Assembly: GCA_035461765.1 (NCBI GenBank)
Contig: DATHUY010000169.1
Coordinates: forward strand, 1 to 48,767
Source of the DNA: Longimicrobiales bacterium
Lineage (GTDB): Bacteria; Gemmatimonadota; Gemmatimonadetes; Longimicrobiales; RSA9
Length of the DNA: 48,767 bases
Direction: 5' to 3'
The notes under the pieces are model-generated. The model was not told the DNA's origin. It saw only the letters and a program-made list of their open reading frames with translations, and made no database searches. Below are positions 1 to 48,767 of this stretch, piece by piece. The position numbers and the translations under genes are program-made. Numbering within the stretch: position 1 is the first letter of the stretch; the number at the start of each line of letters is the position of its first letter.

Positions 1-486
1 TATCTCGCGCTGCTTCTCCTGCTTCGAATCAGCGGCAAGCGGACGCTGTCGAAGTTCAACGCGTTCGACCTCATCGTCACCGTAGCATTCGGCTCGACGC
101 TGTCGGCAGCACTCGTGACGAGCGATCTCTCCCTGGCCGAAGTGGTCGGAACATTCGCCCTTCTCGTGATGCTGCAGTTTGCGATAACATGGAGCTCGGT
201 GCGGTGGCATGGTGTGCACCGTCTCGTGAAATCGGAGCCCCAGCTGCTCTATCACGACGGCCGGTTCCTGCGCGGCGCGATGCGACGCGAGCGCGTCACC
301 GAGGCGGAACTGCTGGCGGCCGTTCGTTCACAGGGCGTGGCGTCGGTGGACGCCGTGGATGTCATTGTCCTCGAGACGGAGGGCACGATCTCGGTGATCA
401 CGGATACCACCCGGGGCGCTGCCGCACTACGCACCGTGGCCGATCATCCGGCCCACAGGCCGGGAGAGCCGCTCGGCGATCACTGA
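1..486 (+). CDS. DUF421 (YetF-like) membrane protein, 5'-truncated
   Basis: The frame is open from base 1, so the N-terminus lies outside the window; 161 codons remain. The visible part starts in a hydrophobic helix, followed by RISGKRTLSKFNAFDLIVTV, a typical DUF421 segment, then a last transmembrane helix (about residues 48-64). The cytosolic C-terminal domain contains EPQLLYHDGRFLRGAMRRER and a later VDVIVLETEGTISVI strand. DUF421 proteins (YetF/YcaP type) are inner-membrane proteins of poorly defined function. The C-terminal tail is short. A GC-rich hairpin follows the stop. Confidence 0.82.
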   Translation, partial: YLALLLLLRISGKRTLSKFNAFDLIVTVAFGSTLSAALVTSDLSLAEVVGTFALLVMLQFAITWSSVRWHGVHRLVKSEPQLLYHDGRFLRGAMRRERVTEAELLAAVRSQGVASVDAVDVIVLETEGTISVITDTTRGAAALRTVADHPAHRPGEPLGDH

Positions 487-497
487 AACTGCCGCAT

Positions 498-522
498 TGC
501 CGCGGTTCCCTCGGCCGCGGCA
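498..522 (+). terminator. GC-rich hairpin after the DUF421 gene
   Basis: TGCCGCGG (498-505) pairs perfectly with CCGCGGCA (515-522) around a 9-nt loop, 12 nt after the DUF421 stop. Only a weak T-containing stretch (TCTTCGTC) follows, so this may be a Rho-assisted terminator or simply a stable 3' end. Confidence 0.4.
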
Positions 523-552
523 TCTTCGTCACAGCATTGTCGCGGAGGCCGC

Positions 553-1116
553 ATGACGATAGCTGAAGCGCAGCACGAGGTAAGGACGGTATTTCTCAAC
601 GGCGCGGTCGGGCAGGCGGTGTCCGGCACGATCTGGCTGGCATCGGCCGCCGCTGGAACGTTCATGAGTCAGAAGGCAGCGATCGTGCTGCTGGCTGGCG
701 GCGGCATGTTCATCTTCCCGCTGACCCAGGGCGTGCTGCGACTCATGGGGCGCCGGGCGAGCCTGAGCGGCGACAATCCCCTCAACGCGCTCGCGATGCA
801 GGTGGCTTTCATCGTGCCCCTCACTCTGCCACTGGCCGGCGCCGCCGCACTCTACAACGTCAACTGGTTCTATCCGGCCGTCATGGTCATCGTGGGCGCG
901 CACTACCTGCCGTTCATCTTCCTCTACGGCATGCACGCGTTCGGCGTACTGGCCGGCGCGCTGCTCGCGGCCGGGTTCGGCCTGGGTTTCGGGTTTCGCG
1001 GTTCGTTCGCTGCGGGTGGCTGGGCCACAGCCGTGATGCTTCTGGCGTTCTCCGGCTGGGCAGCGGCGACGTGGCGCTCGCCTGTAAGGGGGACTGCGCA
1101 AACGTGGCCGGGGTGA
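553..1116 (+). CDS. DUF7010-like small integral membrane protein
   Basis: A 187-residue, strongly hydrophobic protein with about six predicted transmembrane segments and a short polar N-terminus (MTIAEAQHEVRTVFLNGAVG). The N-terminal amphipathic helix, the Gly-rich first membrane segment and the NVNWFYPAVMVIVGAHYLPF region resemble DUF7010 family proteins, which have no known function. The ATG is preceded by GCGGAGG at suitable spacing. The stop overlaps or abuts the start of the next gene, so the two are probably co-transcribed. Family assignment is moderate; being a membrane protein is near certain. Confidence 0.6.
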   Translation: MTIAEAQHEVRTVFLNGAVGQAVSGTIWLASAAAGTFMSQKAAIVLLAGGGMFIFPLTQGVLRLMGRRASLSGDNPLNALAMQVAFIVPLTLPLAGAAALYNVNWFYPAVMVIVGAHYLPFIFLYGMHAFGVLAGALLAAGFGLGFGFRGSFAAGGWATAVMLLAFSGWAAATWRSPVRGTAQTWPG

Positions 1117-2147
1117 CCGGGCGTTCACTGGCGCTGAGCCGGTGCCTGGCATGTGCCCGTGCGCTTCCAGCAAACGCGGAGCTCGAGTGGCTACCGGTCG
1201 GGCGGCGTGTCGCGTTCGACGCGCATCGCGGGCGGCTCTGGGTGATCTGCGACTGGTGCGCACACTGGTCGCTCGTGCCCATGGACGCACGGTGGGAGGC
1301 CGTCGAGGAACTCGAGAAGGAGTCGGTCGACCGCGGCATCGTACGTGTTGCGACGGAGAATGTCGCGCTCATCGCGCTCGGCAGCATCCAGGCGCTGCGC
1401 GTCGGTGGTGCGAAGCTGCATGAAGAAGCGTGGTGGCGCTTCGGCCAGTCGTTCCGTGGTCGCCACCTGCGTTATCGTCGCATCACCACTGCCGGCGGCT
1501 CGATCGCAGCCGCCGGCACGGTCTCGGGGATGGCGGTCCTGGCAATGGTACCCGGCGCACTCGAGCTCGCGGCTTTCTCATGGCGGAAGGTCGCGGCGGC
1601 GCCGGAGAACGCGCGGCGGAGCGGCGCGGAGGCGGCACTGTGGTTCGACCGCCGCGTACGATATGGAGCCGTCGCCTGGCGCGGCGCCGCGCACTGCGCA
1701 CATTGCCACGACACCCTGCGGCAGTTGAAGTTTCAGGATCGCATGCGCGTGACGCTGGACGCCGATGGCTCGGTGTACATCCGCTGCCGAACGTGCGACC
1801 CCGCGCCGGACGCCGGGTACCGTTTCGGGGACGATGCCGGGGAACGGCTGGTGCGGCGCATTCTGGCATACGAGAACCAGGCGGGCGCCACCGATCGGCA
1901 GCTCGCGGATGCGGTCGCATTGATCGCGAACGGAAGTGTGAGATCGGCGATGGCGGGGCCGCTGCTTGTCTCCAACACGCCGCGAGAGCGATTGGTCGCT
2001 GTCGAGCTGGTGATGACGCAACGCGCCGAAGCCCGGGCTCTGGGCCAGGAGATCGCCGAGCTCGAGGCACGCTGGCGCGATGAGGAAACGATCGCATCGA
2101 TCATCGATGCCGAGCTGACACCGCGTCCTGCGACGCGCACGCCTTGA
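1104..2147 (+). CDS. Unrecognised protein with two paired CxxC zinc-binding-like modules
   Basis: I do not recognise the family. From the GTG at 1104 (AAGGGGG lies about 9 nt upstream) the product is 347 residues. A GTG at 1113, overlapping the previous stop as GTGA, or one at 1071 are alternatives. The first module has CLAC and, about 36 residues later, CDWC; the second has CAHC and, about 40 residues later, CRTC. Each pair looks like a split zinc ribbon. A Gly/Ala-rich hydrophobic stretch (GSIAAAGTVSGMAVLAMVPG) lies between the modules, and the C-terminus is a charged, helical, possibly coiled-coil region. The gene is sandwiched by translational overlaps on both sides. Function unknown. Confidence 0.7.
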   Translation: MAGVTGRSLALSRCLACARALPANAELEWLPVGRRVAFDAHRGRLWVICDWCAHWSLVPMDARWEAVEELEKESVDRGIVRVATENVALIALGSIQALRVGGAKLHEEAWWRFGQSFRGRHLRYRRITTAGGSIAAAGTVSGMAVLAMVPGALELAAFSWRKVAAAPENARRSGAEAALWFDRRVRYGAVAWRGAAHCAHCHDTLRQLKFQDRMRVTLDADGSVYIRCRTCDPAPDAGYRFGDDAGERLVRRILAYENQAGATDRQLADAVALIANGSVRSAMAGPLLVSNTPRERLVAVELVMTQRAEARALGQEIAELEARWRDEETIASIIDAELTPRPATRTP

Positions 2148-2989
2148 GCCGGCGAGTGTCGTCGATCGTCCGGACCGGCCATCTGTTCCGGCCGCTGCAC
2201 AGCGCGCTGCTCGAGCTTCTGCGCGGCCTGCCGGGTGACGCGTGGAATCTCCAGGTCGGTGCGGGCGAGTGGACTGTGCGGGATGTGGCGGCACATCTGC
2301 TGGATGGCGACCTGCGCCGGATCTCGGTCGATCGCGACGGTTACCCGCCGCCGCCGCCCGCCACGCCGATCACCGGTTACGGCGATCTGCTGGAATATCT
2401 GAACGGTCTGAATGCGCAGTGGGCGAACGCGGCACGACGGATCAGTCCGCGCCTGCTCGTGGAGCTGCTCGAAACCACGGGTGCGATCCTGGCGACGCTG
2501 ATGGACTCCGCCACGCTCGATGGCGACGCGACGTTCCCCGTGGCCTGGGCGGGACAGCAGCGCTCGCCGATGTGGCTGGATATCGGTCGAGAATATACGG
2601 AGCGCTGGCATCATCAGGACCAGGTCCGGGAGGCGACGGGCGCAGAGCCGCTCACGCAACCGGATCTGATGCGACCTGTGATCGAGGTATCTCTTCTCGC
2701 GGTGCCGCACGCGCTGGCTTCGGTGGAACGGCCGGACGGGACCGCGGTGTCGATCGCTGCGAGCGGTCCTGCGGGCGGGAGCTGGCATGTCGTGCGGCGC
2801 GATGGCACCTGGCTGCTGGCTGAAGGTCCGGCGCCCGAGGCCGTCGCGCGCATCGTGGCGTCCGATCTGAGCCTCGCGCGACTGCTGCTGCATCGACTTG
2901 CGCGCGACAGAATCCGCGAGCTCGTCGAGACGGTTGGCGACCGCGAGCTGACTGCCGCGCTGACGCGTGCCCGTGCCGTGATGGTGTGA
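2144..2989 (+). CDS. DinB/maleylpyruvate isomerase N-terminal (MDMPI)-type protein
   Basis: A 281-residue protein starting at a TTG that overlaps the previous stop (TTGA). It has the four-helix MDMPI/DinB layout: WTVRDVAAHLLDGDLRR supplies a first candidate metal-binding His, and YTERWHHQDQVREA, about 110 residues later, supplies two more. Members bind a divalent metal and are often thiol-dependent transferases or isomerases, but most have unknown substrates. The C-terminal third resembles the extra C-terminal domain found on many MDMPI proteins. Overlap with the gene upstream suggests one transcript. Family fairly sure, reaction unknown. Confidence 0.72.
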   Translation: MSRRVSSIVRTGHLFRPLHSALLELLRGLPGDAWNLQVGAGEWTVRDVAAHLLDGDLRRISVDRDGYPPPPPATPITGYGDLLEYLNGLNAQWANAARRISPRLLVELLETTGAILATLMDSATLDGDATFPVAWAGQQRSPMWLDIGREYTERWHHQDQVREATGAEPLTQPDLMRPVIEVSLLAVPHALASVERPDGTAVSIAASGPAGGSWHVVRRDGTWLLAEGPAPEAVARIVASDLSLARLLLHRLARDRIRELVETVGDRELTAALTRARAVMV

Positions 2990-3018
2990 CCCGATTCCTC
3001 TGACGCCGAGGCGACGCC

Positions 3019-3894
3019 GTGCTCTCTATCGATCTCGTCACCGTGCCGTATGACTCCGGTCGTCGCGGCTTCCGGATGGGTGCAGGTCCGCAGTCCCTGC
3101 TGCGGGAAGGACTGCTGCAGAAACTGCGCGCTGCGGGTCACGATGTGGACCTGGTACCGGTGGAGGCAGGTGCGACGCCGGATGATGAGCTGGCCACCAC
3201 GTTCGACCTGGCCGCCAGGGTGGCGCGCGTCACGCGCGCAAGCCGCGCAGCGCACAGATTCCCGCTGACGATCTCCGGCAGCTGCTTCAGCACGGTCGGT
3301 GCGTTCGCCAGCGTCGTCGACGAGGCAGCAGGTGTGCTCTGGCTGGACGCGCATGGCGATGTGAACACACCGGAGACGAGCACGAGCGGGTTCCTCGACG
3401 GCATGGCGGCCGCGACCCTGCTCGGCTGGTGTCACTCGGATCGCACGCGCGACATCCTGCCGGAACGCCTGGCCGAGGCCCGGCTGATGCTCGCAGGTAC
3501 GCGTGACCTCGACGCTCCCGAGGCGGCGTCGCTCCAGCAGTCGGCGGTCCGGGTCCTTTCGCCTGCCGGCGTCAGGGATGGCAGTGCCGGCGCGGCGCTC
3601 GATTCATTCACTGCGGGCATGAGCGCGCTGTATCTCCACGTCGACCTCGATGTGCTCGATCCCGAGAGTGTCGGGCGCGCGAACGGCTTTGCGAGTCCGG
3701 GCGGGCTGACGGCGGCGGAAGTGATCCAGCTGGTCGGTGCAGCCGGCGCGAGGTCCAGGCTTGCAGGCATGACGGTGTCCGCGTACGACCCGGCCGTGGA
3801 CGCCGATGGTGCGGTGCGACGCGCAGCGATCGAAATTATTGCGGCTGCGCTGGCTGCGGCGGCGGGACCCGTACGGCCGCTGGAGGCGGCATGA
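3019..3894 (+). CDS. Arginase-fold (ureohydrolase superfamily) protein with altered active site
   Basis: A 291-residue protein with a GTG start. Superfamily motifs are clear: WLDAHGDVNTPETSTSG (the DAHxD metal-binding motif) and LHVDLDVLDP (DxDxxDP). In true arginases the first manganese ligand is the His of GGDHS; here the aligned segment is SGSCFSTVG, giving Cys. The substrate-site His after NTP is Asp in SGFLDGMAA, and the late catalytic Glu region (LDIMEVNP in arginase) reads MTVSAYDP. It therefore belongs to the arginase-like family but probably does not hydrolyse arginine; some other C-N hydrolysis or a degenerate site is possible. Its stop overlaps the next ATG (ATGA). Confidence 0.85.
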   Translation: MLSIDLVTVPYDSGRRGFRMGAGPQSLLREGLLQKLRAAGHDVDLVPVEAGATPDDELATTFDLAARVARVTRASRAAHRFPLTISGSCFSTVGAFASVVDEAAGVLWLDAHGDVNTPETSTSGFLDGMAAATLLGWCHSDRTRDILPERLAEARLMLAGTRDLDAPEAASLQQSAVRVLSPAGVRDGSAGAALDSFTAGMSALYLHVDLDVLDPESVGRANGFASPGGLTAAEVIQLVGAAGARSRLAGMTVSAYDPAVDADGAVRRAAIEIIAAALAAAAGPVRPLEAA

Positions 3895-4148
3895 GCGAGC
3901 ACCGGCCTGGCGACCCGGCGACCGTCGTGGTCGCGCGGTTCAATTACCGCCACGAGGCCGAGTACGCCAGGGGGTTCCTCGACGATGCCGCGCTGGAATC
4001 CGCGCTGTACTTTGATGATGCCGGCGGGATCGAGATGGGACTTTCATTCTCGAACCCGGCCCGACTCATTGTACGTCAGCAGGACGCCGCGCGTGCACGC
4101 GAACTGCTGACTGCCGCAGGCCTGCAGGATGCGCTGGCGACATCATGA
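3891..4148 (+). CDS. DUF2007-type small signal-transducing-like protein
   Basis: An 85-residue protein starting at an ATG that overlaps the arginase-like gene by 4 bp. The pattern VVVARFNYRHEAEYARGFLDDAALES, then PARLIVRQQDAARARELL, is the short ferredoxin-like beta-alpha-beta fold of DUF2007 (putative signal-transducing protein), where a hydrophobic strand is followed by a helix that handles inter-domain contacts. These proteins have no demonstrated biochemical activity. Translational coupling suggests it works with, or is at least expressed with, the upstream protein. Confidence 0.72.
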   Translation: MSEHRPGDPATVVVARFNYRHEAEYARGFLDDAALESALYFDDAGGIEMGLSFSNPARLIVRQQDAARARELLTAAGLQDALATS

Positions 4149-4206
4149 CGCGTCCAGGCCTGCCGTGTGAAAGCGGTTGTCGCATGATACCCGGGCGGGT
4201 GACCGC

Positions 4207-4710
4207 ATGAGGCGGCGCGCCGCCTGTGCACTGCTGATGTTCGCGCTCGTAGCACCGGCGCCGGCGGTGGCGCAGAAAAGGCCGGAACGGGTCTGGATCG
4301 CTCCGGGACTCGGGGGCGGCACGGCGCACGGCGGCGCTGGCGGTCTGGGTGTCATGGGGCAGCTGGTGTACGAGCGGGCGCCGCACCACTTCAGTCTGCG
4401 CGGGCTCGTCACCACGGGAGAACCGGGCGGCTCCGACGACGGGTACGGCGAGCTCGGCGCGCTGTACGGCAGGTTCGCGGGTGGCGGGTTCATTCACGCC
4501 GGCGCGGCGGCCGGTCTGTCGTTCGTGCATCTGGACAGGTGCGGCAACAGCTACGATTCGTGCGCGACCGTCGGCATCCCGCTGGCGGCGCACGTCGCGA
4601 TCACGCCTTTCGGCGTGATCGGACTCGGTCTACAGGTCTATGCGAACATCAACCCCAGGGCGCCGTATGGCGGCATGTTCCTGATAATGCCGATTGGCTG
4701 GATGCCGTGA
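4207..4710 (+). CDS. Exported small beta-barrel-like protein
   Basis: I chose the ATG at 4207 because it begins a clean signal peptide (MRRRAACALLMFALVAPAPA, cleavage after AVA-Q). A TTG at 4177 is possible but adds a hydrophilic lead. The mature part (about 145 residues) is Gly-rich with alternating hydrophobic strands (GLGVMGQLVYERA, FIHAGAAAGLSFVHLD) and ends in a long hydrophobic segment, MFLIMPIGWM. This pattern is common in small outer-membrane barrel proteins. Two Cys (CGNSYDSC) may form a disulphide in a loop. No specific family recognised. Confidence 0.68.
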   Translation: MRRRAACALLMFALVAPAPAVAQKRPERVWIAPGLGGGTAHGGAGGLGVMGQLVYERAPHHFSLRGLVTTGEPGGSDDGYGELGALYGRFAGGGFIHAGAAAGLSFVHLDRCGNSYDSCATVGIPLAAHVAITPFGVIGLGLQVYANINPRAPYGGMFLIMPIGWMP

Positions 4711-4722
4711 ACGTGAGGTGAC

Positions 4723-5466
4723 GTGTCGATTACATCGATGTACGAGTTCGAAGGCCTGCGCGCGGCAGGTGCCGTCGTCGCGGAAACGCTGCAGCGCGTC
4801 ACGGCCAGCGTGCGCGCCGGCATCACGACTCTGGAGCTGGACGCGATCGCGGAGCTCAGTATGGCGGAACGCGGGGCGCGCTCCGGCCCCAGGCTCGACT
4901 ACGGCTATCCGGGCGCGATCTGCATCAGCGTGAACGATGAAGCCGTGCACGGTCTGCCGGGGCCCCGGGTGATTCGTGCGGGCGATCTCGTGACGATCGA
5001 TGTTACAGCGGAGCTGAACGGATTCTACTGCGACGCGGCGGTGACCGTAGTAGTCGAGCCGGCGGCGTCCGTGGCGCTCAGGCTCAGGACCTGCGCGGAG
5101 GCGGCGTTCCGGAAGGGTCTGGAGCAGGCACGGGCCGGTACTCCGCTGTGGAAGCTCGGCAGCGCAGTGGAAGCGGAAGTGCGGCGTCGCGGTTTCCGCG
5201 TGCTGAAGGACTTGTACGGCCATGGCATCGGCCGGCGTATCCACGAGGACCCGGCCGTGCCGAGCTTCCACGATCGCGACGCACGCGACGTGCTGAGCGA
5301 TGGACTCGTGATCACAATCGAGCCGATCGTGTCACTGACGGCCACGCGGACCCGAACGCTGCCCGATGGCTGGACGATAGTGAGCGCGGACCGGAGCCTG
5401 ACCGCTCATCACGAGCACACGATCGTGGTGCGGCGGGGCGAGCCGCACGTGCTCACGGCTGCATAG
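4723..5466 (+). CDS. map: Type I methionine aminopeptidase
   Basis: A 247-residue protein (GTG start) of the usual length for a short, type I bacterial enzyme that removes the initiator Met from nascent proteins. All key residues are visible: substrate His76 (VNDEAVHG), metal ligands Asp93 (TIDVTAE) and Asp104 (FYCDAAV), His167 (YGHGIG), Glu200 (TIEPI) and Glu231 (HHEHTIVV). It lacks the N-terminal SH3-binding zinc extension. The gene is not in the common secY-adk-map-infA setting, so it may be a second copy. Confidence 0.95.
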   Translation: MSITSMYEFEGLRAAGAVVAETLQRVTASVRAGITTLELDAIAELSMAERGARSGPRLDYGYPGAICISVNDEAVHGLPGPRVIRAGDLVTIDVTAELNGFYCDAAVTVVVEPAASVALRLRTCAEAAFRKGLEQARAGTPLWKLGSAVEAEVRRRGFRVLKDLYGHGIGRRIHEDPAVPSFHDRDARDVLSDGLVITIEPIVSLTATRTRTLPDGWTIVSADRSLTAHHEHTIVVRRGEPHVLTAA

Positions 5467-5491
5467 TCACGCTGCACGCGCTGAGTTCCGC

Positions 5492-6250
5492 TTACCGCAC
5501 CACGCAGTAGCGCAGACTCTTCGTCGGCCGGCCGCGGCTCAAGTCCACGACATCCACGACGCGGCCGCCTGCCGCACCGACTTCTTCCTCCACGCGCGCA
5601 CGCGCGACGTAATGCATCTCGTACGCCGGTCGGCCGCGGATGCGCTGCGCGAACCGCCGGATGTACATCCGGTTGAGCCTGTACAGGAGGGCGCGCGGCG
5701 TGCCGGGTCGGACGATCGGTCCGTTGCGTGTCTGGAAGACCGCCACACCGCCGGGCCGCAGCACGCGCACGAACTCACGCATGTAGGCGAGCTGGATCTC
5801 AGGCGGGATGTGCTGGAGCACCTTGTTGCTGTAAATGAAGTCGAACGTGGCCGAGTCGAACAGCGCCAGGTCGGGAGCCGCATTCGCGACGTAGGTCACC
5901 CGATCTCCATGCGCATTGTACTCGCGCGCTCGCTCGACCATCGATGTGGCGATGTCGACACCGACCGCGTCCCTGAAGTGCTCGGCCAGTGCCTGCGTCA
6001 GGCGGCCGACGGCGCAGCCGAAGTCGAGCGCACGGCCGCGCTCCAGCGGCAGCCCGAGCGACTCGACATATGACATTACGTCGCCGATCTCGGTGCGGCC
6101 GGTCTCGAAGAAGGCCTCGGGATCCCACCGATTGCCGCGCAACGCATTGCGCGAGAGCGCGGCATACATGGGGTCGTCGCGTCCGAGTTCCTCGAAGACG
6201 CCGCGCACGGAGCGAAGGCCGGAATCGGTCCGGCTGCTGTTGTCGTTCAC
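5492..6250 (-). CDS. Class I SAM-dependent methyltransferase
   Basis: A 252-residue protein on the minus strand, convergent with map. SAM-binding motif I is ALDFGCAVGRLTQAL, motif II is the acidic end of VGVDIATSMVERAREY, and the post-motif region FIYSNKVLQHIPPEIQ and VLRPGGVAVFQTRN is typical of Methyltransf_11/25 small-molecule methyltransferases. The C-terminal part (MHYVARARVEEEVGAAGGRV) resembles that of methyltransferases seen in polysaccharide or lipid clusters. The substrate cannot be read from the sequence. It stands alone, divergent from the GerMN lipoprotein gene. Confidence 0.85.
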   Translation of the reverse strand: MNDNSSRTDSGLRSVRGVFEELGRDDPMYAALSRNALRGNRWDPEAFFETGRTEIGDVMSYVESLGLPLERGRALDFGCAVGRLTQALAEHFRDAVGVDIATSMVERAREYNAHGDRVTYVANAAPDLALFDSATFDFIYSNKVLQHIPPEIQLAYMREFVRVLRPGGVAVFQTRNGPIVRPGTPRALLYRLNRMYIRRFAQRIRGRPAYEMHYVARARVEEEVGAAGGRVVDVVDLSRGRPTKSLRYCVVR

Positions 6251-6343
6251 AGATGTCGACCGGATCGGGGCATATATGGTGCACGTCGAAAACTAGGCGG
6301 CGCCTGCATGCGCGACAATCACGGGCAACCCAGATAGGAAATC

Positions 6344-7000
6344 ATGAACGACATTCGTACTCTGCTTCACCATCCTGCGCGTACCCGGTGCCGGACGGGG
6401 CTCGGGATGGTCAGGTCTGCGGCGCGCGTGGTCGCCACCCTCACCGCGTGCCTCGGTGTGGCCGCAGGCCTGGCATGTGAGGCCGCTCCGCCGGACGACG
6501 CCCGGGACGACATGCCTGCGGATTCGCTCACGCGGAATACCATCGCCGCGGACTCGCTGGCCGGCGACGCTACCGCCGACGCGGACAGCGCTTCGGTCAC
6601 GCTCCATTTCAGTCGCGGGGAATCCACTGCCGCGGTCACACGACGGGTACCCGCCGGCACGCTCGGGCTGGAAGCGGCGCTCCGCCAGCTGGTTCGGGGC
6701 CCGACGCCGGCCGAACGGGCGGAAGGCATCCATTCGTGGTTCTCGGACACTACCGTGCAGGCGCTCCGGTCCGTCGAGGTGGACGAGGCGGGGCATGCGG
6801 TCGTGGATTTCGCGGACCTGCGCGCGCTGATCCCGAATGCGTCCGCGTCCGCGGGCAGCGCAATGCTGCTCCGGGAGCTGAACATGACCGTGTTCGCCGT
6901 GCCGTCGATCGAATCCGTGGAGTACAGGATCGAGGGCAGCTGCGAAGCTTTCTGGGAGTGGCTCCAGTACGGCGGCTGCCCGGTGCAGCAGCGGACCTGA
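6344..7000 (+). CDS. GerMN-domain lipoprotein
   Basis: The open frame starts at ATG 6344, but an internal ATG at 6407 (MVRSAARVVATLTACLGVAA) begins a better lipoprotein signal ending in GLAC, so the mature protein is probably attached through that Cys. After an Asp/Thr/Ser-rich spacer comes a GerMN domain: VTLHFSRGES, VPAGTLGLEAALRQLVRGPT, then AVVDFADLRALIP and a SIESVEYRIEG strand. GerMN domains occur in spore germination proteins and in envelope lipoproteins of non-sporulators; here the role is likely structural or ligand-binding in the periplasm. Confidence 0.8.
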   Translation: MNDIRTLLHHPARTRCRTGLGMVRSAARVVATLTACLGVAAGLACEAAPPDDARDDMPADSLTRNTIAADSLAGDATADADSASVTLHFSRGESTAAVTRRVPAGTLGLEAALRQLVRGPTPAERAEGIHSWFSDTTVQALRSVEVDEAGHAVVDFADLRALIPNASASAGSAMLLRELNMTVFAVPSIESVEYRIEGSCEAFWEWLQYGGCPVQQRT

Positions 7001-7097
7001 CCGTCGGGGAGGGAGCCCGAAGGCGGTGACGGCACGGGGCGATGTGGCCGTCAAGCCCGCCGGTGCTATCTTCAGTAGTACTCCGAAACGAGGTAGA

Positions 7098-7724
7098 ATG
7101 GGACAGACCAGATCGAAGGACGAGCTGGCCAGTGCGCTGACGCACGCCGCAGGCGTGGTGGCGAGCCTCGCTGGAGGCGCCGTGCTCATCACGCTCGCCG
7201 CCCTGAGCGGGTCGGTGTACCAGATCGTTGGAGCGGCCGTGTTCGCCGCCTCGCTGGTGCTGCTCTACAGCGCATCGACCGCCTACCACATCGCGCTCGG
7301 CGAACGGGTGAAGCACCGGCTGAAGATCTTCGATCACTGCGCCATCTATGTCCTCATCGCGGGCACGTACACGCCACTGACTCTCACGGCGCTGCGCGGG
7401 CCCTGGGGCTGGACACTGTTCGGAGTGGTCTGGGGACTCGCGGTTGCCGGAATCATCTTCAAGCTGTTCTTCATCGGCCGCTTTCCGCGCGTGTCCACCG
7501 CCATTTACATCGGGATGGGCTGGCTGGTCGTGGTCGCGGCCGGTCCGCTGGTGAGAGCGGTCGACCCGGTCGCCCTGGCCTGGCTGGTCGGTGGCGGGCT
7601 CGCCTATACCGGAGGCACGGTCTTCTATCACAGCCGCCGCATTCCGTACGCGCACGCCGTGTGGCATCTCTTCGTGCTGACCGGGAGTGTGTGTCACGCC
7701 ATCGCCGTGGGGATCCAGATATGA
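7098..7724 (+). CDS. Hemolysin III/PAQR-family membrane protein
   Basis: The ATG at 7098 (MGQTRSKDELASALTHAAGV) is preceded by an AGGT-type ribosome site and matches the family N-terminus; an upstream frame exists but is hydrophilic and unlikely. The 208-residue product has seven membrane helices and the conserved residues of the YqfA/HlyIII/PAQR family: LYSASTAYHI (Ser and His), KIFDHCAIYVLIAGTYTPL (Asp-His) and the C-terminal HAVWHLFVLTGSVCH, whose His residues complete the metal site. These proteins are zinc-dependent hydrolase-like membrane proteins. The stop overlaps the next ATG by 4 bp. Confidence 0.9.
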   Translation: MGQTRSKDELASALTHAAGVVASLAGGAVLITLAALSGSVYQIVGAAVFAASLVLLYSASTAYHIALGERVKHRLKIFDHCAIYVLIAGTYTPLTLTALRGPWGWTLFGVVWGLAVAGIIFKLFFIGRFPRVSTAIYIGMGWLVVVAAGPLVRAVDPVALAWLVGGGLAYTGGTVFYHSRRIPYAHAVWHLFVLTGSVCHAIAVGIQI

Positions 7725-7951
7725 GGATGACGCGAAAACTGCTTCTGCTGCTGGCACTCACAGCATCGGCGTGCTCGGGCACGGCTGACCAGGAGGCGGG
7801 CGCGCCGGCGGACACGCTCACGCGGGCGCAGCGCGACAGCGTCATTGGCGCATCATCGCTCCCGGGTGCACGCAGCGTGCAGCGCGCGATCGACACGCGC
7901 GACACCGCGAATGCGCGTGCCACGGCGATGGACTCGCTGCTCAGGCAATAG
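7721..7951 (+). CDS. Small lipoprotein, unrecognised
   Basis: A 76-residue protein beginning at an ATG that overlaps the hemolysin III stop (ATGA). MRMTRKLLLLLALTASACSG is a clear lipoprotein signal with the Cys at position 18. The remaining 59 residues are polar and helical, rich in Asp, Thr, Ala and Arg, and look like a short periplasmic peptide. No family recognised. Confidence 0.68.
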   Translation: MRMTRKLLLLLALTASACSGTADQEAGAPADTLTRAQRDSVIGASSLPGARSVQRAIDTRDTANARATAMDSLLRQ

Positions 7952-7962
7952 GTCCCACCGAA

Positions 7963-8892
7963 GTGCAGCAGGAAATGAATCGCAGTCGTCGTTTCGTGAA
8001 CCCGGCCCTTTTCGTTGTGTTGTCCATGCTCATCGGGGCATGTGCAGGCGCACCGCCGCAGACACCGGTCGCAGAGCCGGCTGGCATCGCCGCGGCCCCG
8101 GGTCGGTGCATCGACGCGATGCCCGACACCGACCGGGACGGGCTGGCCGACCCGTGTGAGCTAGCCCTGAGCCAGGCGTTCGCGCCGCTGCTCATGATGC
8201 ACTCGACGCGCTGTACGCTGCCCGCGCCCGGATCATCGCAGCGCATTGCGGGCGGCTACTTCCACGCGGCACAGCCCGCGCACGGAGTCGTGCGGCTCGT
8301 CTACATGCCGGCATATTACCGCGACTGCGGCTGGACCGGCGTCAAATGCGTGCTGGTGGAGTGCGCCGGACATGCGGGGGACTCGGAGCTGATCGTGGTC
8401 GACGTTCGCCGGAATCAGAACGGCGCATGGTACACGGACGCGATCTTCCTGTCCGCCCACTGCTTCGGCCGGTCCGAGGGCGGCTGTCGCTGGTATCGGG
8501 GTGCCGATCTCGATCGGTTCGAATGGGTCGACGACCTGGAGCGTGGTGCTCCCGTGGTATGGGTCTCGGACGGTCGTAACGCAAATTATCCGTCGTACGC
8601 CGCATGCGAGCGGGGTCACTGGAGGATGGACAGCTGCGCGCGCGATCCCACACCCTATCGCTTTCCAGTCATCGCCGGCCGCGACATAGGGAGCCGCGTC
8701 GTGCCGCTCGTTGACGGCGAGTATCCGGCTGGTTGTGTCAGCGGCAGCTTCGTGGAACCCGCGGACGGGCTGGTCGTGGCGCCCGGTGATGTGGAGTGCT
8801 TCTGGACCACGGCGTCGGATTTCGGCGGCTGGCAGGGAGGTGCTGCGGGAGCGACCGCGTACGGCGAGTATCTCGATCGACTGGGTCTGTGA
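7963..8892 (+). CDS. Lipoprotein with a Vps62-like C-terminal region (tentative)
   Basis: A 309-residue protein. The GTG at 7963 is used here; an ATG at 7975 (MNRSRRFVNPALF) is also possible, and both give the lipobox MLIGAC. A DTDRDGLADPCE segment near residue 55 looks like a single calcium-binding thrombospondin-type-3 loop. The remainder has repeated aromatic and Cys positions (RDCGWTGVKCVLVECAGHAGDSELI, WVSDGRNANYPSY), and the GRNANYPSY stretch recalls Vps62-related proteins. Eleven mature Cys suggest several disulphides. Function unknown. Confidence 0.65.
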   Translation: MQQEMNRSRRFVNPALFVVLSMLIGACAGAPPQTPVAEPAGIAAAPGRCIDAMPDTDRDGLADPCELALSQAFAPLLMMHSTRCTLPAPGSSQRIAGGYFHAAQPAHGVVRLVYMPAYYRDCGWTGVKCVLVECAGHAGDSELIVVDVRRNQNGAWYTDAIFLSAHCFGRSEGGCRWYRGADLDRFEWVDDLERGAPVVWVSDGRNANYPSYAACERGHWRMDSCARDPTPYRFPVIAGRDIGSRVVPLVDGEYPAGCVSGSFVEPADGLVVAPGDVECFWTTASDFGGWQGGAAGATAYGEYLDRLGL

Positions 8893-8898
8893 GGGCAC

Positions 8899-9441
8899 GT
8901 GAGGATCGTCGGCGGAAAATGGGCGGATCGGTCCCTCGTCTCACCCGGCGGGCGCGTGCGGCCCACCGCGGAGGCGTTGCGCAGCGGCGTCATGGAGATG
9001 GTCGGCGATGAGCTGACGGGTGCGCGCGTGCTGGATCTGTTCGCGGGCACGGGCGCGCTCGGACTCGAGGCGTTGTCCCGCGGCGCCCGATACTGTGATT
9101 TCGTGGAGAACGGGCCCGCCGCACTGCACTCGCTCAAGGCGAACGTCGCGGCGCTGCGCGTACGGGAGAAATCGCGGATCTACGATCGCGACGCGATACC
9201 GTTCGTGGAGCGGCTCACTGCGGACCGTTACGACATCACGTTCGCCGATCCACCCTATGGCTCACGCAAGCTCGATCGCGTGGTCAGGTACTGGCAGCAC
9301 GTCCCGTTCACGACGCTTCTCGTCCTCGAGCATGCGCCCGATCATGAGGGCATACCGAACGGGACGCGGCGCCGGTTCGGCGATTCCGTCGTCACGATCC
9401 TGCGTGCGCGGAAGCGACCGGCGAAGGCATCGGATAGCTGA
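8899..9441 (+). CDS. rsmD: 16S rRNA (guanine-N2)-methyltransferase RsmD family
   Basis: A 180-residue protein with a GTG start 6 bp after the upstream gene. It opens with MRIVGGKWADRSL, the RsmD-type N-terminus (RIIGGxxRGRxL), followed by RVRPTAEALRSGVM. SAM motif I is VLDLFAGTGALGLEALSRGA and the catalytic DPPY appears in ITFADPPYGSRKLD. RsmD methylates G966 of 16S rRNA in the assembled 30S subunit. Length is normal. The final base of its stop is the A of the next ATG, so the two genes are tightly linked. Confidence 0.92.
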   Translation: MRIVGGKWADRSLVSPGGRVRPTAEALRSGVMEMVGDELTGARVLDLFAGTGALGLEALSRGARYCDFVENGPAALHSLKANVAALRVREKSRIYDRDAIPFVERLTADRYDITFADPPYGSRKLDRVVRYWQHVPFTTLLVLEHAPDHEGIPNGTRRRFGDSVVTILRARKRPAKASDS

Positions 9442-10277
9442 TGCACACCCGGATCGCACGGCATGGTGACGCGCAGACGTTCCTGAAGCGGGGCGGACCG
9501 TGGCTGCTGCATACGGAGATCGAGCACACGCTCATCCTGGGCCTCGCCGGCCGCAGCGATCTGCCGGCTGAAGACCTTTACGTCGCTACCGTCGAGGAGG
9601 ACGGGGCCGTCGTCGGCTGCGCGCTGCGCACACCGCCGCGCAAGCTCCTGCTCAGTCGCATACCGCCCGGCGCAGTAGACGCACTCGTCGTAGATGTGTC
9701 AGCCTGCTACGATCAGCTGCCGGCCGTGTTCGGGCCGCCGGCCGCGGCGCGCGAGTTTGCGCGGCAGTGGTGCGATCGACATGGTTGCAGCGCGCGCGAT
9801 GGCATGGCGCACCGCCTTTATTCGCTCGAACGTGTGGTGACCCCCGACAGCGCGCCGGGCGGTACACTGCGTTTCGCGACCGCGGCGGATGTCGGGCTCG
9901 TGGCCGCGTGGGTCGCGTGCTTCGCGGCGGAAGCCGACACCGAGGCGACCACCACGCGGGAATTCATCGCCGCGCGGGTCGCTGCAGGGGACATGGCACT
10001 CTGGTGTGACCCCGAGCCGCGTACGCTCGCCGGCTGTTCGGGCCGCTCACCGAACGGTGTTCGCATCGGCTATGTGTACACCCCGCCCGAGTGGCGCGGC
10101 CGCGGATACGCTACCGCGTGCGTCGCAGCGCTGAGTACGTATTCGCTCGAGCACGGCGCCAGGTTCTGCTGCCTGTACACGGACCTGGCGAACCCGGTCT
10201 CCAACAGGATCTATCAGCGCATCGGCTACACCCCGGTCGCGGACGCGATCAACATCGAGTTCACGGCCGCAGGGTGA
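9441..10277 (+). CDS. GNAT-family N-acetyltransferase
   Basis: A 278-residue protein whose ATG overlaps the rsmD stop by one base. The C-terminal GNAT domain (from about residue 145) contains RIGYVYTPPEWRGRGYATAC, where RGRGYA is the acetyl-CoA pyrophosphate loop, and NPVSNRIYQRIGYTPVADAI, the usual final strand-helix. The N-terminal half (FLKRGGPWLLHTEIEHTLIL) matches the double-GNAT layout of two-domain acetyltransferases, with a degenerate first domain. Substrate unknown. Confidence 0.85.
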   Translation: MHTRIARHGDAQTFLKRGGPWLLHTEIEHTLILGLAGRSDLPAEDLYVATVEEDGAVVGCALRTPPRKLLLSRIPPGAVDALVVDVSACYDQLPAVFGPPAAAREFARQWCDRHGCSARDGMAHRLYSLERVVTPDSAPGGTLRFATAADVGLVAAWVACFAAEADTEATTTREFIAARVAAGDMALWCDPEPRTLAGCSGRSPNGVRIGYVYTPPEWRGRGYATACVAALSTYSLEHGARFCCLYTDLANPVSNRIYQRIGYTPVADAINIEFTAAG

Positions 10278-10353
10278 CACGGGCGGTACGGCCTGCCGGA
10301 CGGAATCTTGCAGTCGACGGCCTCTCACCCCGATCCTCAAGATGGAGTCAGTC

Positions 10354-10779
10354 ATGGCGTCAGCAAAGTCAGGAGACACGGTCCGTGTCCACTACACCGG
10401 CAAGCTCGAGGATGGCAGTGTCTTCGACAGCTCTGACGGGCGCGATCCACTCGAGTTCACGGTCGGCTCCGGCCAGGTCATTCCCGGCTTCGACCAGGCT
10501 GTAGCCGGGATGAGTCCGGGCGAGGAGCGGGAGGTCAAGATTCCGGCGGCAGAGGCGTATGGCGATCGGAAGGATGATCTCGTCATCGTCGTGGAGAGGT
10601 CACAGCTCCCACCGGATATCGATCCCGACGTCGGCCAGCAGCTGCAGCTGAGCCAGGAGGGTCGTGCATTCGTCGTGACGGTCGCTGATGTGAACGAGCA
10701 GAACATCACGCTCGATGCGAATCACCCACTCGCGGGCGAGGACCTGACGTTCGAGCTGCAGCTGGTGGAAATCGGCTGA
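10354..10779 (+). CDS. FKBP-type peptidyl-prolyl cis-trans isomerase (SlyD/SlpA-like)
   Basis: I chose ATG 10354 (MASAKSGDTVRVHYTGKLED) because GGAG sits about 6 nt upstream; ATG 10342 adds four residues. The 141-residue product has the split FKBP domain (VHYTGKLEDGSVFDSSDGRD, VIPGFDQAVAGMSPGEEREV, PAAEAYG) with an insert-in-flap chaperone domain (residues about 70-125: LVIVVERSQLPPDI to TLDANHPLAGEDLTFEL). This is the SlyD/SlpA architecture, without SlyD's His-rich metal-binding tail. It is a cytosolic folding catalyst. Confidence 0.92.
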   Translation: MASAKSGDTVRVHYTGKLEDGSVFDSSDGRDPLEFTVGSGQVIPGFDQAVAGMSPGEEREVKIPAAEAYGDRKDDLVIVVERSQLPPDIDPDVGQQLQLSQEGRAFVVTVADVNEQNITLDANHPLAGEDLTFELQLVEIG

Positions 10780-10788
10780 CCGACTGAC

Positions 10789-10810
10789 GGGCGGCGCAGA
10801 CGCGCCGCCC
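10789..10810 (+). terminator. Perfect GC hairpin after the FKBP gene
   Basis: GGGCGGCGC (10789-10797) and GCGCCGCCC (10802-10810) form a perfect 9-bp stem with a 4-nt AGAC loop, 9 nt after the FKBP stop. The T-rich stretch CTTCCTTTC comes about 10 nt later instead of immediately, so it is not a textbook intrinsic terminator. Confidence 0.6.
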
Positions 10811-10839
10811 GGGCCGCACCGCTTCCTTTCGGAGGCAGT

Positions 10840-11748
10840 ATGTCTGGAACTAACTCGGGATCGGGATCGGGTTCTGGAAGTTGTACCCGATCCCCATCCC
10901 GGACACGCTCCCGCTCCCGCTCGCGAGCTCGTATAAAGGAACACGCGACCCGTGGTGCGCTGGCTTTGGGGCTGAACAGCCGGATCGCGCTGCTCGCCAG
11001 CATACTGCTCGCGAGCAGTGCGCCGGCCGCAGCGCAGCTCGTGTCCGGCAAGGTCGTGGAGGAAGGGTCCGAACGGCCCGTCGGAGGAGCGATGATCGAG
11101 CTGGTGGACACGACGGGGCTGCGCCGCGGCAGCGTTGTCGCGGACACGACGGGCTCATTCCGCATCATGGTGCCGCAACCCGGCGCGTACCGGCTGCGCG
11201 TCTCGCACATCGCCTACAGGACCACGGAGACGGCGATGATCGATGCGGCGCTTGGCATGCACATCGAGCTGGAGCTCCGCGTGAGCCCCACCGCGGTCGC
11301 ACTGGAGCCGCTGCGCGTCGTGGGTCGATCCGCGTTCAATGCCGGCTGGCTCCAGGAGTATTACGACCGCGCGATGATGACCCGCCGGTCCGGCATGGGC
11401 CGCGTGTTCTTCCGCGACGAGGTCCAGCGCGCGAACATGCCGGCCGTCTCATCCTTCCTCATTCACCTGCTGCCGCGCGGCGGCTGCCGTCCGACCCTTT
11501 TCGTCGACGGCCTCGAGGTGCAGGACGAACGTCACCTGAACGCCGTGCTCCAGCCGGACGCTCTGGAAGGCGTGGAGCTGTATAACAACCAGACCTTTCT
11601 TCCGCCTCGCTATGCGAATCGGGGATTCTGCGCGATCGCCCTGTTCTGGACCCGCCGCGACCTCGAGGGCGCGCGGCCGTTCACATGGCGGCGCGCACTC
11701 ACGGCCGGAGGCATACTGGCCGGTCTCTTCCTGCTCCTCCAGATGTAG
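10840..11748 (+). CDS. Exported carboxypeptidase-regulatory-like/plug-type protein with unusual N-terminal repeat
   Basis: A 302-residue protein. ATG 10840 has a strong GGAGG 4 nt upstream, but the first 35 or so residues are GSGSGSGS then RSRSRSRSR, encoded by a hairpin repeat. The real signal peptide follows (LNSRIALLASILLASSAPAA, AQ cleavage). The mature protein begins with a carboxypeptidase-regulatory-like domain (LVSGKVVEEGSERPVGGAMI, GSFRIMVPQPGAYRLRVSHI), then a region resembling a TonB-receptor plug (FLIHLLPRGGCRPTLFVDGL, LEGVELYNNQTFLPPRY) and a C-terminal membrane helix. This layout is common in Gemmatimonadota. A TTG at 10966 could start a protein without the repeat, but has no ribosome site. 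Confidence 0.8.
   Translation: MSGTNSGSGSGSGSCTRSPSRTRSRSRSRARIKEHATRGALALGLNSRIALLASILLASSAPAAAQLVSGKVVEEGSERPVGGAMIELVDTTGLRRGSVVADTTGSFRIMVPQPGAYRLRVSHIAYRTTETAMIDAALGMHIELELRVSPTAVALEPLRVVGRSAFNAGWLQEYYDRAMMTRRSGMGRVFFRDEVQRANMPAVSSFLIHLLPRGGCRPTLFVDGLEVQDERHLNAVLQPDALEGVELYNNQTFLPPRYANRGFCAIALFWTRRDLEGARPFTWRRALTAGGILAGLFLLLQM
10856..10901. repeat. Imperfect palindromic (REP-like) element inside the 5' end of a gene
   Basis: GGGATCGGGATCGGGT (10857-10872) pairs with ACCCGATCCCCATCCC (10885-10900) with one C-C mismatch, extended by C10856-G10901, around a 12-nt loop. It is followed by tandem CTCCCG units (10908-10920). It is read in frame as Gly-Ser then Arg-Ser dipeptides. The composition looks like an interspersed intergenic repeat that has landed between start codon and signal peptide. 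Confidence 0.7.
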
Positions 11749-11751
11749 CGC

Positions 11752-12096
11752 ATGGCATTCGATCCGTCTGCTCCGCTGACGCGGCGCCCGCCGGCGGAGC
11801 TGGTGCTGCCACACGTGTGGCGCGGCGCCGTGCTGTGGGCGCTCGCGCGTGCCTGCCTGTGGGCCATGATGCTGATTCCTCCCGGCGCCGGCTTCCCTCC
11901 AACGACCACGATCACTGTTTCGCCCATGGCCATCGCGCTCATCATTCTCGCGACCGGTATGCTGGCGCACGTGGACGCGCGCATGATGCGCGAGCCACTG
12001 TTCCATGCGCTGCTGGGCATACCGCGCTGGCTGCCTGGCGCTGCGGCGGCGGTGACGGCGGTGATCATGGAGATCACACTGGAGTTGCTGCTGTGA
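11752..12096 (+). CDS. Small membrane protein of an ABC-type cluster
   Basis: A 114-residue protein, ATG three bases after the upstream stop, with three hydrophobic segments (GAVLWALARACLWAMMLI, SPMAIALIILATGMLAHV, AAAVTAVIMEITLELLL). No family recognised. Its stop overlaps the GTG of the ABC ATPase gene (GTGA), so expression is coupled. It is too small to be a normal ABC permease but could be a membrane partner of the ATPase. Confidence 0.65.
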   Translation: MAFDPSAPLTRRPPAELVLPHVWRGAVLWALARACLWAMMLIPPGAGFPPTTTITVSPMAIALIILATGMLAHVDARMMREPLFHALLGIPRWLPGAAAAVTAVIMEITLELLL

Positions 12097-12839
12097 GCGG
12101 CGCGATTCTCAGTGTGGAATGTGTGAGCCGGAGTTTTGGCGGGCGGCGCGTGCTCACGTCTGCGTCGCTGCACGCCGTGGCGGGCCGCATCACGGCACTG
12201 CTCGGCCGCAACGGCAGCGGCAAGAGCACTCTGATGCGCATCGCCGCCGGTGTGATCCCGGCGGACCAGGGCGTCGTTCGTTTCCTGGGTAAGCTGGAGA
12301 TGCGTCCCGCCATTCACCGGCTGGCGCGTGCCGGAATGTTCTTCCTGCCCGAACGCGATCTGCTCACCCGGAACCTGCGCGTGGAGCAGCATCTCGCGCT
12401 GATGGCGCGGCGGTGCGGCGCGCCCGCGCGTGCGCGAGAGGTTGCGGCGGAGTTGAAACTCACCGAATGTGCAGGGTCATTTGCGCATGAGCTGTCGGGC
12501 GGTGAGCGGCGACGTGCGGAGCTTGCGCTCGTCGAAATACGCGAACCCGCGTGTCTGCTGGCCGACGAGCCGTTCATGGGCATCTCACCGCACGATGCGG
12601 AGGTCATGGCGGACAGGCTGCGGCGGCTCGCGGCGCGCGGCTGTGCGATCGTCGTGTCGGGACACGAGGTCCCGACACTCCTCGCGCTCGCCGATGATGT
12701 CGTGTGGGTGACATCGGGGACGACGCACAACCTCGGCTCGCGCGCCGAAGCAGAGCAGCACTGGCAGTTCAGCCGGGAATACCTGGGCGTGTGGAACCGG
12801 ACGGGCAATGAAGCAGCAGGAAGGCGGGATGCACGGTAA
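12093..12839 (+). CDS. ABC transporter ATP-binding protein (LivF/LptB-like)
   Basis: The start is GTG 12093, overlapping the previous stop; 248 residues. Walker A is GRNGSGKST (residues 38-46), the signature is LSGGERRR, Walker B runs into CLLADEPF (catalytic Glu present) and the switch His is in VVSGHEVP. The Q-loop region reads MFFLPERDLLTRNLRVEQ. The order and short length match the branched-chain amino acid/LptB-type ATPase class. No ABC permease is adjacent; only small membrane proteins flank it. The 3' end overlaps the next gene by 11 bp. Confidence 0.9.
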   Translation: MSGAILSVECVSRSFGGRRVLTSASLHAVAGRITALLGRNGSGKSTLMRIAAGVIPADQGVVRFLGKLEMRPAIHRLARAGMFFLPERDLLTRNLRVEQHLALMARRCGAPARAREVAAELKLTECAGSFAHELSGGERRRAELALVEIREPACLLADEPFMGISPHDAEVMADRLRRLAARGCAIVVSGHEVPTLLALADDVVWVTSGTTHNLGSRAEAEQHWQFSREYLGVWNRTGNEAAGRRDAR

Positions 12840-13251
12840 GCTGCCATGGGCAGAGATCATCGTGACGGCGGTGGCCATCGGCCTCGGCGCGATCGTCTAC
12901 CTCTATGCACACAAGGATGAAGGTGCACTCGAGGAGTCCAAGGAACGCGGCGCCGTGCTCGTCGCGGCGCTCGATTCCTACCGGCAGGAGCACGGTACCT
13001 ATCCCGCGGCGCTCGATGATCTGGTGCCTGAGTTCGTCGCGGTCGTCGAGCCGCCCACCTGGGGGCTCGCCCGCTGGCGTTATCGCCGGTACACGCCGGA
13101 TGATGTGGCCGCTCCGGCCGCGGCGGCGGCGTCCGATACATCCGACGCTGCCGGGACCGTTTTCTTCCAGCTGTCGGTTGCAGCGGATGAGAGCGGGTAT
13201 CCGGTGCTGTACTACGATCTGCCCGCGCAGAGGTGGGTGTTGAACAACTAG
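12829..13251 (+). CDS. Membrane-anchored pseudopilin-like protein
   Basis: ATG 12829 is chosen because AGGAAGG lies 5 nt upstream; ATG 12808 is an alternative. The product is 140 residues: a short cytosolic lead, one membrane helix (EIIVTAVAIGLGAIVYLYA), then a globular periplasmic part whose ALDSYRQEHGTYPAALDDLV pattern is that of GspG-type pseudopilins. It lacks a prepilin peptidase GFTLIE site, so it is probably a non-cleaved relative. An Ala-rich linker (AAPAAAAASDTSDAAG) precedes the last strands. Confidence 0.68.
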   Translation: MHGKLPWAEIIVTAVAIGLGAIVYLYAHKDEGALEESKERGAVLVAALDSYRQEHGTYPAALDDLVPEFVAVVEPPTWGLARWRYRRYTPDDVAAPAAAAASDTSDAAGTVFFQLSVAADESGYPVLYYDLPAQRWVLNN

Positions 13252-13396
13252 ACGCAGTCATGGGGCACGGCCTGCGGTCGCGCCATTCCTGGCCGGGACG
13301 CTTCGCGCGCACAGCCGGATCGATACGACGCGGCCACGCGCACGCACTCGCGCACGGGCATGGGTACAACGGGATGAACGGAGCGACAGGAGCTGG

Positions 13397-13666
13397 ATGC
13401 AGAGCAACAGCATAATCGGCATATTCCTCTTCATCACCGCGCTCGTCATCCTGATCCCGGTCCTGCTTCAGCTTCGCGATGGCCGGTTCCACTGGCGTGA
13501 GGTCTGGGGGATGTTCGTACTGGTGGCGGGCTTCATGGCGGTGGGCGCGGCGTATATGTTCTTCGCCGGGCAGGAGCAGCGCTGGTTGTCGCTGCTCGGG
13601 CTCGGCGCCGTACTGTTCGGGCTGCTCGTGCAGCACAAGCGGCGCGAACCGATGGACCACAGGTGA
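13397..13666 (+). CDS. Small three-helix membrane protein
   Basis: An 89-residue protein with an ACAGGAG ribosome site upstream of ATG 13397. Three membrane segments are visible (IGIFLFITALVILIPVLLQL, MFVLVAGFMAVGAAYMFF, WLSLLGLGAVLFGLLV) with a basic C-terminus (QHKRREPMDHR). No family recognised. The 145 bp before it contain no gene I can support. Confidence 0.62.
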   Translation: MQSNSIIGIFLFITALVILIPVLLQLRDGRFHWREVWGMFVLVAGFMAVGAAYMFFAGQEQRWLSLLGLGAVLFGLLVQHKRREPMDHR

Positions 13667-13731
13667 CACCCATCGCCTCGCGAGCGACGCGCGGGTGATT
13701 GTGTGATCGAGCGATGTGTAATGGAGGATAC

Positions 13732-15471
13732 ATGACCACACTGGTGACACACCGGAAGCGCAGGGCACTGTCGCTGCTTTTCGCGTCGGCCCTGGCGACC
13801 ATCTCCTGCTCGCCCGCCGTAGGTGGCGCGGACGGGAGGGCTGGCGTCGATCGCGATGCACGTACGACGAGCGCGATGGTCGTCTCCGCGAACCAGATCG
13901 CGAGCGACGTGGGCGCGGAAGTGCTGCGCAACGGTGGGAATGCAATCGATGCCGCCATTGCGACCGGCTTCGCTCTCGCCGTCGTTCACCCGACGGCCGG
14001 CAACATCGGTGGTGGCGGATTCATGGTGATCCGGTTCCCGGATGGGCGGACCACCGCGCTCGACTTCCGCGAGAAGGCGCCGCTGCGCGCGCATGCCGAG
14101 ATGTTCGTGGATCCTGCGACGGGCGAGTACTCCTCGCGCATCCATCACAGGAGCCACCTCGCCGTCGGCGTGCCCGGCACGGTCGCCGGGTTCGATTATG
14201 CGCACCGCAAGTACGGGAGCGCCGACTGGTCATCGCTCGTGCAGCCGGCCGTCGAGCTTGCGGCCGACGGGTTCCCGCTGTCGGAGAATCTCTCCCGTTC
14301 GTTCGCGAACGTGCTGGAATCGATGCAGGACTACCCCGCGAGCGTCGCGGCGTTCTCGAACGACGGTACGCCGTATCCCGAAGGCCACGTGTGGCGGCAA
14401 CCGGATCTCGCGCGCACACTCGAACGCATCCGCGCGGAGCGCCGTGACGGCTTCTATGCGGGCGAGACTGCGCGCCTCCTTGCGGCGGAGATGGAGCGGG
14501 GCGGCGGGATGATCACGATAGAGGATCTGGCGCGTTACGAGCCGCGCGAGATGACGCCGGTGACCGGCACGTATCGCGGGTATGACATCATCAGCATGGC
14601 GCCGCCGAGCAGTGGCGGCATCGCGATGGTGGAGATGCTCAACATCCTGGAGGCGTACGACCTCAGGAGCATGGGCCACAACACTGCGCCCTACATCCAC
14701 CATCTTGCGGAGGCGATGCGGCGTGCGTACCGGGATCGCGCGCAGTACGTCGCGGACCCGGCGTTCGCCGATGTCCCCGTCGCGCGGCTGACGAGCAAGG
14801 AGCACGCGGCCAGCCTGCGCCGCGACATCGACCCGAACCGCGCGAGTGTGTCCGCACCCACCGACCTCGTGATGCCCACCGAGAGTGATCAGACCACACA
14901 CTACTCCGTCGTGGACGCCAGTGGACTGGCGGTGAGTGTCACGTATACGCTCGAGCAGGGCTATGGCTCGAAGATCGTCGTGCCCGGCGCCGGGTTCCTG
15001 CTGAACAACGAGATGGGCGACTTCAATGCCCGCCGCGGCCTGACGACGGAGTCCGGTCTCGTGGGCACCGAGCCCAACCTCGCCCGGCCCGAGCAGCGCA
15101 TGATCTCGAGCATGACGCCGACGATCCTCGCCCGCGACGGGCAGCTGGTTGCGGTGGTCGGCAGTCCGGGGGGCCGCACGATCATCAACACCGTCCTGCA
15201 GATGGTGCTGAACATCGTCGACCACCAGATGCCGATCGACCAGGCGGTCGCGGCAAAGCGCCTGCACCATCAGTGGCTGCCGGATCGCATCAGCATCGAG
15301 GCTGACGGCGCGACGGAAGCGACGATCGAGCAGCTGCGTGCGATGGGCCACGAGGTGCGCATGGGCGGCCGACAGGGCAGCGTGCACGCCATCATGATCG
15401 ATCCGCGCACCGGTCAGCGCATCGGCGCCGCCGATCCGCGCGACGCCGATTCCGGCAGCGCTGGATTCTGA
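13732..15471 (+). CDS. ggt: Gamma-glutamyltransferase (glutathione hydrolase)
   Basis: ATG 13732 has GGAGG 5 nt upstream; the upstream in-frame extension is unlikely. The 579-residue product starts with a signal sequence containing a possible but weak lipobox (LATISC). It carries the whole GGT family fold: MVVSANQIASDVGAEVLRNG, NIGGGGFMVIRFPDG, then the autoprocessing site with nucleophile Thr388 in QTTHYSVVD, and the substrate loop GFLLNNEMGDF. The enzyme self-cleaves into large and small subunits and hydrolyses gamma-glutamyl bonds in the periplasm. SMTPTILARDG and GSPGGRTIINTVLQ are also conserved. Confidence 0.95.
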   Translation: MTTLVTHRKRRALSLLFASALATISCSPAVGGADGRAGVDRDARTTSAMVVSANQIASDVGAEVLRNGGNAIDAAIATGFALAVVHPTAGNIGGGGFMVIRFPDGRTTALDFREKAPLRAHAEMFVDPATGEYSSRIHHRSHLAVGVPGTVAGFDYAHRKYGSADWSSLVQPAVELAADGFPLSENLSRSFANVLESMQDYPASVAAFSNDGTPYPEGHVWRQPDLARTLERIRAERRDGFYAGETARLLAAEMERGGGMITIEDLARYEPREMTPVTGTYRGYDIISMAPPSSGGIAMVEMLNILEAYDLRSMGHNTAPYIHHLAEAMRRAYRDRAQYVADPAFADVPVARLTSKEHAASLRRDIDPNRASVSAPTDLVMPTESDQTTHYSVVDASGLAVSVTYTLEQGYGSKIVVPGAGFLLNNEMGDFNARRGLTTESGLVGTEPNLARPEQRMISSMTPTILARDGQLVAVVGSPGGRTIINTVLQMVLNIVDHQMPIDQAVAAKRLHHQWLPDRISIEADGATEATIEQLRAMGHEVRMGGRQGSVHAIMIDPRTGQRIGAADPRDADSGSAGF

Positions 15472-15559
15472 GCGGGCTGGCGAGCCCCGGCGCTGCGTTG
15501 GGACCGCGGGCAACACGAGGCAGGCGCACCAGTCGACAGTGATCTGACAAGGGAGCAAC

Positions 15560-16501
15560 GTGGTGATATCGAGTTTGAAGTACTGTCTCGCGGTGACGGT
15601 GCTGGTGGCGGCGTGTGCGCCGTCGAACGCATCGCTGGACACCGCGCCTCTGGCGACCGCGGCCATCGACTCGGTCCGGCTGATGCACGACATCGGTGTG
15701 CTGGCGCACGACTCGATGGAAGGTCGGCTGGTCGGCACGCCGGGCAACGCCCGGGCCCGCGCGTTCATCGAGCGATCGTTCCGCGAACGCGGCCTCCAGC
15801 CGGCCGGCAGCAGCTCGTATCTGCACCCGTTCGACATACAGCGGGATGACGCAACGATCGAAGGTGTCAACATCATCGGGCAGGTGACGGGTACAGCGCA
15901 GCCGTCGCAGTACATCGTCGTCACCGCGCACTACGATCACGTCGGTGTCCGTGACGGCGAGATCTACAATGGTGCGGATGACAACGCATCGGGCACGGCC
16001 GCACTGCTCGCCCTGGCCGATTATTTCACGCGCAATCGACCGCGGCACACACTCATCTTCGCCGCGCTCGACGCGGAAGAGGGTGGTCTGCGCGGCGCGC
16101 GTGCGTTCGTGGAGAGTCCGCCGGTTCCGCTTCAGTCGATCGTGCTGAACATCAACATGGACATGGTAGGACGAAACGACGCCGGGGAGCTCTACGTCGC
16201 GGGCACCGCGCATTATCCGCAACTGCTGCCGTTCGTCGAAGAGGTCGCGCGAAACGCGGAGGTGACGCTGATTCCCGGCCATGACCGGCCGGGTGCGCGT
16301 CCGTCAGATGACTGGACTACCGCGTCCGATCACGCGGCGTTTCATCGCGCCGGGATTCCGTTTCTGTACTTCGGCGTGGAGGACCATCCCGACTACCATC
16401 GGCCGACGGATGAGATGAGCGGGATCCAGCCGGGATTCTACCCACGCGCCGTGCGGACGGTGCTGTCGGCAGTGCGGCTGCTGGATCGCGAGTACCGATG
16501 A
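15560..16501 (+). CDS. M28-family zinc metallopeptidase, lipoprotein
   Basis: A 313-residue protein with GTG start (GGGAG upstream; a second GTG follows in frame). The signal ends in a lipobox (VLVAAC). The two-zinc M28 site is complete: His and Asp in VTAHYDHVG and GADDNASG, the Glu pair in DAEEGG, Asp in NMDMVG and His in DYHRPTD. A segment typical of this family, LAHDSMEGRLVGTPGN, precedes it. It likely removes N-terminal residues from peptides in the periplasm or at the outer membrane, and may act with the upstream GGT in peptide salvage. Confidence 0.92.
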   Translation: MVISSLKYCLAVTVLVAACAPSNASLDTAPLATAAIDSVRLMHDIGVLAHDSMEGRLVGTPGNARARAFIERSFRERGLQPAGSSSYLHPFDIQRDDATIEGVNIIGQVTGTAQPSQYIVVTAHYDHVGVRDGEIYNGADDNASGTAALLALADYFTRNRPRHTLIFAALDAEEGGLRGARAFVESPPVPLQSIVLNINMDMVGRNDAGELYVAGTAHYPQLLPFVEEVARNAEVTLIPGHDRPGARPSDDWTTASDHAAFHRAGIPFLYFGVEDHPDYHRPTDEMSGIQPGFYPRAVRTVLSAVRLLDREYR

Positions 16502-16506
16502 AGACC

Positions 16507-16530
16507 CGGCTGCGGCCGTGGCCGCAGCCG
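16507..16530. terminator. Bidirectional hairpin between convergent genes
   Basis: CGGCTGCGGCC (16507-16517) and GGCCGCAGCCG (16520-16530) are perfect inverted repeats separated by only GT, immediately after the M28 peptidase stop and before the end of the minus-strand membrane gene. No T-run is present on either strand. Confidence 0.55.
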
Positions 16531-16579
16531 TATGGTAGTCTGCAGCCGTCGGCCGCATCCGTAACGTGGTCTATGGCCA

Positions 16580-17566
16580 TCAGGCCGCAGCGGGAGGATT
16601 ATGTGTGGCTGACGGTTCTTCCAGGCTCTCACGCGCGAGCTCGGCACGCAGGCCGGGGTGTGCACGCCACAGATAAACGCCCATGGCAACTGCGGCGATC
16701 AGGTTTGCCACCGCAACAGTCCACCAGCCGATCGTTGCGAGCAGCCAGGCGGCCAGGATCGCAATCACGCCGATCACGAACGCCTCCAGAGTGACGAACA
16801 GCAGCACGGCCCCGAGCAGTACGGGCGGCTCGACCTCAGCACGCAGAAACAGCGCGGCCGCGAGGATGCCGATCGCAATGAACCCCGCCACATGGACGAC
16901 CGTGTAACCGGCGATGATCCCCGCTGACATGCTGACACTCTCCGGGCTCTCCGCGCCCAGGAAGACTGCGGAGCCGAGGGCTGCCGGGGTGTAGAGGATC
17001 CTGCCTGCAACTGCATCGATCACGAGGAACCAGAGAGCCACCGCCGCGGCGCCGATTGCACCGGACACCAGGCCTTCGCGTATGATGCGATTGCCTGTGA
17101 ATGTGGTAGCCCATGTCGGCGTGCCCGCCGGCGCGGTCAGCTGCAGCCATCCGAACATGGCGATTCCCGCCAGGACGTTGCCGGCCAGCACCGCCGGCCA
17201 GCCGAGCGCGCGCACGACGTTCTCACCCGTGATGATCACGCCCAGATAGAAGACGATGTCGAAGAGCAGGAAGCCGAGCACCGCACCGAGCAGGAAGTGC
17301 GGCCTGATGCGGGCGCGCTCGATCAGCCAGGTCGCGCCGATGCCGACGGCAATGAAGAGCGCGAAGTGGATGAGAGTGTAGAACGCGATGAGTCCCGCGC
17401 CCGCATCCCCCGGGCTCCGGCCGGCCGCTACACTCGCCAGGAACGAGGGCGTGCCGAGCGGTGCGCCGCGGACGAGATCGATCACCAGGAAGAACAGCGC
17501 GAGGACGGCCGCGCCGATGGCGCCGGCAATGGCGCCGCGTGCGAGAGTGGAACGTGGTCCCTGCAT
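16580..17566 (-). CDS. Membrane protein made of two homologous halves
   Basis: A 328-residue protein with about eight membrane helices. The halves are clearly related: RGAIAGAIGAAVLALFFLVI near the N-terminus versus EGLVSGAIGAAAVALWFLVI near residue 170, each followed by a D-x-V-x-G motif, and later GLIAFYTLIHFALFIAVGIG versus GIIAGYTVVHVAGFIAIGIL. It has arisen by internal duplication of a four-helix unit. No known family is recognised, and the C-terminus is a short charged tail. It lies just downstream of ctaB on the same strand, 92 bp away. Confidence 0.72.
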   Translation of the reverse strand: MQGPRSTLARGAIAGAIGAAVLALFFLVIDLVRGAPLGTPSFLASVAAGRSPGDAGAGLIAFYTLIHFALFIAVGIGATWLIERARIRPHFLLGAVLGFLLFDIVFYLGVIITGENVVRALGWPAVLAGNVLAGIAMFGWLQLTAPAGTPTWATTFTGNRIIREGLVSGAIGAAAVALWFLVIDAVAGRILYTPAALGSAVFLGAESPESVSMSAGIIAGYTVVHVAGFIAIGILAAALFLRAEVEPPVLLGAVLLFVTLEAFVIGVIAILAAWLLATIGWWTVAVANLIAAVAMGVYLWRAHPGLRAELARESLEEPSATHNPPAAA

Positions 17567-17623
17567 GACAGCCTCCGAACGCGGCGCGCGAACGCCGTGC
17601 GGTTGGGGATCATGAAATGGACG

Positions 17624-17641
17624 GGCCGCGGCGGCGCGGCC
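17624..17641 (-). terminator. GC hairpin after ctaB
   Basis: GGCCGCG (17624-17630) pairs with CGCGGCC (17635-17641) around GCGG, 17 nt past the ctaB stop on the minus strand. There is no T-run, so the call is tentative. Confidence 0.35.
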
Positions 17642-17658
17642 GGAAGGATCTGCCGGCT

Positions 17659-18579
17659 CTAGGCGATGAGCCGGTCGATCACCATCGTGAGCAGCAGCAG
17701 CGGGAGATACGCGACGGAGCCGAGAAACAGCCGCATCGCGCGCCGATCATCGCGCCGGAGCGCCATGGCGGTACCCAGCGCGAGGAACGGCACCCCGAGC
17801 AGTAAGGCGGATGCGAGATACAGGCCACCAGTGAGGCCCAGCACCGTCGGCAGCACGCTCGAAAGCAGGAGCAGTGCGCCGAAAAACACGATCTGACGGC
17901 CCGTACGGACACCGGTAGGATCGAGCGTCGTGAGCATGCGGAAGCCGCCGCGCCGGTAGTCCTCACGGTAGATCCATGCGAGCGCGTAGAAATGCGGCAT
18001 CTGCCAGAGGAACAGGATGGCGAAGAGTGCAAAGCCCGGCGCCGTCATGCCCCCACCGCCGGCACTCCAGCCCGCCAGGATCGGCAGTGCGCCGGGGACT
18101 GCGCCGACGAGCGTGGCCGTCCACGAGCGCCGCTTGAGCGGCGTGTAGAGGAAGACGTACGTCACCACGGTCAGCGCGACGAGCGCGGCCGTCACCGAAT
18201 CCACGAAGAGCTGGAGGTGCAGCAGTCCGAGCAGGACCAGCAGGCTCGAGAACAACAGAGCCGATCGGGGGCTCATGCGGCTGGACGGCACCGGCCGGCC
18301 GGCCGTCCGCCGCATCAGCGAGTCCGCCTCCCACTCCACGTACTCGTTCAGGCCGCATGCGCCGCTGGCGGCGAGGCCTATGCCGAGCAGGGCGTTCAGC
18401 AGCAGGACGAAATCGAGCGGGTGACCGGTTGCGGAGGCGAGGAAGAAGCCTGCGCCCGCCGTGATCATCACCATCCGGACGATGCCCGGCTTGGTCAGCT
18501 CTATGTACGCCGAAACGCGTTGCGAGAGAGTGAGCGTCCGCCCGGCACCTGCCGGCGCAGCCGCTTCCACACTGGCCAA
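17659..18579 (-). CDS. ctaB: Protoheme IX farnesyltransferase (heme O synthase)
   Basis: A 306-residue UbiA-superfamily prenyltransferase on the minus strand, starting at TTG with GGAGG 4 nt upstream. The family hallmark is the first Asp-rich loop region, SGACGLNEYVEWEADSLMRR (N-x3-E-x3-D-x2-M-x-R), after YIELTKPGIVRMVMITAG; further landmarks are FLYTPLKRRSW, LFLWQMPHFYALAW and YRRGGFRMLT. It attaches a farnesyl group to heme B to give heme O for cytochrome oxidases. Here it follows a formate dehydrogenase operon on the same strand and not cytochrome oxidase genes. Confidence 0.96.
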   Translation of the reverse strand: MASVEAAAPAGAGRTLTLSQRVSAYIELTKPGIVRMVMITAGAGFFLASATGHPLDFVLLLNALLGIGLAASGACGLNEYVEWEADSLMRRTAGRPVPSSRMSPRSALLFSSLLVLLGLLHLQLFVDSVTAALVALTVVTYVFLYTPLKRRSWTATLVGAVPGALPILAGWSAGGGGMTAPGFALFAILFLWQMPHFYALAWIYREDYRRGGFRMLTTLDPTGVRTGRQIVFFGALLLLSSVLPTVLGLTGGLYLASALLLGVPFLALGTAMALRRDDRRAMRLFLGSVAYLPLLLLTMVIDRLIA

Positions 18580-18691
18580 ATTACCTCCGAATGTTCAACT
18601 GAACCGGCAATATAGCAGGTTCGAGGCGGGGATTCACCTTCGCGGCGACCAGGCCAGCTCTCGCACAGCCGTTCTCTGCGTTAGATACTCT

Positions 18692-21600
18692 TCAGTCCTG
18701 GACAGCGGCGCCTGGCACCTCGGAGGCCGCTCCGTACGTCGATCCCTCCAGCTCGTCGTCGGTCGCACGGCGGAGCTGCACCGCGCAGAACTTGAACTCG
18801 GGGATTTTGCCGAACGGATCGAGCTTCGGGTTCGTCAGCAGATTGGCGGCTGCTTCGACATATGCGAACGGCATGAAGACGGAGCCGCGGGCCATGCCGG
18901 AGTCGCGGCGGGCTATGGCGACCAGCTCCCCGCGGCGCGTCCGCAGACCGATCGCTCCGCCCGCCTCGACGCCCAGCTCCTCCAGGTCAGCGGGATGGAC
19001 GCTCACGGTCGGTACCGGCTCGATGGCATCGAGCACGCCCGCCCGTCGCGTCATGGCCCCGGTATGCCAGTGCTCGAGCACGCGGCCCGTGATCAGAACG
19101 AACGGGTAGCCCTCATCGGGCAGCTCATCGGCGGGGATGAAATCTGCCGGCACGATGCGGGCGCGGCCGTCGGCCGTCGGGAACCGCTCCGTGAAGATCA
19201 CTTCCTCGCCCGGGTCACCCTCGTTGAGGCAGGGGTAGGTCACACCGTGCTCGCGCTCGAGGCGCTCCCACGTGATGCCGGCGCAGCTCGGCACGGCCTT
19301 CCGGATCTCCTCCCAGACATCCTTCGGCCCGTCATACGTCCACTGCAGTCCGAGCCGCCGAGCGAGCTGCTGGATGAGATCCAGGTCCTGGCGCACCTCG
19401 CCGGGCGGATCCAGCGCCTTGCGGCCGAGCTGGACGCGACGGTCCGTGTTCGTGAACGTGCCCGTCTTCTCCGGGAACGCCGACGCCGGCAGGATCACAT
19501 CCGCGAATGATGCCGTCTCGGTAAGGAACAGATCCTGGACGACGAGCCAGTCGAGCAGCGCGAGCGCCTGCCGCGCGTGCTGCACATCGGGATCCGACAT
19601 CGCGGGGTTCTCGCCCATGATGTACATCCCGCGGATCTCGCGGCGCTTGCACGCGTTCATGATCTCGACGACGGTCAGGCCCTTCCGTTTGTCGAGGTTC
19701 GGCGCGTGCCAGAGATCCGCGAAGAAATCGCGCACGGCGGGATCCTCGACCGAGCGGTAATCCGGATAGAACATCGGGATCAGGCCCATGTCCGACGCGC
19801 CCTGCACGTTGTTCTGCCCGCGCAGCGGATGGAGCCCTGTGCCGCGGCGGCCGATCTGACCGGTGATGAGCGAGAGTGCAATCAGGCAGCGGGCGTTGTC
19901 GGTGCCATGCACGTGCTGCGAGATGCCCATGCCCCAGAAGATCATCGACGCGCGTGCTGTCGCGAAGAGTCGCGCGGCTGCTCGGATCTCCTCCGCGGGT
20001 ATGCCGCACATGTGCTGCATCGCTTCGGGGCTGTACGGCCGCAGGGTGCGCACGAGGTCGTCGAAGCCGGTCGTGCGCGCATCGATGAACGCGCGATCGA
20101 TCAGGTCCTCTTCTACAATCGTGTGCAGCATCGCATTCAGCAGCGCGACATCGGTGTCCGGCCGGAACTGGAGGAAATGCGTGGCCAGGCGTGACAGCTC
20201 CGTGCGCCGCGGATCAATCAGGATCAGCTTTGCGCCGCGCTCGATGGCGTTCTTCATGAACGTCGCCGCGACCGGATGGTTCACGGTCGGGTTGGCCCCG
20301 ATGACGATGAAGCACTCCGTATGCTTCACATCGTCCACCTGGTTCGATACGGCGCCGGAGTTGAGGCCTTCCATCAGCGCGGCCACGGACGACGCGTGGC
20401 AGAGCCGTGTGCAGTGATCGACGTTGTTCGTGCCGAAGCCTGCGCGCACGAGCTTCTGGAACAGGTACGCTTCCTCGTTGCTGCCCTTGGCCGATCCGAA
20501 CCCGGCGAGCGCCCAGGGGCCGAGCGAGTCGCGGATGCGACGCAGGCCGTTACCGGCCAGGTCCAGCGCCTCCTCCCACGACGCCTCGCGGAACGCGTCG
20601 AGCGGATTGGACGGATCGACGAGCGCGTTCGGGTCTTTCGGCACACCCTCGCGCCGCACGAGCGGCCGCAGCAGCCGCTGCGGGTGATGCACGTAATCGA
20701 ATCCGAAGCGCCCCTTCACGCACAGCCGCTCGTGGTTCGACGGCCCGTCCCGACCGCTCACGCGCAGGATCCGGTTGTCCGCGACATGGTAGGTGGTCTG
20801 ACAGCCGACACCGCAGTACGGGCACAGTGATGCTACGTCGGTCTCCGCCTTCGTGTAGCCGGCGGCCGGCACGGGCGAGCCGTTCAGCTGCACGAGCGGG
20901 ATGAGTCGCATCGGTGCGGACTTCCCGGGTGACGTTGTGCCCCCGGGCGCAGTGCCGCGGGCAGCGCCAGCGCTATCCGTGGCGTCCATCGCGCCGACGC
21001 CGGTGGTGCTGTCGAGCGCTCTGTCTGCATACGCGGCGCCCATGATGGCATCGCCGTAGCCGCCGCCGCGCATCATCGGGCCGTGGCTGGCCGCCGGTTT
21101 CGGCGGCTCGCGATCGGGCGCGCGGGCCATCATTTCGCCCGCAACAATCGCGGGCAGTGACGGCAGCAGGGCGCCCGTGGGGCACGCCTGCACGCATTCA
21201 CCGCAGCCGACGCACGTGCTCTCGCCCATCGGATCGTCGAGATCGAAGACGATCATCGCGGCAGCACCGCGATTCGCGTAGCCGATGACATCGTTGACCT
21301 GGACTTCGCGGCATGCGCGCACGCAGCGCGTACACTGGATGCACGCATCGAGGCGGACCTCGATGCCGGCGTGGGAGAAGTCCGGGGCCGGCTGCGCACG
21401 CGTCGGGAAGCGTGCGGCCTCGATACCCAGCGTCTTCGCCCAGTATGCCAGTTCCGAGTCCGGGTCGTGCGGATGCGCGGGCATGTCCGCGAGCAGCAGC
21501 TCCACGACCATGCGCTGCGATTTGACGGCCCGCTCGCTCGTCGCGCGCACATCCATGCCGGCGGTCGGGCGACGGCAGCAGGACGGCGCGAGTACGCGCT

Positions 21601-21922
21601 CGCCATCGACCTCGACGACGCACGCGCGACAGTTGCCATCCGGCCGCATCCCTTCCGTGTAGCAGAGCCGTGGAATCTCGACGTTGTGTCGCTCGGCCGC
21701 CTGGAGGATCGTCTCGCCGGGGAACGCTTCGATCTCGATGCCATCGAGCGTGAAGACAATGTTGTCGCCCTCGTACTCGCCGGCGCGTGACCAGCCGAGA
21801 CGACGCTCGAGGCGATGTATGGCGGTCTCGGCGCCCTGCGGTCCGAGCGGGTTCGCGCTCCGGTCGGGCGCTTCGAGGTCGGCGAGGGGCGCGCTGGTCG
21901 AGAGGCCGTCGATTCCGCTCAT
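18692..21922 (-). CDS. fdsA: NAD-dependent formate dehydrogenase, catalytic alpha subunit
   Basis: A 1076-residue multi-cofactor protein. An N-terminal [2Fe-2S] ferredoxin domain uses Cys87, 98, 101 and 115; two [4Fe-4S] clusters use Cys194/197/200/204 and 237/240/243/247. The Mo/W-bis-MGD catalytic domain begins with its own cluster motif CPYCGVGC. The molybdenum ligand is Cys508 (RLCHAS), so it is a cysteine enzyme and not a selenoprotein. The His-Cys3 cluster usually located between the first two modules is absent, the region reading AHPHDPDSELAYWAKTLG without Cys. A Gly/Ala/Asp-rich linker near residues 285-340 joins the halves. Its ATG overlaps the upstream stop (ATGA). Confidence 0.95.
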   Translation of the reverse strand: MSGIDGLSTSAPLADLEAPDRSANPLGPQGAETAIHRLERRLGWSRAGEYEGDNIVFTLDGIEIEAFPGETILQAAERHNVEIPRLCYTEGMRPDGNCRACVVEVDGERVLAPSCCRRPTAGMDVRATSERAVKSQRMVVELLLADMPAHPHDPDSELAYWAKTLGIEAARFPTRAQPAPDFSHAGIEVRLDACIQCTRCVRACREVQVNDVIGYANRGAAAMIVFDLDDPMGESTCVGCGECVQACPTGALLPSLPAIVAGEMMARAPDREPPKPAASHGPMMRGGGYGDAIMGAAYADRALDSTTGVGAMDATDSAGAARGTAPGGTTSPGKSAPMRLIPLVQLNGSPVPAAGYTKAETDVASLCPYCGVGCQTTYHVADNRILRVSGRDGPSNHERLCVKGRFGFDYVHHPQRLLRPLVRREGVPKDPNALVDPSNPLDAFREASWEEALDLAGNGLRRIRDSLGPWALAGFGSAKGSNEEAYLFQKLVRAGFGTNNVDHCTRLCHASSVAALMEGLNSGAVSNQVDDVKHTECFIVIGANPTVNHPVAATFMKNAIERGAKLILIDPRRTELSRLATHFLQFRPDTDVALLNAMLHTIVEEDLIDRAFIDARTTGFDDLVRTLRPYSPEAMQHMCGIPAEEIRAAARLFATARASMIFWGMGISQHVHGTDNARCLIALSLITGQIGRRGTGLHPLRGQNNVQGASDMGLIPMFYPDYRSVEDPAVRDFFADLWHAPNLDKRKGLTVVEIMNACKRREIRGMYIMGENPAMSDPDVQHARQALALLDWLVVQDLFLTETASFADVILPASAFPEKTGTFTNTDRRVQLGRKALDPPGEVRQDLDLIQQLARRLGLQWTYDGPKDVWEEIRKAVPSCAGITWERLEREHGVTYPCLNEGDPGEEVIFTERFPTADGRARIVPADFIPADELPDEGYPFVLITGRVLEHWHTGAMTRRAGVLDAIEPVPTVSVHPADLEELGVEAGGAIGLRTRRGELVAIARRDSGMARGSVFMPFAYVEAAANLLTNPKLDPFGKIPEFKFCAVQLRRATDDELEGSTYGAASEVPGAAVQD

Positions 21923-23637
21923 GGCCGGCGCATGCTGTTCAGGTCAATGCGATCGGACAGCTCCTGGGGGAAGAAGCGCTGGACACTCCGCAGCGGGTTG
22001 GGCGCCGCCTGCCCGAGTCCGCAGATGGACGCATCGTTCATCACATCGGCGAGGTCGTTGAGGAGGGGGAGCTGCCAGGTCTTCTCGCGCATGAGCGCAT
22101 CCGCCTTTGCCGTCCCGACGCGACAGGGTGTGCACTTGCCGCAGGACTCGTGCGCGAAGAAGTGCATGAGGTTCTGCGCTACGTCACGGGCACTGTCCTG
22201 CTCGGAGAAGATTACGACCGCGGCGGAGCCGATGAAGCAGCCGTATTCATCGAGAGAACGGAAATCGAGTGGGACATCGCCGAGCGAGGCCGGGAGAATG
22301 CCGCCGGACGCGCCGCCCGGCAGGTAGCCGTAGAACGTGTGTCCCTCGAGCATCCCGCCGGCGTAGTCGATGAGCTCGCGGGCGGTGATGCCGTTCGGCG
22401 CGAGGTAGACGCCCGGCGACTTCACGCGACCACTGATCGAGAAGAAGCGCGCGCCGGGGTGATCCGTCCTGCCGAGGGCGTTCCATTCGCCGGGTCCGTC
22501 CTCGATCACGCTGCGGATCCAGTAGGCGGTCTCGACATTCTGCACCAGCGTCGGCCTGCCGAACACGCCAGCCTGGGCGGGGAACGGCGGTCTCAGCCGG
22601 GGCTCACCGCGCTTGCCCTCGATCGACTCGATCAGCGATGACTCCTCGCCGCAGATGTAGGCGCCGGCGCCGCGCCGCAGATGCATGCGCGGCAGGTCGC
22701 AGGGCGGCTCGGTGCAGAGGGTCTGGATCTCCCGGTCCAGGATGGCACGGCAGGCGGCGTATTCGTCGCGCAGATAGATGAAGACGTCAGCGGCGTCGAC
22801 AGCCCAGGCGGCAATGAGTGCGCCTTCGAGCATACGATGCGGATCCGTCTCCATGCAGTGCCGGTCCTTGAACGTGCCCGGCTCCCCCTCGTCCGCATTG
22901 ATGACCACCACCCGGGGGCCGGGCTCGGCGCGCACGAACTTCCACTTCTGCGATGTCGGAAACCCCGCGCCGCCCAGGCCGCGCAATCCCGCCGTGCCGA
23001 CCGCGTCGATGACCTCGTCCGGCTGGCGCAGACCGGAACGGCAGGTGCGCAGCGTTTCATAGCCGCCATTGGCGCGATACGCCGCGTAGCCGATGTAGTC
23101 GGGCAGGGGGGCAGCCGTGCGGCCGCTGTTCACCGCATCGCGCACGGTCGCCGGCGTCGCGTGATCGATCGGGTTCTGCCCCACGACGGCGACCGGGGCA
23201 CGATCGCAGCGGCCGACGCATGGCGCAGCAATGACGCGGACCGTATCGCCCGCGGCAGCGCTGAGGGTTTCGAGCAGGCGGTCTGCTCCGGCGAGGTGGC
23301 AGGAGATCGACTCGCACACACGCACCGTGATCTGCGGAGGGGCGGATGCACCGTCACGGACGATGTCGAAGTGATGGTAGAACGTCGCGACCTCGTAGAC
23401 TTCCGCCGGCGCGAGCGACATCTCGCGTGCGAGGGCCGTCAGGTGCTCCGTGGTGAGGCACCCGAACGCGTCCTGGATGAGGTGCAGATGCTCGATCAGG
23501 AGGTCGGGGCGGCGCGGGGCGTCGCCGAGCAGCGCCCGCACCTCGGCGAGCGCACGTTCATCGACTTCGCGCCCCTTGGGCGCCGGCCGCAGTGAGACTC
23601 CGCCGACATTCCCGCCGCGTAGTTTGCGTGGAGGCAT
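21919..23637 (-). CDS. Formate dehydrogenase flavoprotein, fused FdsG-FdsB (NuoE-NuoF)
   Basis: A 572-residue protein from MPPRKLRGG at 23637; a longer GTG-initiated frame to 23709 exists but is Arg-rich and unlikely. Residues about 28-160 are the NuoE/FdsG thioredoxin-like [2Fe-2S] domain (Cys108, 113, 140, 144 in CESISC and CVGRC). The rest is NuoF/FdsB: FMN/NAD region GLRGLGGAGFPTSQKWKF and NADEGEPGTFKDR, then GAGAYICGEES, and the [4Fe-4S] motif SCGKCTPCRVGT. It passes electrons from FdsA to NAD+. FdsG and FdsB are normally separate genes, so this is a fusion. The start of fdsA overlaps it by 4 bp. Confidence 0.93.
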   Translation of the reverse strand: MPPRKLRGGNVGGVSLRPAPKGREVDERALAEVRALLGDAPRRPDLLIEHLHLIQDAFGCLTTEHLTALAREMSLAPAEVYEVATFYHHFDIVRDGASAPPQITVRVCESISCHLAGADRLLETLSAAAGDTVRVIAAPCVGRCDRAPVAVVGQNPIDHATPATVRDAVNSGRTAAPLPDYIGYAAYRANGGYETLRTCRSGLRQPDEVIDAVGTAGLRGLGGAGFPTSQKWKFVRAEPGPRVVVINADEGEPGTFKDRHCMETDPHRMLEGALIAAWAVDAADVFIYLRDEYAACRAILDREIQTLCTEPPCDLPRMHLRRGAGAYICGEESSLIESIEGKRGEPRLRPPFPAQAGVFGRPTLVQNVETAYWIRSVIEDGPGEWNALGRTDHPGARFFSISGRVKSPGVYLAPNGITARELIDYAGGMLEGHTFYGYLPGGASGGILPASLGDVPLDFRSLDEYGCFIGSAAVVIFSEQDSARDVAQNLMHFFAHESCGKCTPCRVGTAKADALMREKTWQLPLLNDLADVMNDASICGLGQAAPNPLRSVQRFFPQELSDRIDLNSMRRP

Positions 23638-23762
23638 ACGGGCAAGGTCGGAGAGGCGGCGTGGACGCGCAAGAGCCGTCCGGGCAGCCGACCGGCGCGC
23701 TCGTCGCACGGATGGTGCAGCAGGGCGAGCAGAACGGTGGCCACGGAACTCGGAGGCGTTGA

Positions 23763-24446
23763 ATGAAGAGGTGGGCGGGAGCGCTGGTCGCGGTGCTCAT
23801 GACGAGCGCGTGCGGCGATACCACGGGCCCGGAGCTGAGGCTGGATGCGACGGTGCGGGTGCTGCACGCCGCCCCGGAAACGCCGCGGCTGGACGTCGTG
23901 GTCGAGGGGGAGTCGCAGACATTGCTGGAATATGCCGAAGTGTCGGAGCCAATCCAGCTGGAGAGCGGCGAGCGACGGGTGCAGCTCGTCGTGGAGGGGG
24001 AGACCGAGGCGCTCATCGACCTGGACACGGTTTTCGATCCGGGGACGCACTATACGGTGCTGGCCGCGGGTCGCGCCGGCGAGATCCTGCCGATCGTGCT
24101 GGTGGACGACACCGTCGCGGCCGACACGGGGCAGACGCGCATCCGGCTGGTGCATGCCGCGCCGACGGCAGGCCTGGTCGATATCTACGTCACGGAGCCC
24201 GGCTCGCCGCTTTCAGCGGAGACTCCCGTACTCACCTCAGTGGCGTTCGGTGAGTCTTCCGACTATATGGTACTCGATTCGCGGACGTATCAGGTCCGGG
24301 TGACCACGGCCGGCGGCAGTACGCTGCTGATCGATCTGCCGCTGCTCGTGCTGTCATCGAGACGCGTAATGACGATCGTCATGATGGACACGATGGGGAG
24401 CGGCCCGCCGCACGGCCTGATCGTTCTGAGCGACAACAGCCGCTGA
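23763..24446 (+). CDS. DUF4397-domain lipoprotein
   Basis: A 227-residue protein with a lipobox (LMTSAC) after a short signal. The mature part has two DUF4397 repeats: TVRVLHAAPETPRLDVVVEG and, about 100 residues later, RIRLVHAAPTAGLVDIYVTE, each followed by beta strands and a conserved Tyr. DUF4397 is an immunoglobulin-like extracellular domain of unknown function found in envelope and S-layer-type proteins. GAGGC ribosome-site bases precede the ATG. It is divergent from the formate dehydrogenase operon. Confidence 0.85.
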   Translation: MKRWAGALVAVLMTSACGDTTGPELRLDATVRVLHAAPETPRLDVVVEGESQTLLEYAEVSEPIQLESGERRVQLVVEGETEALIDLDTVFDPGTHYTVLAAGRAGEILPIVLVDDTVAADTGQTRIRLVHAAPTAGLVDIYVTEPGSPLSAETPVLTSVAFGESSDYMVLDSRTYQVRVTTAGGSTLLIDLPLLVLSSRRVMTIVMMDTMGSGPPHGLIVLSDNSR

Positions 24447-24472
24447 GCCACGTCCACAGGGAGGTTCGAGCT

Positions 24473-26452
24473 ATGAAGGCATGGCGCTGCTCACTGGTGC
24501 TCGCTCTGGGGGCGTGCGCTGCACCTGTGCAGCCGCCGCCGGCACCCGTGCCGGTCGAGCCGGCGGTTACGGTGGAGGTGGAGCGTCCGCGCCACGCGGT
24601 CAGGCCGGTGCGCCTTACGGATGCGTTCGAGCGCGCGGTCGAACGGGGCACGCGCACGCTGGAAGGCAGCCCGGGCCCCGCGTACTGGCAGCAGCGTGTC
24701 GAGTATCGGATCGAGGCCGAGCTGGACCCCGCGACGGCGACCGTGCGGGGCGCGCAGGTGGCCATGTACAGAAACAACTCGCCCGATACCCTCCGCAGCA
24801 TCCTGGTGCATCTGTATCAGAACGCGTTCAGCGAAGGAGTGCAGCGGGTGCGGCGCGTTCCGATCACCGGCGGCGCGACCGTCCATCGCGTCGCGGTCAA
24901 TAATGTGGAGATCGAGGCGGACGAGGCGCCGGCCGGTGCAGGACGCTACCGCATTGACGGGACGCTGATGTGGATCGATCTGGCGCGGCCGCTGCTTCCG
25001 GGCGGCAGCCTGGAGTTGGAGGTCGGCTGGGACTTCGTGGTGCCGCCGCCGGGCGCACCGCGAACGGGCCACTCGAATAACGAGGCGTTCGTCGTCGCAC
25101 AGTGGTATCCGCAGATCGCCGTGTACGACGATCTGCGCGGCTGGCACGACCGCCCCTACTGGACCAATGGCGAGTTTTACCTGGAGTACGCCGATTTCGA
25201 GGTGCTGCTCACGGTACCGGAGGGGTGGGTCGTGAGCGCGACGGGCGAGCTCGACAATCCGCAGGAGGTCCTGACGGACGAGGTGCGGCAGCGGCTGGCG
25301 CGGGCACTGGCGCGGGACGACATCGTCAATGTCGTTACGCTCGAGGACCTGGAGCAGGAGCGGGCGACGCTGCGCGAGCCGGGCGGCCAGCTCACGTGGC
25401 GGTTCCGCGCGCGCGACGTGCGCGACTTCGCGTTCGCCACGTCCAACCGCTACCTCTGGGACGCGACCAGGGTCACATGGTCAGGCGCGCAGTCGGGAGA
25501 GCCGGTGCTCGTCAATGCGCTGTACCGGCCGGATGCCGGCGCTGCATGGACAGAAGCCGTGGAGTACATGCGGCACACGACGGCCTTCCATGCCGAGCGC
25601 TGGGGCCCGTACATCTACCCGCACATTACGGCCGCGGAGGGGCCGATCGGCGGGATGGAGTATCCAATGCTCGTGTTCATCGGCGGATCCCGCACGCCGC
25701 AGTCGCTGTACTCAGTGCTCAGCCACGAGATAGCGCACGAGTGGTGGCCGATGATGGTCGGTTCCAACGAGTCGCTGTACGCGTGGCAGGATGAGGGACT
25801 GGCCAGCTACGTCGAGGACCTCTCGCTCCAGGACTACTTCGAGGGTGAAACGCCCGCGCTGGCGACGCAGGAGTCGTATCTGCGGATCGCCGGCAGCGAT
25901 GTGGAGCGGCCCATCATGACCGAGCCGGACATGTTCGGCATCGGACCACAGTATGGCGTTGCGGCCTACTCGAAGCCGGCCACGATGCTGCGCGCGCTGA
26001 CCGGCGTGATCGGACAGGAGGCGGTTCATCGCGGACTGCGCGAGTACACGACGCGCTGGCTGCTGCGACACCCGGCACCGTTCGATTTCTTCCACGTGAT
26101 GGAAGATGTGCACGGCGCGGACCTCGACTGGTTCTGGTCGCCGTGGTTCTTCGATACGGCTGCGCTTGACCAGGCGATCACGGAGGTATCGTTCGCGACG
26201 GCCACGAACGGAGAGCGCGTCACCATAACGGTGGAGGATCGGGGTGACGCGCCGATGCCGGTGCTGCTGACACTGACGCTCGCCGATGGCAGCACGCGTG
26301 AGGAGCGGTTGCCGGTCGAGCCGTGGCTCGCGGGCGCGCAGACACAGACGCTCACCGTCGATGTGGGGTCCGCCGTCACACGTGTAGAGATCGATCCGGA
26401 TCGTTATCTTCCCGATGTGGAGCGTTCGGACAACGTGTGGACGCGGCAGTAG
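24473..26452 (+). CDS. M1-family metallopeptidase lipoprotein
   Basis: A 659-residue protein starting at ATG with AGGGAGG upstream. The signal ends in a lipobox (ALGAC). The M1 zinc site is HEIAH (His418, Glu419, His422) with the third ligand Glu441 in WQDEGLASYVE, the usual 18-residue spacing. The exopeptidase motif that is GAMEN in aminopeptidases reads GGMEYPM. The catalytic Tyr region is AAYSKPATMLRALTG. It is probably an outer-membrane-anchored aminopeptidase acting on peptides in the periplasm. Confidence 0.93.
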   Translation: MKAWRCSLVLALGACAAPVQPPPAPVPVEPAVTVEVERPRHAVRPVRLTDAFERAVERGTRTLEGSPGPAYWQQRVEYRIEAELDPATATVRGAQVAMYRNNSPDTLRSILVHLYQNAFSEGVQRVRRVPITGGATVHRVAVNNVEIEADEAPAGAGRYRIDGTLMWIDLARPLLPGGSLELEVGWDFVVPPPGAPRTGHSNNEAFVVAQWYPQIAVYDDLRGWHDRPYWTNGEFYLEYADFEVLLTVPEGWVVSATGELDNPQEVLTDEVRQRLARALARDDIVNVVTLEDLEQERATLREPGGQLTWRFRARDVRDFAFATSNRYLWDATRVTWSGAQSGEPVLVNALYRPDAGAAWTEAVEYMRHTTAFHAERWGPYIYPHITAAEGPIGGMEYPMLVFIGGSRTPQSLYSVLSHEIAHEWWPMMVGSNESLYAWQDEGLASYVEDLSLQDYFEGETPALATQESYLRIAGSDVERPIMTEPDMFGIGPQYGVAAYSKPATMLRALTGVIGQEAVHRGLREYTTRWLLRHPAPFDFFHVMEDVHGADLDWFWSPWFFDTAALDQAITEVSFATATNGERVTITVEDRGDAPMPVLLTLTLADGSTREERLPVEPWLAGAQTQTLTVDVGSAVTRVEIDPDRYLPDVERSDNVWTRQ

Positions 26453-26483
26453 CGCGCGTGCGCGCCGCGGCCGCGTTGCTGGC

Positions 26484-26960
26484 ATGAATCGAAATGAAGG
26501 CGGAGCGGCGACGGTGCGGCAGCGGCTGATTCTCGCGGGAATGCTCACCATGTTGTGCAGTGCGTGCTCGATTCCGCGCTGGCCCGTGGATGGTGTCATG
26601 ACATCGCCCTACGGCCTCCGGCTGCGCGGCTGGAGTCCCGACATGCACGAGGGCGTGGACGTTGCCGCGCCGCAGGGCACACCCGTGAACGCGATGAAAT
26701 CGGGACGCGTGGAGCATGCCGGCACGTGGGGCGGCTACGGTCTGAGCGTGCTCATCGCGCATGGCTCGAACGTCCGGACGCTGTACGCCCATCTGTCACG
26801 CATTGACGTGCGGGAAGGCGAGCGGGTGGACGGCGGCCAGCGGATCGGGGCGGTCGGCCAGACCGGCAGCGCGACGGGGCCGCACCTGCATTTCGAGGTG
26901 TGGCGCTGGGGCAGGGCGGAGGACCCGGTGCCGCTGCTTGGTGGATTCCCTTCGAACTGA
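26484..26960 (+). CDS. M23-family peptidase (LytM-type endopeptidase) lipoprotein
   Basis: ATG 26484 begins a lipoprotein signal with LCSAC lipobox; upstream in-frame sequence is Arg-rich and unlikely. The 158-residue product is a compact LytM domain: zinc ligands His and Asp in MHEGVDVAAPQGTPV and the His pair in GPHLHFEVW, with GWGGYG-like (GTWGGYGLSVLIAHG) and YAHLSRIDVREGERV in between. Such enzymes cut peptide crosslinks in peptidoglycan. It lacks the coiled coils of EnvC/NlpD, so it is likely a stand-alone hydrolase or a regulator. Confidence 0.92.
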   Translation: MNRNEGGAATVRQRLILAGMLTMLCSACSIPRWPVDGVMTSPYGLRLRGWSPDMHEGVDVAAPQGTPVNAMKSGRVEHAGTWGGYGLSVLIAHGSNVRTLYAHLSRIDVREGERVDGGQRIGAVGQTGSATGPHLHFEVWRWGRAEDPVPLLGGFPSN

Positions 26961-27080
26961 GCCCGGCGGGTCTCGCGCAGCAGTCTTGGGCGCGTACACC
27001 GCGTCAGGCCCACACGGAGTGTCGCTCGGCCGTCAACACCGTAGCAGATTCGCGCGTCAGCAACCGTCGGGGGGCAGCTC

Positions 27081-27878
27081 GTGAGCGAACATTTCCGTCC
27101 GCAGGTCGGAGCAGTGTTCAGCGCTGATATCGCGGTTCCGCAGCACGAGCGCGAAGTACGCTTCTACTCTCGAGTCCTCAGTACCGGTGACGCGCCACTC
27201 TGGCGCGAGACGGACCTGATGAACAGCCTGGGCATGCCGGTCATCGGCCTGGGCGAGCTCAGTCCCGAATACAGGGACCTCCCGCTCCAGTGGATGCCTC
27301 ACATCCAGGTCGCGGATGTCGCGGCGAGCGTGGACCGGGCCAGTCGTCTCGGCGGTAGCGCCCTGATGCATGCCCGGGATGATGCGGGATCCAGCCAGTG
27401 GGCGGTGTTGCGTGACCCGAACGGTGCAGCTTTCGGTATCATCCCCGTCGTCGCCACGGGTGCCGCAACCCGGACCGGCGCAGCGGACGCGAATACGCCT
27501 TCCTCCACGGGTCGGATCTACTGGCTCGACCTGACGATTCCCGACGCACCTGCTACTCGAAACTTCTACAGTGAAGTGGTCGGTTGGGTTGCGCAGGACG
27601 TCCCGATGAAGGACGGCCATGCGCAATACGCGGACTACAACATGCTCAGGAAGGATGGCAGCCCGGCGGCCGGAGTATGTCATGCACGCGGCGTGAACGC
27701 GGACCTGCCACCCGTGTGGATGATCTACCTTCCGGTGGGAGACCTGGCAGAGAGCGTCCGCCGCGTCGAAAGCGAGGGCGGCAGTATCGTCAAAGCCATG
27801 CGGGATGGCGGCGGCGAGTTGGTGTATGCCGCGGTCAAAGACCCAGTCGGAGCATGCTTCGCTCTCGTTCAGGGATAG
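27081..27878 (+). CDS. Two-domain VOC (glyoxalase/bleomycin resistance) protein
   Basis: A 265-residue protein starting at GTG (GGGGGGCAGC upstream). It has two VOC domains in tandem. The first covers residues about 5-125 (IAVPQHEREVRFYSRVL, MPHIQVADVAASVDRASRLG, WAVLRDPNGAAFGII); the second covers about 140-264 (IYWLDLTIPDAPATRNFYSE, VWMIYLPVGDLAESVRRVES, GELVYAAVKDPVGACFALV). The pattern is that of proteins annotated as 'VOC family protein' with the YDEX-type fold; metal ligands are not certain. Substrate unknown. Confidence 0.88.
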   Translation: MSEHFRPQVGAVFSADIAVPQHEREVRFYSRVLSTGDAPLWRETDLMNSLGMPVIGLGELSPEYRDLPLQWMPHIQVADVAASVDRASRLGGSALMHARDDAGSSQWAVLRDPNGAAFGIIPVVATGAATRTGAADANTPSSTGRIYWLDLTIPDAPATRNFYSEVVGWVAQDVPMKDGHAQYADYNMLRKDGSPAAGVCHARGVNADLPPVWMIYLPVGDLAESVRRVESEGGSIVKAMRDGGGELVYAAVKDPVGACFALVQG

Positions 27879-27973
27879 TGGCCGGAGATGCGGCGGCGCT
27901 GACAACGCTCGCAGCTGGTCCCTGGGCGTTGGATTTACCTGGCATGCCTTCTACTCCACAGCACCGAGGACAC

Positions 27974-28462
27974 ATGTCGCAGCGCTCTCGTACTGTTTCC
28001 TGGCAGGATCCTCTGGCGCTGGCAGATGCAGGGCGCGCCTTGTCCGGGGTGGACTATCTGCGGAAGCTGATTCGTGGCGAGCTGCCGCCCCCGCCCATAG
28101 CCGTGTTGCTCAATTTCCGACTCGATGAGATCGCAGAAGGTCGCGCCGTTTTCGTCTGTGAGCCTGCGGAGTATCACTACAATCCGATCGGTCTCGTTCA
28201 CGGCGGACTTGCTGCGACACTCCTGGACTCGGCAATGGGGTGCGCCGTGCATTCAACACTTCCGGCAGGCGTTGCCTATACCACGCTGGAAATCAAGGTG
28301 AACTACCTCCGTCCTCTGCTGCCAGGCCGTGGCCGTGTGACATGCGAAGGAACCCTGATCCACCGTGGGAGTCGAACGGCCACTGCAGACGGGCGACTTA
28401 CTGACGCGGATGGACGGCTGTATGCGCACGCAACGACGACGTGCCTTCTGATGGAAGGATGA
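27974..28462 (+). CDS. PaaI-type hotdog-fold thioesterase
   Basis: ATG 27974 is chosen because GAGG lies 4 nt upstream; ATG 27944 is an alternative. The 162-residue product has the hotdog helix-strand NPIGLVHGGLAATLLDSAMG (the HGG motif of PaaI-type thioesterases), TTLEIKVNYLRPLLPGRGRV and AHATTTCLL. It probably hydrolyses acyl-CoA thioesters in the cytosol; the substrate is unknown. It follows the VOC gene by 95 bp on the same strand. Confidence 0.88.
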   Translation: MSQRSRTVSWQDPLALADAGRALSGVDYLRKLIRGELPPPPIAVLLNFRLDEIAEGRAVFVCEPAEYHYNPIGLVHGGLAATLLDSAMGCAVHSTLPAGVAYTTLEIKVNYLRPLLPGRGRVTCEGTLIHRGSRTATADGRLTDADGRLYAHATTTCLLMEG

Positions 28463-28608
28463 TTCCGGATCGACTCCCAGCTCGAAAAGAAACACGGCGT
28501 CAAGATCCGAACGAAGGTCAATCTACCGCAGGCTTCGCTGAAGCCTACCGGCTTCCTCGAGCGTAATGGGCTCACGACGAGCAATTCGCACTTCGACCGG
28601 GAGGAATC

Positions 28609-29187
28609 ATGTCGAACACCGCCCTCGAGCCCCTTTCGGAAGAGCAGGTTCGGCAGATCATGGCGCGGGCAGCCGAGCTCGATGCTCGCGACGTAGCGCC
28701 AGGTCTGAACGATGTCCGCGCCGCCGCGCTTGAAGCCGGCATCGCGCCACATGCGATAGAGCGCGCCATCGCCGAGGCGCACCGTCTGGCGGAACATACC
28801 GAAGAGCCGCAACCCGCTGCCCGAGCGACCCACTGGTGGAAGCGGCCAGTCGCAGCAGCCGCGTTGTTCGCAGCAGGCGTTATTCTGGGCATATGTGTTA
28901 ACGGAATCGATCCACGAGGCCTCGGGTCTGAGTCGTCGTCTGTCCTCATGCTCGTTTCAGGTGGGTTTGCAGCCATCCGGGCGCTCGAGCACCGGCGGCG
29001 GGTCAGCCTCTCCGCGTTCCACACCGAGCTCGCCCTTCTCCTGGGAGGCTCAACGTTCGTTCTGGCGGCTGTACAGGGTGGGGAAAGCGTCCAGGCAAGC
29101 CTACTGTGGTGGGCGATCTGTGCTGCTACCGGTACAGCAGTTGTCAGGCTGCGCCGCAAGTCCGGGACATCGCAGGTGCCGGCGTGA
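28609..29187 (+). CDS. Membrane protein with an N-terminal helical Gemmatimonadota-type domain
   Basis: A 192-residue protein with GGAGG before its ATG. The N-terminus (LSEEQVRQIMARAAELDARD, then VRAAALEAGIAPHAIERAIA) is a short two-helix domain that I recognise from other high-GC envelope proteins but cannot name. Two hydrophobic helices (about residues 83-97 and 107-119) and a C-terminal pair follow. The 146 bp upstream have no gene I can support; a 7-bp hairpin (28530-28546) lies there. Its stop overlaps a new ATG (TGATG). Confidence 0.68.
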   Translation: MSNTALEPLSEEQVRQIMARAAELDARDVAPGLNDVRAAALEAGIAPHAIERAIAEAHRLAEHTEEPQPAARATHWWKRPVAAAALFAAGVILGICVNGIDPRGLGSESSSVLMLVSGGFAAIRALEHRRRVSLSAFHTELALLLGGSTFVLAAVQGGESVQASLLWWAICAATGTAVVRLRRKSGTSQVPA

Positions 29188-29297
29188 TGCCGGACTTCAT
29201 TTCGCTGGTGGGTGCCATTGGAGTCTGCGGGCTCTGAGTCCTTTTGATCTACTTCCGGCTCTCCCATGCAGGACTATCCAGCAGGAGGGCAGAATGA
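29187..29297 (+). pseudogene. Broken coupled micro-ORF (small membrane protein with in-frame TGA)
   Basis: ATG 29187 overlaps the previous stop, giving MPDFISLVGAIGVCGL, then TGA (29235-29237), then VLLIYFRLSHAG up to a stop at 29295-29297 that itself overlaps an ATG (29294) preceded by GGAGGGCAG. The halves together would be a 36-codon protein with one hydrophobic helix followed by a basic tail. One base change at 29235-29237 would restore it, so it looks like a recently damaged gene or a recoded TGA. Confidence 0.35.
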
Positions 29298-29369
29298 CAG
29301 AGTTCATCGCACGCAACGAGCACCTGGTGGCCCGGCTGCTGAGAGTGCCGCGTAGAAGGAATCGGCTGA

Positions 29370-29954
29370 ATGATCGCCAGGGCTATAGTGGCCTCAAAGA
29401 CAGTTCGCGCATTCCTGCTGCTGTGCGGCGTAACCCTGATCGCAGCCTCCTGCGCGCCGAAAGAACAGAGGCCCCCTCACCAGGGCATGACCGAAGACGG
29501 CCCCGCGTCGTGGGATTCAATGCTGGGCCTGGTTACCGGGACCGCGTACGGGGCGTGCCTCACCACTGCACCGGGCGTGACGCCTTCGACCACGGTAGCC
29601 GTCATTATGATCCCGGACGGGCGCATCATTGCCGCGGCGGTCACCGGTGCCGGCGAGAGTTGTCCCGGAGACGTGAGCGGCTTCGAGGGCGTCTCCTACC
29701 GGTTGTCGTCGTCGGAGATCGAGGCCGGTGAGATCGGCGTGGCCGTTCTTCCGAATGCACCCGTTATCATCGATGGCCGCACGGACCTCGACGCGGATGG
29801 GGTGCGCGAGTCGTTCCGCATGTGCACGAGTCACGAGGGTGTCCACGTGACTGCCTGGGCAGGTGAGCCACTGACGAGTCGCCGCGTGTGGCACAGGTAC
29901 CATTACCTTGGATACGACGTCGACCCGAGTTGTACCGACGTTGAGACTGGCTGA
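29370..29954 (+). CDS. Lipoprotein, unrecognised
   Basis: A 194-residue protein. The signal MIARAIVASKTVRAFLLLCG runs to a Cys at about residue 28 (IAASC). The mature part has a Thr/Pro/Gly-rich start (TTAPGVTPSTTVAVIMIPDG) and a duplicated strand pattern ending at DVDPSCTDVETG, with five mature Cys. I recognise no domain. An alternative, larger frame starting at 29294 overlaps it out of phase; codon choice and a real signal favour this one. A neighbouring gene of similar type follows. Confidence 0.62.
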   Translation: MIARAIVASKTVRAFLLLCGVTLIAASCAPKEQRPPHQGMTEDGPASWDSMLGLVTGTAYGACLTTAPGVTPSTTVAVIMIPDGRIIAAAVTGAGESCPGDVSGFEGVSYRLSSSEIEAGEIGVAVLPNAPVIIDGRTDLDADGVRESFRMCTSHEGVHVTAWAGEPLTSRRVWHRYHYLGYDVDPSCTDVETG

Positions 29955-29992
29955 GCGCTGCAAACTGGCGGCTGACCTTCAACGAGTCTACC

Positions 29993-30517
29993 GTGGCATT
30001 TACTCGAGCATCATGGCTGCTGATCGCCGCGGCGATCGCCTCCGGCTGCGGGGCCCAACAGAACGGCAGCGCGGCCGACTCTGCGCCCGACGACCATGCA
30101 GCCGTCACACAGCATTGTTATCGAGTGTCTATCCAGGGCGGGGCTGCGCCGGCAGCCCGTCGCCTCGACATGCCGCGCCTTTTCAAGCTCCTGTCGGAGC
30201 CGGCCCCTGACGCGGAGTACAACATGGTGGCTCTGCCGTCAGAGCCGCCGGGTGTCTACTCCCGGGAGGCGGCGGTATGGCGGGTGATCGCTGATTCCGT
30301 TGAGATTCAGTACTGGGGGGTTCGCAACAATGCCTTTCTCCGCCTCGTCCGCGACGACGATGAATATGCGGGTGTGCTCCATACCTCTGGTGGTCGCTCA
30401 CGGTCCCACATTGCATGGGACGTCCGTGCGAAGCCGGCGATCTGTCTTGAATCCATGAACGCCGACAGCGAAGCTGCCCGGCGTTTCATGGGCATGCCCG
30501 CGAGCAGGCAGACGTAG
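29993..30517 (+). CDS. Lipoprotein, unrecognised
   Basis: A 174-residue protein starting at GTG, with lipobox IASGC in the signal (MAFTRASWLLIAAAIASGCG). The mature protein is a globular, mostly beta protein (WRVIADSVEIQYWGVRNNAF, HIAWDVRAKPAICLESM). Two Cys remain in the mature chain. No family is recognised. It ends 8 bp before the convergent glpD gene. Confidence 0.62.
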   Translation: MAFTRASWLLIAAAIASGCGAQQNGSAADSAPDDHAAVTQHCYRVSIQGGAAPAARRLDMPRLFKLLSEPAPDAEYNMVALPSEPPGVYSREAAVWRVIADSVEIQYWGVRNNAFLRLVRDDDEYAGVLHTSGGRSRSHIAWDVRAKPAICLESMNADSEAARRFMGMPASRQT

Positions 30518-30525
30518 CCGCCTGT

Positions 30526-32118
30526 CTACCCCCTCAACCGCTCTTCCAGCGCGAGATTCGTCCCGCGCAGCACGGGCCGACGGTTGATCCAGCGGTGATC
30601 GCGGAAGTCCTCGAGCTCCCTGCGTGCGCGCTCGGGGGACCAGGCCAGCAGCTCCATCATGATGTGAGACGCGGGCGCGGCGCAGTCGGCGCCGTCGCAG
30701 CCGCCCGCGCCGATGTGCACGTGACGGAACAGGTCCTCCAGAGTGCGGCAGCCTTCGGTCTCTACTGCATGGCGGATCTCGGCGGCCGTGACGGCTTCGG
30801 AGCGGCACACGGGCGCGAGGTCGTCGACGGACGCATGCGCGAAGATATCGCGGACACGACTGCCGACGCGTCGCCAGATGCGTTCGAGCGATGCGGCGGG
30901 CAGCGGGATGGTGCGGGCGAGTGCGACGAAGTCGGGCGGATCCTCGGCGCCGGGCAGCGCAGCCTGGCCGGTAGTGCACGGTACGGGCGGGCGCCCGAGC
31001 TGCTCGAGGGCCAGGTCCACGGCCTCCTCGGCCTGAATGCGATACGATGCGAGCTTCCCGCCCACGAGCGACAGCAGGCCCGCGATGCCATCGCGCGCCG
31101 CGTGGTCGACGATCTCGTGGCGGCGCGACAGGTCGTCGGCATCGACGCCCCACTCGAACACGGTGTTGCGCACGCCCGCCCAGGCCCGGAGCGGCCGCCA
31201 CTGCTTCGCCTGCGGGATGGCACGCGCGGCGGCCTCGATGACGTAGTCGATCTCCTCGCGATTGATGCTGAGGTCCACGAGCGCGGGATCGCCGTAATAG
31301 TCGATGTCGTTCGTGCCGACGATGGTCTCGGCGCCATGCGGTACCAGGAACATCGTGCGGCCGTCCACGCCTTCGAGGATCATGCCGTAGTTGCCGATCC
31401 GTCGCTCGAACGTGACATGGATGCCCTTGCCGGGCCGCAGCTGCACGGTTGTACCGGCCAGCTGAGCGACGGCGGGGACCCACGGTCCCGCGGCGTTGAT
31501 GACGATGCGCGACTCGACGTCGCGTTGCTGCCCGGTGATGCGATCGCGCACGCGCACGCCGCGCACATCGCGGCCGTTGCGGAGGAGGGTCGTGACCTCC
31601 GTGTGCGTGAAGACCTCGGCGCCGTGCTCCTTCGCATCGACGGCATTGAGGGCAGCCAGGCGATAGACATCGCAGCCCCACTCGTCGAGTGTGAGCGCAC
31701 CCTGTACGTCGGGGGCGAGGCCGGGCTCGAGGGCGCGGGCCTCCTCGGTGCTCAGCCGCGCGTGGTGCAGTCCGCCCTTCCGTGCCGCGTGCGGATCGTA
31801 GGCGGACAGGAACGCCTCCGTCGCCTCGCGCATGAAGAGACCGCCGGGGTACAGCGGCCACAGAAACGGGATGCGCCATGTGATGTGCGGCGCGATACGG
31901 CGGATACGGCCGGCGTCCTCCGATGACACACGGGTCGTCGGTACATCGTACAGCAGGTAGCGCAGGCCGCCATGGATCATGCGTGTGGAGGAGCCGGTGG
32001 TGCCGGCGCCCCAGTCGTACCGCTCGAAGACTGCGACGGACAGGCCGCGGAGAGCGGCATCGCGTGCGATGCCGGTACCGTTGATGCCGCCGCCGATGAT
32101 TGCGAGGTCGAAAACCAC
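30526..32118 (-). CDS. glpD: FAD-dependent glycerol-3-phosphate dehydrogenase
   Basis: A 530-residue protein on the minus strand, starting at GTG with GGGAG 5 nt upstream. FAD-binding motif is IIGGGINGTGIARDAALRGL with the following acidic FERYDWGAGTTGSSTRMIHG, matching GlpD; the GIHVTFERRIGNYGM region and VVPHGAE-like (FLVPHGAETIVGTNDIDYYG) segment are also typical. It oxidises glycerol-3-phosphate to dihydroxyacetone phosphate and feeds electrons to quinone at the inner membrane. The C-terminal domain ends with GAGGCDGADCAAP, a Cys-containing motif like those of GlpA-type enzymes; it may bind iron-sulphur. Confidence 0.95.
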   Translation of the reverse strand: MVFDLAIIGGGINGTGIARDAALRGLSVAVFERYDWGAGTTGSSTRMIHGGLRYLLYDVPTTRVSSEDAGRIRRIAPHITWRIPFLWPLYPGGLFMREATEAFLSAYDPHAARKGGLHHARLSTEEARALEPGLAPDVQGALTLDEWGCDVYRLAALNAVDAKEHGAEVFTHTEVTTLLRNGRDVRGVRVRDRITGQQRDVESRIVINAAGPWVPAVAQLAGTTVQLRPGKGIHVTFERRIGNYGMILEGVDGRTMFLVPHGAETIVGTNDIDYYGDPALVDLSINREEIDYVIEAAARAIPQAKQWRPLRAWAGVRNTVFEWGVDADDLSRRHEIVDHAARDGIAGLLSLVGGKLASYRIQAEEAVDLALEQLGRPPVPCTTGQAALPGAEDPPDFVALARTIPLPAASLERIWRRVGSRVRDIFAHASVDDLAPVCRSEAVTAAEIRHAVETEGCRTLEDLFRHVHIGAGGCDGADCAAPASHIMMELLAWSPERARRELEDFRDHRWINRRPVLRGTNLALEERLRG

Positions 32119-32207
32119 AGATCTCCCGGGCTGTTTCGGACGTGAGTCAGGCGCGAAGGTAACGTTGCCGGGACGGGTCGCAAAGCCGGATTGGCGGACC
32201 CTCCTGA

Positions 32208-32963
32208 ATGCTCGAATGTACTAACGAGCGGACATTTCACTCTGGAAAGGTGCATGTCGTGGAGGCACGGACAGGCCGACGGACGGAGGTGCAGCTGCGC
32301 CGCTGGGACCGCGTTTTTCGCTGGTCCCTGCTGGCGTCGCTGCTATTCCACATCCTGCTCGTCCTCCTGTTCCGGCAGGAGAACCTCGTGCCGGACATCG
32401 TCACCTCAGCCGCGGGCGAGCGGGCGGGTGATCCGGAGGCGGCGGCGGGCGGCGGCATGGAGGTGATTGCGTTCCAGCTGCAGGAGCCGACGCCGGAGCC
32501 AGAGCCGGAGCCGACCGTGACGGAGCCGGAGCCGGTACCGGCGGAGCCCGAGGTGGAGCCGCGGGAGGAGCCGGCGCAGTCGTCGCAGCCGCTCGGCCAG
32601 CAGGCGGGTGCGGGCGAGGGGCGGGGGACGGAGACGGGACCCGGCACGGAAACCGGGACGGGTCGCGGTGATGGCGGTACGTCCGAGGAAGGCCTCAACC
32701 GCGTCACGGCGCCCTCGCCGCGCGGCATGATCCTGCCGCCGAGCGACCGGCCCGGCAGTGTTCGCGGCAAGACCGTGACGGTCTACGTGTTCGTCGCGGC
32801 AAGCGGTGCGGTGGTGTCCGACTCGACACGCATTGTGCCCTCCACAGGCGACTCGCGTTTCGATCGCAGACTGCGTGATGACGCGGCACAGTGGAAGTTC
32901 CGCCCCGGCATGCGCGGCGGCCAGCCGATCGCCTCCTGGTTTCCCTACATCCTGACGTTCTGA
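32208..32963 (+). CDS. tonB: Energy transducer TonB
   Basis: A 251-residue protein. ATG 32208 has no clear ribosome site; a GTG at 32259 (HVVEARTG) has GAAAGG at better spacing and would give 234 residues. It has an N-terminal membrane anchor (WSLLASLLFHILLVLLF), a Pro/Glu/Gly-rich spacer (EPTPEPEPEPTVTEPEPVPA, then a Gly/Thr-rich stretch) and a C-terminal TonB domain (VYVFVAASGAVVSDSTRIVP, WKFRPGMRGGQPI). It couples inner-membrane proton motive force to outer-membrane receptors. ExbB/ExbD are not in this window. It is divergent from glpD. Confidence 0.85.
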   Translation: MLECTNERTFHSGKVHVVEARTGRRTEVQLRRWDRVFRWSLLASLLFHILLVLLFRQENLVPDIVTSAAGERAGDPEAAAGGGMEVIAFQLQEPTPEPEPEPTVTEPEPVPAEPEVEPREEPAQSSQPLGQQAGAGEGRGTETGPGTETGTGRGDGGTSEEGLNRVTAPSPRGMILPPSDRPGSVRGKTVTVYVFVAASGAVVSDSTRIVPSTGDSRFDRRLRDDAAQWKFRPGMRGGQPIASWFPYILTF

Positions 32964-32987
32964 GCCGGGCACCCTGCAGGACAGGGG

Positions 32988-33016
32988 TTGCCCGTGCACG
33001 CGCGTGCGGCGAATCT
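32988..33016 (+). promoter_or_regulatory. Candidate promoter before a conserved hypothetical gene
   Basis: TTGCCC (32988-32993) and GAATCT (33011-33016) are 17 bp apart. A similar TTGCCC box precedes the GT2 gene. This is a weak call because only the -35 resembles consensus. Confidence 0.25.
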
Positions 33017-33053
33017 TCCCCCGCTGCGATACCAACCGGGGAGGAAGAGCACA

Positions 33054-33461
33054 GTGATAACCAAGCGGTACGGCTCGAAGGTCCAGAGTGTGACGCCGAA
33101 CTTCGACGCGCGTGCAATGAACGAGATCGGCTTCCAGCGTGACAACGAATGGTCGCTGGCGACGGACGAGTTCTCGGAGACGTACGAGAAGCTGGAGACG
33201 CACGAGCTGACGGCCGCGGCCGAAGGCGAGGTGCAGGGTGAGGCGGAGGAGAAGCTGCTGGAGTCGCTGCTGGAGCAGCTGCTCGCGGTCGAGAAGACAG
33301 TGGGTGACGGCGGTGTGCTCATGGTCGAGAGCGAGCAGGGCACCGACTACCCGAAGACGCGCCATACGCAGACGAACCAGCTGGTAGGTCACGAGAACCG
33401 TCTCTATTTCCGCTTCACGGTGGAGCCGCCGCTGCGCGTGGCGGTCTACCGCAAGCGTTGA
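33054..33461 (+). CDS. Conserved-looking protein with acidic coiled-coil centre
   Basis: I chose GTG 33054 because GGGGAGGAAG is 6-14 nt upstream; an upstream GTG at 32988 gives a Pro/Arg-rich lead. The 135-residue product begins MITKRYGSKVQSVTPNFDAR, then an acidic region likely to form a coiled coil (ETYEKLETHELTAAAEGEVQ, EEKLLESLLEQLLAVEK) and a beta-rich C-terminus (LYFRFTVEPPLRVAVYRKR). No named family. Its stop overlaps the TTG of the kinase-like gene (TTGA), which ties it to the LPS cluster. Confidence 0.7.
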   Translation: MITKRYGSKVQSVTPNFDARAMNEIGFQRDNEWSLATDEFSETYEKLETHELTAAAEGEVQGEAEEKLLESLLEQLLAVEKTVGDGGVLMVESEQGTDYPKTRHTQTNQLVGHENRLYFRFTVEPPLRVAVYRKR

Positions 33462-34249
33462 TCGAGACCGCCGTGGCGGGACCGGCTGCGGAGGCCGGCT
33501 ATGCGATCGAACGGGAGCGCGGCGCACTGATCGTCGCGCTCCCGTCCGTCATGGCGGACGTGCTGTCTCACGTGAGGCAGCATGGCACGCTCTACGACGC
33601 GGCGGCCGCGCGCCCCGATGCGGAGTCTTTTACCGGTCGGGGTGCCGCGTGGCGCATGACGACGCCGCACGGCGACTGGCTGGTGCGCCACTACCGCCGC
33701 GGCGGCGCCATCGCGCGCGTACTCCATGACGAGTATCTCCGCGCGGGCGAGCCGCGGCCGCTCCGCGAGCTGCATGCGAGCATCATCGCGCGTGCGCGCG
33801 GTGTCGATACGCCGGAAATCGTGGCGGCCATCGCGTATCTTGCCGGTCCGCTGTACCGCGCAGACCTCGCGACACGCTTCGTCGCCGGCAGCCGCGACCT
33901 TGCCACCGTCACGTTCGGCTCGGACGACGATCTTCGTGCCGCGGATATCGCGGCTGCGTGGCATGCCGCAGGACGGCTGCTCCGCGTCGCGTTCGCAGCG
34001 GGTATCGAGCACGCCGACCTGAACCTGCGGAACATCCTCATTGCCGACGCCGCTGGTGCGCCGCGCGCGCTGCTCCTCGATCTCGACCGTGCAGTGATTC
34101 ACGAGCGGGCGGTCACGACCGCCGTGCGCTCGGGCATGCTGGCACGGCTGCATCGCTCGCGTCGCAAGCTCGAGCAGGCCGCAGGCCGGCCGACCGGCGC
34201 GGCGGAGCTGGCGGCGTTCGAGGCGGGACTCGGAGGCCTGGATGCGTGA
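33458..34249 (+). CDS. Kdo kinase-like (KdkA/WaaP family) lipopolysaccharide kinase
   Basis: A 263-residue protein with TTG start overlapping the previous stop. It is a small protein-kinase-fold enzyme of the LPS kinase type: an N-terminal strand region WLVRHYRRGGAIARVLHDEY (RGG loop), the catalytic loop IEHADLNLRNILI (Asp and Asn) and the metal-binding LLLDLDRAV. KdkA phosphorylates Kdo in the inner core of LPS in organisms that use a single phosphorylated Kdo. Its neighbours are lipid A and core glycosyltransferase genes, which supports this role, but other sugar or protein substrates remain possible. Confidence 0.82.
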   Translation: MIETAVAGPAAEAGYAIERERGALIVALPSVMADVLSHVRQHGTLYDAAAARPDAESFTGRGAAWRMTTPHGDWLVRHYRRGGAIARVLHDEYLRAGEPRPLRELHASIIARARGVDTPEIVAAIAYLAGPLYRADLATRFVAGSRDLATVTFGSDDDLRAADIAAAWHAAGRLLRVAFAAGIEHADLNLRNILIADAAGAPRALLLDLDRAVIHERAVTTAVRSGMLARLHRSRRKLEQAAGRPTGAAELAAFEAGLGGLDA

Positions 34250-34281
34250 ACGGGCATACCCGCAGCGCGGCGGAGTCATGA

Positions 34282-35331
34282 ATGCCTGAGCATCTCGACA
34301 TCGGCGCGCCGTGCGAGATTGCGATCGTCATGCTGAGTGCACTCGGCGACGCAGTGCACGTGCTGCCCGTGGTGAACGCACTCAAGCGCACGTGGCCGGA
34401 GTCGCGCATCACGTGGGTGATCCAGCCGGTGCCGTACCAGCTCGTGAAGGGTCACGAGAACGTGGACGAGTTCGTGCTGTTCCGGCGCCGGCGCGGGACG
34501 GACGCATGGCGCTCGTACGTGGAGCTCTCCCGCACGCTCGGCGACCGGCGTTTCGATCTGCTCATCAACCTCCAGGTCTATCTGAAGGCGGGCCTGATCA
34601 CATCGGTCATGAAGGCGGATGTGAAGCTGGGCTTCGACCGGCGACGCGCGCGCGACATGAACTGGCTGTTCACCACGCATCGCATTCCGCCGCGCCCGAC
34701 CGGCCACGTACAGGATCAGTACTTCGAGTTCATAGAGTATCTCGGTGTCGATCCCGAGCCCGTCGAGTGGCGCCTGCGCATAACCGACGAGGAGCGCGCG
34801 GCGCAGCGCGCGTATTTCGGCGCATTCGACCGTCCCGTGGCCGGCGTGGTCGTGGGTACCAGCAAGCTGGAGAAGAACTGGGCGCCGGAGCGGTACGCGC
34901 GGCTGCTGGAGGCGCTCGAGCTGGATTTCGGCATGCGGCCCGTGCTCCTAGGCGGACCGTCCCCCGCGGAGCAGGCCGCGGCGGAGCGGGTGATGCGCGA
35001 GACTAAGGCAAACGCGGTCGACGCGCTCGCGGACGACGTCCGCCGTCTGCTGTGGCTGCTCGACGGCAGCGCGCTCGTCATCAGTCCGGATACCGGCCCG
35101 CTGCACATCGCACGCGCGCTCGACCGTCCGGTCGTCGGTCTGTACGGCTACACGAATCCGAAGCGGTACGGGCCGTATCGCCGGCCGGAGCAGGTGGTGG
35201 ACGGGTACGCCCGGTTCGTGGGCGAGGACTACTCCCTGAACCAGAAGTACCGGGCGGACGGGATGGACCGGGTGACGGTGGAGATGGTCCTGGCCGGCGT
35301 GCAGCGCGTGCTGGGTCGTCAGGTCGGCTGA
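34282..35331 (+). CDS. GT9-family glycosyltransferase (heptosyltransferase-like)
   Basis: A 349-residue protein with GT-B fold. The N-terminal half begins EIAIVMLSALGDAVHVLPVV, the classic ALGD motif of GT9 heptosyltransferases, and TWVIQPVPYQLVKG. The C-terminal half contains VVVGTSKLEKNWAPERYARL, VLLGGPSPAEQAAAE and ALVISPDTGPLHIARAL, the nucleotide-sugar binding motif. GT9 enzymes add heptose or similar sugars to the LPS core on the cytosolic face. A second GT9 gene lies 3.4 kb downstream. Confidence 0.9.
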   Translation: MPEHLDIGAPCEIAIVMLSALGDAVHVLPVVNALKRTWPESRITWVIQPVPYQLVKGHENVDEFVLFRRRRGTDAWRSYVELSRTLGDRRFDLLINLQVYLKAGLITSVMKADVKLGFDRRRARDMNWLFTTHRIPPRPTGHVQDQYFEFIEYLGVDPEPVEWRLRITDEERAAQRAYFGAFDRPVAGVVVGTSKLEKNWAPERYARLLEALELDFGMRPVLLGGPSPAEQAAAERVMRETKANAVDALADDVRRLLWLLDGSALVISPDTGPLHIARALDRPVVGLYGYTNPKRYGPYRRPEQVVDGYARFVGEDYSLNQKYRADGMDRVTVEMVLAGVQRVLGRQVG

Positions 35332-35346
35332 GGGGTATCACCAGAG

Positions 35347-36915
35347 ATGGCAGCCATCCCACGACGCATACTCTGGATCGACGACGAGGTTGAGCTGTTC
35401 GAGCCGCACCTGCTCTTCCTGCGGCAGCGCGGTTACGAGGTGGACACGACGACGAACGGCGACGACGCGCTCGATCTCGCGCGCACGCAGACGTACGACC
35501 TGGTGCTGCTCGATGAGCAGATGCCGGGTCGGCGCGGTCTCGACGTGCTTGGTGAGCTGCGCCGCGAGGAGCCGCATGCGCGCGTGGTGATGGTGACGAA
35601 ATCGGAGGAGGACCGCACGATGGTCGAGGCCATCGGCCGTCGCGTGGACGACTACCTCGTGAAGCCGGCGTCGCCACGGCAGGTGCTTTCGGTGGTCACG
35701 CGGCTGCTGGAGGGGCAGCAGATCCGCCAGCAGCGGGCCGCCCAGGATTTCGCGGCACGGTTTGGCCAGCTGTCGCGCATGCGCGCCGAGGCGGAATCCT
35801 GGGAGCACTATTTCGCCGTGTACGACGAGCTGGTGGACTGGGATCTCCGGCTGCATCAGGCGGACGAACGGGGACTGGTCGATACGGTCAAGTCGCTCCT
35901 GTCGGAGCTGCGCCGCGATTTCGGCATTCATGTCGCCAGGAAGTACGGCGACTGGCTGAGCGGGACCGGGAGCAGGCCGCCGCTGTCCGTGGACGTCGTG
36001 AAGCGTGCGGTCGTTCCGAATCTCGTGGCGGGACGGCCTCTGCTCTTCGTGGTCATCGACTGCATGCGCCTGGACCAGTGGCGCACCATCCGGCCGCTGC
36101 TGGGGCGCAACTTCGACATGGAGGAGTCGCTGTACGCGAGCATTCTGCCGACGGCGACGCCATATTCGCGCAACGCCATCTTCAGCGGCCAGTTCCCGGA
36201 CGAGATCGCGGCCGCGCGGCCGGAATGGTGGAAGATCGAGGAGGGCAGCCTCAACGCATTCGAGGACGACCTGCTGCGCGAGCAGCTGCGGAGGCTGACC
36301 GGCCGCGATGTGCCGGTGCACTACGAAAAGGTGTTCACGGACGCCGACAGCGATGACCTGGTAGCGCGCGTGCGCGGAGCGTTGCGCGGCGATGGCGTGG
36401 TTGCGGTTGTGTTCAACTTCGTGGACCTGCTGACGCACGGCCGCAGCGAGTCGGCCATCCTGATGGAAGTGGCACGTGATGTCGAGGCCCTGCGCGCGCT
36501 GACGAAACAGTGGTTCGAGCGATCTTCCGCAGCACGTGTGCTGCGGGAGGCGGCCGCTGCGCGCGCCACGACGATCGTGACGACCGACCACGGGTCGATC
36601 CATTGCGAGCGTCCCGTAACGGTGTTCGCACGCCGCGATGCGACCGCGAATCTCCGCTACAAGTTCGGTCAGGATCTGCGTGCGGAGGATCGCAGCGCCG
36701 TATACTCCGTGAACGACGAGAAGACGCTCCGCTTTCCACCCGGCAGCCTCGCGATGAACTACATCTTCGCGCTGGAGGACTATTTCTTCGTGTACCCGAC
36801 CAAGCTGCGCGAGTACCAGGCACGTTACCGCGGCTCGTTCCTGCACGGCGGGGTGAGTCCGGAAGAGATGGTGCTGCCGCTGGCGGTGCTGACCCCGCGA
36901 CCGGGATTGCGCTGA
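35347..36915 (+). CDS. Response regulator with PglZ phosphodiesterase output domain (PorX-like)
   Basis: A 522-residue protein. Residues 1-125 are a receiver domain with acidic pair Asp12/Asp13, phospho-acceptor Asp56 (LVLLDEQMPG), Thr83 and Lys105 (DYLVKPASP). Residues about 230-515 are a PglZ domain of the alkaline phosphatase superfamily: metal Asp238 in FVVIDCMRLD, nucleophile region LPTATPYSRNAIFSG (Thr269/Thr271), FNFVDLLTHGRSES, IVTTDHGSIHCERPV and a closing GGVSPEEMVLPLAV. This is the PorX architecture, a response regulator known in Bacteroidota to control type IX secretion and to degrade oligonucleotides. Here it sits inside an LPS gene cluster. Confidence 0.93.
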   Translation: MAAIPRRILWIDDEVELFEPHLLFLRQRGYEVDTTTNGDDALDLARTQTYDLVLLDEQMPGRRGLDVLGELRREEPHARVVMVTKSEEDRTMVEAIGRRVDDYLVKPASPRQVLSVVTRLLEGQQIRQQRAAQDFAARFGQLSRMRAEAESWEHYFAVYDELVDWDLRLHQADERGLVDTVKSLLSELRRDFGIHVARKYGDWLSGTGSRPPLSVDVVKRAVVPNLVAGRPLLFVVIDCMRLDQWRTIRPLLGRNFDMEESLYASILPTATPYSRNAIFSGQFPDEIAAARPEWWKIEEGSLNAFEDDLLREQLRRLTGRDVPVHYEKVFTDADSDDLVARVRGALRGDGVVAVVFNFVDLLTHGRSESAILMEVARDVEALRALTKQWFERSSAARVLREAAAARATTIVTTDHGSIHCERPVTVFARRDATANLRYKFGQDLRAEDRSAVYSVNDEKTLRFPPGSLAMNYIFALEDYFFVYPTKLREYQARYRGSFLHGGVSPEEMVLPLAVLTPRPGLR

Positions 36916-36918
36916 CGC

Positions 36919-38721
36919 ATGAGGCAGTACATCCGACTGCTGAAGCAGCTGGCACCGTACAAGATGCTGCTGGTCGCGGCGCTGTTCGCCACGCTGATGT
37001 TCGCGGCGCTCGACACATTCAGCTTCGTCATGGTCTTCCCGTTCCTGCAGGCCCTCTTCGAGGGCGGCTCCGTGCAGCTGGATGGTGCGGGCGAGCGCAT
37101 CGAGGCGCTGCTCGAGAACACGATCGGCCGGCTGCTGGTCCCCGGCGCCGACCCGATGCAGGCGATCACGGCGCTGTGCATTGCCATCGCGATCGTGTTC
37201 CTGTTCAAGAACATCTTCGACTATCTGCGCCAGTATCTCGTGGTCCGACTCGAGCAGTCCGTGACGAGGGACCTGCGCAACATCGTCTACGGCCACCTGC
37301 TGGAGCTGGACCTCCGCTTCTATAATCGCACGCGCGCCGGCCAGATCATCAACCGCCTGACGAGCGATACGGATCTGCTGCGCACGATGGTGACGAAGAA
37401 CATCTCGACGTTCGTCACATCGGTGCTCCAGGTCGTGATCTCGATCTGGGTTCTGCTGGAGATTTCGTGGGAGCTCACGCTGCTCGCGCTGGTCGTGATG
37501 CCGATGACGTTCGGAATCTGGCGGCGCCTGCTCGCGCCGCTCCGGCGCGGCGACAGGCGGGTGCTGGAGCAGAGCGGCGAGGTGACCTCGCATCTGCAGG
37601 AGACGGTGTCCGGTGTCCGGCAGGTGAAGGCAGCAGCGGCGGAACGCTTCGAGTCGGTGCGCTTCCGCAACCTGACGGAGACATATTTCGGCAGCGTGGT
37701 CCGCACGGAGCGGATCCGCGCGCTCGCGAGCCCGCTGAGCGAGACCATGGGCGCGGTCGGCACGGTGCTCCTGCTCTGGTTCGGCGGGAGGATGGTCGTC
37801 GAGGGGCAGCTCACGGCCGGTGCCTTCATCGCATTCATCGCGATCAGCCTGAAGCTCTACCAGCCGGTGAAATGGCTGACGAAGTTCCCATCCATGGTAC
37901 AGCCGGGCCTGTCGGCGGCCGATAGGATCTTCGAGTTCCTCGACACACCGATCGAGATGGTCGACTCGCCGGGCGCGCGCCAGTTCGAGAGCGTGCGTGA
38001 TGCGATCCGTTTCGAGAATGTGTCATTCAGCTACACGTCCGACGCGCCGGTGCTGGCCGATGTATCGCTCACGGCGCGGCGCGGCACCGTGACGGCGCTC
38101 GTGGGGCCGAGCGGTGCGGGCAAGACGACGCTCGTCGATCTGGTGGCGCGCTTCTACGACCCGACCGGCGGCCGGATCACAATCGATGGCATCGACATCC
38201 GCGATTACAGCGTGAAGTCGCTACGCCGTCGCATGGGAGTGGTGACGCAGGAGACCGTGCTGTTCCACGACACCGTGCGCGCCAACATTGCCTATGCGCT
38301 GCCGGACGCTACACAGGACGGAGTCGAGCGCGCCGCACGCGCCGCGAACGCGCACGACTTCATCATGCAGATGCCGGACGGATACGACACGGTGCTCGGA
38401 GAACGCGGGACGCGCCTCTCGGGCGGGCAGCGCCAGCGCATTGCCATCGCACGCGCCATCCTGCGTGACCCGCCGATCCTGATCTTCGATGAGGCGACAT
38501 CGGCGCTCGACTCGGAATCGGAGAGGCTGGTGCAGGAGGCGATCGAGCACCTGCTCGAGGGCAGGACCGTGTTCGTGATCGCGCACCGACTGTCGACCAT
38601 ATTGAACGCCGACCAGATCGTGGCGATGGACGGCGGCAGAGTCGTGCAGCGCGGCACGCACGACGAGCTGCTCGCCGAAGGCGGGCTCTATCGCAAGCTG
38701 TACCGTCTCCAGCACCAGTGA
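36919..38721 (+). CDS. ABC transporter fusing membrane and ATPase domains (MsbA-type lipid A flippase)
   Basis: A 600-residue half-transporter. Six membrane helices occupy residues 1-310, followed by the ATPase: Walker A VGPSGAGKTTLVDL, the Q-loop GVVTQETVLFHDTVRANIAY, signature LSGGQRQRIAIARAIL, Walker B ILIFDEATSALDSESE and the switch His in VIAHRLSTI. It matches the MsbA/lipid exporter class that flips lipid A-core across the inner membrane. It starts 3 bp after the receiver-PglZ gene and precedes a GT9 gene and an acyltransferase, which supports a lipid A role. Confidence 0.92.
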   Translation: MRQYIRLLKQLAPYKMLLVAALFATLMFAALDTFSFVMVFPFLQALFEGGSVQLDGAGERIEALLENTIGRLLVPGADPMQAITALCIAIAIVFLFKNIFDYLRQYLVVRLEQSVTRDLRNIVYGHLLELDLRFYNRTRAGQIINRLTSDTDLLRTMVTKNISTFVTSVLQVVISIWVLLEISWELTLLALVVMPMTFGIWRRLLAPLRRGDRRVLEQSGEVTSHLQETVSGVRQVKAAAAERFESVRFRNLTETYFGSVVRTERIRALASPLSETMGAVGTVLLLWFGGRMVVEGQLTAGAFIAFIAISLKLYQPVKWLTKFPSMVQPGLSAADRIFEFLDTPIEMVDSPGARQFESVRDAIRFENVSFSYTSDAPVLADVSLTARRGTVTALVGPSGAGKTTLVDLVARFYDPTGGRITIDGIDIRDYSVKSLRRRMGVVTQETVLFHDTVRANIAYALPDATQDGVERAARAANAHDFIMQMPDGYDTVLGERGTRLSGGQRQRIAIARAILRDPPILIFDEATSALDSESERLVQEAIEHLLEGRTVFVIAHRLSTILNADQIVAMDGGRVVQRGTHDELLAEGGLYRKLYRLQHQ

Positions 38722-38722
38722 C

Positions 38723-39853
38723 ATGCCGGTGCGGATGATGGAAAGCATCGAGCGGGAGCCGCCGCGGCACATCTGCGTCGTGCTGCTGACCGGTCTGGGC
38801 GACGTGGTCCACGGGCTGCCGGTCGTCAACGCATTGCGGCGTGCGTGGCCGGACACGAACGTCACGTGGGTGGTCGAGCCGATGCCGGCGGGCATCCTCC
38901 AGCCTCACCCGTCGCTGGACCAGGTCATCGTCTACGAGAAGAAGCGCGGGGTGGCAGGCGTGCGCGACCTGCGACGACGCATGGCCCGTGAGCGGTTCGA
39001 TCTGGCCATCAACTTCAACATCTACTTCAAGAGCATCTTTCCGACGCTCTTTTCGCGTGCACCGGAGCGCTGGACGTTCGGGCGCGACCGTGCGCGCGAT
39101 GGCGTGTGGCTCGCCGGGAACCGGCACCTGCCCGCACGGCCGCGCCGACACACGCAGGACATGTTTCTGGAGTTCGTCGAGGTGCTCGGCGTGGATCCGT
39201 ACCCGCTCGAGTGGCGGCTCGAGATCACAGCGGCCGAGCGCGAGCAGCAGGCGCGGTTCGTCGATCAGCTTGGCGGACGGCGCGCGGTGGCGCTGGTACC
39301 GGCGTCGGCCAATGTGAAGAAGGACTGGCCCGCGGAACGGTATGTGGATGTCGTGGACGCCATCGAGATTGATCTGGGTGCACGCGCGGTACTGGTGGGC
39401 GGTCCCGGCGACCGCGAGGTCGAAGCGGCTCGTATCATCGAAGCCGAAGCATCGCAGCAACCGCTCTGGATGATGGGCGACGGCGTGCGCCGCCTGATCT
39501 GGATCCTGGATGCGTGTGCGGCGGCGGTCGCGCCCGATACGGGCCCGCTGCATATCGCGCGTGCGGTCGGCACGCCGGTCGTCGGTCTGTTCGGCCATAC
39601 GAACCCCTGGAGGGTGGGGCCGTACCGTGCATTCGAGGATCTGTGGATCGATGCGTACACGGAGCCGGGCGAAGGGCCGGACCCGTCGAATTTCACGCCG
39701 AAGCTGGGCCGCATGGAGACGATCGAGCCGCGCGCCGTGATCGAGAAGGTGGAGCGTGCGCTCCGATCGGAGCATGGCGCTGCTGCGGCGCTGGATCGGC
39801 CGCACGCTGGTAGATTGGATCGGATGCACGGCGGTGAGGGCGACGCGCGGTGA
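38723..39853 (+). CDS. GT9-family glycosyltransferase (heptosyltransferase-like), second copy
   Basis: A 376-residue protein, paralogous to the GT9 at 34282: HICVVLLTGLGDVVHGLPVV, TWVVEPMPAGIL, VALVPASANVKKDWPAERYV, VLVGGPGDREVEAAR and AAAVAPDTGPLHIARAV. Its C-terminus is about 25 residues longer (basic and His-rich). Having two GT9 genes suggests two successive core-sugar additions. It starts one base after the ABC gene's stop and overlaps the next gene (GTGA). Confidence 0.9.
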   Translation: MPVRMMESIEREPPRHICVVLLTGLGDVVHGLPVVNALRRAWPDTNVTWVVEPMPAGILQPHPSLDQVIVYEKKRGVAGVRDLRRRMARERFDLAINFNIYFKSIFPTLFSRAPERWTFGRDRARDGVWLAGNRHLPARPRRHTQDMFLEFVEVLGVDPYPLEWRLEITAAEREQQARFVDQLGGRRAVALVPASANVKKDWPAERYVDVVDAIEIDLGARAVLVGGPGDREVEAARIIEAEASQQPLWMMGDGVRRLIWILDACAAAVAPDTGPLHIARAVGTPVVGLFGHTNPWRVGPYRAFEDLWIDAYTEPGEGPDPSNFTPKLGRMETIEPRAVIEKVERALRSEHGAAAALDRPHAGRLDRMHGGEGDAR

Positions 39854-40806
39854 GGGACGAGACCGCTCGTGAACTGCTGGCGCGCGACCGCGTGCGCTTC
39901 CGCCATCGCGTGGAATACGCTGCGTTCCGTGCGGTGCTCGGCGGCAGCGAGCGCCTGAGCGATGAACGCGCGGCGGCGATGGGTGCGGCGCTCGGCCGAA
40001 TGGGATACCCGCTCGGCATCAAGCGCGATGTGGTGCACGCCAACCTGCGTATCGCGTTTCCGGACGCGGGCGCGGCATGGATCGAGCGGATCGCACGCGC
40101 CTCGTACGAGCATCTCGGTCGCGAGACCATGATGATGCTGCGGCTGGCGAGCATGTCGCGCGCGGATCTGATCGCGCGCACCCGCACTGTCAACGAGGCG
40201 GCCGCGCAGGCCGCGTTCGCGCGCGGCAAGGGCATCGTGGTGGTGGCCGGGCACCTGGGCAACTGGGAGATCGGCGCGGCGATGATGGCCGCGCGCGGCT
40301 ATGCGGTCGATGTCATCGCGAAGCGATCCGCCAATCCACTCTTCTATGAAAGGATACTGTCGGCGCGTGAACGGCTCGGTGTCGGCGTGATCGACTTCCA
40401 GCGGGCTACGCGGCAGGCGCTGCATGCACTGAGGTCCGGGCGCGCCGTTGCGTTCGCCGCGGACCAGCATGCCGGCCGTGCCGGCCTCTGGGTGCCGTTT
40501 TTCGGCAGGCTGGCGTCGACTTACCGCGGTCCGGCTCTCATGGCGCTGCGGACGGATGCGACCATGTTCCTGTCGATCCCGCTGCGGCTGGCGGACGGGA
40601 CGTACGAGATCACGCTCGAGCCGATCGAGGTGGAGCGGACCGGCGACATGGACGCCGACGTCCTGCGGCTGACGCGGGTATACACGCGGCGGCTGGAGGC
40701 GGCGGTCCGGGCGAATCCGGACCAGTACGTCTGGCAGCACCGCCGCTGGCGCGAGCCACCGCCCGGGATGCGGGTGGAGGAACCGGAGGCGCTGCCGGAG
40801 GTATGA
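39850..40806 (+). CDS. LpxL/HtrB-type lysophospholipid (lipid A) acyltransferase
   Basis: A 318-residue protein with GTG start overlapping the GT9 stop by 4 bp. It shows VVVAGHLGNWEIGAAMMAAR (the HxxxxE catalytic motif) and, later, AVAFAADQHAGRAGLWVPFF, typical of LpxL/HtrB. These enzymes add the secondary acyl chain to lipid A on the cytosolic face of the inner membrane. No clear membrane anchor is seen at its N-terminus. It is followed by an 86-bp gap with a candidate promoter. Confidence 0.9.
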   Translation: MRDETARELLARDRVRFRHRVEYAAFRAVLGGSERLSDERAAAMGAALGRMGYPLGIKRDVVHANLRIAFPDAGAAWIERIARASYEHLGRETMMMLRLASMSRADLIARTRTVNEAAAQAAFARGKGIVVVAGHLGNWEIGAAMMAARGYAVDVIAKRSANPLFYERILSARERLGVGVIDFQRATRQALHALRSGRAVAFAADQHAGRAGLWVPFFGRLASTYRGPALMALRTDATMFLSIPLRLADGTYEITLEPIEVERTGDMDADVLRLTRVYTRRLEAAVRANPDQYVWQHRRWREPPPGMRVEEPEALPEV

Positions 40807-40823
40807 TTTCGGGGTACAGGCCT

Positions 40824-40851
40824 TTGCCCGCCCGGGTGGAGGGCCTAGCTT
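40824..40851 (+). promoter_or_regulatory. Candidate promoter before the GT2 gene
   Basis: TTGCCC (40824-40829) and TAGCTT (40846-40851) are separated by 16 bp in the 86-bp gap between the acyltransferase and GT2 genes. Both resemble the boxes seen before the tRNA genes, so a start site about 35 bp before the GT2 start is plausible. Confidence 0.35.
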
Positions 40852-40892
40852 CCCATCGTGGCAGGACCAGTACACGAACGTAAGGGCTTCGT

Positions 40893-42512
40893 TTGATTTA
40901 CATCTGCATACCCACACACAACGAGCAGCAGACGGTCGGCGTCGTTCTCTGGAAGATCAGGCAGGTGTTCGCGGATTTCCCGCGTGACTACCAGCTGCTG
41001 GTGGCGGACGACGGGTCTACGGACAAGACGCCGGAAGTACTCGAGCCGTACACGCGCGTGCTGCCGCTGACGGTGATCCGGAGCGAGACGCGACAGGGCA
41101 GCGCCGCGAGCCTGGAGATGCTGCTGCGCGAAGCGGTGCGACGATCCGAGTATCCGAAGCGCGATGCGATCGTGACGCTGCAGGCGGATTTCTCGGAGGA
41201 GCCTGACGACCTGGTGCCGCTGGTGAAGCGGCTGGAGGCGGGGGCCGATGTAGCGGTCGGCAACAAGGTCAGCACGTCGAAGGATACGCGGGCCCGGAAG
41301 TTCGCGCGTTCGCTCGCGAAGTTCTTCATGCGGCGGCAGAAGTGGCCGGAGGGCGTGATGACGCCGTTCGAGGGTTTCCGCGCCTATCGTCTGTATGCGG
41401 TGAAGCGGGCGATCGAGGAGCGTGGTGCAGCGCGCCTGGTGCGGCACGACGGCTGGGCTGGCCATGCGGAGCTTCTGCGCGCGGTGCAGCCACATGCCCG
41501 CCGCGTGGACGTGGTCGATGTCGACGACAGGCCCGACCGCCTGCAGCGTCCGCGGCGTGAGAAGCCGTTCGGCTCGGCGATGCAGGTCCGGATGATGGCC
41601 TCCGGCGCGGAGCCCCCGGGCCTGGTGGGTGTAGAAGAGCTGGACCGGATTGCACTGACGGCGAGTCGGAGCCGGGAGAGGGCGGCCATTACGCCGCAGA
41701 GCATTCAGGCACGCGGAGCGCCGTCACGCACGAACGGCTCGCGCACGCGCCAGTCCGGCGGCTCCCGACGCGATCAGAACGGGCGTGCCCGTGCGCAGGG
41801 GAACGGGGCCGGCCGCAGTCGCGCCGAAGCGGGCGAGACCCGCCCGCGCCGCGAGCGCCCGGCCCAGGCGGAGGGTCGCACGAAGCAGAAGAGCGACGAG
41901 GGCCGCGACCAGGCACGATCACGGCAGCCGGAGGGCAGGCGTCGTCAGCCGCGGGATCCGGTGGCTGCTGCGGCGCCGGAAGAGCAGGATGTGCGCGCGG
42001 AGCAGGCGGCGGAGGGCGCAGTAAGCCCGGACGCGGCCGCACCGCCGAAGCGGAAGCGCCGCCGCCGCAAGCGCGGCGGGCAGGGACGCTCCGGGGGCGC
42101 GCAGGATCAGAACGCAGCGCAGGACGGTCTGCCGGAGTCAGGCAGTAACGGCGAACCCGCTGGTGTACAGGGGTCCGGCTCCGAGGCGCGGGCCGGCAGC
42201 ACCGAGGGCGCCACGGAGGGTGACTCGACCGGTCCCGAGGGGGAGTCCTCGACCGGCCCGAAGAAGCGCCGTCGGCGCGGCGGCCGGCGGGGCGGCCGAG
42301 GTCGACGGAAGCCGCGTCCTGAGGGTGGCGTGGACGGGGAAGGCACCGGTGATGCAGGGACGGGCGGGAACGATGGCGAATCGCCCGATGCGTCGGACCG
42401 AGCCGCGACGGAACGTCCGTCCGCTGGCGCAGCGGACCGGCAGCGTGCCGAATCGGGAAGTGCGTCCGAGCGGTCGACTCCGGAGCCTGTCGCCCGCGCA
42501 GAGAACGACTGA
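40893..42512 (+). CDS. GT2 glycosyltransferase with long basic disordered tail
   Basis: A 539-residue protein with TTG start (TAAGGG 8 nt upstream). Residues 1 to about 230 are a GT-A family 2 domain: IYICIPTHNEQQTVGVVLWK, VADDGSTDKTPEVL (DDG motif), TLQADFSEEPDDLV and VGNKVSTSK. After about residue 240 it becomes low-complexity Arg/Gly/Glu/Ala/Pro-rich, with blocks such as PPKRKRRRRKRGGQGR and KKRRRRGGRRGGRGRRKPRP resembling the RNA-binding tails of RNase E. It lacks the C-terminal membrane helices of many GT2 dolichol-type enzymes. It probably makes a lipid-linked or LPS sugar; the tail's function is unknown. Confidence 0.85.
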   Translation: MIYICIPTHNEQQTVGVVLWKIRQVFADFPRDYQLLVADDGSTDKTPEVLEPYTRVLPLTVIRSETRQGSAASLEMLLREAVRRSEYPKRDAIVTLQADFSEEPDDLVPLVKRLEAGADVAVGNKVSTSKDTRARKFARSLAKFFMRRQKWPEGVMTPFEGFRAYRLYAVKRAIEERGAARLVRHDGWAGHAELLRAVQPHARRVDVVDVDDRPDRLQRPRREKPFGSAMQVRMMASGAEPPGLVGVEELDRIALTASRSRERAAITPQSIQARGAPSRTNGSRTRQSGGSRRDQNGRARAQGNGAGRSRAEAGETRPRRERPAQAEGRTKQKSDEGRDQARSRQPEGRRRQPRDPVAAAAPEEQDVRAEQAAEGAVSPDAAAPPKRKRRRRKRGGQGRSGGAQDQNAAQDGLPESGSNGEPAGVQGSGSEARAGSTEGATEGDSTGPEGESSTGPKKRRRRGGRRGGRGRRKPRPEGGVDGEGTGDAGTGGNDGESPDASDRAATERPSAGAADRQRAESGSASERSTPEPVARAEND

Positions 42513-42522
42513 AGGAGTGAGC

Positions 42523-43305
42523 ATGAGGATCATCGCAACCGCTCTGCTGCTGGCCGCCGTGGTGCCGGGAGTCGAAGCGCAGAACCACGCGTCGACGCCG
42601 GCGTCGCGGAATGCAGTTGCGCGGGTCCCGTTCGGCCCCGGCGAGCGCCTGGACTACCGCATCACGTACGGCATCCTCGGCAAGCGCGGTAACGCGTCGA
42701 CCGAGGTGGTCGGGGTCGAGGACATTCGCGGCCGCGAGTCGTACCATCTCAGCTTCCGCATGAAGGGTGGAGCGCTCGGCTGGAGCATGGACGACCTCCA
42801 GGAGTCGTGGCTCGACGTGCAGCGACTCTATGCCCATCGCTTCAAGCAGGTAATCAATCAGACGACGTACGATCGGCTGCGGACGCTGGACTTTTATCCG
42901 GCGGACGGCGTATGGCGGATGGTCGAGCAGGTCCGCGAGGGCGAGCTCGCGACGGAAATGCCACTCGACGACGTGTCGTTCCTCTACTGGGCGCGCACGC
43001 TGCCGTTCGAAGTCGGACAGACGTACGAGTTTCGGCGGTACTACAAGCCGGAGGGTAATCCCGTCGTGCTGAAGGTGCTGCGTCGGGAGCGTGTAAAAGT
43101 GCCCGCAGGCACGTTCGACACCGTGGTCGTGCAGCCGCTGATCCGCACTAGCGGGCTGTTCGGCGATGGCGGGCGGGCCGAGGTCTACTTCACCGATGAC
43201 GAGCGTCGCCTGATCGTGCTGATCAAGACGCGCATGTCGATCGGCACGATGCAGCTGCAACTGGAGAAGTACGCGCCGGGCGAGAAGCTCGCGGGCGCGA
43301 GGTGA
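42523..43305 (+). CDS. DUF3108-domain exported protein
   Basis: ATG 42523 has GAAGGAG 5 nt upstream and begins a signal peptide (MRIIATALLLAAVVPGVEAQ). The 260-residue product has the DUF3108 pattern: GERLDYRITYGILGKRGNAS, then a repeated two-layer beta sheet (LGWSMDDLQESWLDVQRLYA, RYYKPEGNPVVLKVLRRERV, GRAEVYFTDDERRLIVLIKT). DUF3108 is a periplasmic domain of unknown function, often near LPS and lipoprotein genes, possibly lipid-binding. It is 10 bp after the GT2 gene. Confidence 0.88.
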   Translation: MRIIATALLLAAVVPGVEAQNHASTPASRNAVARVPFGPGERLDYRITYGILGKRGNASTEVVGVEDIRGRESYHLSFRMKGGALGWSMDDLQESWLDVQRLYAHRFKQVINQTTYDRLRTLDFYPADGVWRMVEQVREGELATEMPLDDVSFLYWARTLPFEVGQTYEFRRYYKPEGNPVVLKVLRRERVKVPAGTFDTVVVQPLIRTSGLFGDGGRAEVYFTDDERRLIVLIKTRMSIGTMQLQLEKYAPGEKLAGAR

Positions 43306-43327
43306 TGTTGCAGAGCAGAGCACGAAC

Positions 43328-44293
43328 GTGAGCGACGGCATCGATCCGAGTAAGATCCGGACGGTGCCGTTGTCGCTTCGGCCGAACAAGGTCAGCGCGA
43401 CGGACTTCGCGCAGCCGCCCGGCGACCGTACCGATTTCGCCGCATTCCTGAGCTCACTCCCGCACATACTCGAGGCGCAGAGCTTCCTGGCCGTCGTCGA
43501 TGCACTCGTCGATGCGGCGCGACAGAAGCGGGGCGTCGTGTGCATGCTGGGCGGCCACGTCGTGAAGACCGGCCTCGCGCCCGTGTTGCTCGATCTCGCG
43601 CGGCGCGGCGTCATCACACACTTCGCGACGAACGGTTCTGCGGTAATCCACGACTATGAAGTCACCCGGTGGGGCGGCACGAGCGAGGACGTGGAGGCCG
43701 GGCTGAAGGATGGCAGCTTCGGTATGGCGGAGGAGACGGGTCGCGAGATGAACGAAGCGATCCGTCGCGGTCACGAGCGCGGCCTCGGCATGGCCGAGTC
43801 GCTCGCGATCGCGCTCGAGGACGCGCCCGAGCTTGCCAATCCCGAGCTCTCGCTGCTGCTGAACGCGCGCCGGCTCGGCGTCGGCTTTACGGCGCACGCA
43901 GCGATCGGTGCCGAGATCATCCATCAGCATCCCGCCGCCGACGGTGCGGCCATTGGCGCGACCAGCATGACCGATTTCCGACGTCTCGCCGGCCATCTGC
44001 CACGGCTCGAGGGTGGCGTCGTGCTGAACGTCGGCTCGGCCGTCATCATGCCCGAGGTCTTCCTCAAGGCACTCACCATCTCCCGCAACATTCACGACGG
44101 CGCGCCTCGTGCATTCACCGCGGCCGACTTCGATATGATCCGGCACTACCGGCCGCGTGTGAACGTGGTCGAGCGGCCCGTGCGGACGGGCGGCGGGAAG
44201 GGCTACCAGATCACGGGACATCACGAGATCATGGTGCCGCTCCTCGCGTGGAGTGTCGTTGCGCGGATGCAGGAAACGGGAGACAGCAGATGA
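43328..44293 (+). CDS. Deoxyhypusine synthase-like protein
   Basis: A 321-residue protein with GTG start. The core matches the DHS superfamily's NAD-binding Rossmann-type fold: GVVCMLGGHVVKTGLAPVLL, HFATNGSAVIHDYEVTRWGG, then AAIGATSMTDFRRLAGHLP and GSAVIMPEVFLKALTISRNI. In eukaryotes and archaea DHS modifies eIF5A; bacteria have no such substrate, and the few bacterial DHS-like enzymes characterised act on spermidine or other polyamines. The usual catalytic Lys region is not obviously conserved. It overlaps the start of uppP (ATGA), so its job may relate to envelope or isoprenoid metabolism. Reaction not known. Confidence 0.8.
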   Translation: MSDGIDPSKIRTVPLSLRPNKVSATDFAQPPGDRTDFAAFLSSLPHILEAQSFLAVVDALVDAARQKRGVVCMLGGHVVKTGLAPVLLDLARRGVITHFATNGSAVIHDYEVTRWGGTSEDVEAGLKDGSFGMAEETGREMNEAIRRGHERGLGMAESLAIALEDAPELANPELSLLLNARRLGVGFTAHAAIGAEIIHQHPAADGAAIGATSMTDFRRLAGHLPRLEGGVVLNVGSAVIMPEVFLKALTISRNIHDGAPRAFTAADFDMIRHYRPRVNVVERPVRTGGGKGYQITGHHEIMVPLLAWSVVARMQETGDSR

Positions 44294-45219
44294 GCTGGTG
44301 GGAAGCGGCGGTGCTCGGGGTGATTCAGGGGCTCACGGAATTCTTTCCGGTGTCGAGCTCCGGTCACCTCGTCATGGGGGGTGCAGTGCTGGGTCTGGAA
44401 ATACCCGGTATCCTGTTCGAAGTCGCCGTGCACGTCGCGACACTCGTGTCGGTGCTGTTCGTCTACCGTCTGCGCATCTGGACGCTGATCCGCGGATGCT
44501 GCGGGCTGGAGGAAGAGAGCACGTGGCCTTACGTGATGAAGCTGGTGCTTGCGACGATACCCGCCGCAATCGTCGGCTTCACACTCGAGGACTGGTTCGA
44601 AGCGCGCTTCGACGATCCGGTGTTCGCGGGGACCATGATCCTCGTCACGGGCAGCTTCGTGTGGAGCAGCCGCTGGGTGCGCGCCGATGCACGTCGTCCC
44701 TTTCCGCTCGACTGGATGCCGATACTCGTGGCCGCAGCGATATCGCTGCTGGCGGGGACCATCGTGCCGTTCCTCGCGGTGCTCGCCGTCGAGGGGACGA
44801 TCATGGCCGTGTCGCGCGTGACTGCGTCAACAGAATGGCGGCAGGAACCGACGTGGGGCGGCGCTCTGCTGATGGGCATTGCGCAGTCGGTCGCAATACT
44901 GCCCGGCATCTCGCGCTCGGGCAGTACGGTCCTCACAGGCATGTGGCGGCGCATAGATCCCGTCGCCGCGGCGGAGTTCTCGTTCCTGATGTCGATCCCG
45001 GCGATCCTGGGCGCGGCCGTGCTCAAGGTGCCGGACATCGGCACGGAAGGGATGGGCGTGGGCGTGGTGCCACTGCTGGTCGGCGGGATCGCGGCGGGCG
45101 TTGCCGGCATCCTCGCGATCAGTCTCTTCGTGGCACTGCTCAAACGCCAGAACTTCTACACGTTCGCGTACTACTGCTGGGCTGTGGGCGCCTTGTTCCT
45201 GCTCTACATGCGGCAGTGA
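44290..45219 (+). CDS. uppP: Undecaprenyl-diphosphatase
   Basis: Start is ATG 44290, overlapping the previous stop by 4 bp; the longer frame upstream is out of context. The 309-residue product has eight or so membrane helices and both UppP/BacA signature sequences: GLTEFFPVSSSGHLVMGGAV (the Glu-rich first motif) and ILPGISRSGSTVLTGM (PGxSRSG). It dephosphorylates undecaprenyl diphosphate to recycle the lipid carrier of peptidoglycan and LPS O-antigen synthesis. This fits the surrounding lipid A/core genes. Confidence 0.95.
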   Translation: MSWWEAAVLGVIQGLTEFFPVSSSGHLVMGGAVLGLEIPGILFEVAVHVATLVSVLFVYRLRIWTLIRGCCGLEEESTWPYVMKLVLATIPAAIVGFTLEDWFEARFDDPVFAGTMILVTGSFVWSSRWVRADARRPFPLDWMPILVAAAISLLAGTIVPFLAVLAVEGTIMAVSRVTASTEWRQEPTWGGALLMGIAQSVAILPGISRSGSTVLTGMWRRIDPVAAAEFSFLMSIPAILGAAVLKVPDIGTEGMGVGVVPLLVGGIAAGVAGILAISLFVALLKRQNFYTFAYYCWAVGALFLLYMRQ

Positions 45220-45237
45220 GGCAAAGGCGGGTGCGGC

Positions 45238-47784
45238 TCAGTCCCTGCCCGCGAACACCGATCGTGATGTCGGCAGCGGAATGCGCAGCAGCTGGCGGTA
45301 TGTGAGGTCGAGCGCGAACAGAAATCCGTCGTCCACGGCCAGACCGTAGAAGCGAGCGCCCGGGCTCCAGTAGACGACCTCGCTCGTGCCATCCGGATCG
45401 ATGCGCAGGATGCGCCCCTGGCCGCCGCGCTCGGCGGCGAGCACTGCACCGGACGGCGTCGTGGCAACAGCGACGAGTCTGCCCGGACCGAAACCTGTCG
45501 GGATCACTCTGCGATCGCCGTCCGCCGACACCCGCAGCACATCGCCGCCGTACGTCGCAGCGAACACGTTGCCATAATCGTCCGACGCGATCTGGTAGAT
45601 GTTGTAGCCGACGTTCATCCACTCGTGCACGGTACCGTCGCGCTGCACGTGACTGATCGTGCCATTCCATTCCGCGACCGCAATGCTGCCATCGGGCAGC
45701 ACGGCAGCGCCGTATGCAGGGTCTTCGCCAATACGTGATGCAATGATCTGCGCCGCGCCATCCCCGCGGAGTGCGTACAGGTAATTGCCGTCGCGCGCGC
45801 GTGCGAGCACGAACGTGGCACCATCGCGCTGATCGACGATGGGCGCATAGAGTGCGTCCGCGGCGAGGCGCGCGAGCGTCTGCGGATGCGATGAGCCTTC
45901 CGACTGCGAGAGCACGCGCGGTCGCGGCCGCAGCCCGAGCTGGTCCCAGCCGTAGCTCGCCTGAAGGATCCGCCCGTTGTTCACCGCGACGCCCCAGCTC
46001 CAGGGCAGCTCGGTGGCAATGATCTGACCGACACCTGGCGCAGCCACGTAGAAGCTGACGATCACGCGGGCTAGAGTGTTGCGGCCTGCGTCGCGGATGT
46101 CGATTGTCTCGGTATAGGTACCGGCGACGAGACCATCGGGATCGGCAGTGACCACGAGCGCATCGTCATCGCGCTGCATCTCGAGCCAGCCGGCAGTGGC
46201 GACGGGCGTCCAGTCGACCGCGTCGGCAGTGGGCCGTACACTGATGCGCTGATGCACGGGACTGCTGCCCGCGAGCGCAGTGATGCGGAGTACTTCGGGC
46301 GATGCGACGAGCGCGCGGTGATGAACACCCGTGGCGAGGCTCGCTGTCAGTATCTGGTCTTCGACCGTGATGTCCGTGAGGCGCACGCCGCCGGCCAGAG
46401 GTGTGGTGAATGCCTTCCTGCCGGTACGGCCCGGGTATGTATCGCCCGAATCAGCGCGACGTCCGCGCGCGAGATCGCCCTCGCCGTCCGCCTCGAGGAT
46501 GCCGACCGCCGAGCGCCGCTCGTCGCTGTTCCACGCGCCGAGCTCTGCGCGCTCCGGATCGATGCTCCACACGAGGAGCCCCTCGCCCGCGAGGAACTGG
46601 TCAGAGCCGATGCGCTGACGGTTCTCGAGCAACAGGTACTCGCTGCCGCTGCCCTGCACCCGATAGACCGTTCGGCTCTCCTGCACGGGCGGCAGGGTGA
46701 TCGCCGAATCTGCGCCGGTCACCGACTCGACGGTGACCCAGCCCAGCTGCTCCTTCTCCCACGCGCCGGGATGCGCCGGGGAGTGCTCGGTGGCGTGGCT
46801 GCCGGTGCCCATGAGGCCCCATGCGCCGATCCCCTGCGATGAGCCGTCGTAGTCGTAGAGGTCGGGCAGACCGAGCGCGTGACCGGTCTCGTGCGCGAGC
46901 ACACCAATGCGCATCGGGCCGCACGTCGTCGGATCCAGCACCGGCAGCACCACGTAGTCCGCAATCCGGATCGGCTCACCGCTCGCGCCGATCGACTGCG
47001 TCGTGAACGGCGGCATCGCGGCGCGATGCGGCCAGATGCCGCCCGCGCGGCCGTCACCGGGGCACGTGACAGCGTACACAATCGCGACGAAATCCACGAA
47101 GCCGTCGTCGTCGCCCGAGTTCGGCACGCCGTCGGGGCCGTCGTTGTCGAACTGCGCGAAGTCGAGCCGGCCCAGCGTGGCGGTGAGAGCCTCCTGACGC
47201 AGCTCGTTGATGCGGCCGAAGCTCGACCAGGCGTGCTCCTCAGACGACAGGTAATGACGCGCCGGCTTCGACAACGTCACCCACGGCGCCACCGCGCCGT
47301 CCGCCTGCAGCAGACCGCCGGAAACCTCCGTCCAGTAATCGGAAAACGAAACCGTATCGCCGCGGGACTCACCGAACAGACGTCGATCGAGATCCTGCAC
47401 ATGGAAGGGAATGGCGACGTCCGAGTAATGGACGGGAATCACGGGGATACGAAGACGGCCGCTCAGCGCGGCGCCCTGCTCCGCAAGTGTTTCGGGGGCT
47501 ACACCGTAGAGCCGCCCCTCCGCCGCCAGCTGGTCACGGCGCACGCGTACGGACTCCACCTTGCCGAGCCAAGCGCGGCTCAGCTCCAGTGGCATGAACG
47601 GGCGGGCATCATCCAGACCGATGATCGAGACCGGCGGCGTGGCGCTGCCACTCCAGGGTGCCGGTCTGCGCTGCGGCTGCTGTGCTGCGGCCCGGGTGCT
47701 CTCCAGTGTGAGCAGGAACGCGGGAACCAGGGACAGATACAGTAGGCTCCGGCAGCGTCCGAACTCGAAAGTCGGTCGGCGGAT
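45238..47784 (-). CDS. Secreted M6-family metalloprotease with beta-propeller C-terminus
   Basis: The first canonical start in frame is ATG 47595, but that omits a good signal peptide. Extending upstream, the frame stays open to an ATC at 47784, 6 nt after AAGGAG, giving MRRPTFEF then a hydrophobic core (SLLYLSLVPAFLLTL) and STRAAA-QQ cleavage. From there the product is 848 residues. The M6 zinc site is VLAHETGHALGLPDLYDYDG (HExxHxxGxxD). A BACON-like beta-sandwich (WLEMQRDDDALVVTADPDGL, GTYTETIDI) follows, then about 230 residues of repeats such as PDGSIAVAEWNGTISHVQRD and GNVFAATYGGDVLRVSADGD, an NHL-like beta-propeller. It is probably a secreted protease. Confidence 0.88.
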   Translation of the reverse strand: MRRPTFEFGRCRSLLYLSLVPAFLLTLESTRAAAQQPQRRPAPWSGSATPPVSIIGLDDARPFMPLELSRAWLGKVESVRVRRDQLAAEGRLYGVAPETLAEQGAALSGRLRIPVIPVHYSDVAIPFHVQDLDRRLFGESRGDTVSFSDYWTEVSGGLLQADGAVAPWVTLSKPARHYLSSEEHAWSSFGRINELRQEALTATLGRLDFAQFDNDGPDGVPNSGDDDGFVDFVAIVYAVTCPGDGRAGGIWPHRAAMPPFTTQSIGASGEPIRIADYVVLPVLDPTTCGPMRIGVLAHETGHALGLPDLYDYDGSSQGIGAWGLMGTGSHATEHSPAHPGAWEKEQLGWVTVESVTGADSAITLPPVQESRTVYRVQGSGSEYLLLENRQRIGSDQFLAGEGLLVWSIDPERAELGAWNSDERRSAVGILEADGEGDLARGRRADSGDTYPGRTGRKAFTTPLAGGVRLTDITVEDQILTASLATGVHHRALVASPEVLRITALAGSSPVHQRISVRPTADAVDWTPVATAGWLEMQRDDDALVVTADPDGLVAGTYTETIDIRDAGRNTLARVIVSFYVAAPGVGQIIATELPWSWGVAVNNGRILQASYGWDQLGLRPRPRVLSQSEGSSHPQTLARLAADALYAPIVDQRDGATFVLARARDGNYLYALRGDGAAQIIASRIGEDPAYGAAVLPDGSIAVAEWNGTISHVQRDGTVHEWMNVGYNIYQIASDDYGNVFAATYGGDVLRVSADGDRRVIPTGFGPGRLVAVATTPSGAVLAAERGGQGRILRIDPDGTSEVVYWSPGARFYGLAVDDGFLFALDLTYRQLLRIPLPTSRSVFAGRD

Positions 47785-48101
47785 GGCTCGCTCCTTCGCG
47801 GCCAGCCCGGACAGCGGCGTGGATGCCGGATTCGTCCGGGAACGTTCGTGTTGTGGAAACGAGGGTTGGATACGCCTGAAGACGTATACAATAGATGGGC
47901 CGAAACGCGTGCAGCGTCAAGTAGTGGGAGCGCAAGCAGATAGCCGTGGTACGTGTCGCGCGTACACCACGGGAGTGCACTCGCGGCGATGCGGCCGCGC
48001 AACGAACGGCGTGCGTCCGGCGGGTTGGGGTCCGGGGCTTGACCCGACCTGCCGTATTGGTAGATTTAACGGCTCGCCGGAGGTACTCGGTGAGTGTCTT
48101 G
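47785..48101. other. 317-bp intergenic region between the M6 protease and tRNA genes
   Basis: No supported gene. It holds the ribosome site of the M6 gene (AAGGAG on the minus strand at 47791-47796), an imperfect hairpin with arms CCGTGG and CCACGG (47944-47972) of unknown role, and the tRNA promoter at its right end. The two transcription units run in opposite directions, so promoters for both must lie here. Confidence 0.6.
48039..48066 (+). promoter_or_regulatory. Promoter of the tRNA-Glu/tRNA-Val unit
   Basis: TTGACC (48039-48044) and TAGATT (48061-48066) are sigma-70-like boxes 16 bp apart, ending 35 nt before tRNA-Glu. The run GCCGTATTGG between them is GC-rich. It is the best-matching promoter I can see in the window. 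Confidence 0.6.
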
Positions 48102-48174
48102 GCCCCCATCGTCTAGTGGCCCAGGACGTCGCGTTCTCAGCGCGAAAACCGGGGTTCGATTCCCCGTGGGGGTA
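48102..48174 (+). tRNA. tRNA-Glu (anticodon CTC)
   Basis: A 73-nt cloverleaf: acceptor GCCCCCA pairs with TGGGGGT (first pair G-U), D-arm TCGTCTAGTGGCCCAGGA, anticodon stem TCGCG/CGCGA around loop TTCTCAG (anticodon CTC), T-arm CGGGG TTCGATT CCCCG, and discriminator A. The CCA end is not encoded. The body matches bacterial tRNA-Glu closely (TCGTCTAG, GGCCCAGGAC). Confidence 0.95.
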
Positions 48175-48207
48175 TTTCTGGAAGGGGAGTGAGGTGCGCT
48201 CTCCGTC

Positions 48208-48281
<74 letters not shown>

Positions 48282-48283
48282 TG

Positions 48284-48326
48284 AACGCCGTCAGCCGTTG
48301 TCCGCCAACGACTTACGGCGTTTTTG
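48284..48326 (+). terminator. Intrinsic terminator of the tRNA unit
   Basis: AACGCCGT (48284-48291) pairs with ACGGCGTT (48315-48322); inside it CGTTG pairs with CAACG. A TTTTT tract (48321-48325) follows directly, so it looks like a true intrinsic terminator, starting 2 nt after tRNA-Val. The 260 bp from here to the PadR gene have no other supported gene. Confidence 0.85.
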
Positions 48327-48500
48327 GGGGACTGCTGTCCCAACTCCGTCACCCTCGCGTCGACCTCATTGCTTCCGCGAAGTTTCATGTCGGCGCCGCC
48401 CGCACCGCTCCCCAAAAGTCGCTTTCCACAAGGAATAAGCGCAGACAGAGCCGGATAGGTACGGGTCGCACTTCTCCCAGGAGGTGTGGGCTCGTCGCCG

Positions 48501-48540
48501 TTGCTATATATGCGTAGCGCATATATGTATGAACGCATAC
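48501..48540 (+). promoter_or_regulatory. Promoter with overlapping palindromic operator before the PadR gene
   Basis: A perfect 9-3-9 palindrome (ATATATGCG TAG CGCATATAT, 48506-48526) sits between a TTGCTA -35 (48501-48506) and TATGTA -10 (48524-48529), 17 bp apart. A second dyad, GTATG AACG CATAC (48527-48540), follows. PadR proteins typically bind AT-rich dyads of this sort in their own promoters, so autorepression is likely. Confidence 0.6.
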
Positions 48541-48585
48541 TTGCCGCTCACATAGTCTCCCCCTTTGCGAAAGCGCCTCAACGTC

Positions 48586-48767
48586 ATGGACACGAAACGA
48601 GGCCCCGAGAGGTACCTGCCGCTGCGGCCGGTGGAGTTCCACATCCTGCTCAGTCTGGCGGTCGGTGAGCGCCACGGCTACGGCATCATCCAGGACGCGG
48701 AGGGTCGCGGCGAGACGGCGGTGCCGGACGTGGGCACGCTGTACCGTGCGCTGGCGCGGATGGTGGA
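48586..48767 (+). CDS. PadR-family transcriptional regulator, 3'-truncated
   Basis: The first 60 codons from ATG 48586; the gene continues beyond the window. Residues LPLRPVEFHILLSLAVGERH and GYGIIQDAEGRGETAVPDVG, then TLYRALARM, are the PadR winged-helix N-terminal domain, in which the GTLYR segment is part of the recognition helix. PadR regulators repress transport or stress genes and commonly control their own promoter. The upstream palindromes fit that. Confidence 0.9.
   Translation, partial: MDTKRGPERYLPLRPVEFHILLSLAVGERHGYGIIQDAEGRGETAVPDVGTLYRALARMV

Follow-up and report, generated by a model that had tools for sequence, protein, structure and literature searches.

What does a bacterial GT2 glycosyltransferase do with some 300 residues of Arg-rich sequence behind its catalytic domain? 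The question is raised by one gene in a stretch of 48,767 nucleotides from a Longimicrobiales bacterium (assembly GCA_035461765.1, contig DATHUY010000169.1), here called the window. The gene, at 40893-42512 on the forward strand, is a single open frame without an internal stop; it starts with TTG and encodes a product of 539 residues. Residues 4-171 match Pfam Glycos_transf_2 (PF00535, 8.3e-22) with 78.3 bits, above the gathering score of 23.3, and beyond this GT2 domain the Pfam search of the window protein gave no other domain. The AlphaFold2 model has a mean pLDDT of 85-98 per ten-residue block through residue 260 (90 at residues 251-260), 69 at residues 261-270, and 42-57 thereafter. Of the 132 GT2 rows listed, 96 were used for structure prediction, as were 80 of the 121 rows for the DUF3108 protein described below; near-duplicates and poor rows had been dropped by eye. 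The features of the gene, with C25 and G001 denoting two related sequences introduced below, are:

40893..41603, forward strand: GT2 (GT-A fold) catalytic domain, residues 1-237, from PF00535, the AlphaFold2 model and Foldseek.
41631..41690, forward strand: predicted helix linking the GT domain to the disordered tail, residues 247-266, from the AlphaFold2 model.
41691..42509, forward strand: disordered Arg/Gly/Ala-rich polyampholyte tail, residues 267-539, from pLDDT, composition and dN/dS.
42042..42098, forward strand: basic block 1, PPKRKRRRRKRGGQGRSGG, residues 384-402, conserved in C25, with its core in G001.
42255..42329, forward strand: basic block 2, GPKKRRRRGGRRGGRGRRKPRPEGG, residues 455-479, conserved in C25.

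The initial annotation had proposed a continuous frame running from GT2 into about 300 mostly disordered residues, at 41610-42512. The open frame, the composition and the pLDDT values bear this out for a tail rich in Arg, Gly and Ala, and the coordinates correspond to residue 240 through the stop. The 294 residues after position 245 include 51 R, 47 G and 43 A, 59 K+R and 45 D+E, and only 13 hydrophobic or aromatic residues (VILMFYW). The net charge over residues 244-539 is small (+14), as in a polyampholyte, so the word cationic fits the two blocks and not the whole tail. Runs of at least three K/R are RRR at 349, KRKRRRRKR at 386, KKRRRR at 457 and RRK at 471. The basic blocks had been described as repeated. 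Two strong blocks are indeed present, but RGGRRGG and GRGRR occur once each, both within block 2, and do not recur along the tail. The densest 20-residue stretch holds 13 K/R; shuffling the same tail 2000 times gave this number once (mean 8.4), so the clustering is above chance. The window protein has no hydrophobic segment after residue 235 (best 18-residue mean 0.4), and so no transmembrane (TM) helix there.

Two sequences led us to reject an assembly error or a wrong frame as the source of the tail. One is contig C25 of the same assembly (G000:C25; L150), possibly a co-binned strain or a second copy, whose start falls within the tail and which matches window positions 41846-48323 at 88.5% identity; the assembly has an estimated contamination of 4.86% and completeness of 99%. 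The other is a genome of the same genus, G001, whose gene is split across two contigs with ends sharing an exact 127-base overlap. Its pieces were compared separately and unjoined: L004 is cut at the contig end, and its two blocks are read on the other contig. The frame of the tail survives indels in both C25 and G001 with dN/dS below 1, which supports one continuous protein of GT2 and tail over a sequencing error. The tail is real coding sequence with conserved blocks.

The strength of constraint was measured by the Nei-Gojobori method. The C25 comparison, which spans tail residues 319-539, carries the weight because dS against G001 comes close to saturation or exceeds it in the tail (1.9) and in its linkers (2.6). 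Against C25, dN/dS is 0.30 for this whole tail region, 0.35 for the linkers and 0.25 for the DUF3108 gene that follows, thus the tail as a whole is constrained about as much as its neighbour. Block 2 stands out, with 24 of 25 residues identical, pS 0.37 and dN/dS 0.04. Block 1 keeps 18 of 19 residues, and its dN/dS of 0.19 is weak since it comes from 19 codons with few changes; its core, KRKRRRRKRGGQ, is also present in G001. Against G001, the GT domain gives a dN/dS of 0.11, and the blocks are 88% identical with a dN/dS of 0.09, under the same limit on dS, compared with 41% identity in the linkers. In the G001 tail (L151 1-705), block 2 is followed, before the C-terminus, by a short series of VNGEG-type repeats, a sign of fast linker change.

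How widespread is this arrangement? A profile built from 19 orthologs, with a match threshold of E 1e-25 or better, found the gene in 135 of the 146 genomes drawn from the order and in 192 of the 200 drawn from the phylum. We sorted 172 rows by rule into C-terminal forms: 122 short, 25 GT2-DUF3108 fusion, 19 tail, 5 intermediate and 1 unclassified, the last ending at a contig end. These rows include 40 hand-picked genomes outside the order, about half of them picked for long open frames; G056, a split match, was left out, and the tree omits L148 and L149. The short forms stop within about 25 residues of position 245 without any tail. Orthologs ending near residue 240, with a separate start for the tail, had been named as the finding that would speak against a fused tail; half of this applies, as 122 of 172 rows do end near there, but these rows simply lack a tail. 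Since 122 of 172 rows are tail-less, the tail is not needed for the basic reaction. It is a lineage-specific form of a phylum-wide gene.

Under a stricter definition, which asks for 9 or more K/R in a 20-residue stretch beyond position 245, 17 rows have a dense basic block; for 3 of them, over 5% of the shuffles match this (698, 161 and 101 of 2000). Tails, including the K/R-dense ones, fall in family groups f1, f3, f5 and f6, and fusions in f1, f2 and f4. On a quick tree (FastTree) the tail requires 11 state changes, gains and losses not being told apart, compared with a mean of 18.3 and a minimum of 15 in 200 label shuffles; the fusion requires 8, compared with a mean of 23.6 and a minimum of 19. 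The disordered Arg-block tail may have arisen more than once. Tail carriers have a GC3 of 0.918 vs. 0.801 in short forms (p = 2.5e-8, relatedness ignored). High GC3 favours drift toward Arg, Gly and Ala, and drift is therefore a live rival explanation. A contig search with the GT domain gave two loci, one in a same-genus MAG and one a Lachnospiraceae GT2 of 26% identity that was dropped. No relatives of the GT domain were found in the viral contigs searched.

The tail had also been called RNase E-like. The C-terminal region of RNase E is disordered and Arg-rich, and the resemblance of the window tail to it is one of composition. The name was not supported by a search for RNase E/G (PF10150), which found no match in the window's own genome, rated 99% complete, and was positive in 6 of 14 controls. 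When a 44-residue stretch containing block 2 was searched against the genome, it matched significantly only the GT2 gene itself and the C25 copy; the other 6 of 8 matches had E values of at least 0.3. A module shared with other proteins of the genome was rejected on this basis for the block 2 stretch.

The predicted structure of the GT domain is nearest to that of enzymes with a membrane anchor beyond this domain. In the Foldseek search with the GT2 model, rows 1-25 consist of GtrB, ArnC and DPMS structures only (E 7.1e-13 to 2.6e-10), and the profile search gave ArnC at 1.7e-17 and DPMS at 8.6e-17. The Gemmatimonadota family retains this fold and the juxtamembrane-like helices. The D-rich motifs are well kept: D44 and D99 are invariant over the 172 rows, D40 is present in 170 and D39 in 156. 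Like GtrB (Synechocystis sll0501), ArnC and PfDPMS, the window GT2 has a GT-A fold, the catalytic motifs and two juxtamembrane-like helices: the model helices at residues 133-146 and 225-237 resemble, and may be the counterparts of, the two juxtamembrane helices of GtrB and DPMS. In GtrB the second of these extends into TM1 (PMC4728340), and the C-terminus of the window GT2 domain would fall where that TM1 begins. DPMS types vary in how the catalytic domain is anchored: the yeast enzyme is held by one TM helix at its C-terminus, and human DPM1, the catalytic subunit of type II DPMS, has none and relies on membrane partners (PMC5526996). Human DPM1 resembles the window GT2 in its TM-less catalytic domain, which in DPM1 acts at a membrane with the partner subunits DPM2 and DPM3.

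The window GT2 differs from GtrB, ArnC and PfDPMS in its long disordered tail, in the lack of a hydrophobic segment after the domain, and at two residues. The acceptor-phosphate Arg is R122 of GtrB (PMC4728340) and R117 of PfDPMS (PMC5526996). At the position that we read as equivalent, aligned position 125, the window has Lys, and no more than 18 of 172 rows have Arg; an acceptor other than polyprenyl phosphate is therefore conceivable. Aligned position 136, which we read as the counterpart of R131, a second acceptor-phosphate Arg in the first interface helix of PfDPMS, is Lys in the window and is Arg (149) or Lys (14) in 163 of 172 rows. At residue 157 (41361-41363), which precedes the SGFR-type motif, the window and G001 carry Thr, whereas 159 of 172 rows have Asp, and this position aligns with Asp in ArnC and PfDPMS. 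It would correspond to the putative catalytic D157 of GtrB, the printed GtrB alignment ending before this point. Thr157 and Lys125 suggest that the acceptor or the mechanism may differ from that of GtrB and DPMS. By its modelled structure the window GT2 probably works like GtrB, ArnC and DPMS, but we do not class it with the polyisoprenyl-phosphate glycosyltransferases because the acceptor Arg is not kept and Thr replaces Asp. The amphipathic moment of the second helix is low in the window (0.44) and in G001 (0.40), whereas means of 0.71-0.76 mark this segment as amphipathic in every C-terminal class. A tail that makes up for a weakened amphipathic helix was rejected at the level of the family, as tail and short forms do not differ in moment (Mann-Whitney p = 0.27) or in aromatics (p = 0.67).

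The neighbouring genes place the enzyme among envelope functions. The order in the window is ABC exporter, GT9, LpxL-like, GT2 and DUF3108, with the following features around the GT2 gene:

36919..38721, forward strand: ABC exporter gene (PF00664 and PF00005), which we take to be MsbA-like.
38723..39853, forward strand: GT9 heptosyltransferase-like gene (PF01075, 1.3e-30).
39850..40806, forward strand: LpxL-like lipid A acyltransferase gene, the upstream neighbour (PF03279, 1.1e-46).
42523..43305, forward strand: DUF3108 gene, with a signal-peptide-like start (by eye) and a beta-rich domain (PF11306, 8.4e-30).
43328-44293: GSU2086-family protein gene, after DUF3108 (NCBIfam, 1.8e-113), followed by a frame that is presumably UppP-like.

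The LpxL-like gene is present in 17 of 19 order loci. The glycan pathway would be one of envelope assembly, probably of LPS.

More interesting than the tail itself is the conserved pairing of GT2 with DUF3108 and the repeated fusion of the two. In the window the DUF3108 gene, which scores 104.6 bits with PF11306 (above the gathering score of 26), starts 10 bases past the GT2 stop. Among 134 order rows, DUF3108 lies within 300 bases downstream of GT2 in 109 and is fused to it in 12; one row has it at about 1.1 kb, 5 have at most 110 bases of sequence left, and 7 have at least 1.4 kb downstream without it. The spacing in the 109 rows therefore leaves little room for a separate tail gene. Among the 40 genomes picked by hand from beyond the order, DUF3108 was adjacent in 24, fused in 13 and absent in 3, and the 13 fusions in this hand-picked set are not a frequency. 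The in-frame fusions include L010, L021, L062, L096, L143, L182 and L185, and both Pfam domains were present in all 7 of the fusions scanned. In 22 of the 25 fusions, an 18-residue hydropathy of at least 1.5 is reached between the two domains. The hydrophobic run often has basic residues before it and an AQ-type, cleavage-site-like end (by eye), so that the linker resembles a DUF3108 signal peptide translated in continuation of the GT2 frame. Internal DUF3108 starts may exist within the fused frames. The recurrent fusion suggests that the C-terminus of GT2 can sit at a membrane-crossing segment. No fusion with a glycosyltransferase is described in the available parts of the literature on DUF3108, and no title on the window GT2 protein came up in the literature searched on the tails of glycosyltransferases, the anchoring of DPMS or the LPS of Gemmatimonadota. 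Elsewhere in the genome, at G000:C136:27775-28158, lies a further match to DUF3108, the third, which is partial and scores 34.2 bits, over the cut-off.

The AlphaFold2 model of the DUF3108 protein (pLDDT 88.8) is a beta-rich fold. Its best PDB match is EipB/DUF1849 (6ntr, Z 15.7 over 205 residues, identity 15%), followed by the axonemal protein 9fqr_Xh (Z 15.3), VioE (up to 9.6) and 3fzx (Z 9.1); LolA (Z up to 8.7), DUF1089 and YmcC-like proteins are also among the weaker matches. With EipB, YmcC-like proteins and LolA/LolB it shares the beta-rich fold, and because the axonemal protein scores nearly as high as EipB, the fold alone assigns no function. A sequence search of DUF3108 against known structures gave one chance-level match (E 0.74). 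EipB is periplasmic and affects envelope integrity (PMC10787603), and PMC4364669 calls DUF3108 proteins outer-membrane beta-barrels with the YmcC fold, so that the DUF3108 protein may be either periplasmic or outer-membrane.

Our preferred reading, to which we give a probability of about 0.4, is that the window protein is a peripheral inner-membrane glycosyltransferase, of GtrB/ArnC/DPMS type in structure, acting at a step of LPS or other lipid-linked glycan synthesis, and that its tail is an accessory electrostatic tether. GT2 would form a functional pair with the exported product of the DUF3108 gene that follows, and its C-terminus would face the inner membrane. In short forms the amphipathic juxtamembrane helix alone would stand at the membrane end; in fusions the helix would be joined to a signal-anchor-like segment leading into DUF3108; in the window form it would be joined to the long disordered tail, whose Arg blocks would touch anionic phospholipid headgroups. 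That the tail could tether the enzyme to membranes had been suggested in the initial annotation. This is partly supported, as to position, by the anchored structural relatives and the 25 fusions, 22 of them with a clearly hydrophobic stretch; the location of GT2 at the membrane, the contact of the Arg blocks with lipid and the glycan pathway are what we infer. The tether idea is plausible, and an accessory hold on the anionic membrane would be the simplest reading of the tail. The tail-less majority, the lack of a difference in helix moment, the high GC3 and the small net charge count against it.

The tail could instead be an RGG-type tail binding RNA or the ribosome, keeping the enzyme or the operon mRNA near the site where the DUF3108 signal peptide is translated and secreted. 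Block 2 (RRRRGGRRGGRGRR) resembles RGG-type RNA-binding tails, and the 10-base spacing means that GT2 and DUF3108 may be translationally coupled. This reading appears unlikely to us, as no RNase E/G was found in the genome, the block 2 stretch has no other significant match, Pfam finds the GT2 domain alone, and the neighbours named by Pfam are envelope genes. We judge it about as unlikely that the tail is mostly GC-driven, low-complexity accretion tolerated at a free C-terminus under weak compositional constraint. The higher GC3 of tail carriers, the fast-diverging linkers with their length changes (41% identity to G001) and the many rows without a tail would fit such accretion, but the low dN/dS of block 2 at substantial pS, the value for the whole tail close to that of DUF3108, the dense tails of four family groups (3 of the 17 rows being weak against shuffles) and the K/R clustering equalled by 1 in 2000 shuffles do not. 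Least probable to our minds is that the blocks capture an anionic substrate or partner and concentrate it near the active site, perhaps in a condensate; candidates would be lipid A phosphates, polyprenyl phosphate, polyphosphate or a pathway enzyme. A polyampholyte tail with spaced basic blocks in a neighbourhood of lipid A/LPS-type enzymes could serve in this way, but the short-tailed orthologs manage without it.

The electrostatic tether may be part of a broader scheme, which we regard as quite improbable in its full form. Gemmatimonadota would have a near-universal two-sided envelope machine, in which a glycosyltransferase facing the lipid from the cytosol and a DUF3108 protein, EipB/LolA-like and exported, form one unit across the inner membrane. 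The two halves would be coupled by the operon only, by the signal-anchor fusion, or by the Arg-block tail as a non-covalent tether at the site of DUF3108 secretion. If our preferred reading holds, one enzyme family would offer three natural ways to place a soluble glycosyltransferase at the membrane, a disordered Arg-block tail among them. The uncharacterised DUF3108 family would gain a partner, a sugar transferase that adjoins it in an LPS-type cluster and is fused to it in separate lineages, and the role of DUF3108 would thereby become testable by deletion in cultured Gemmatimonas.
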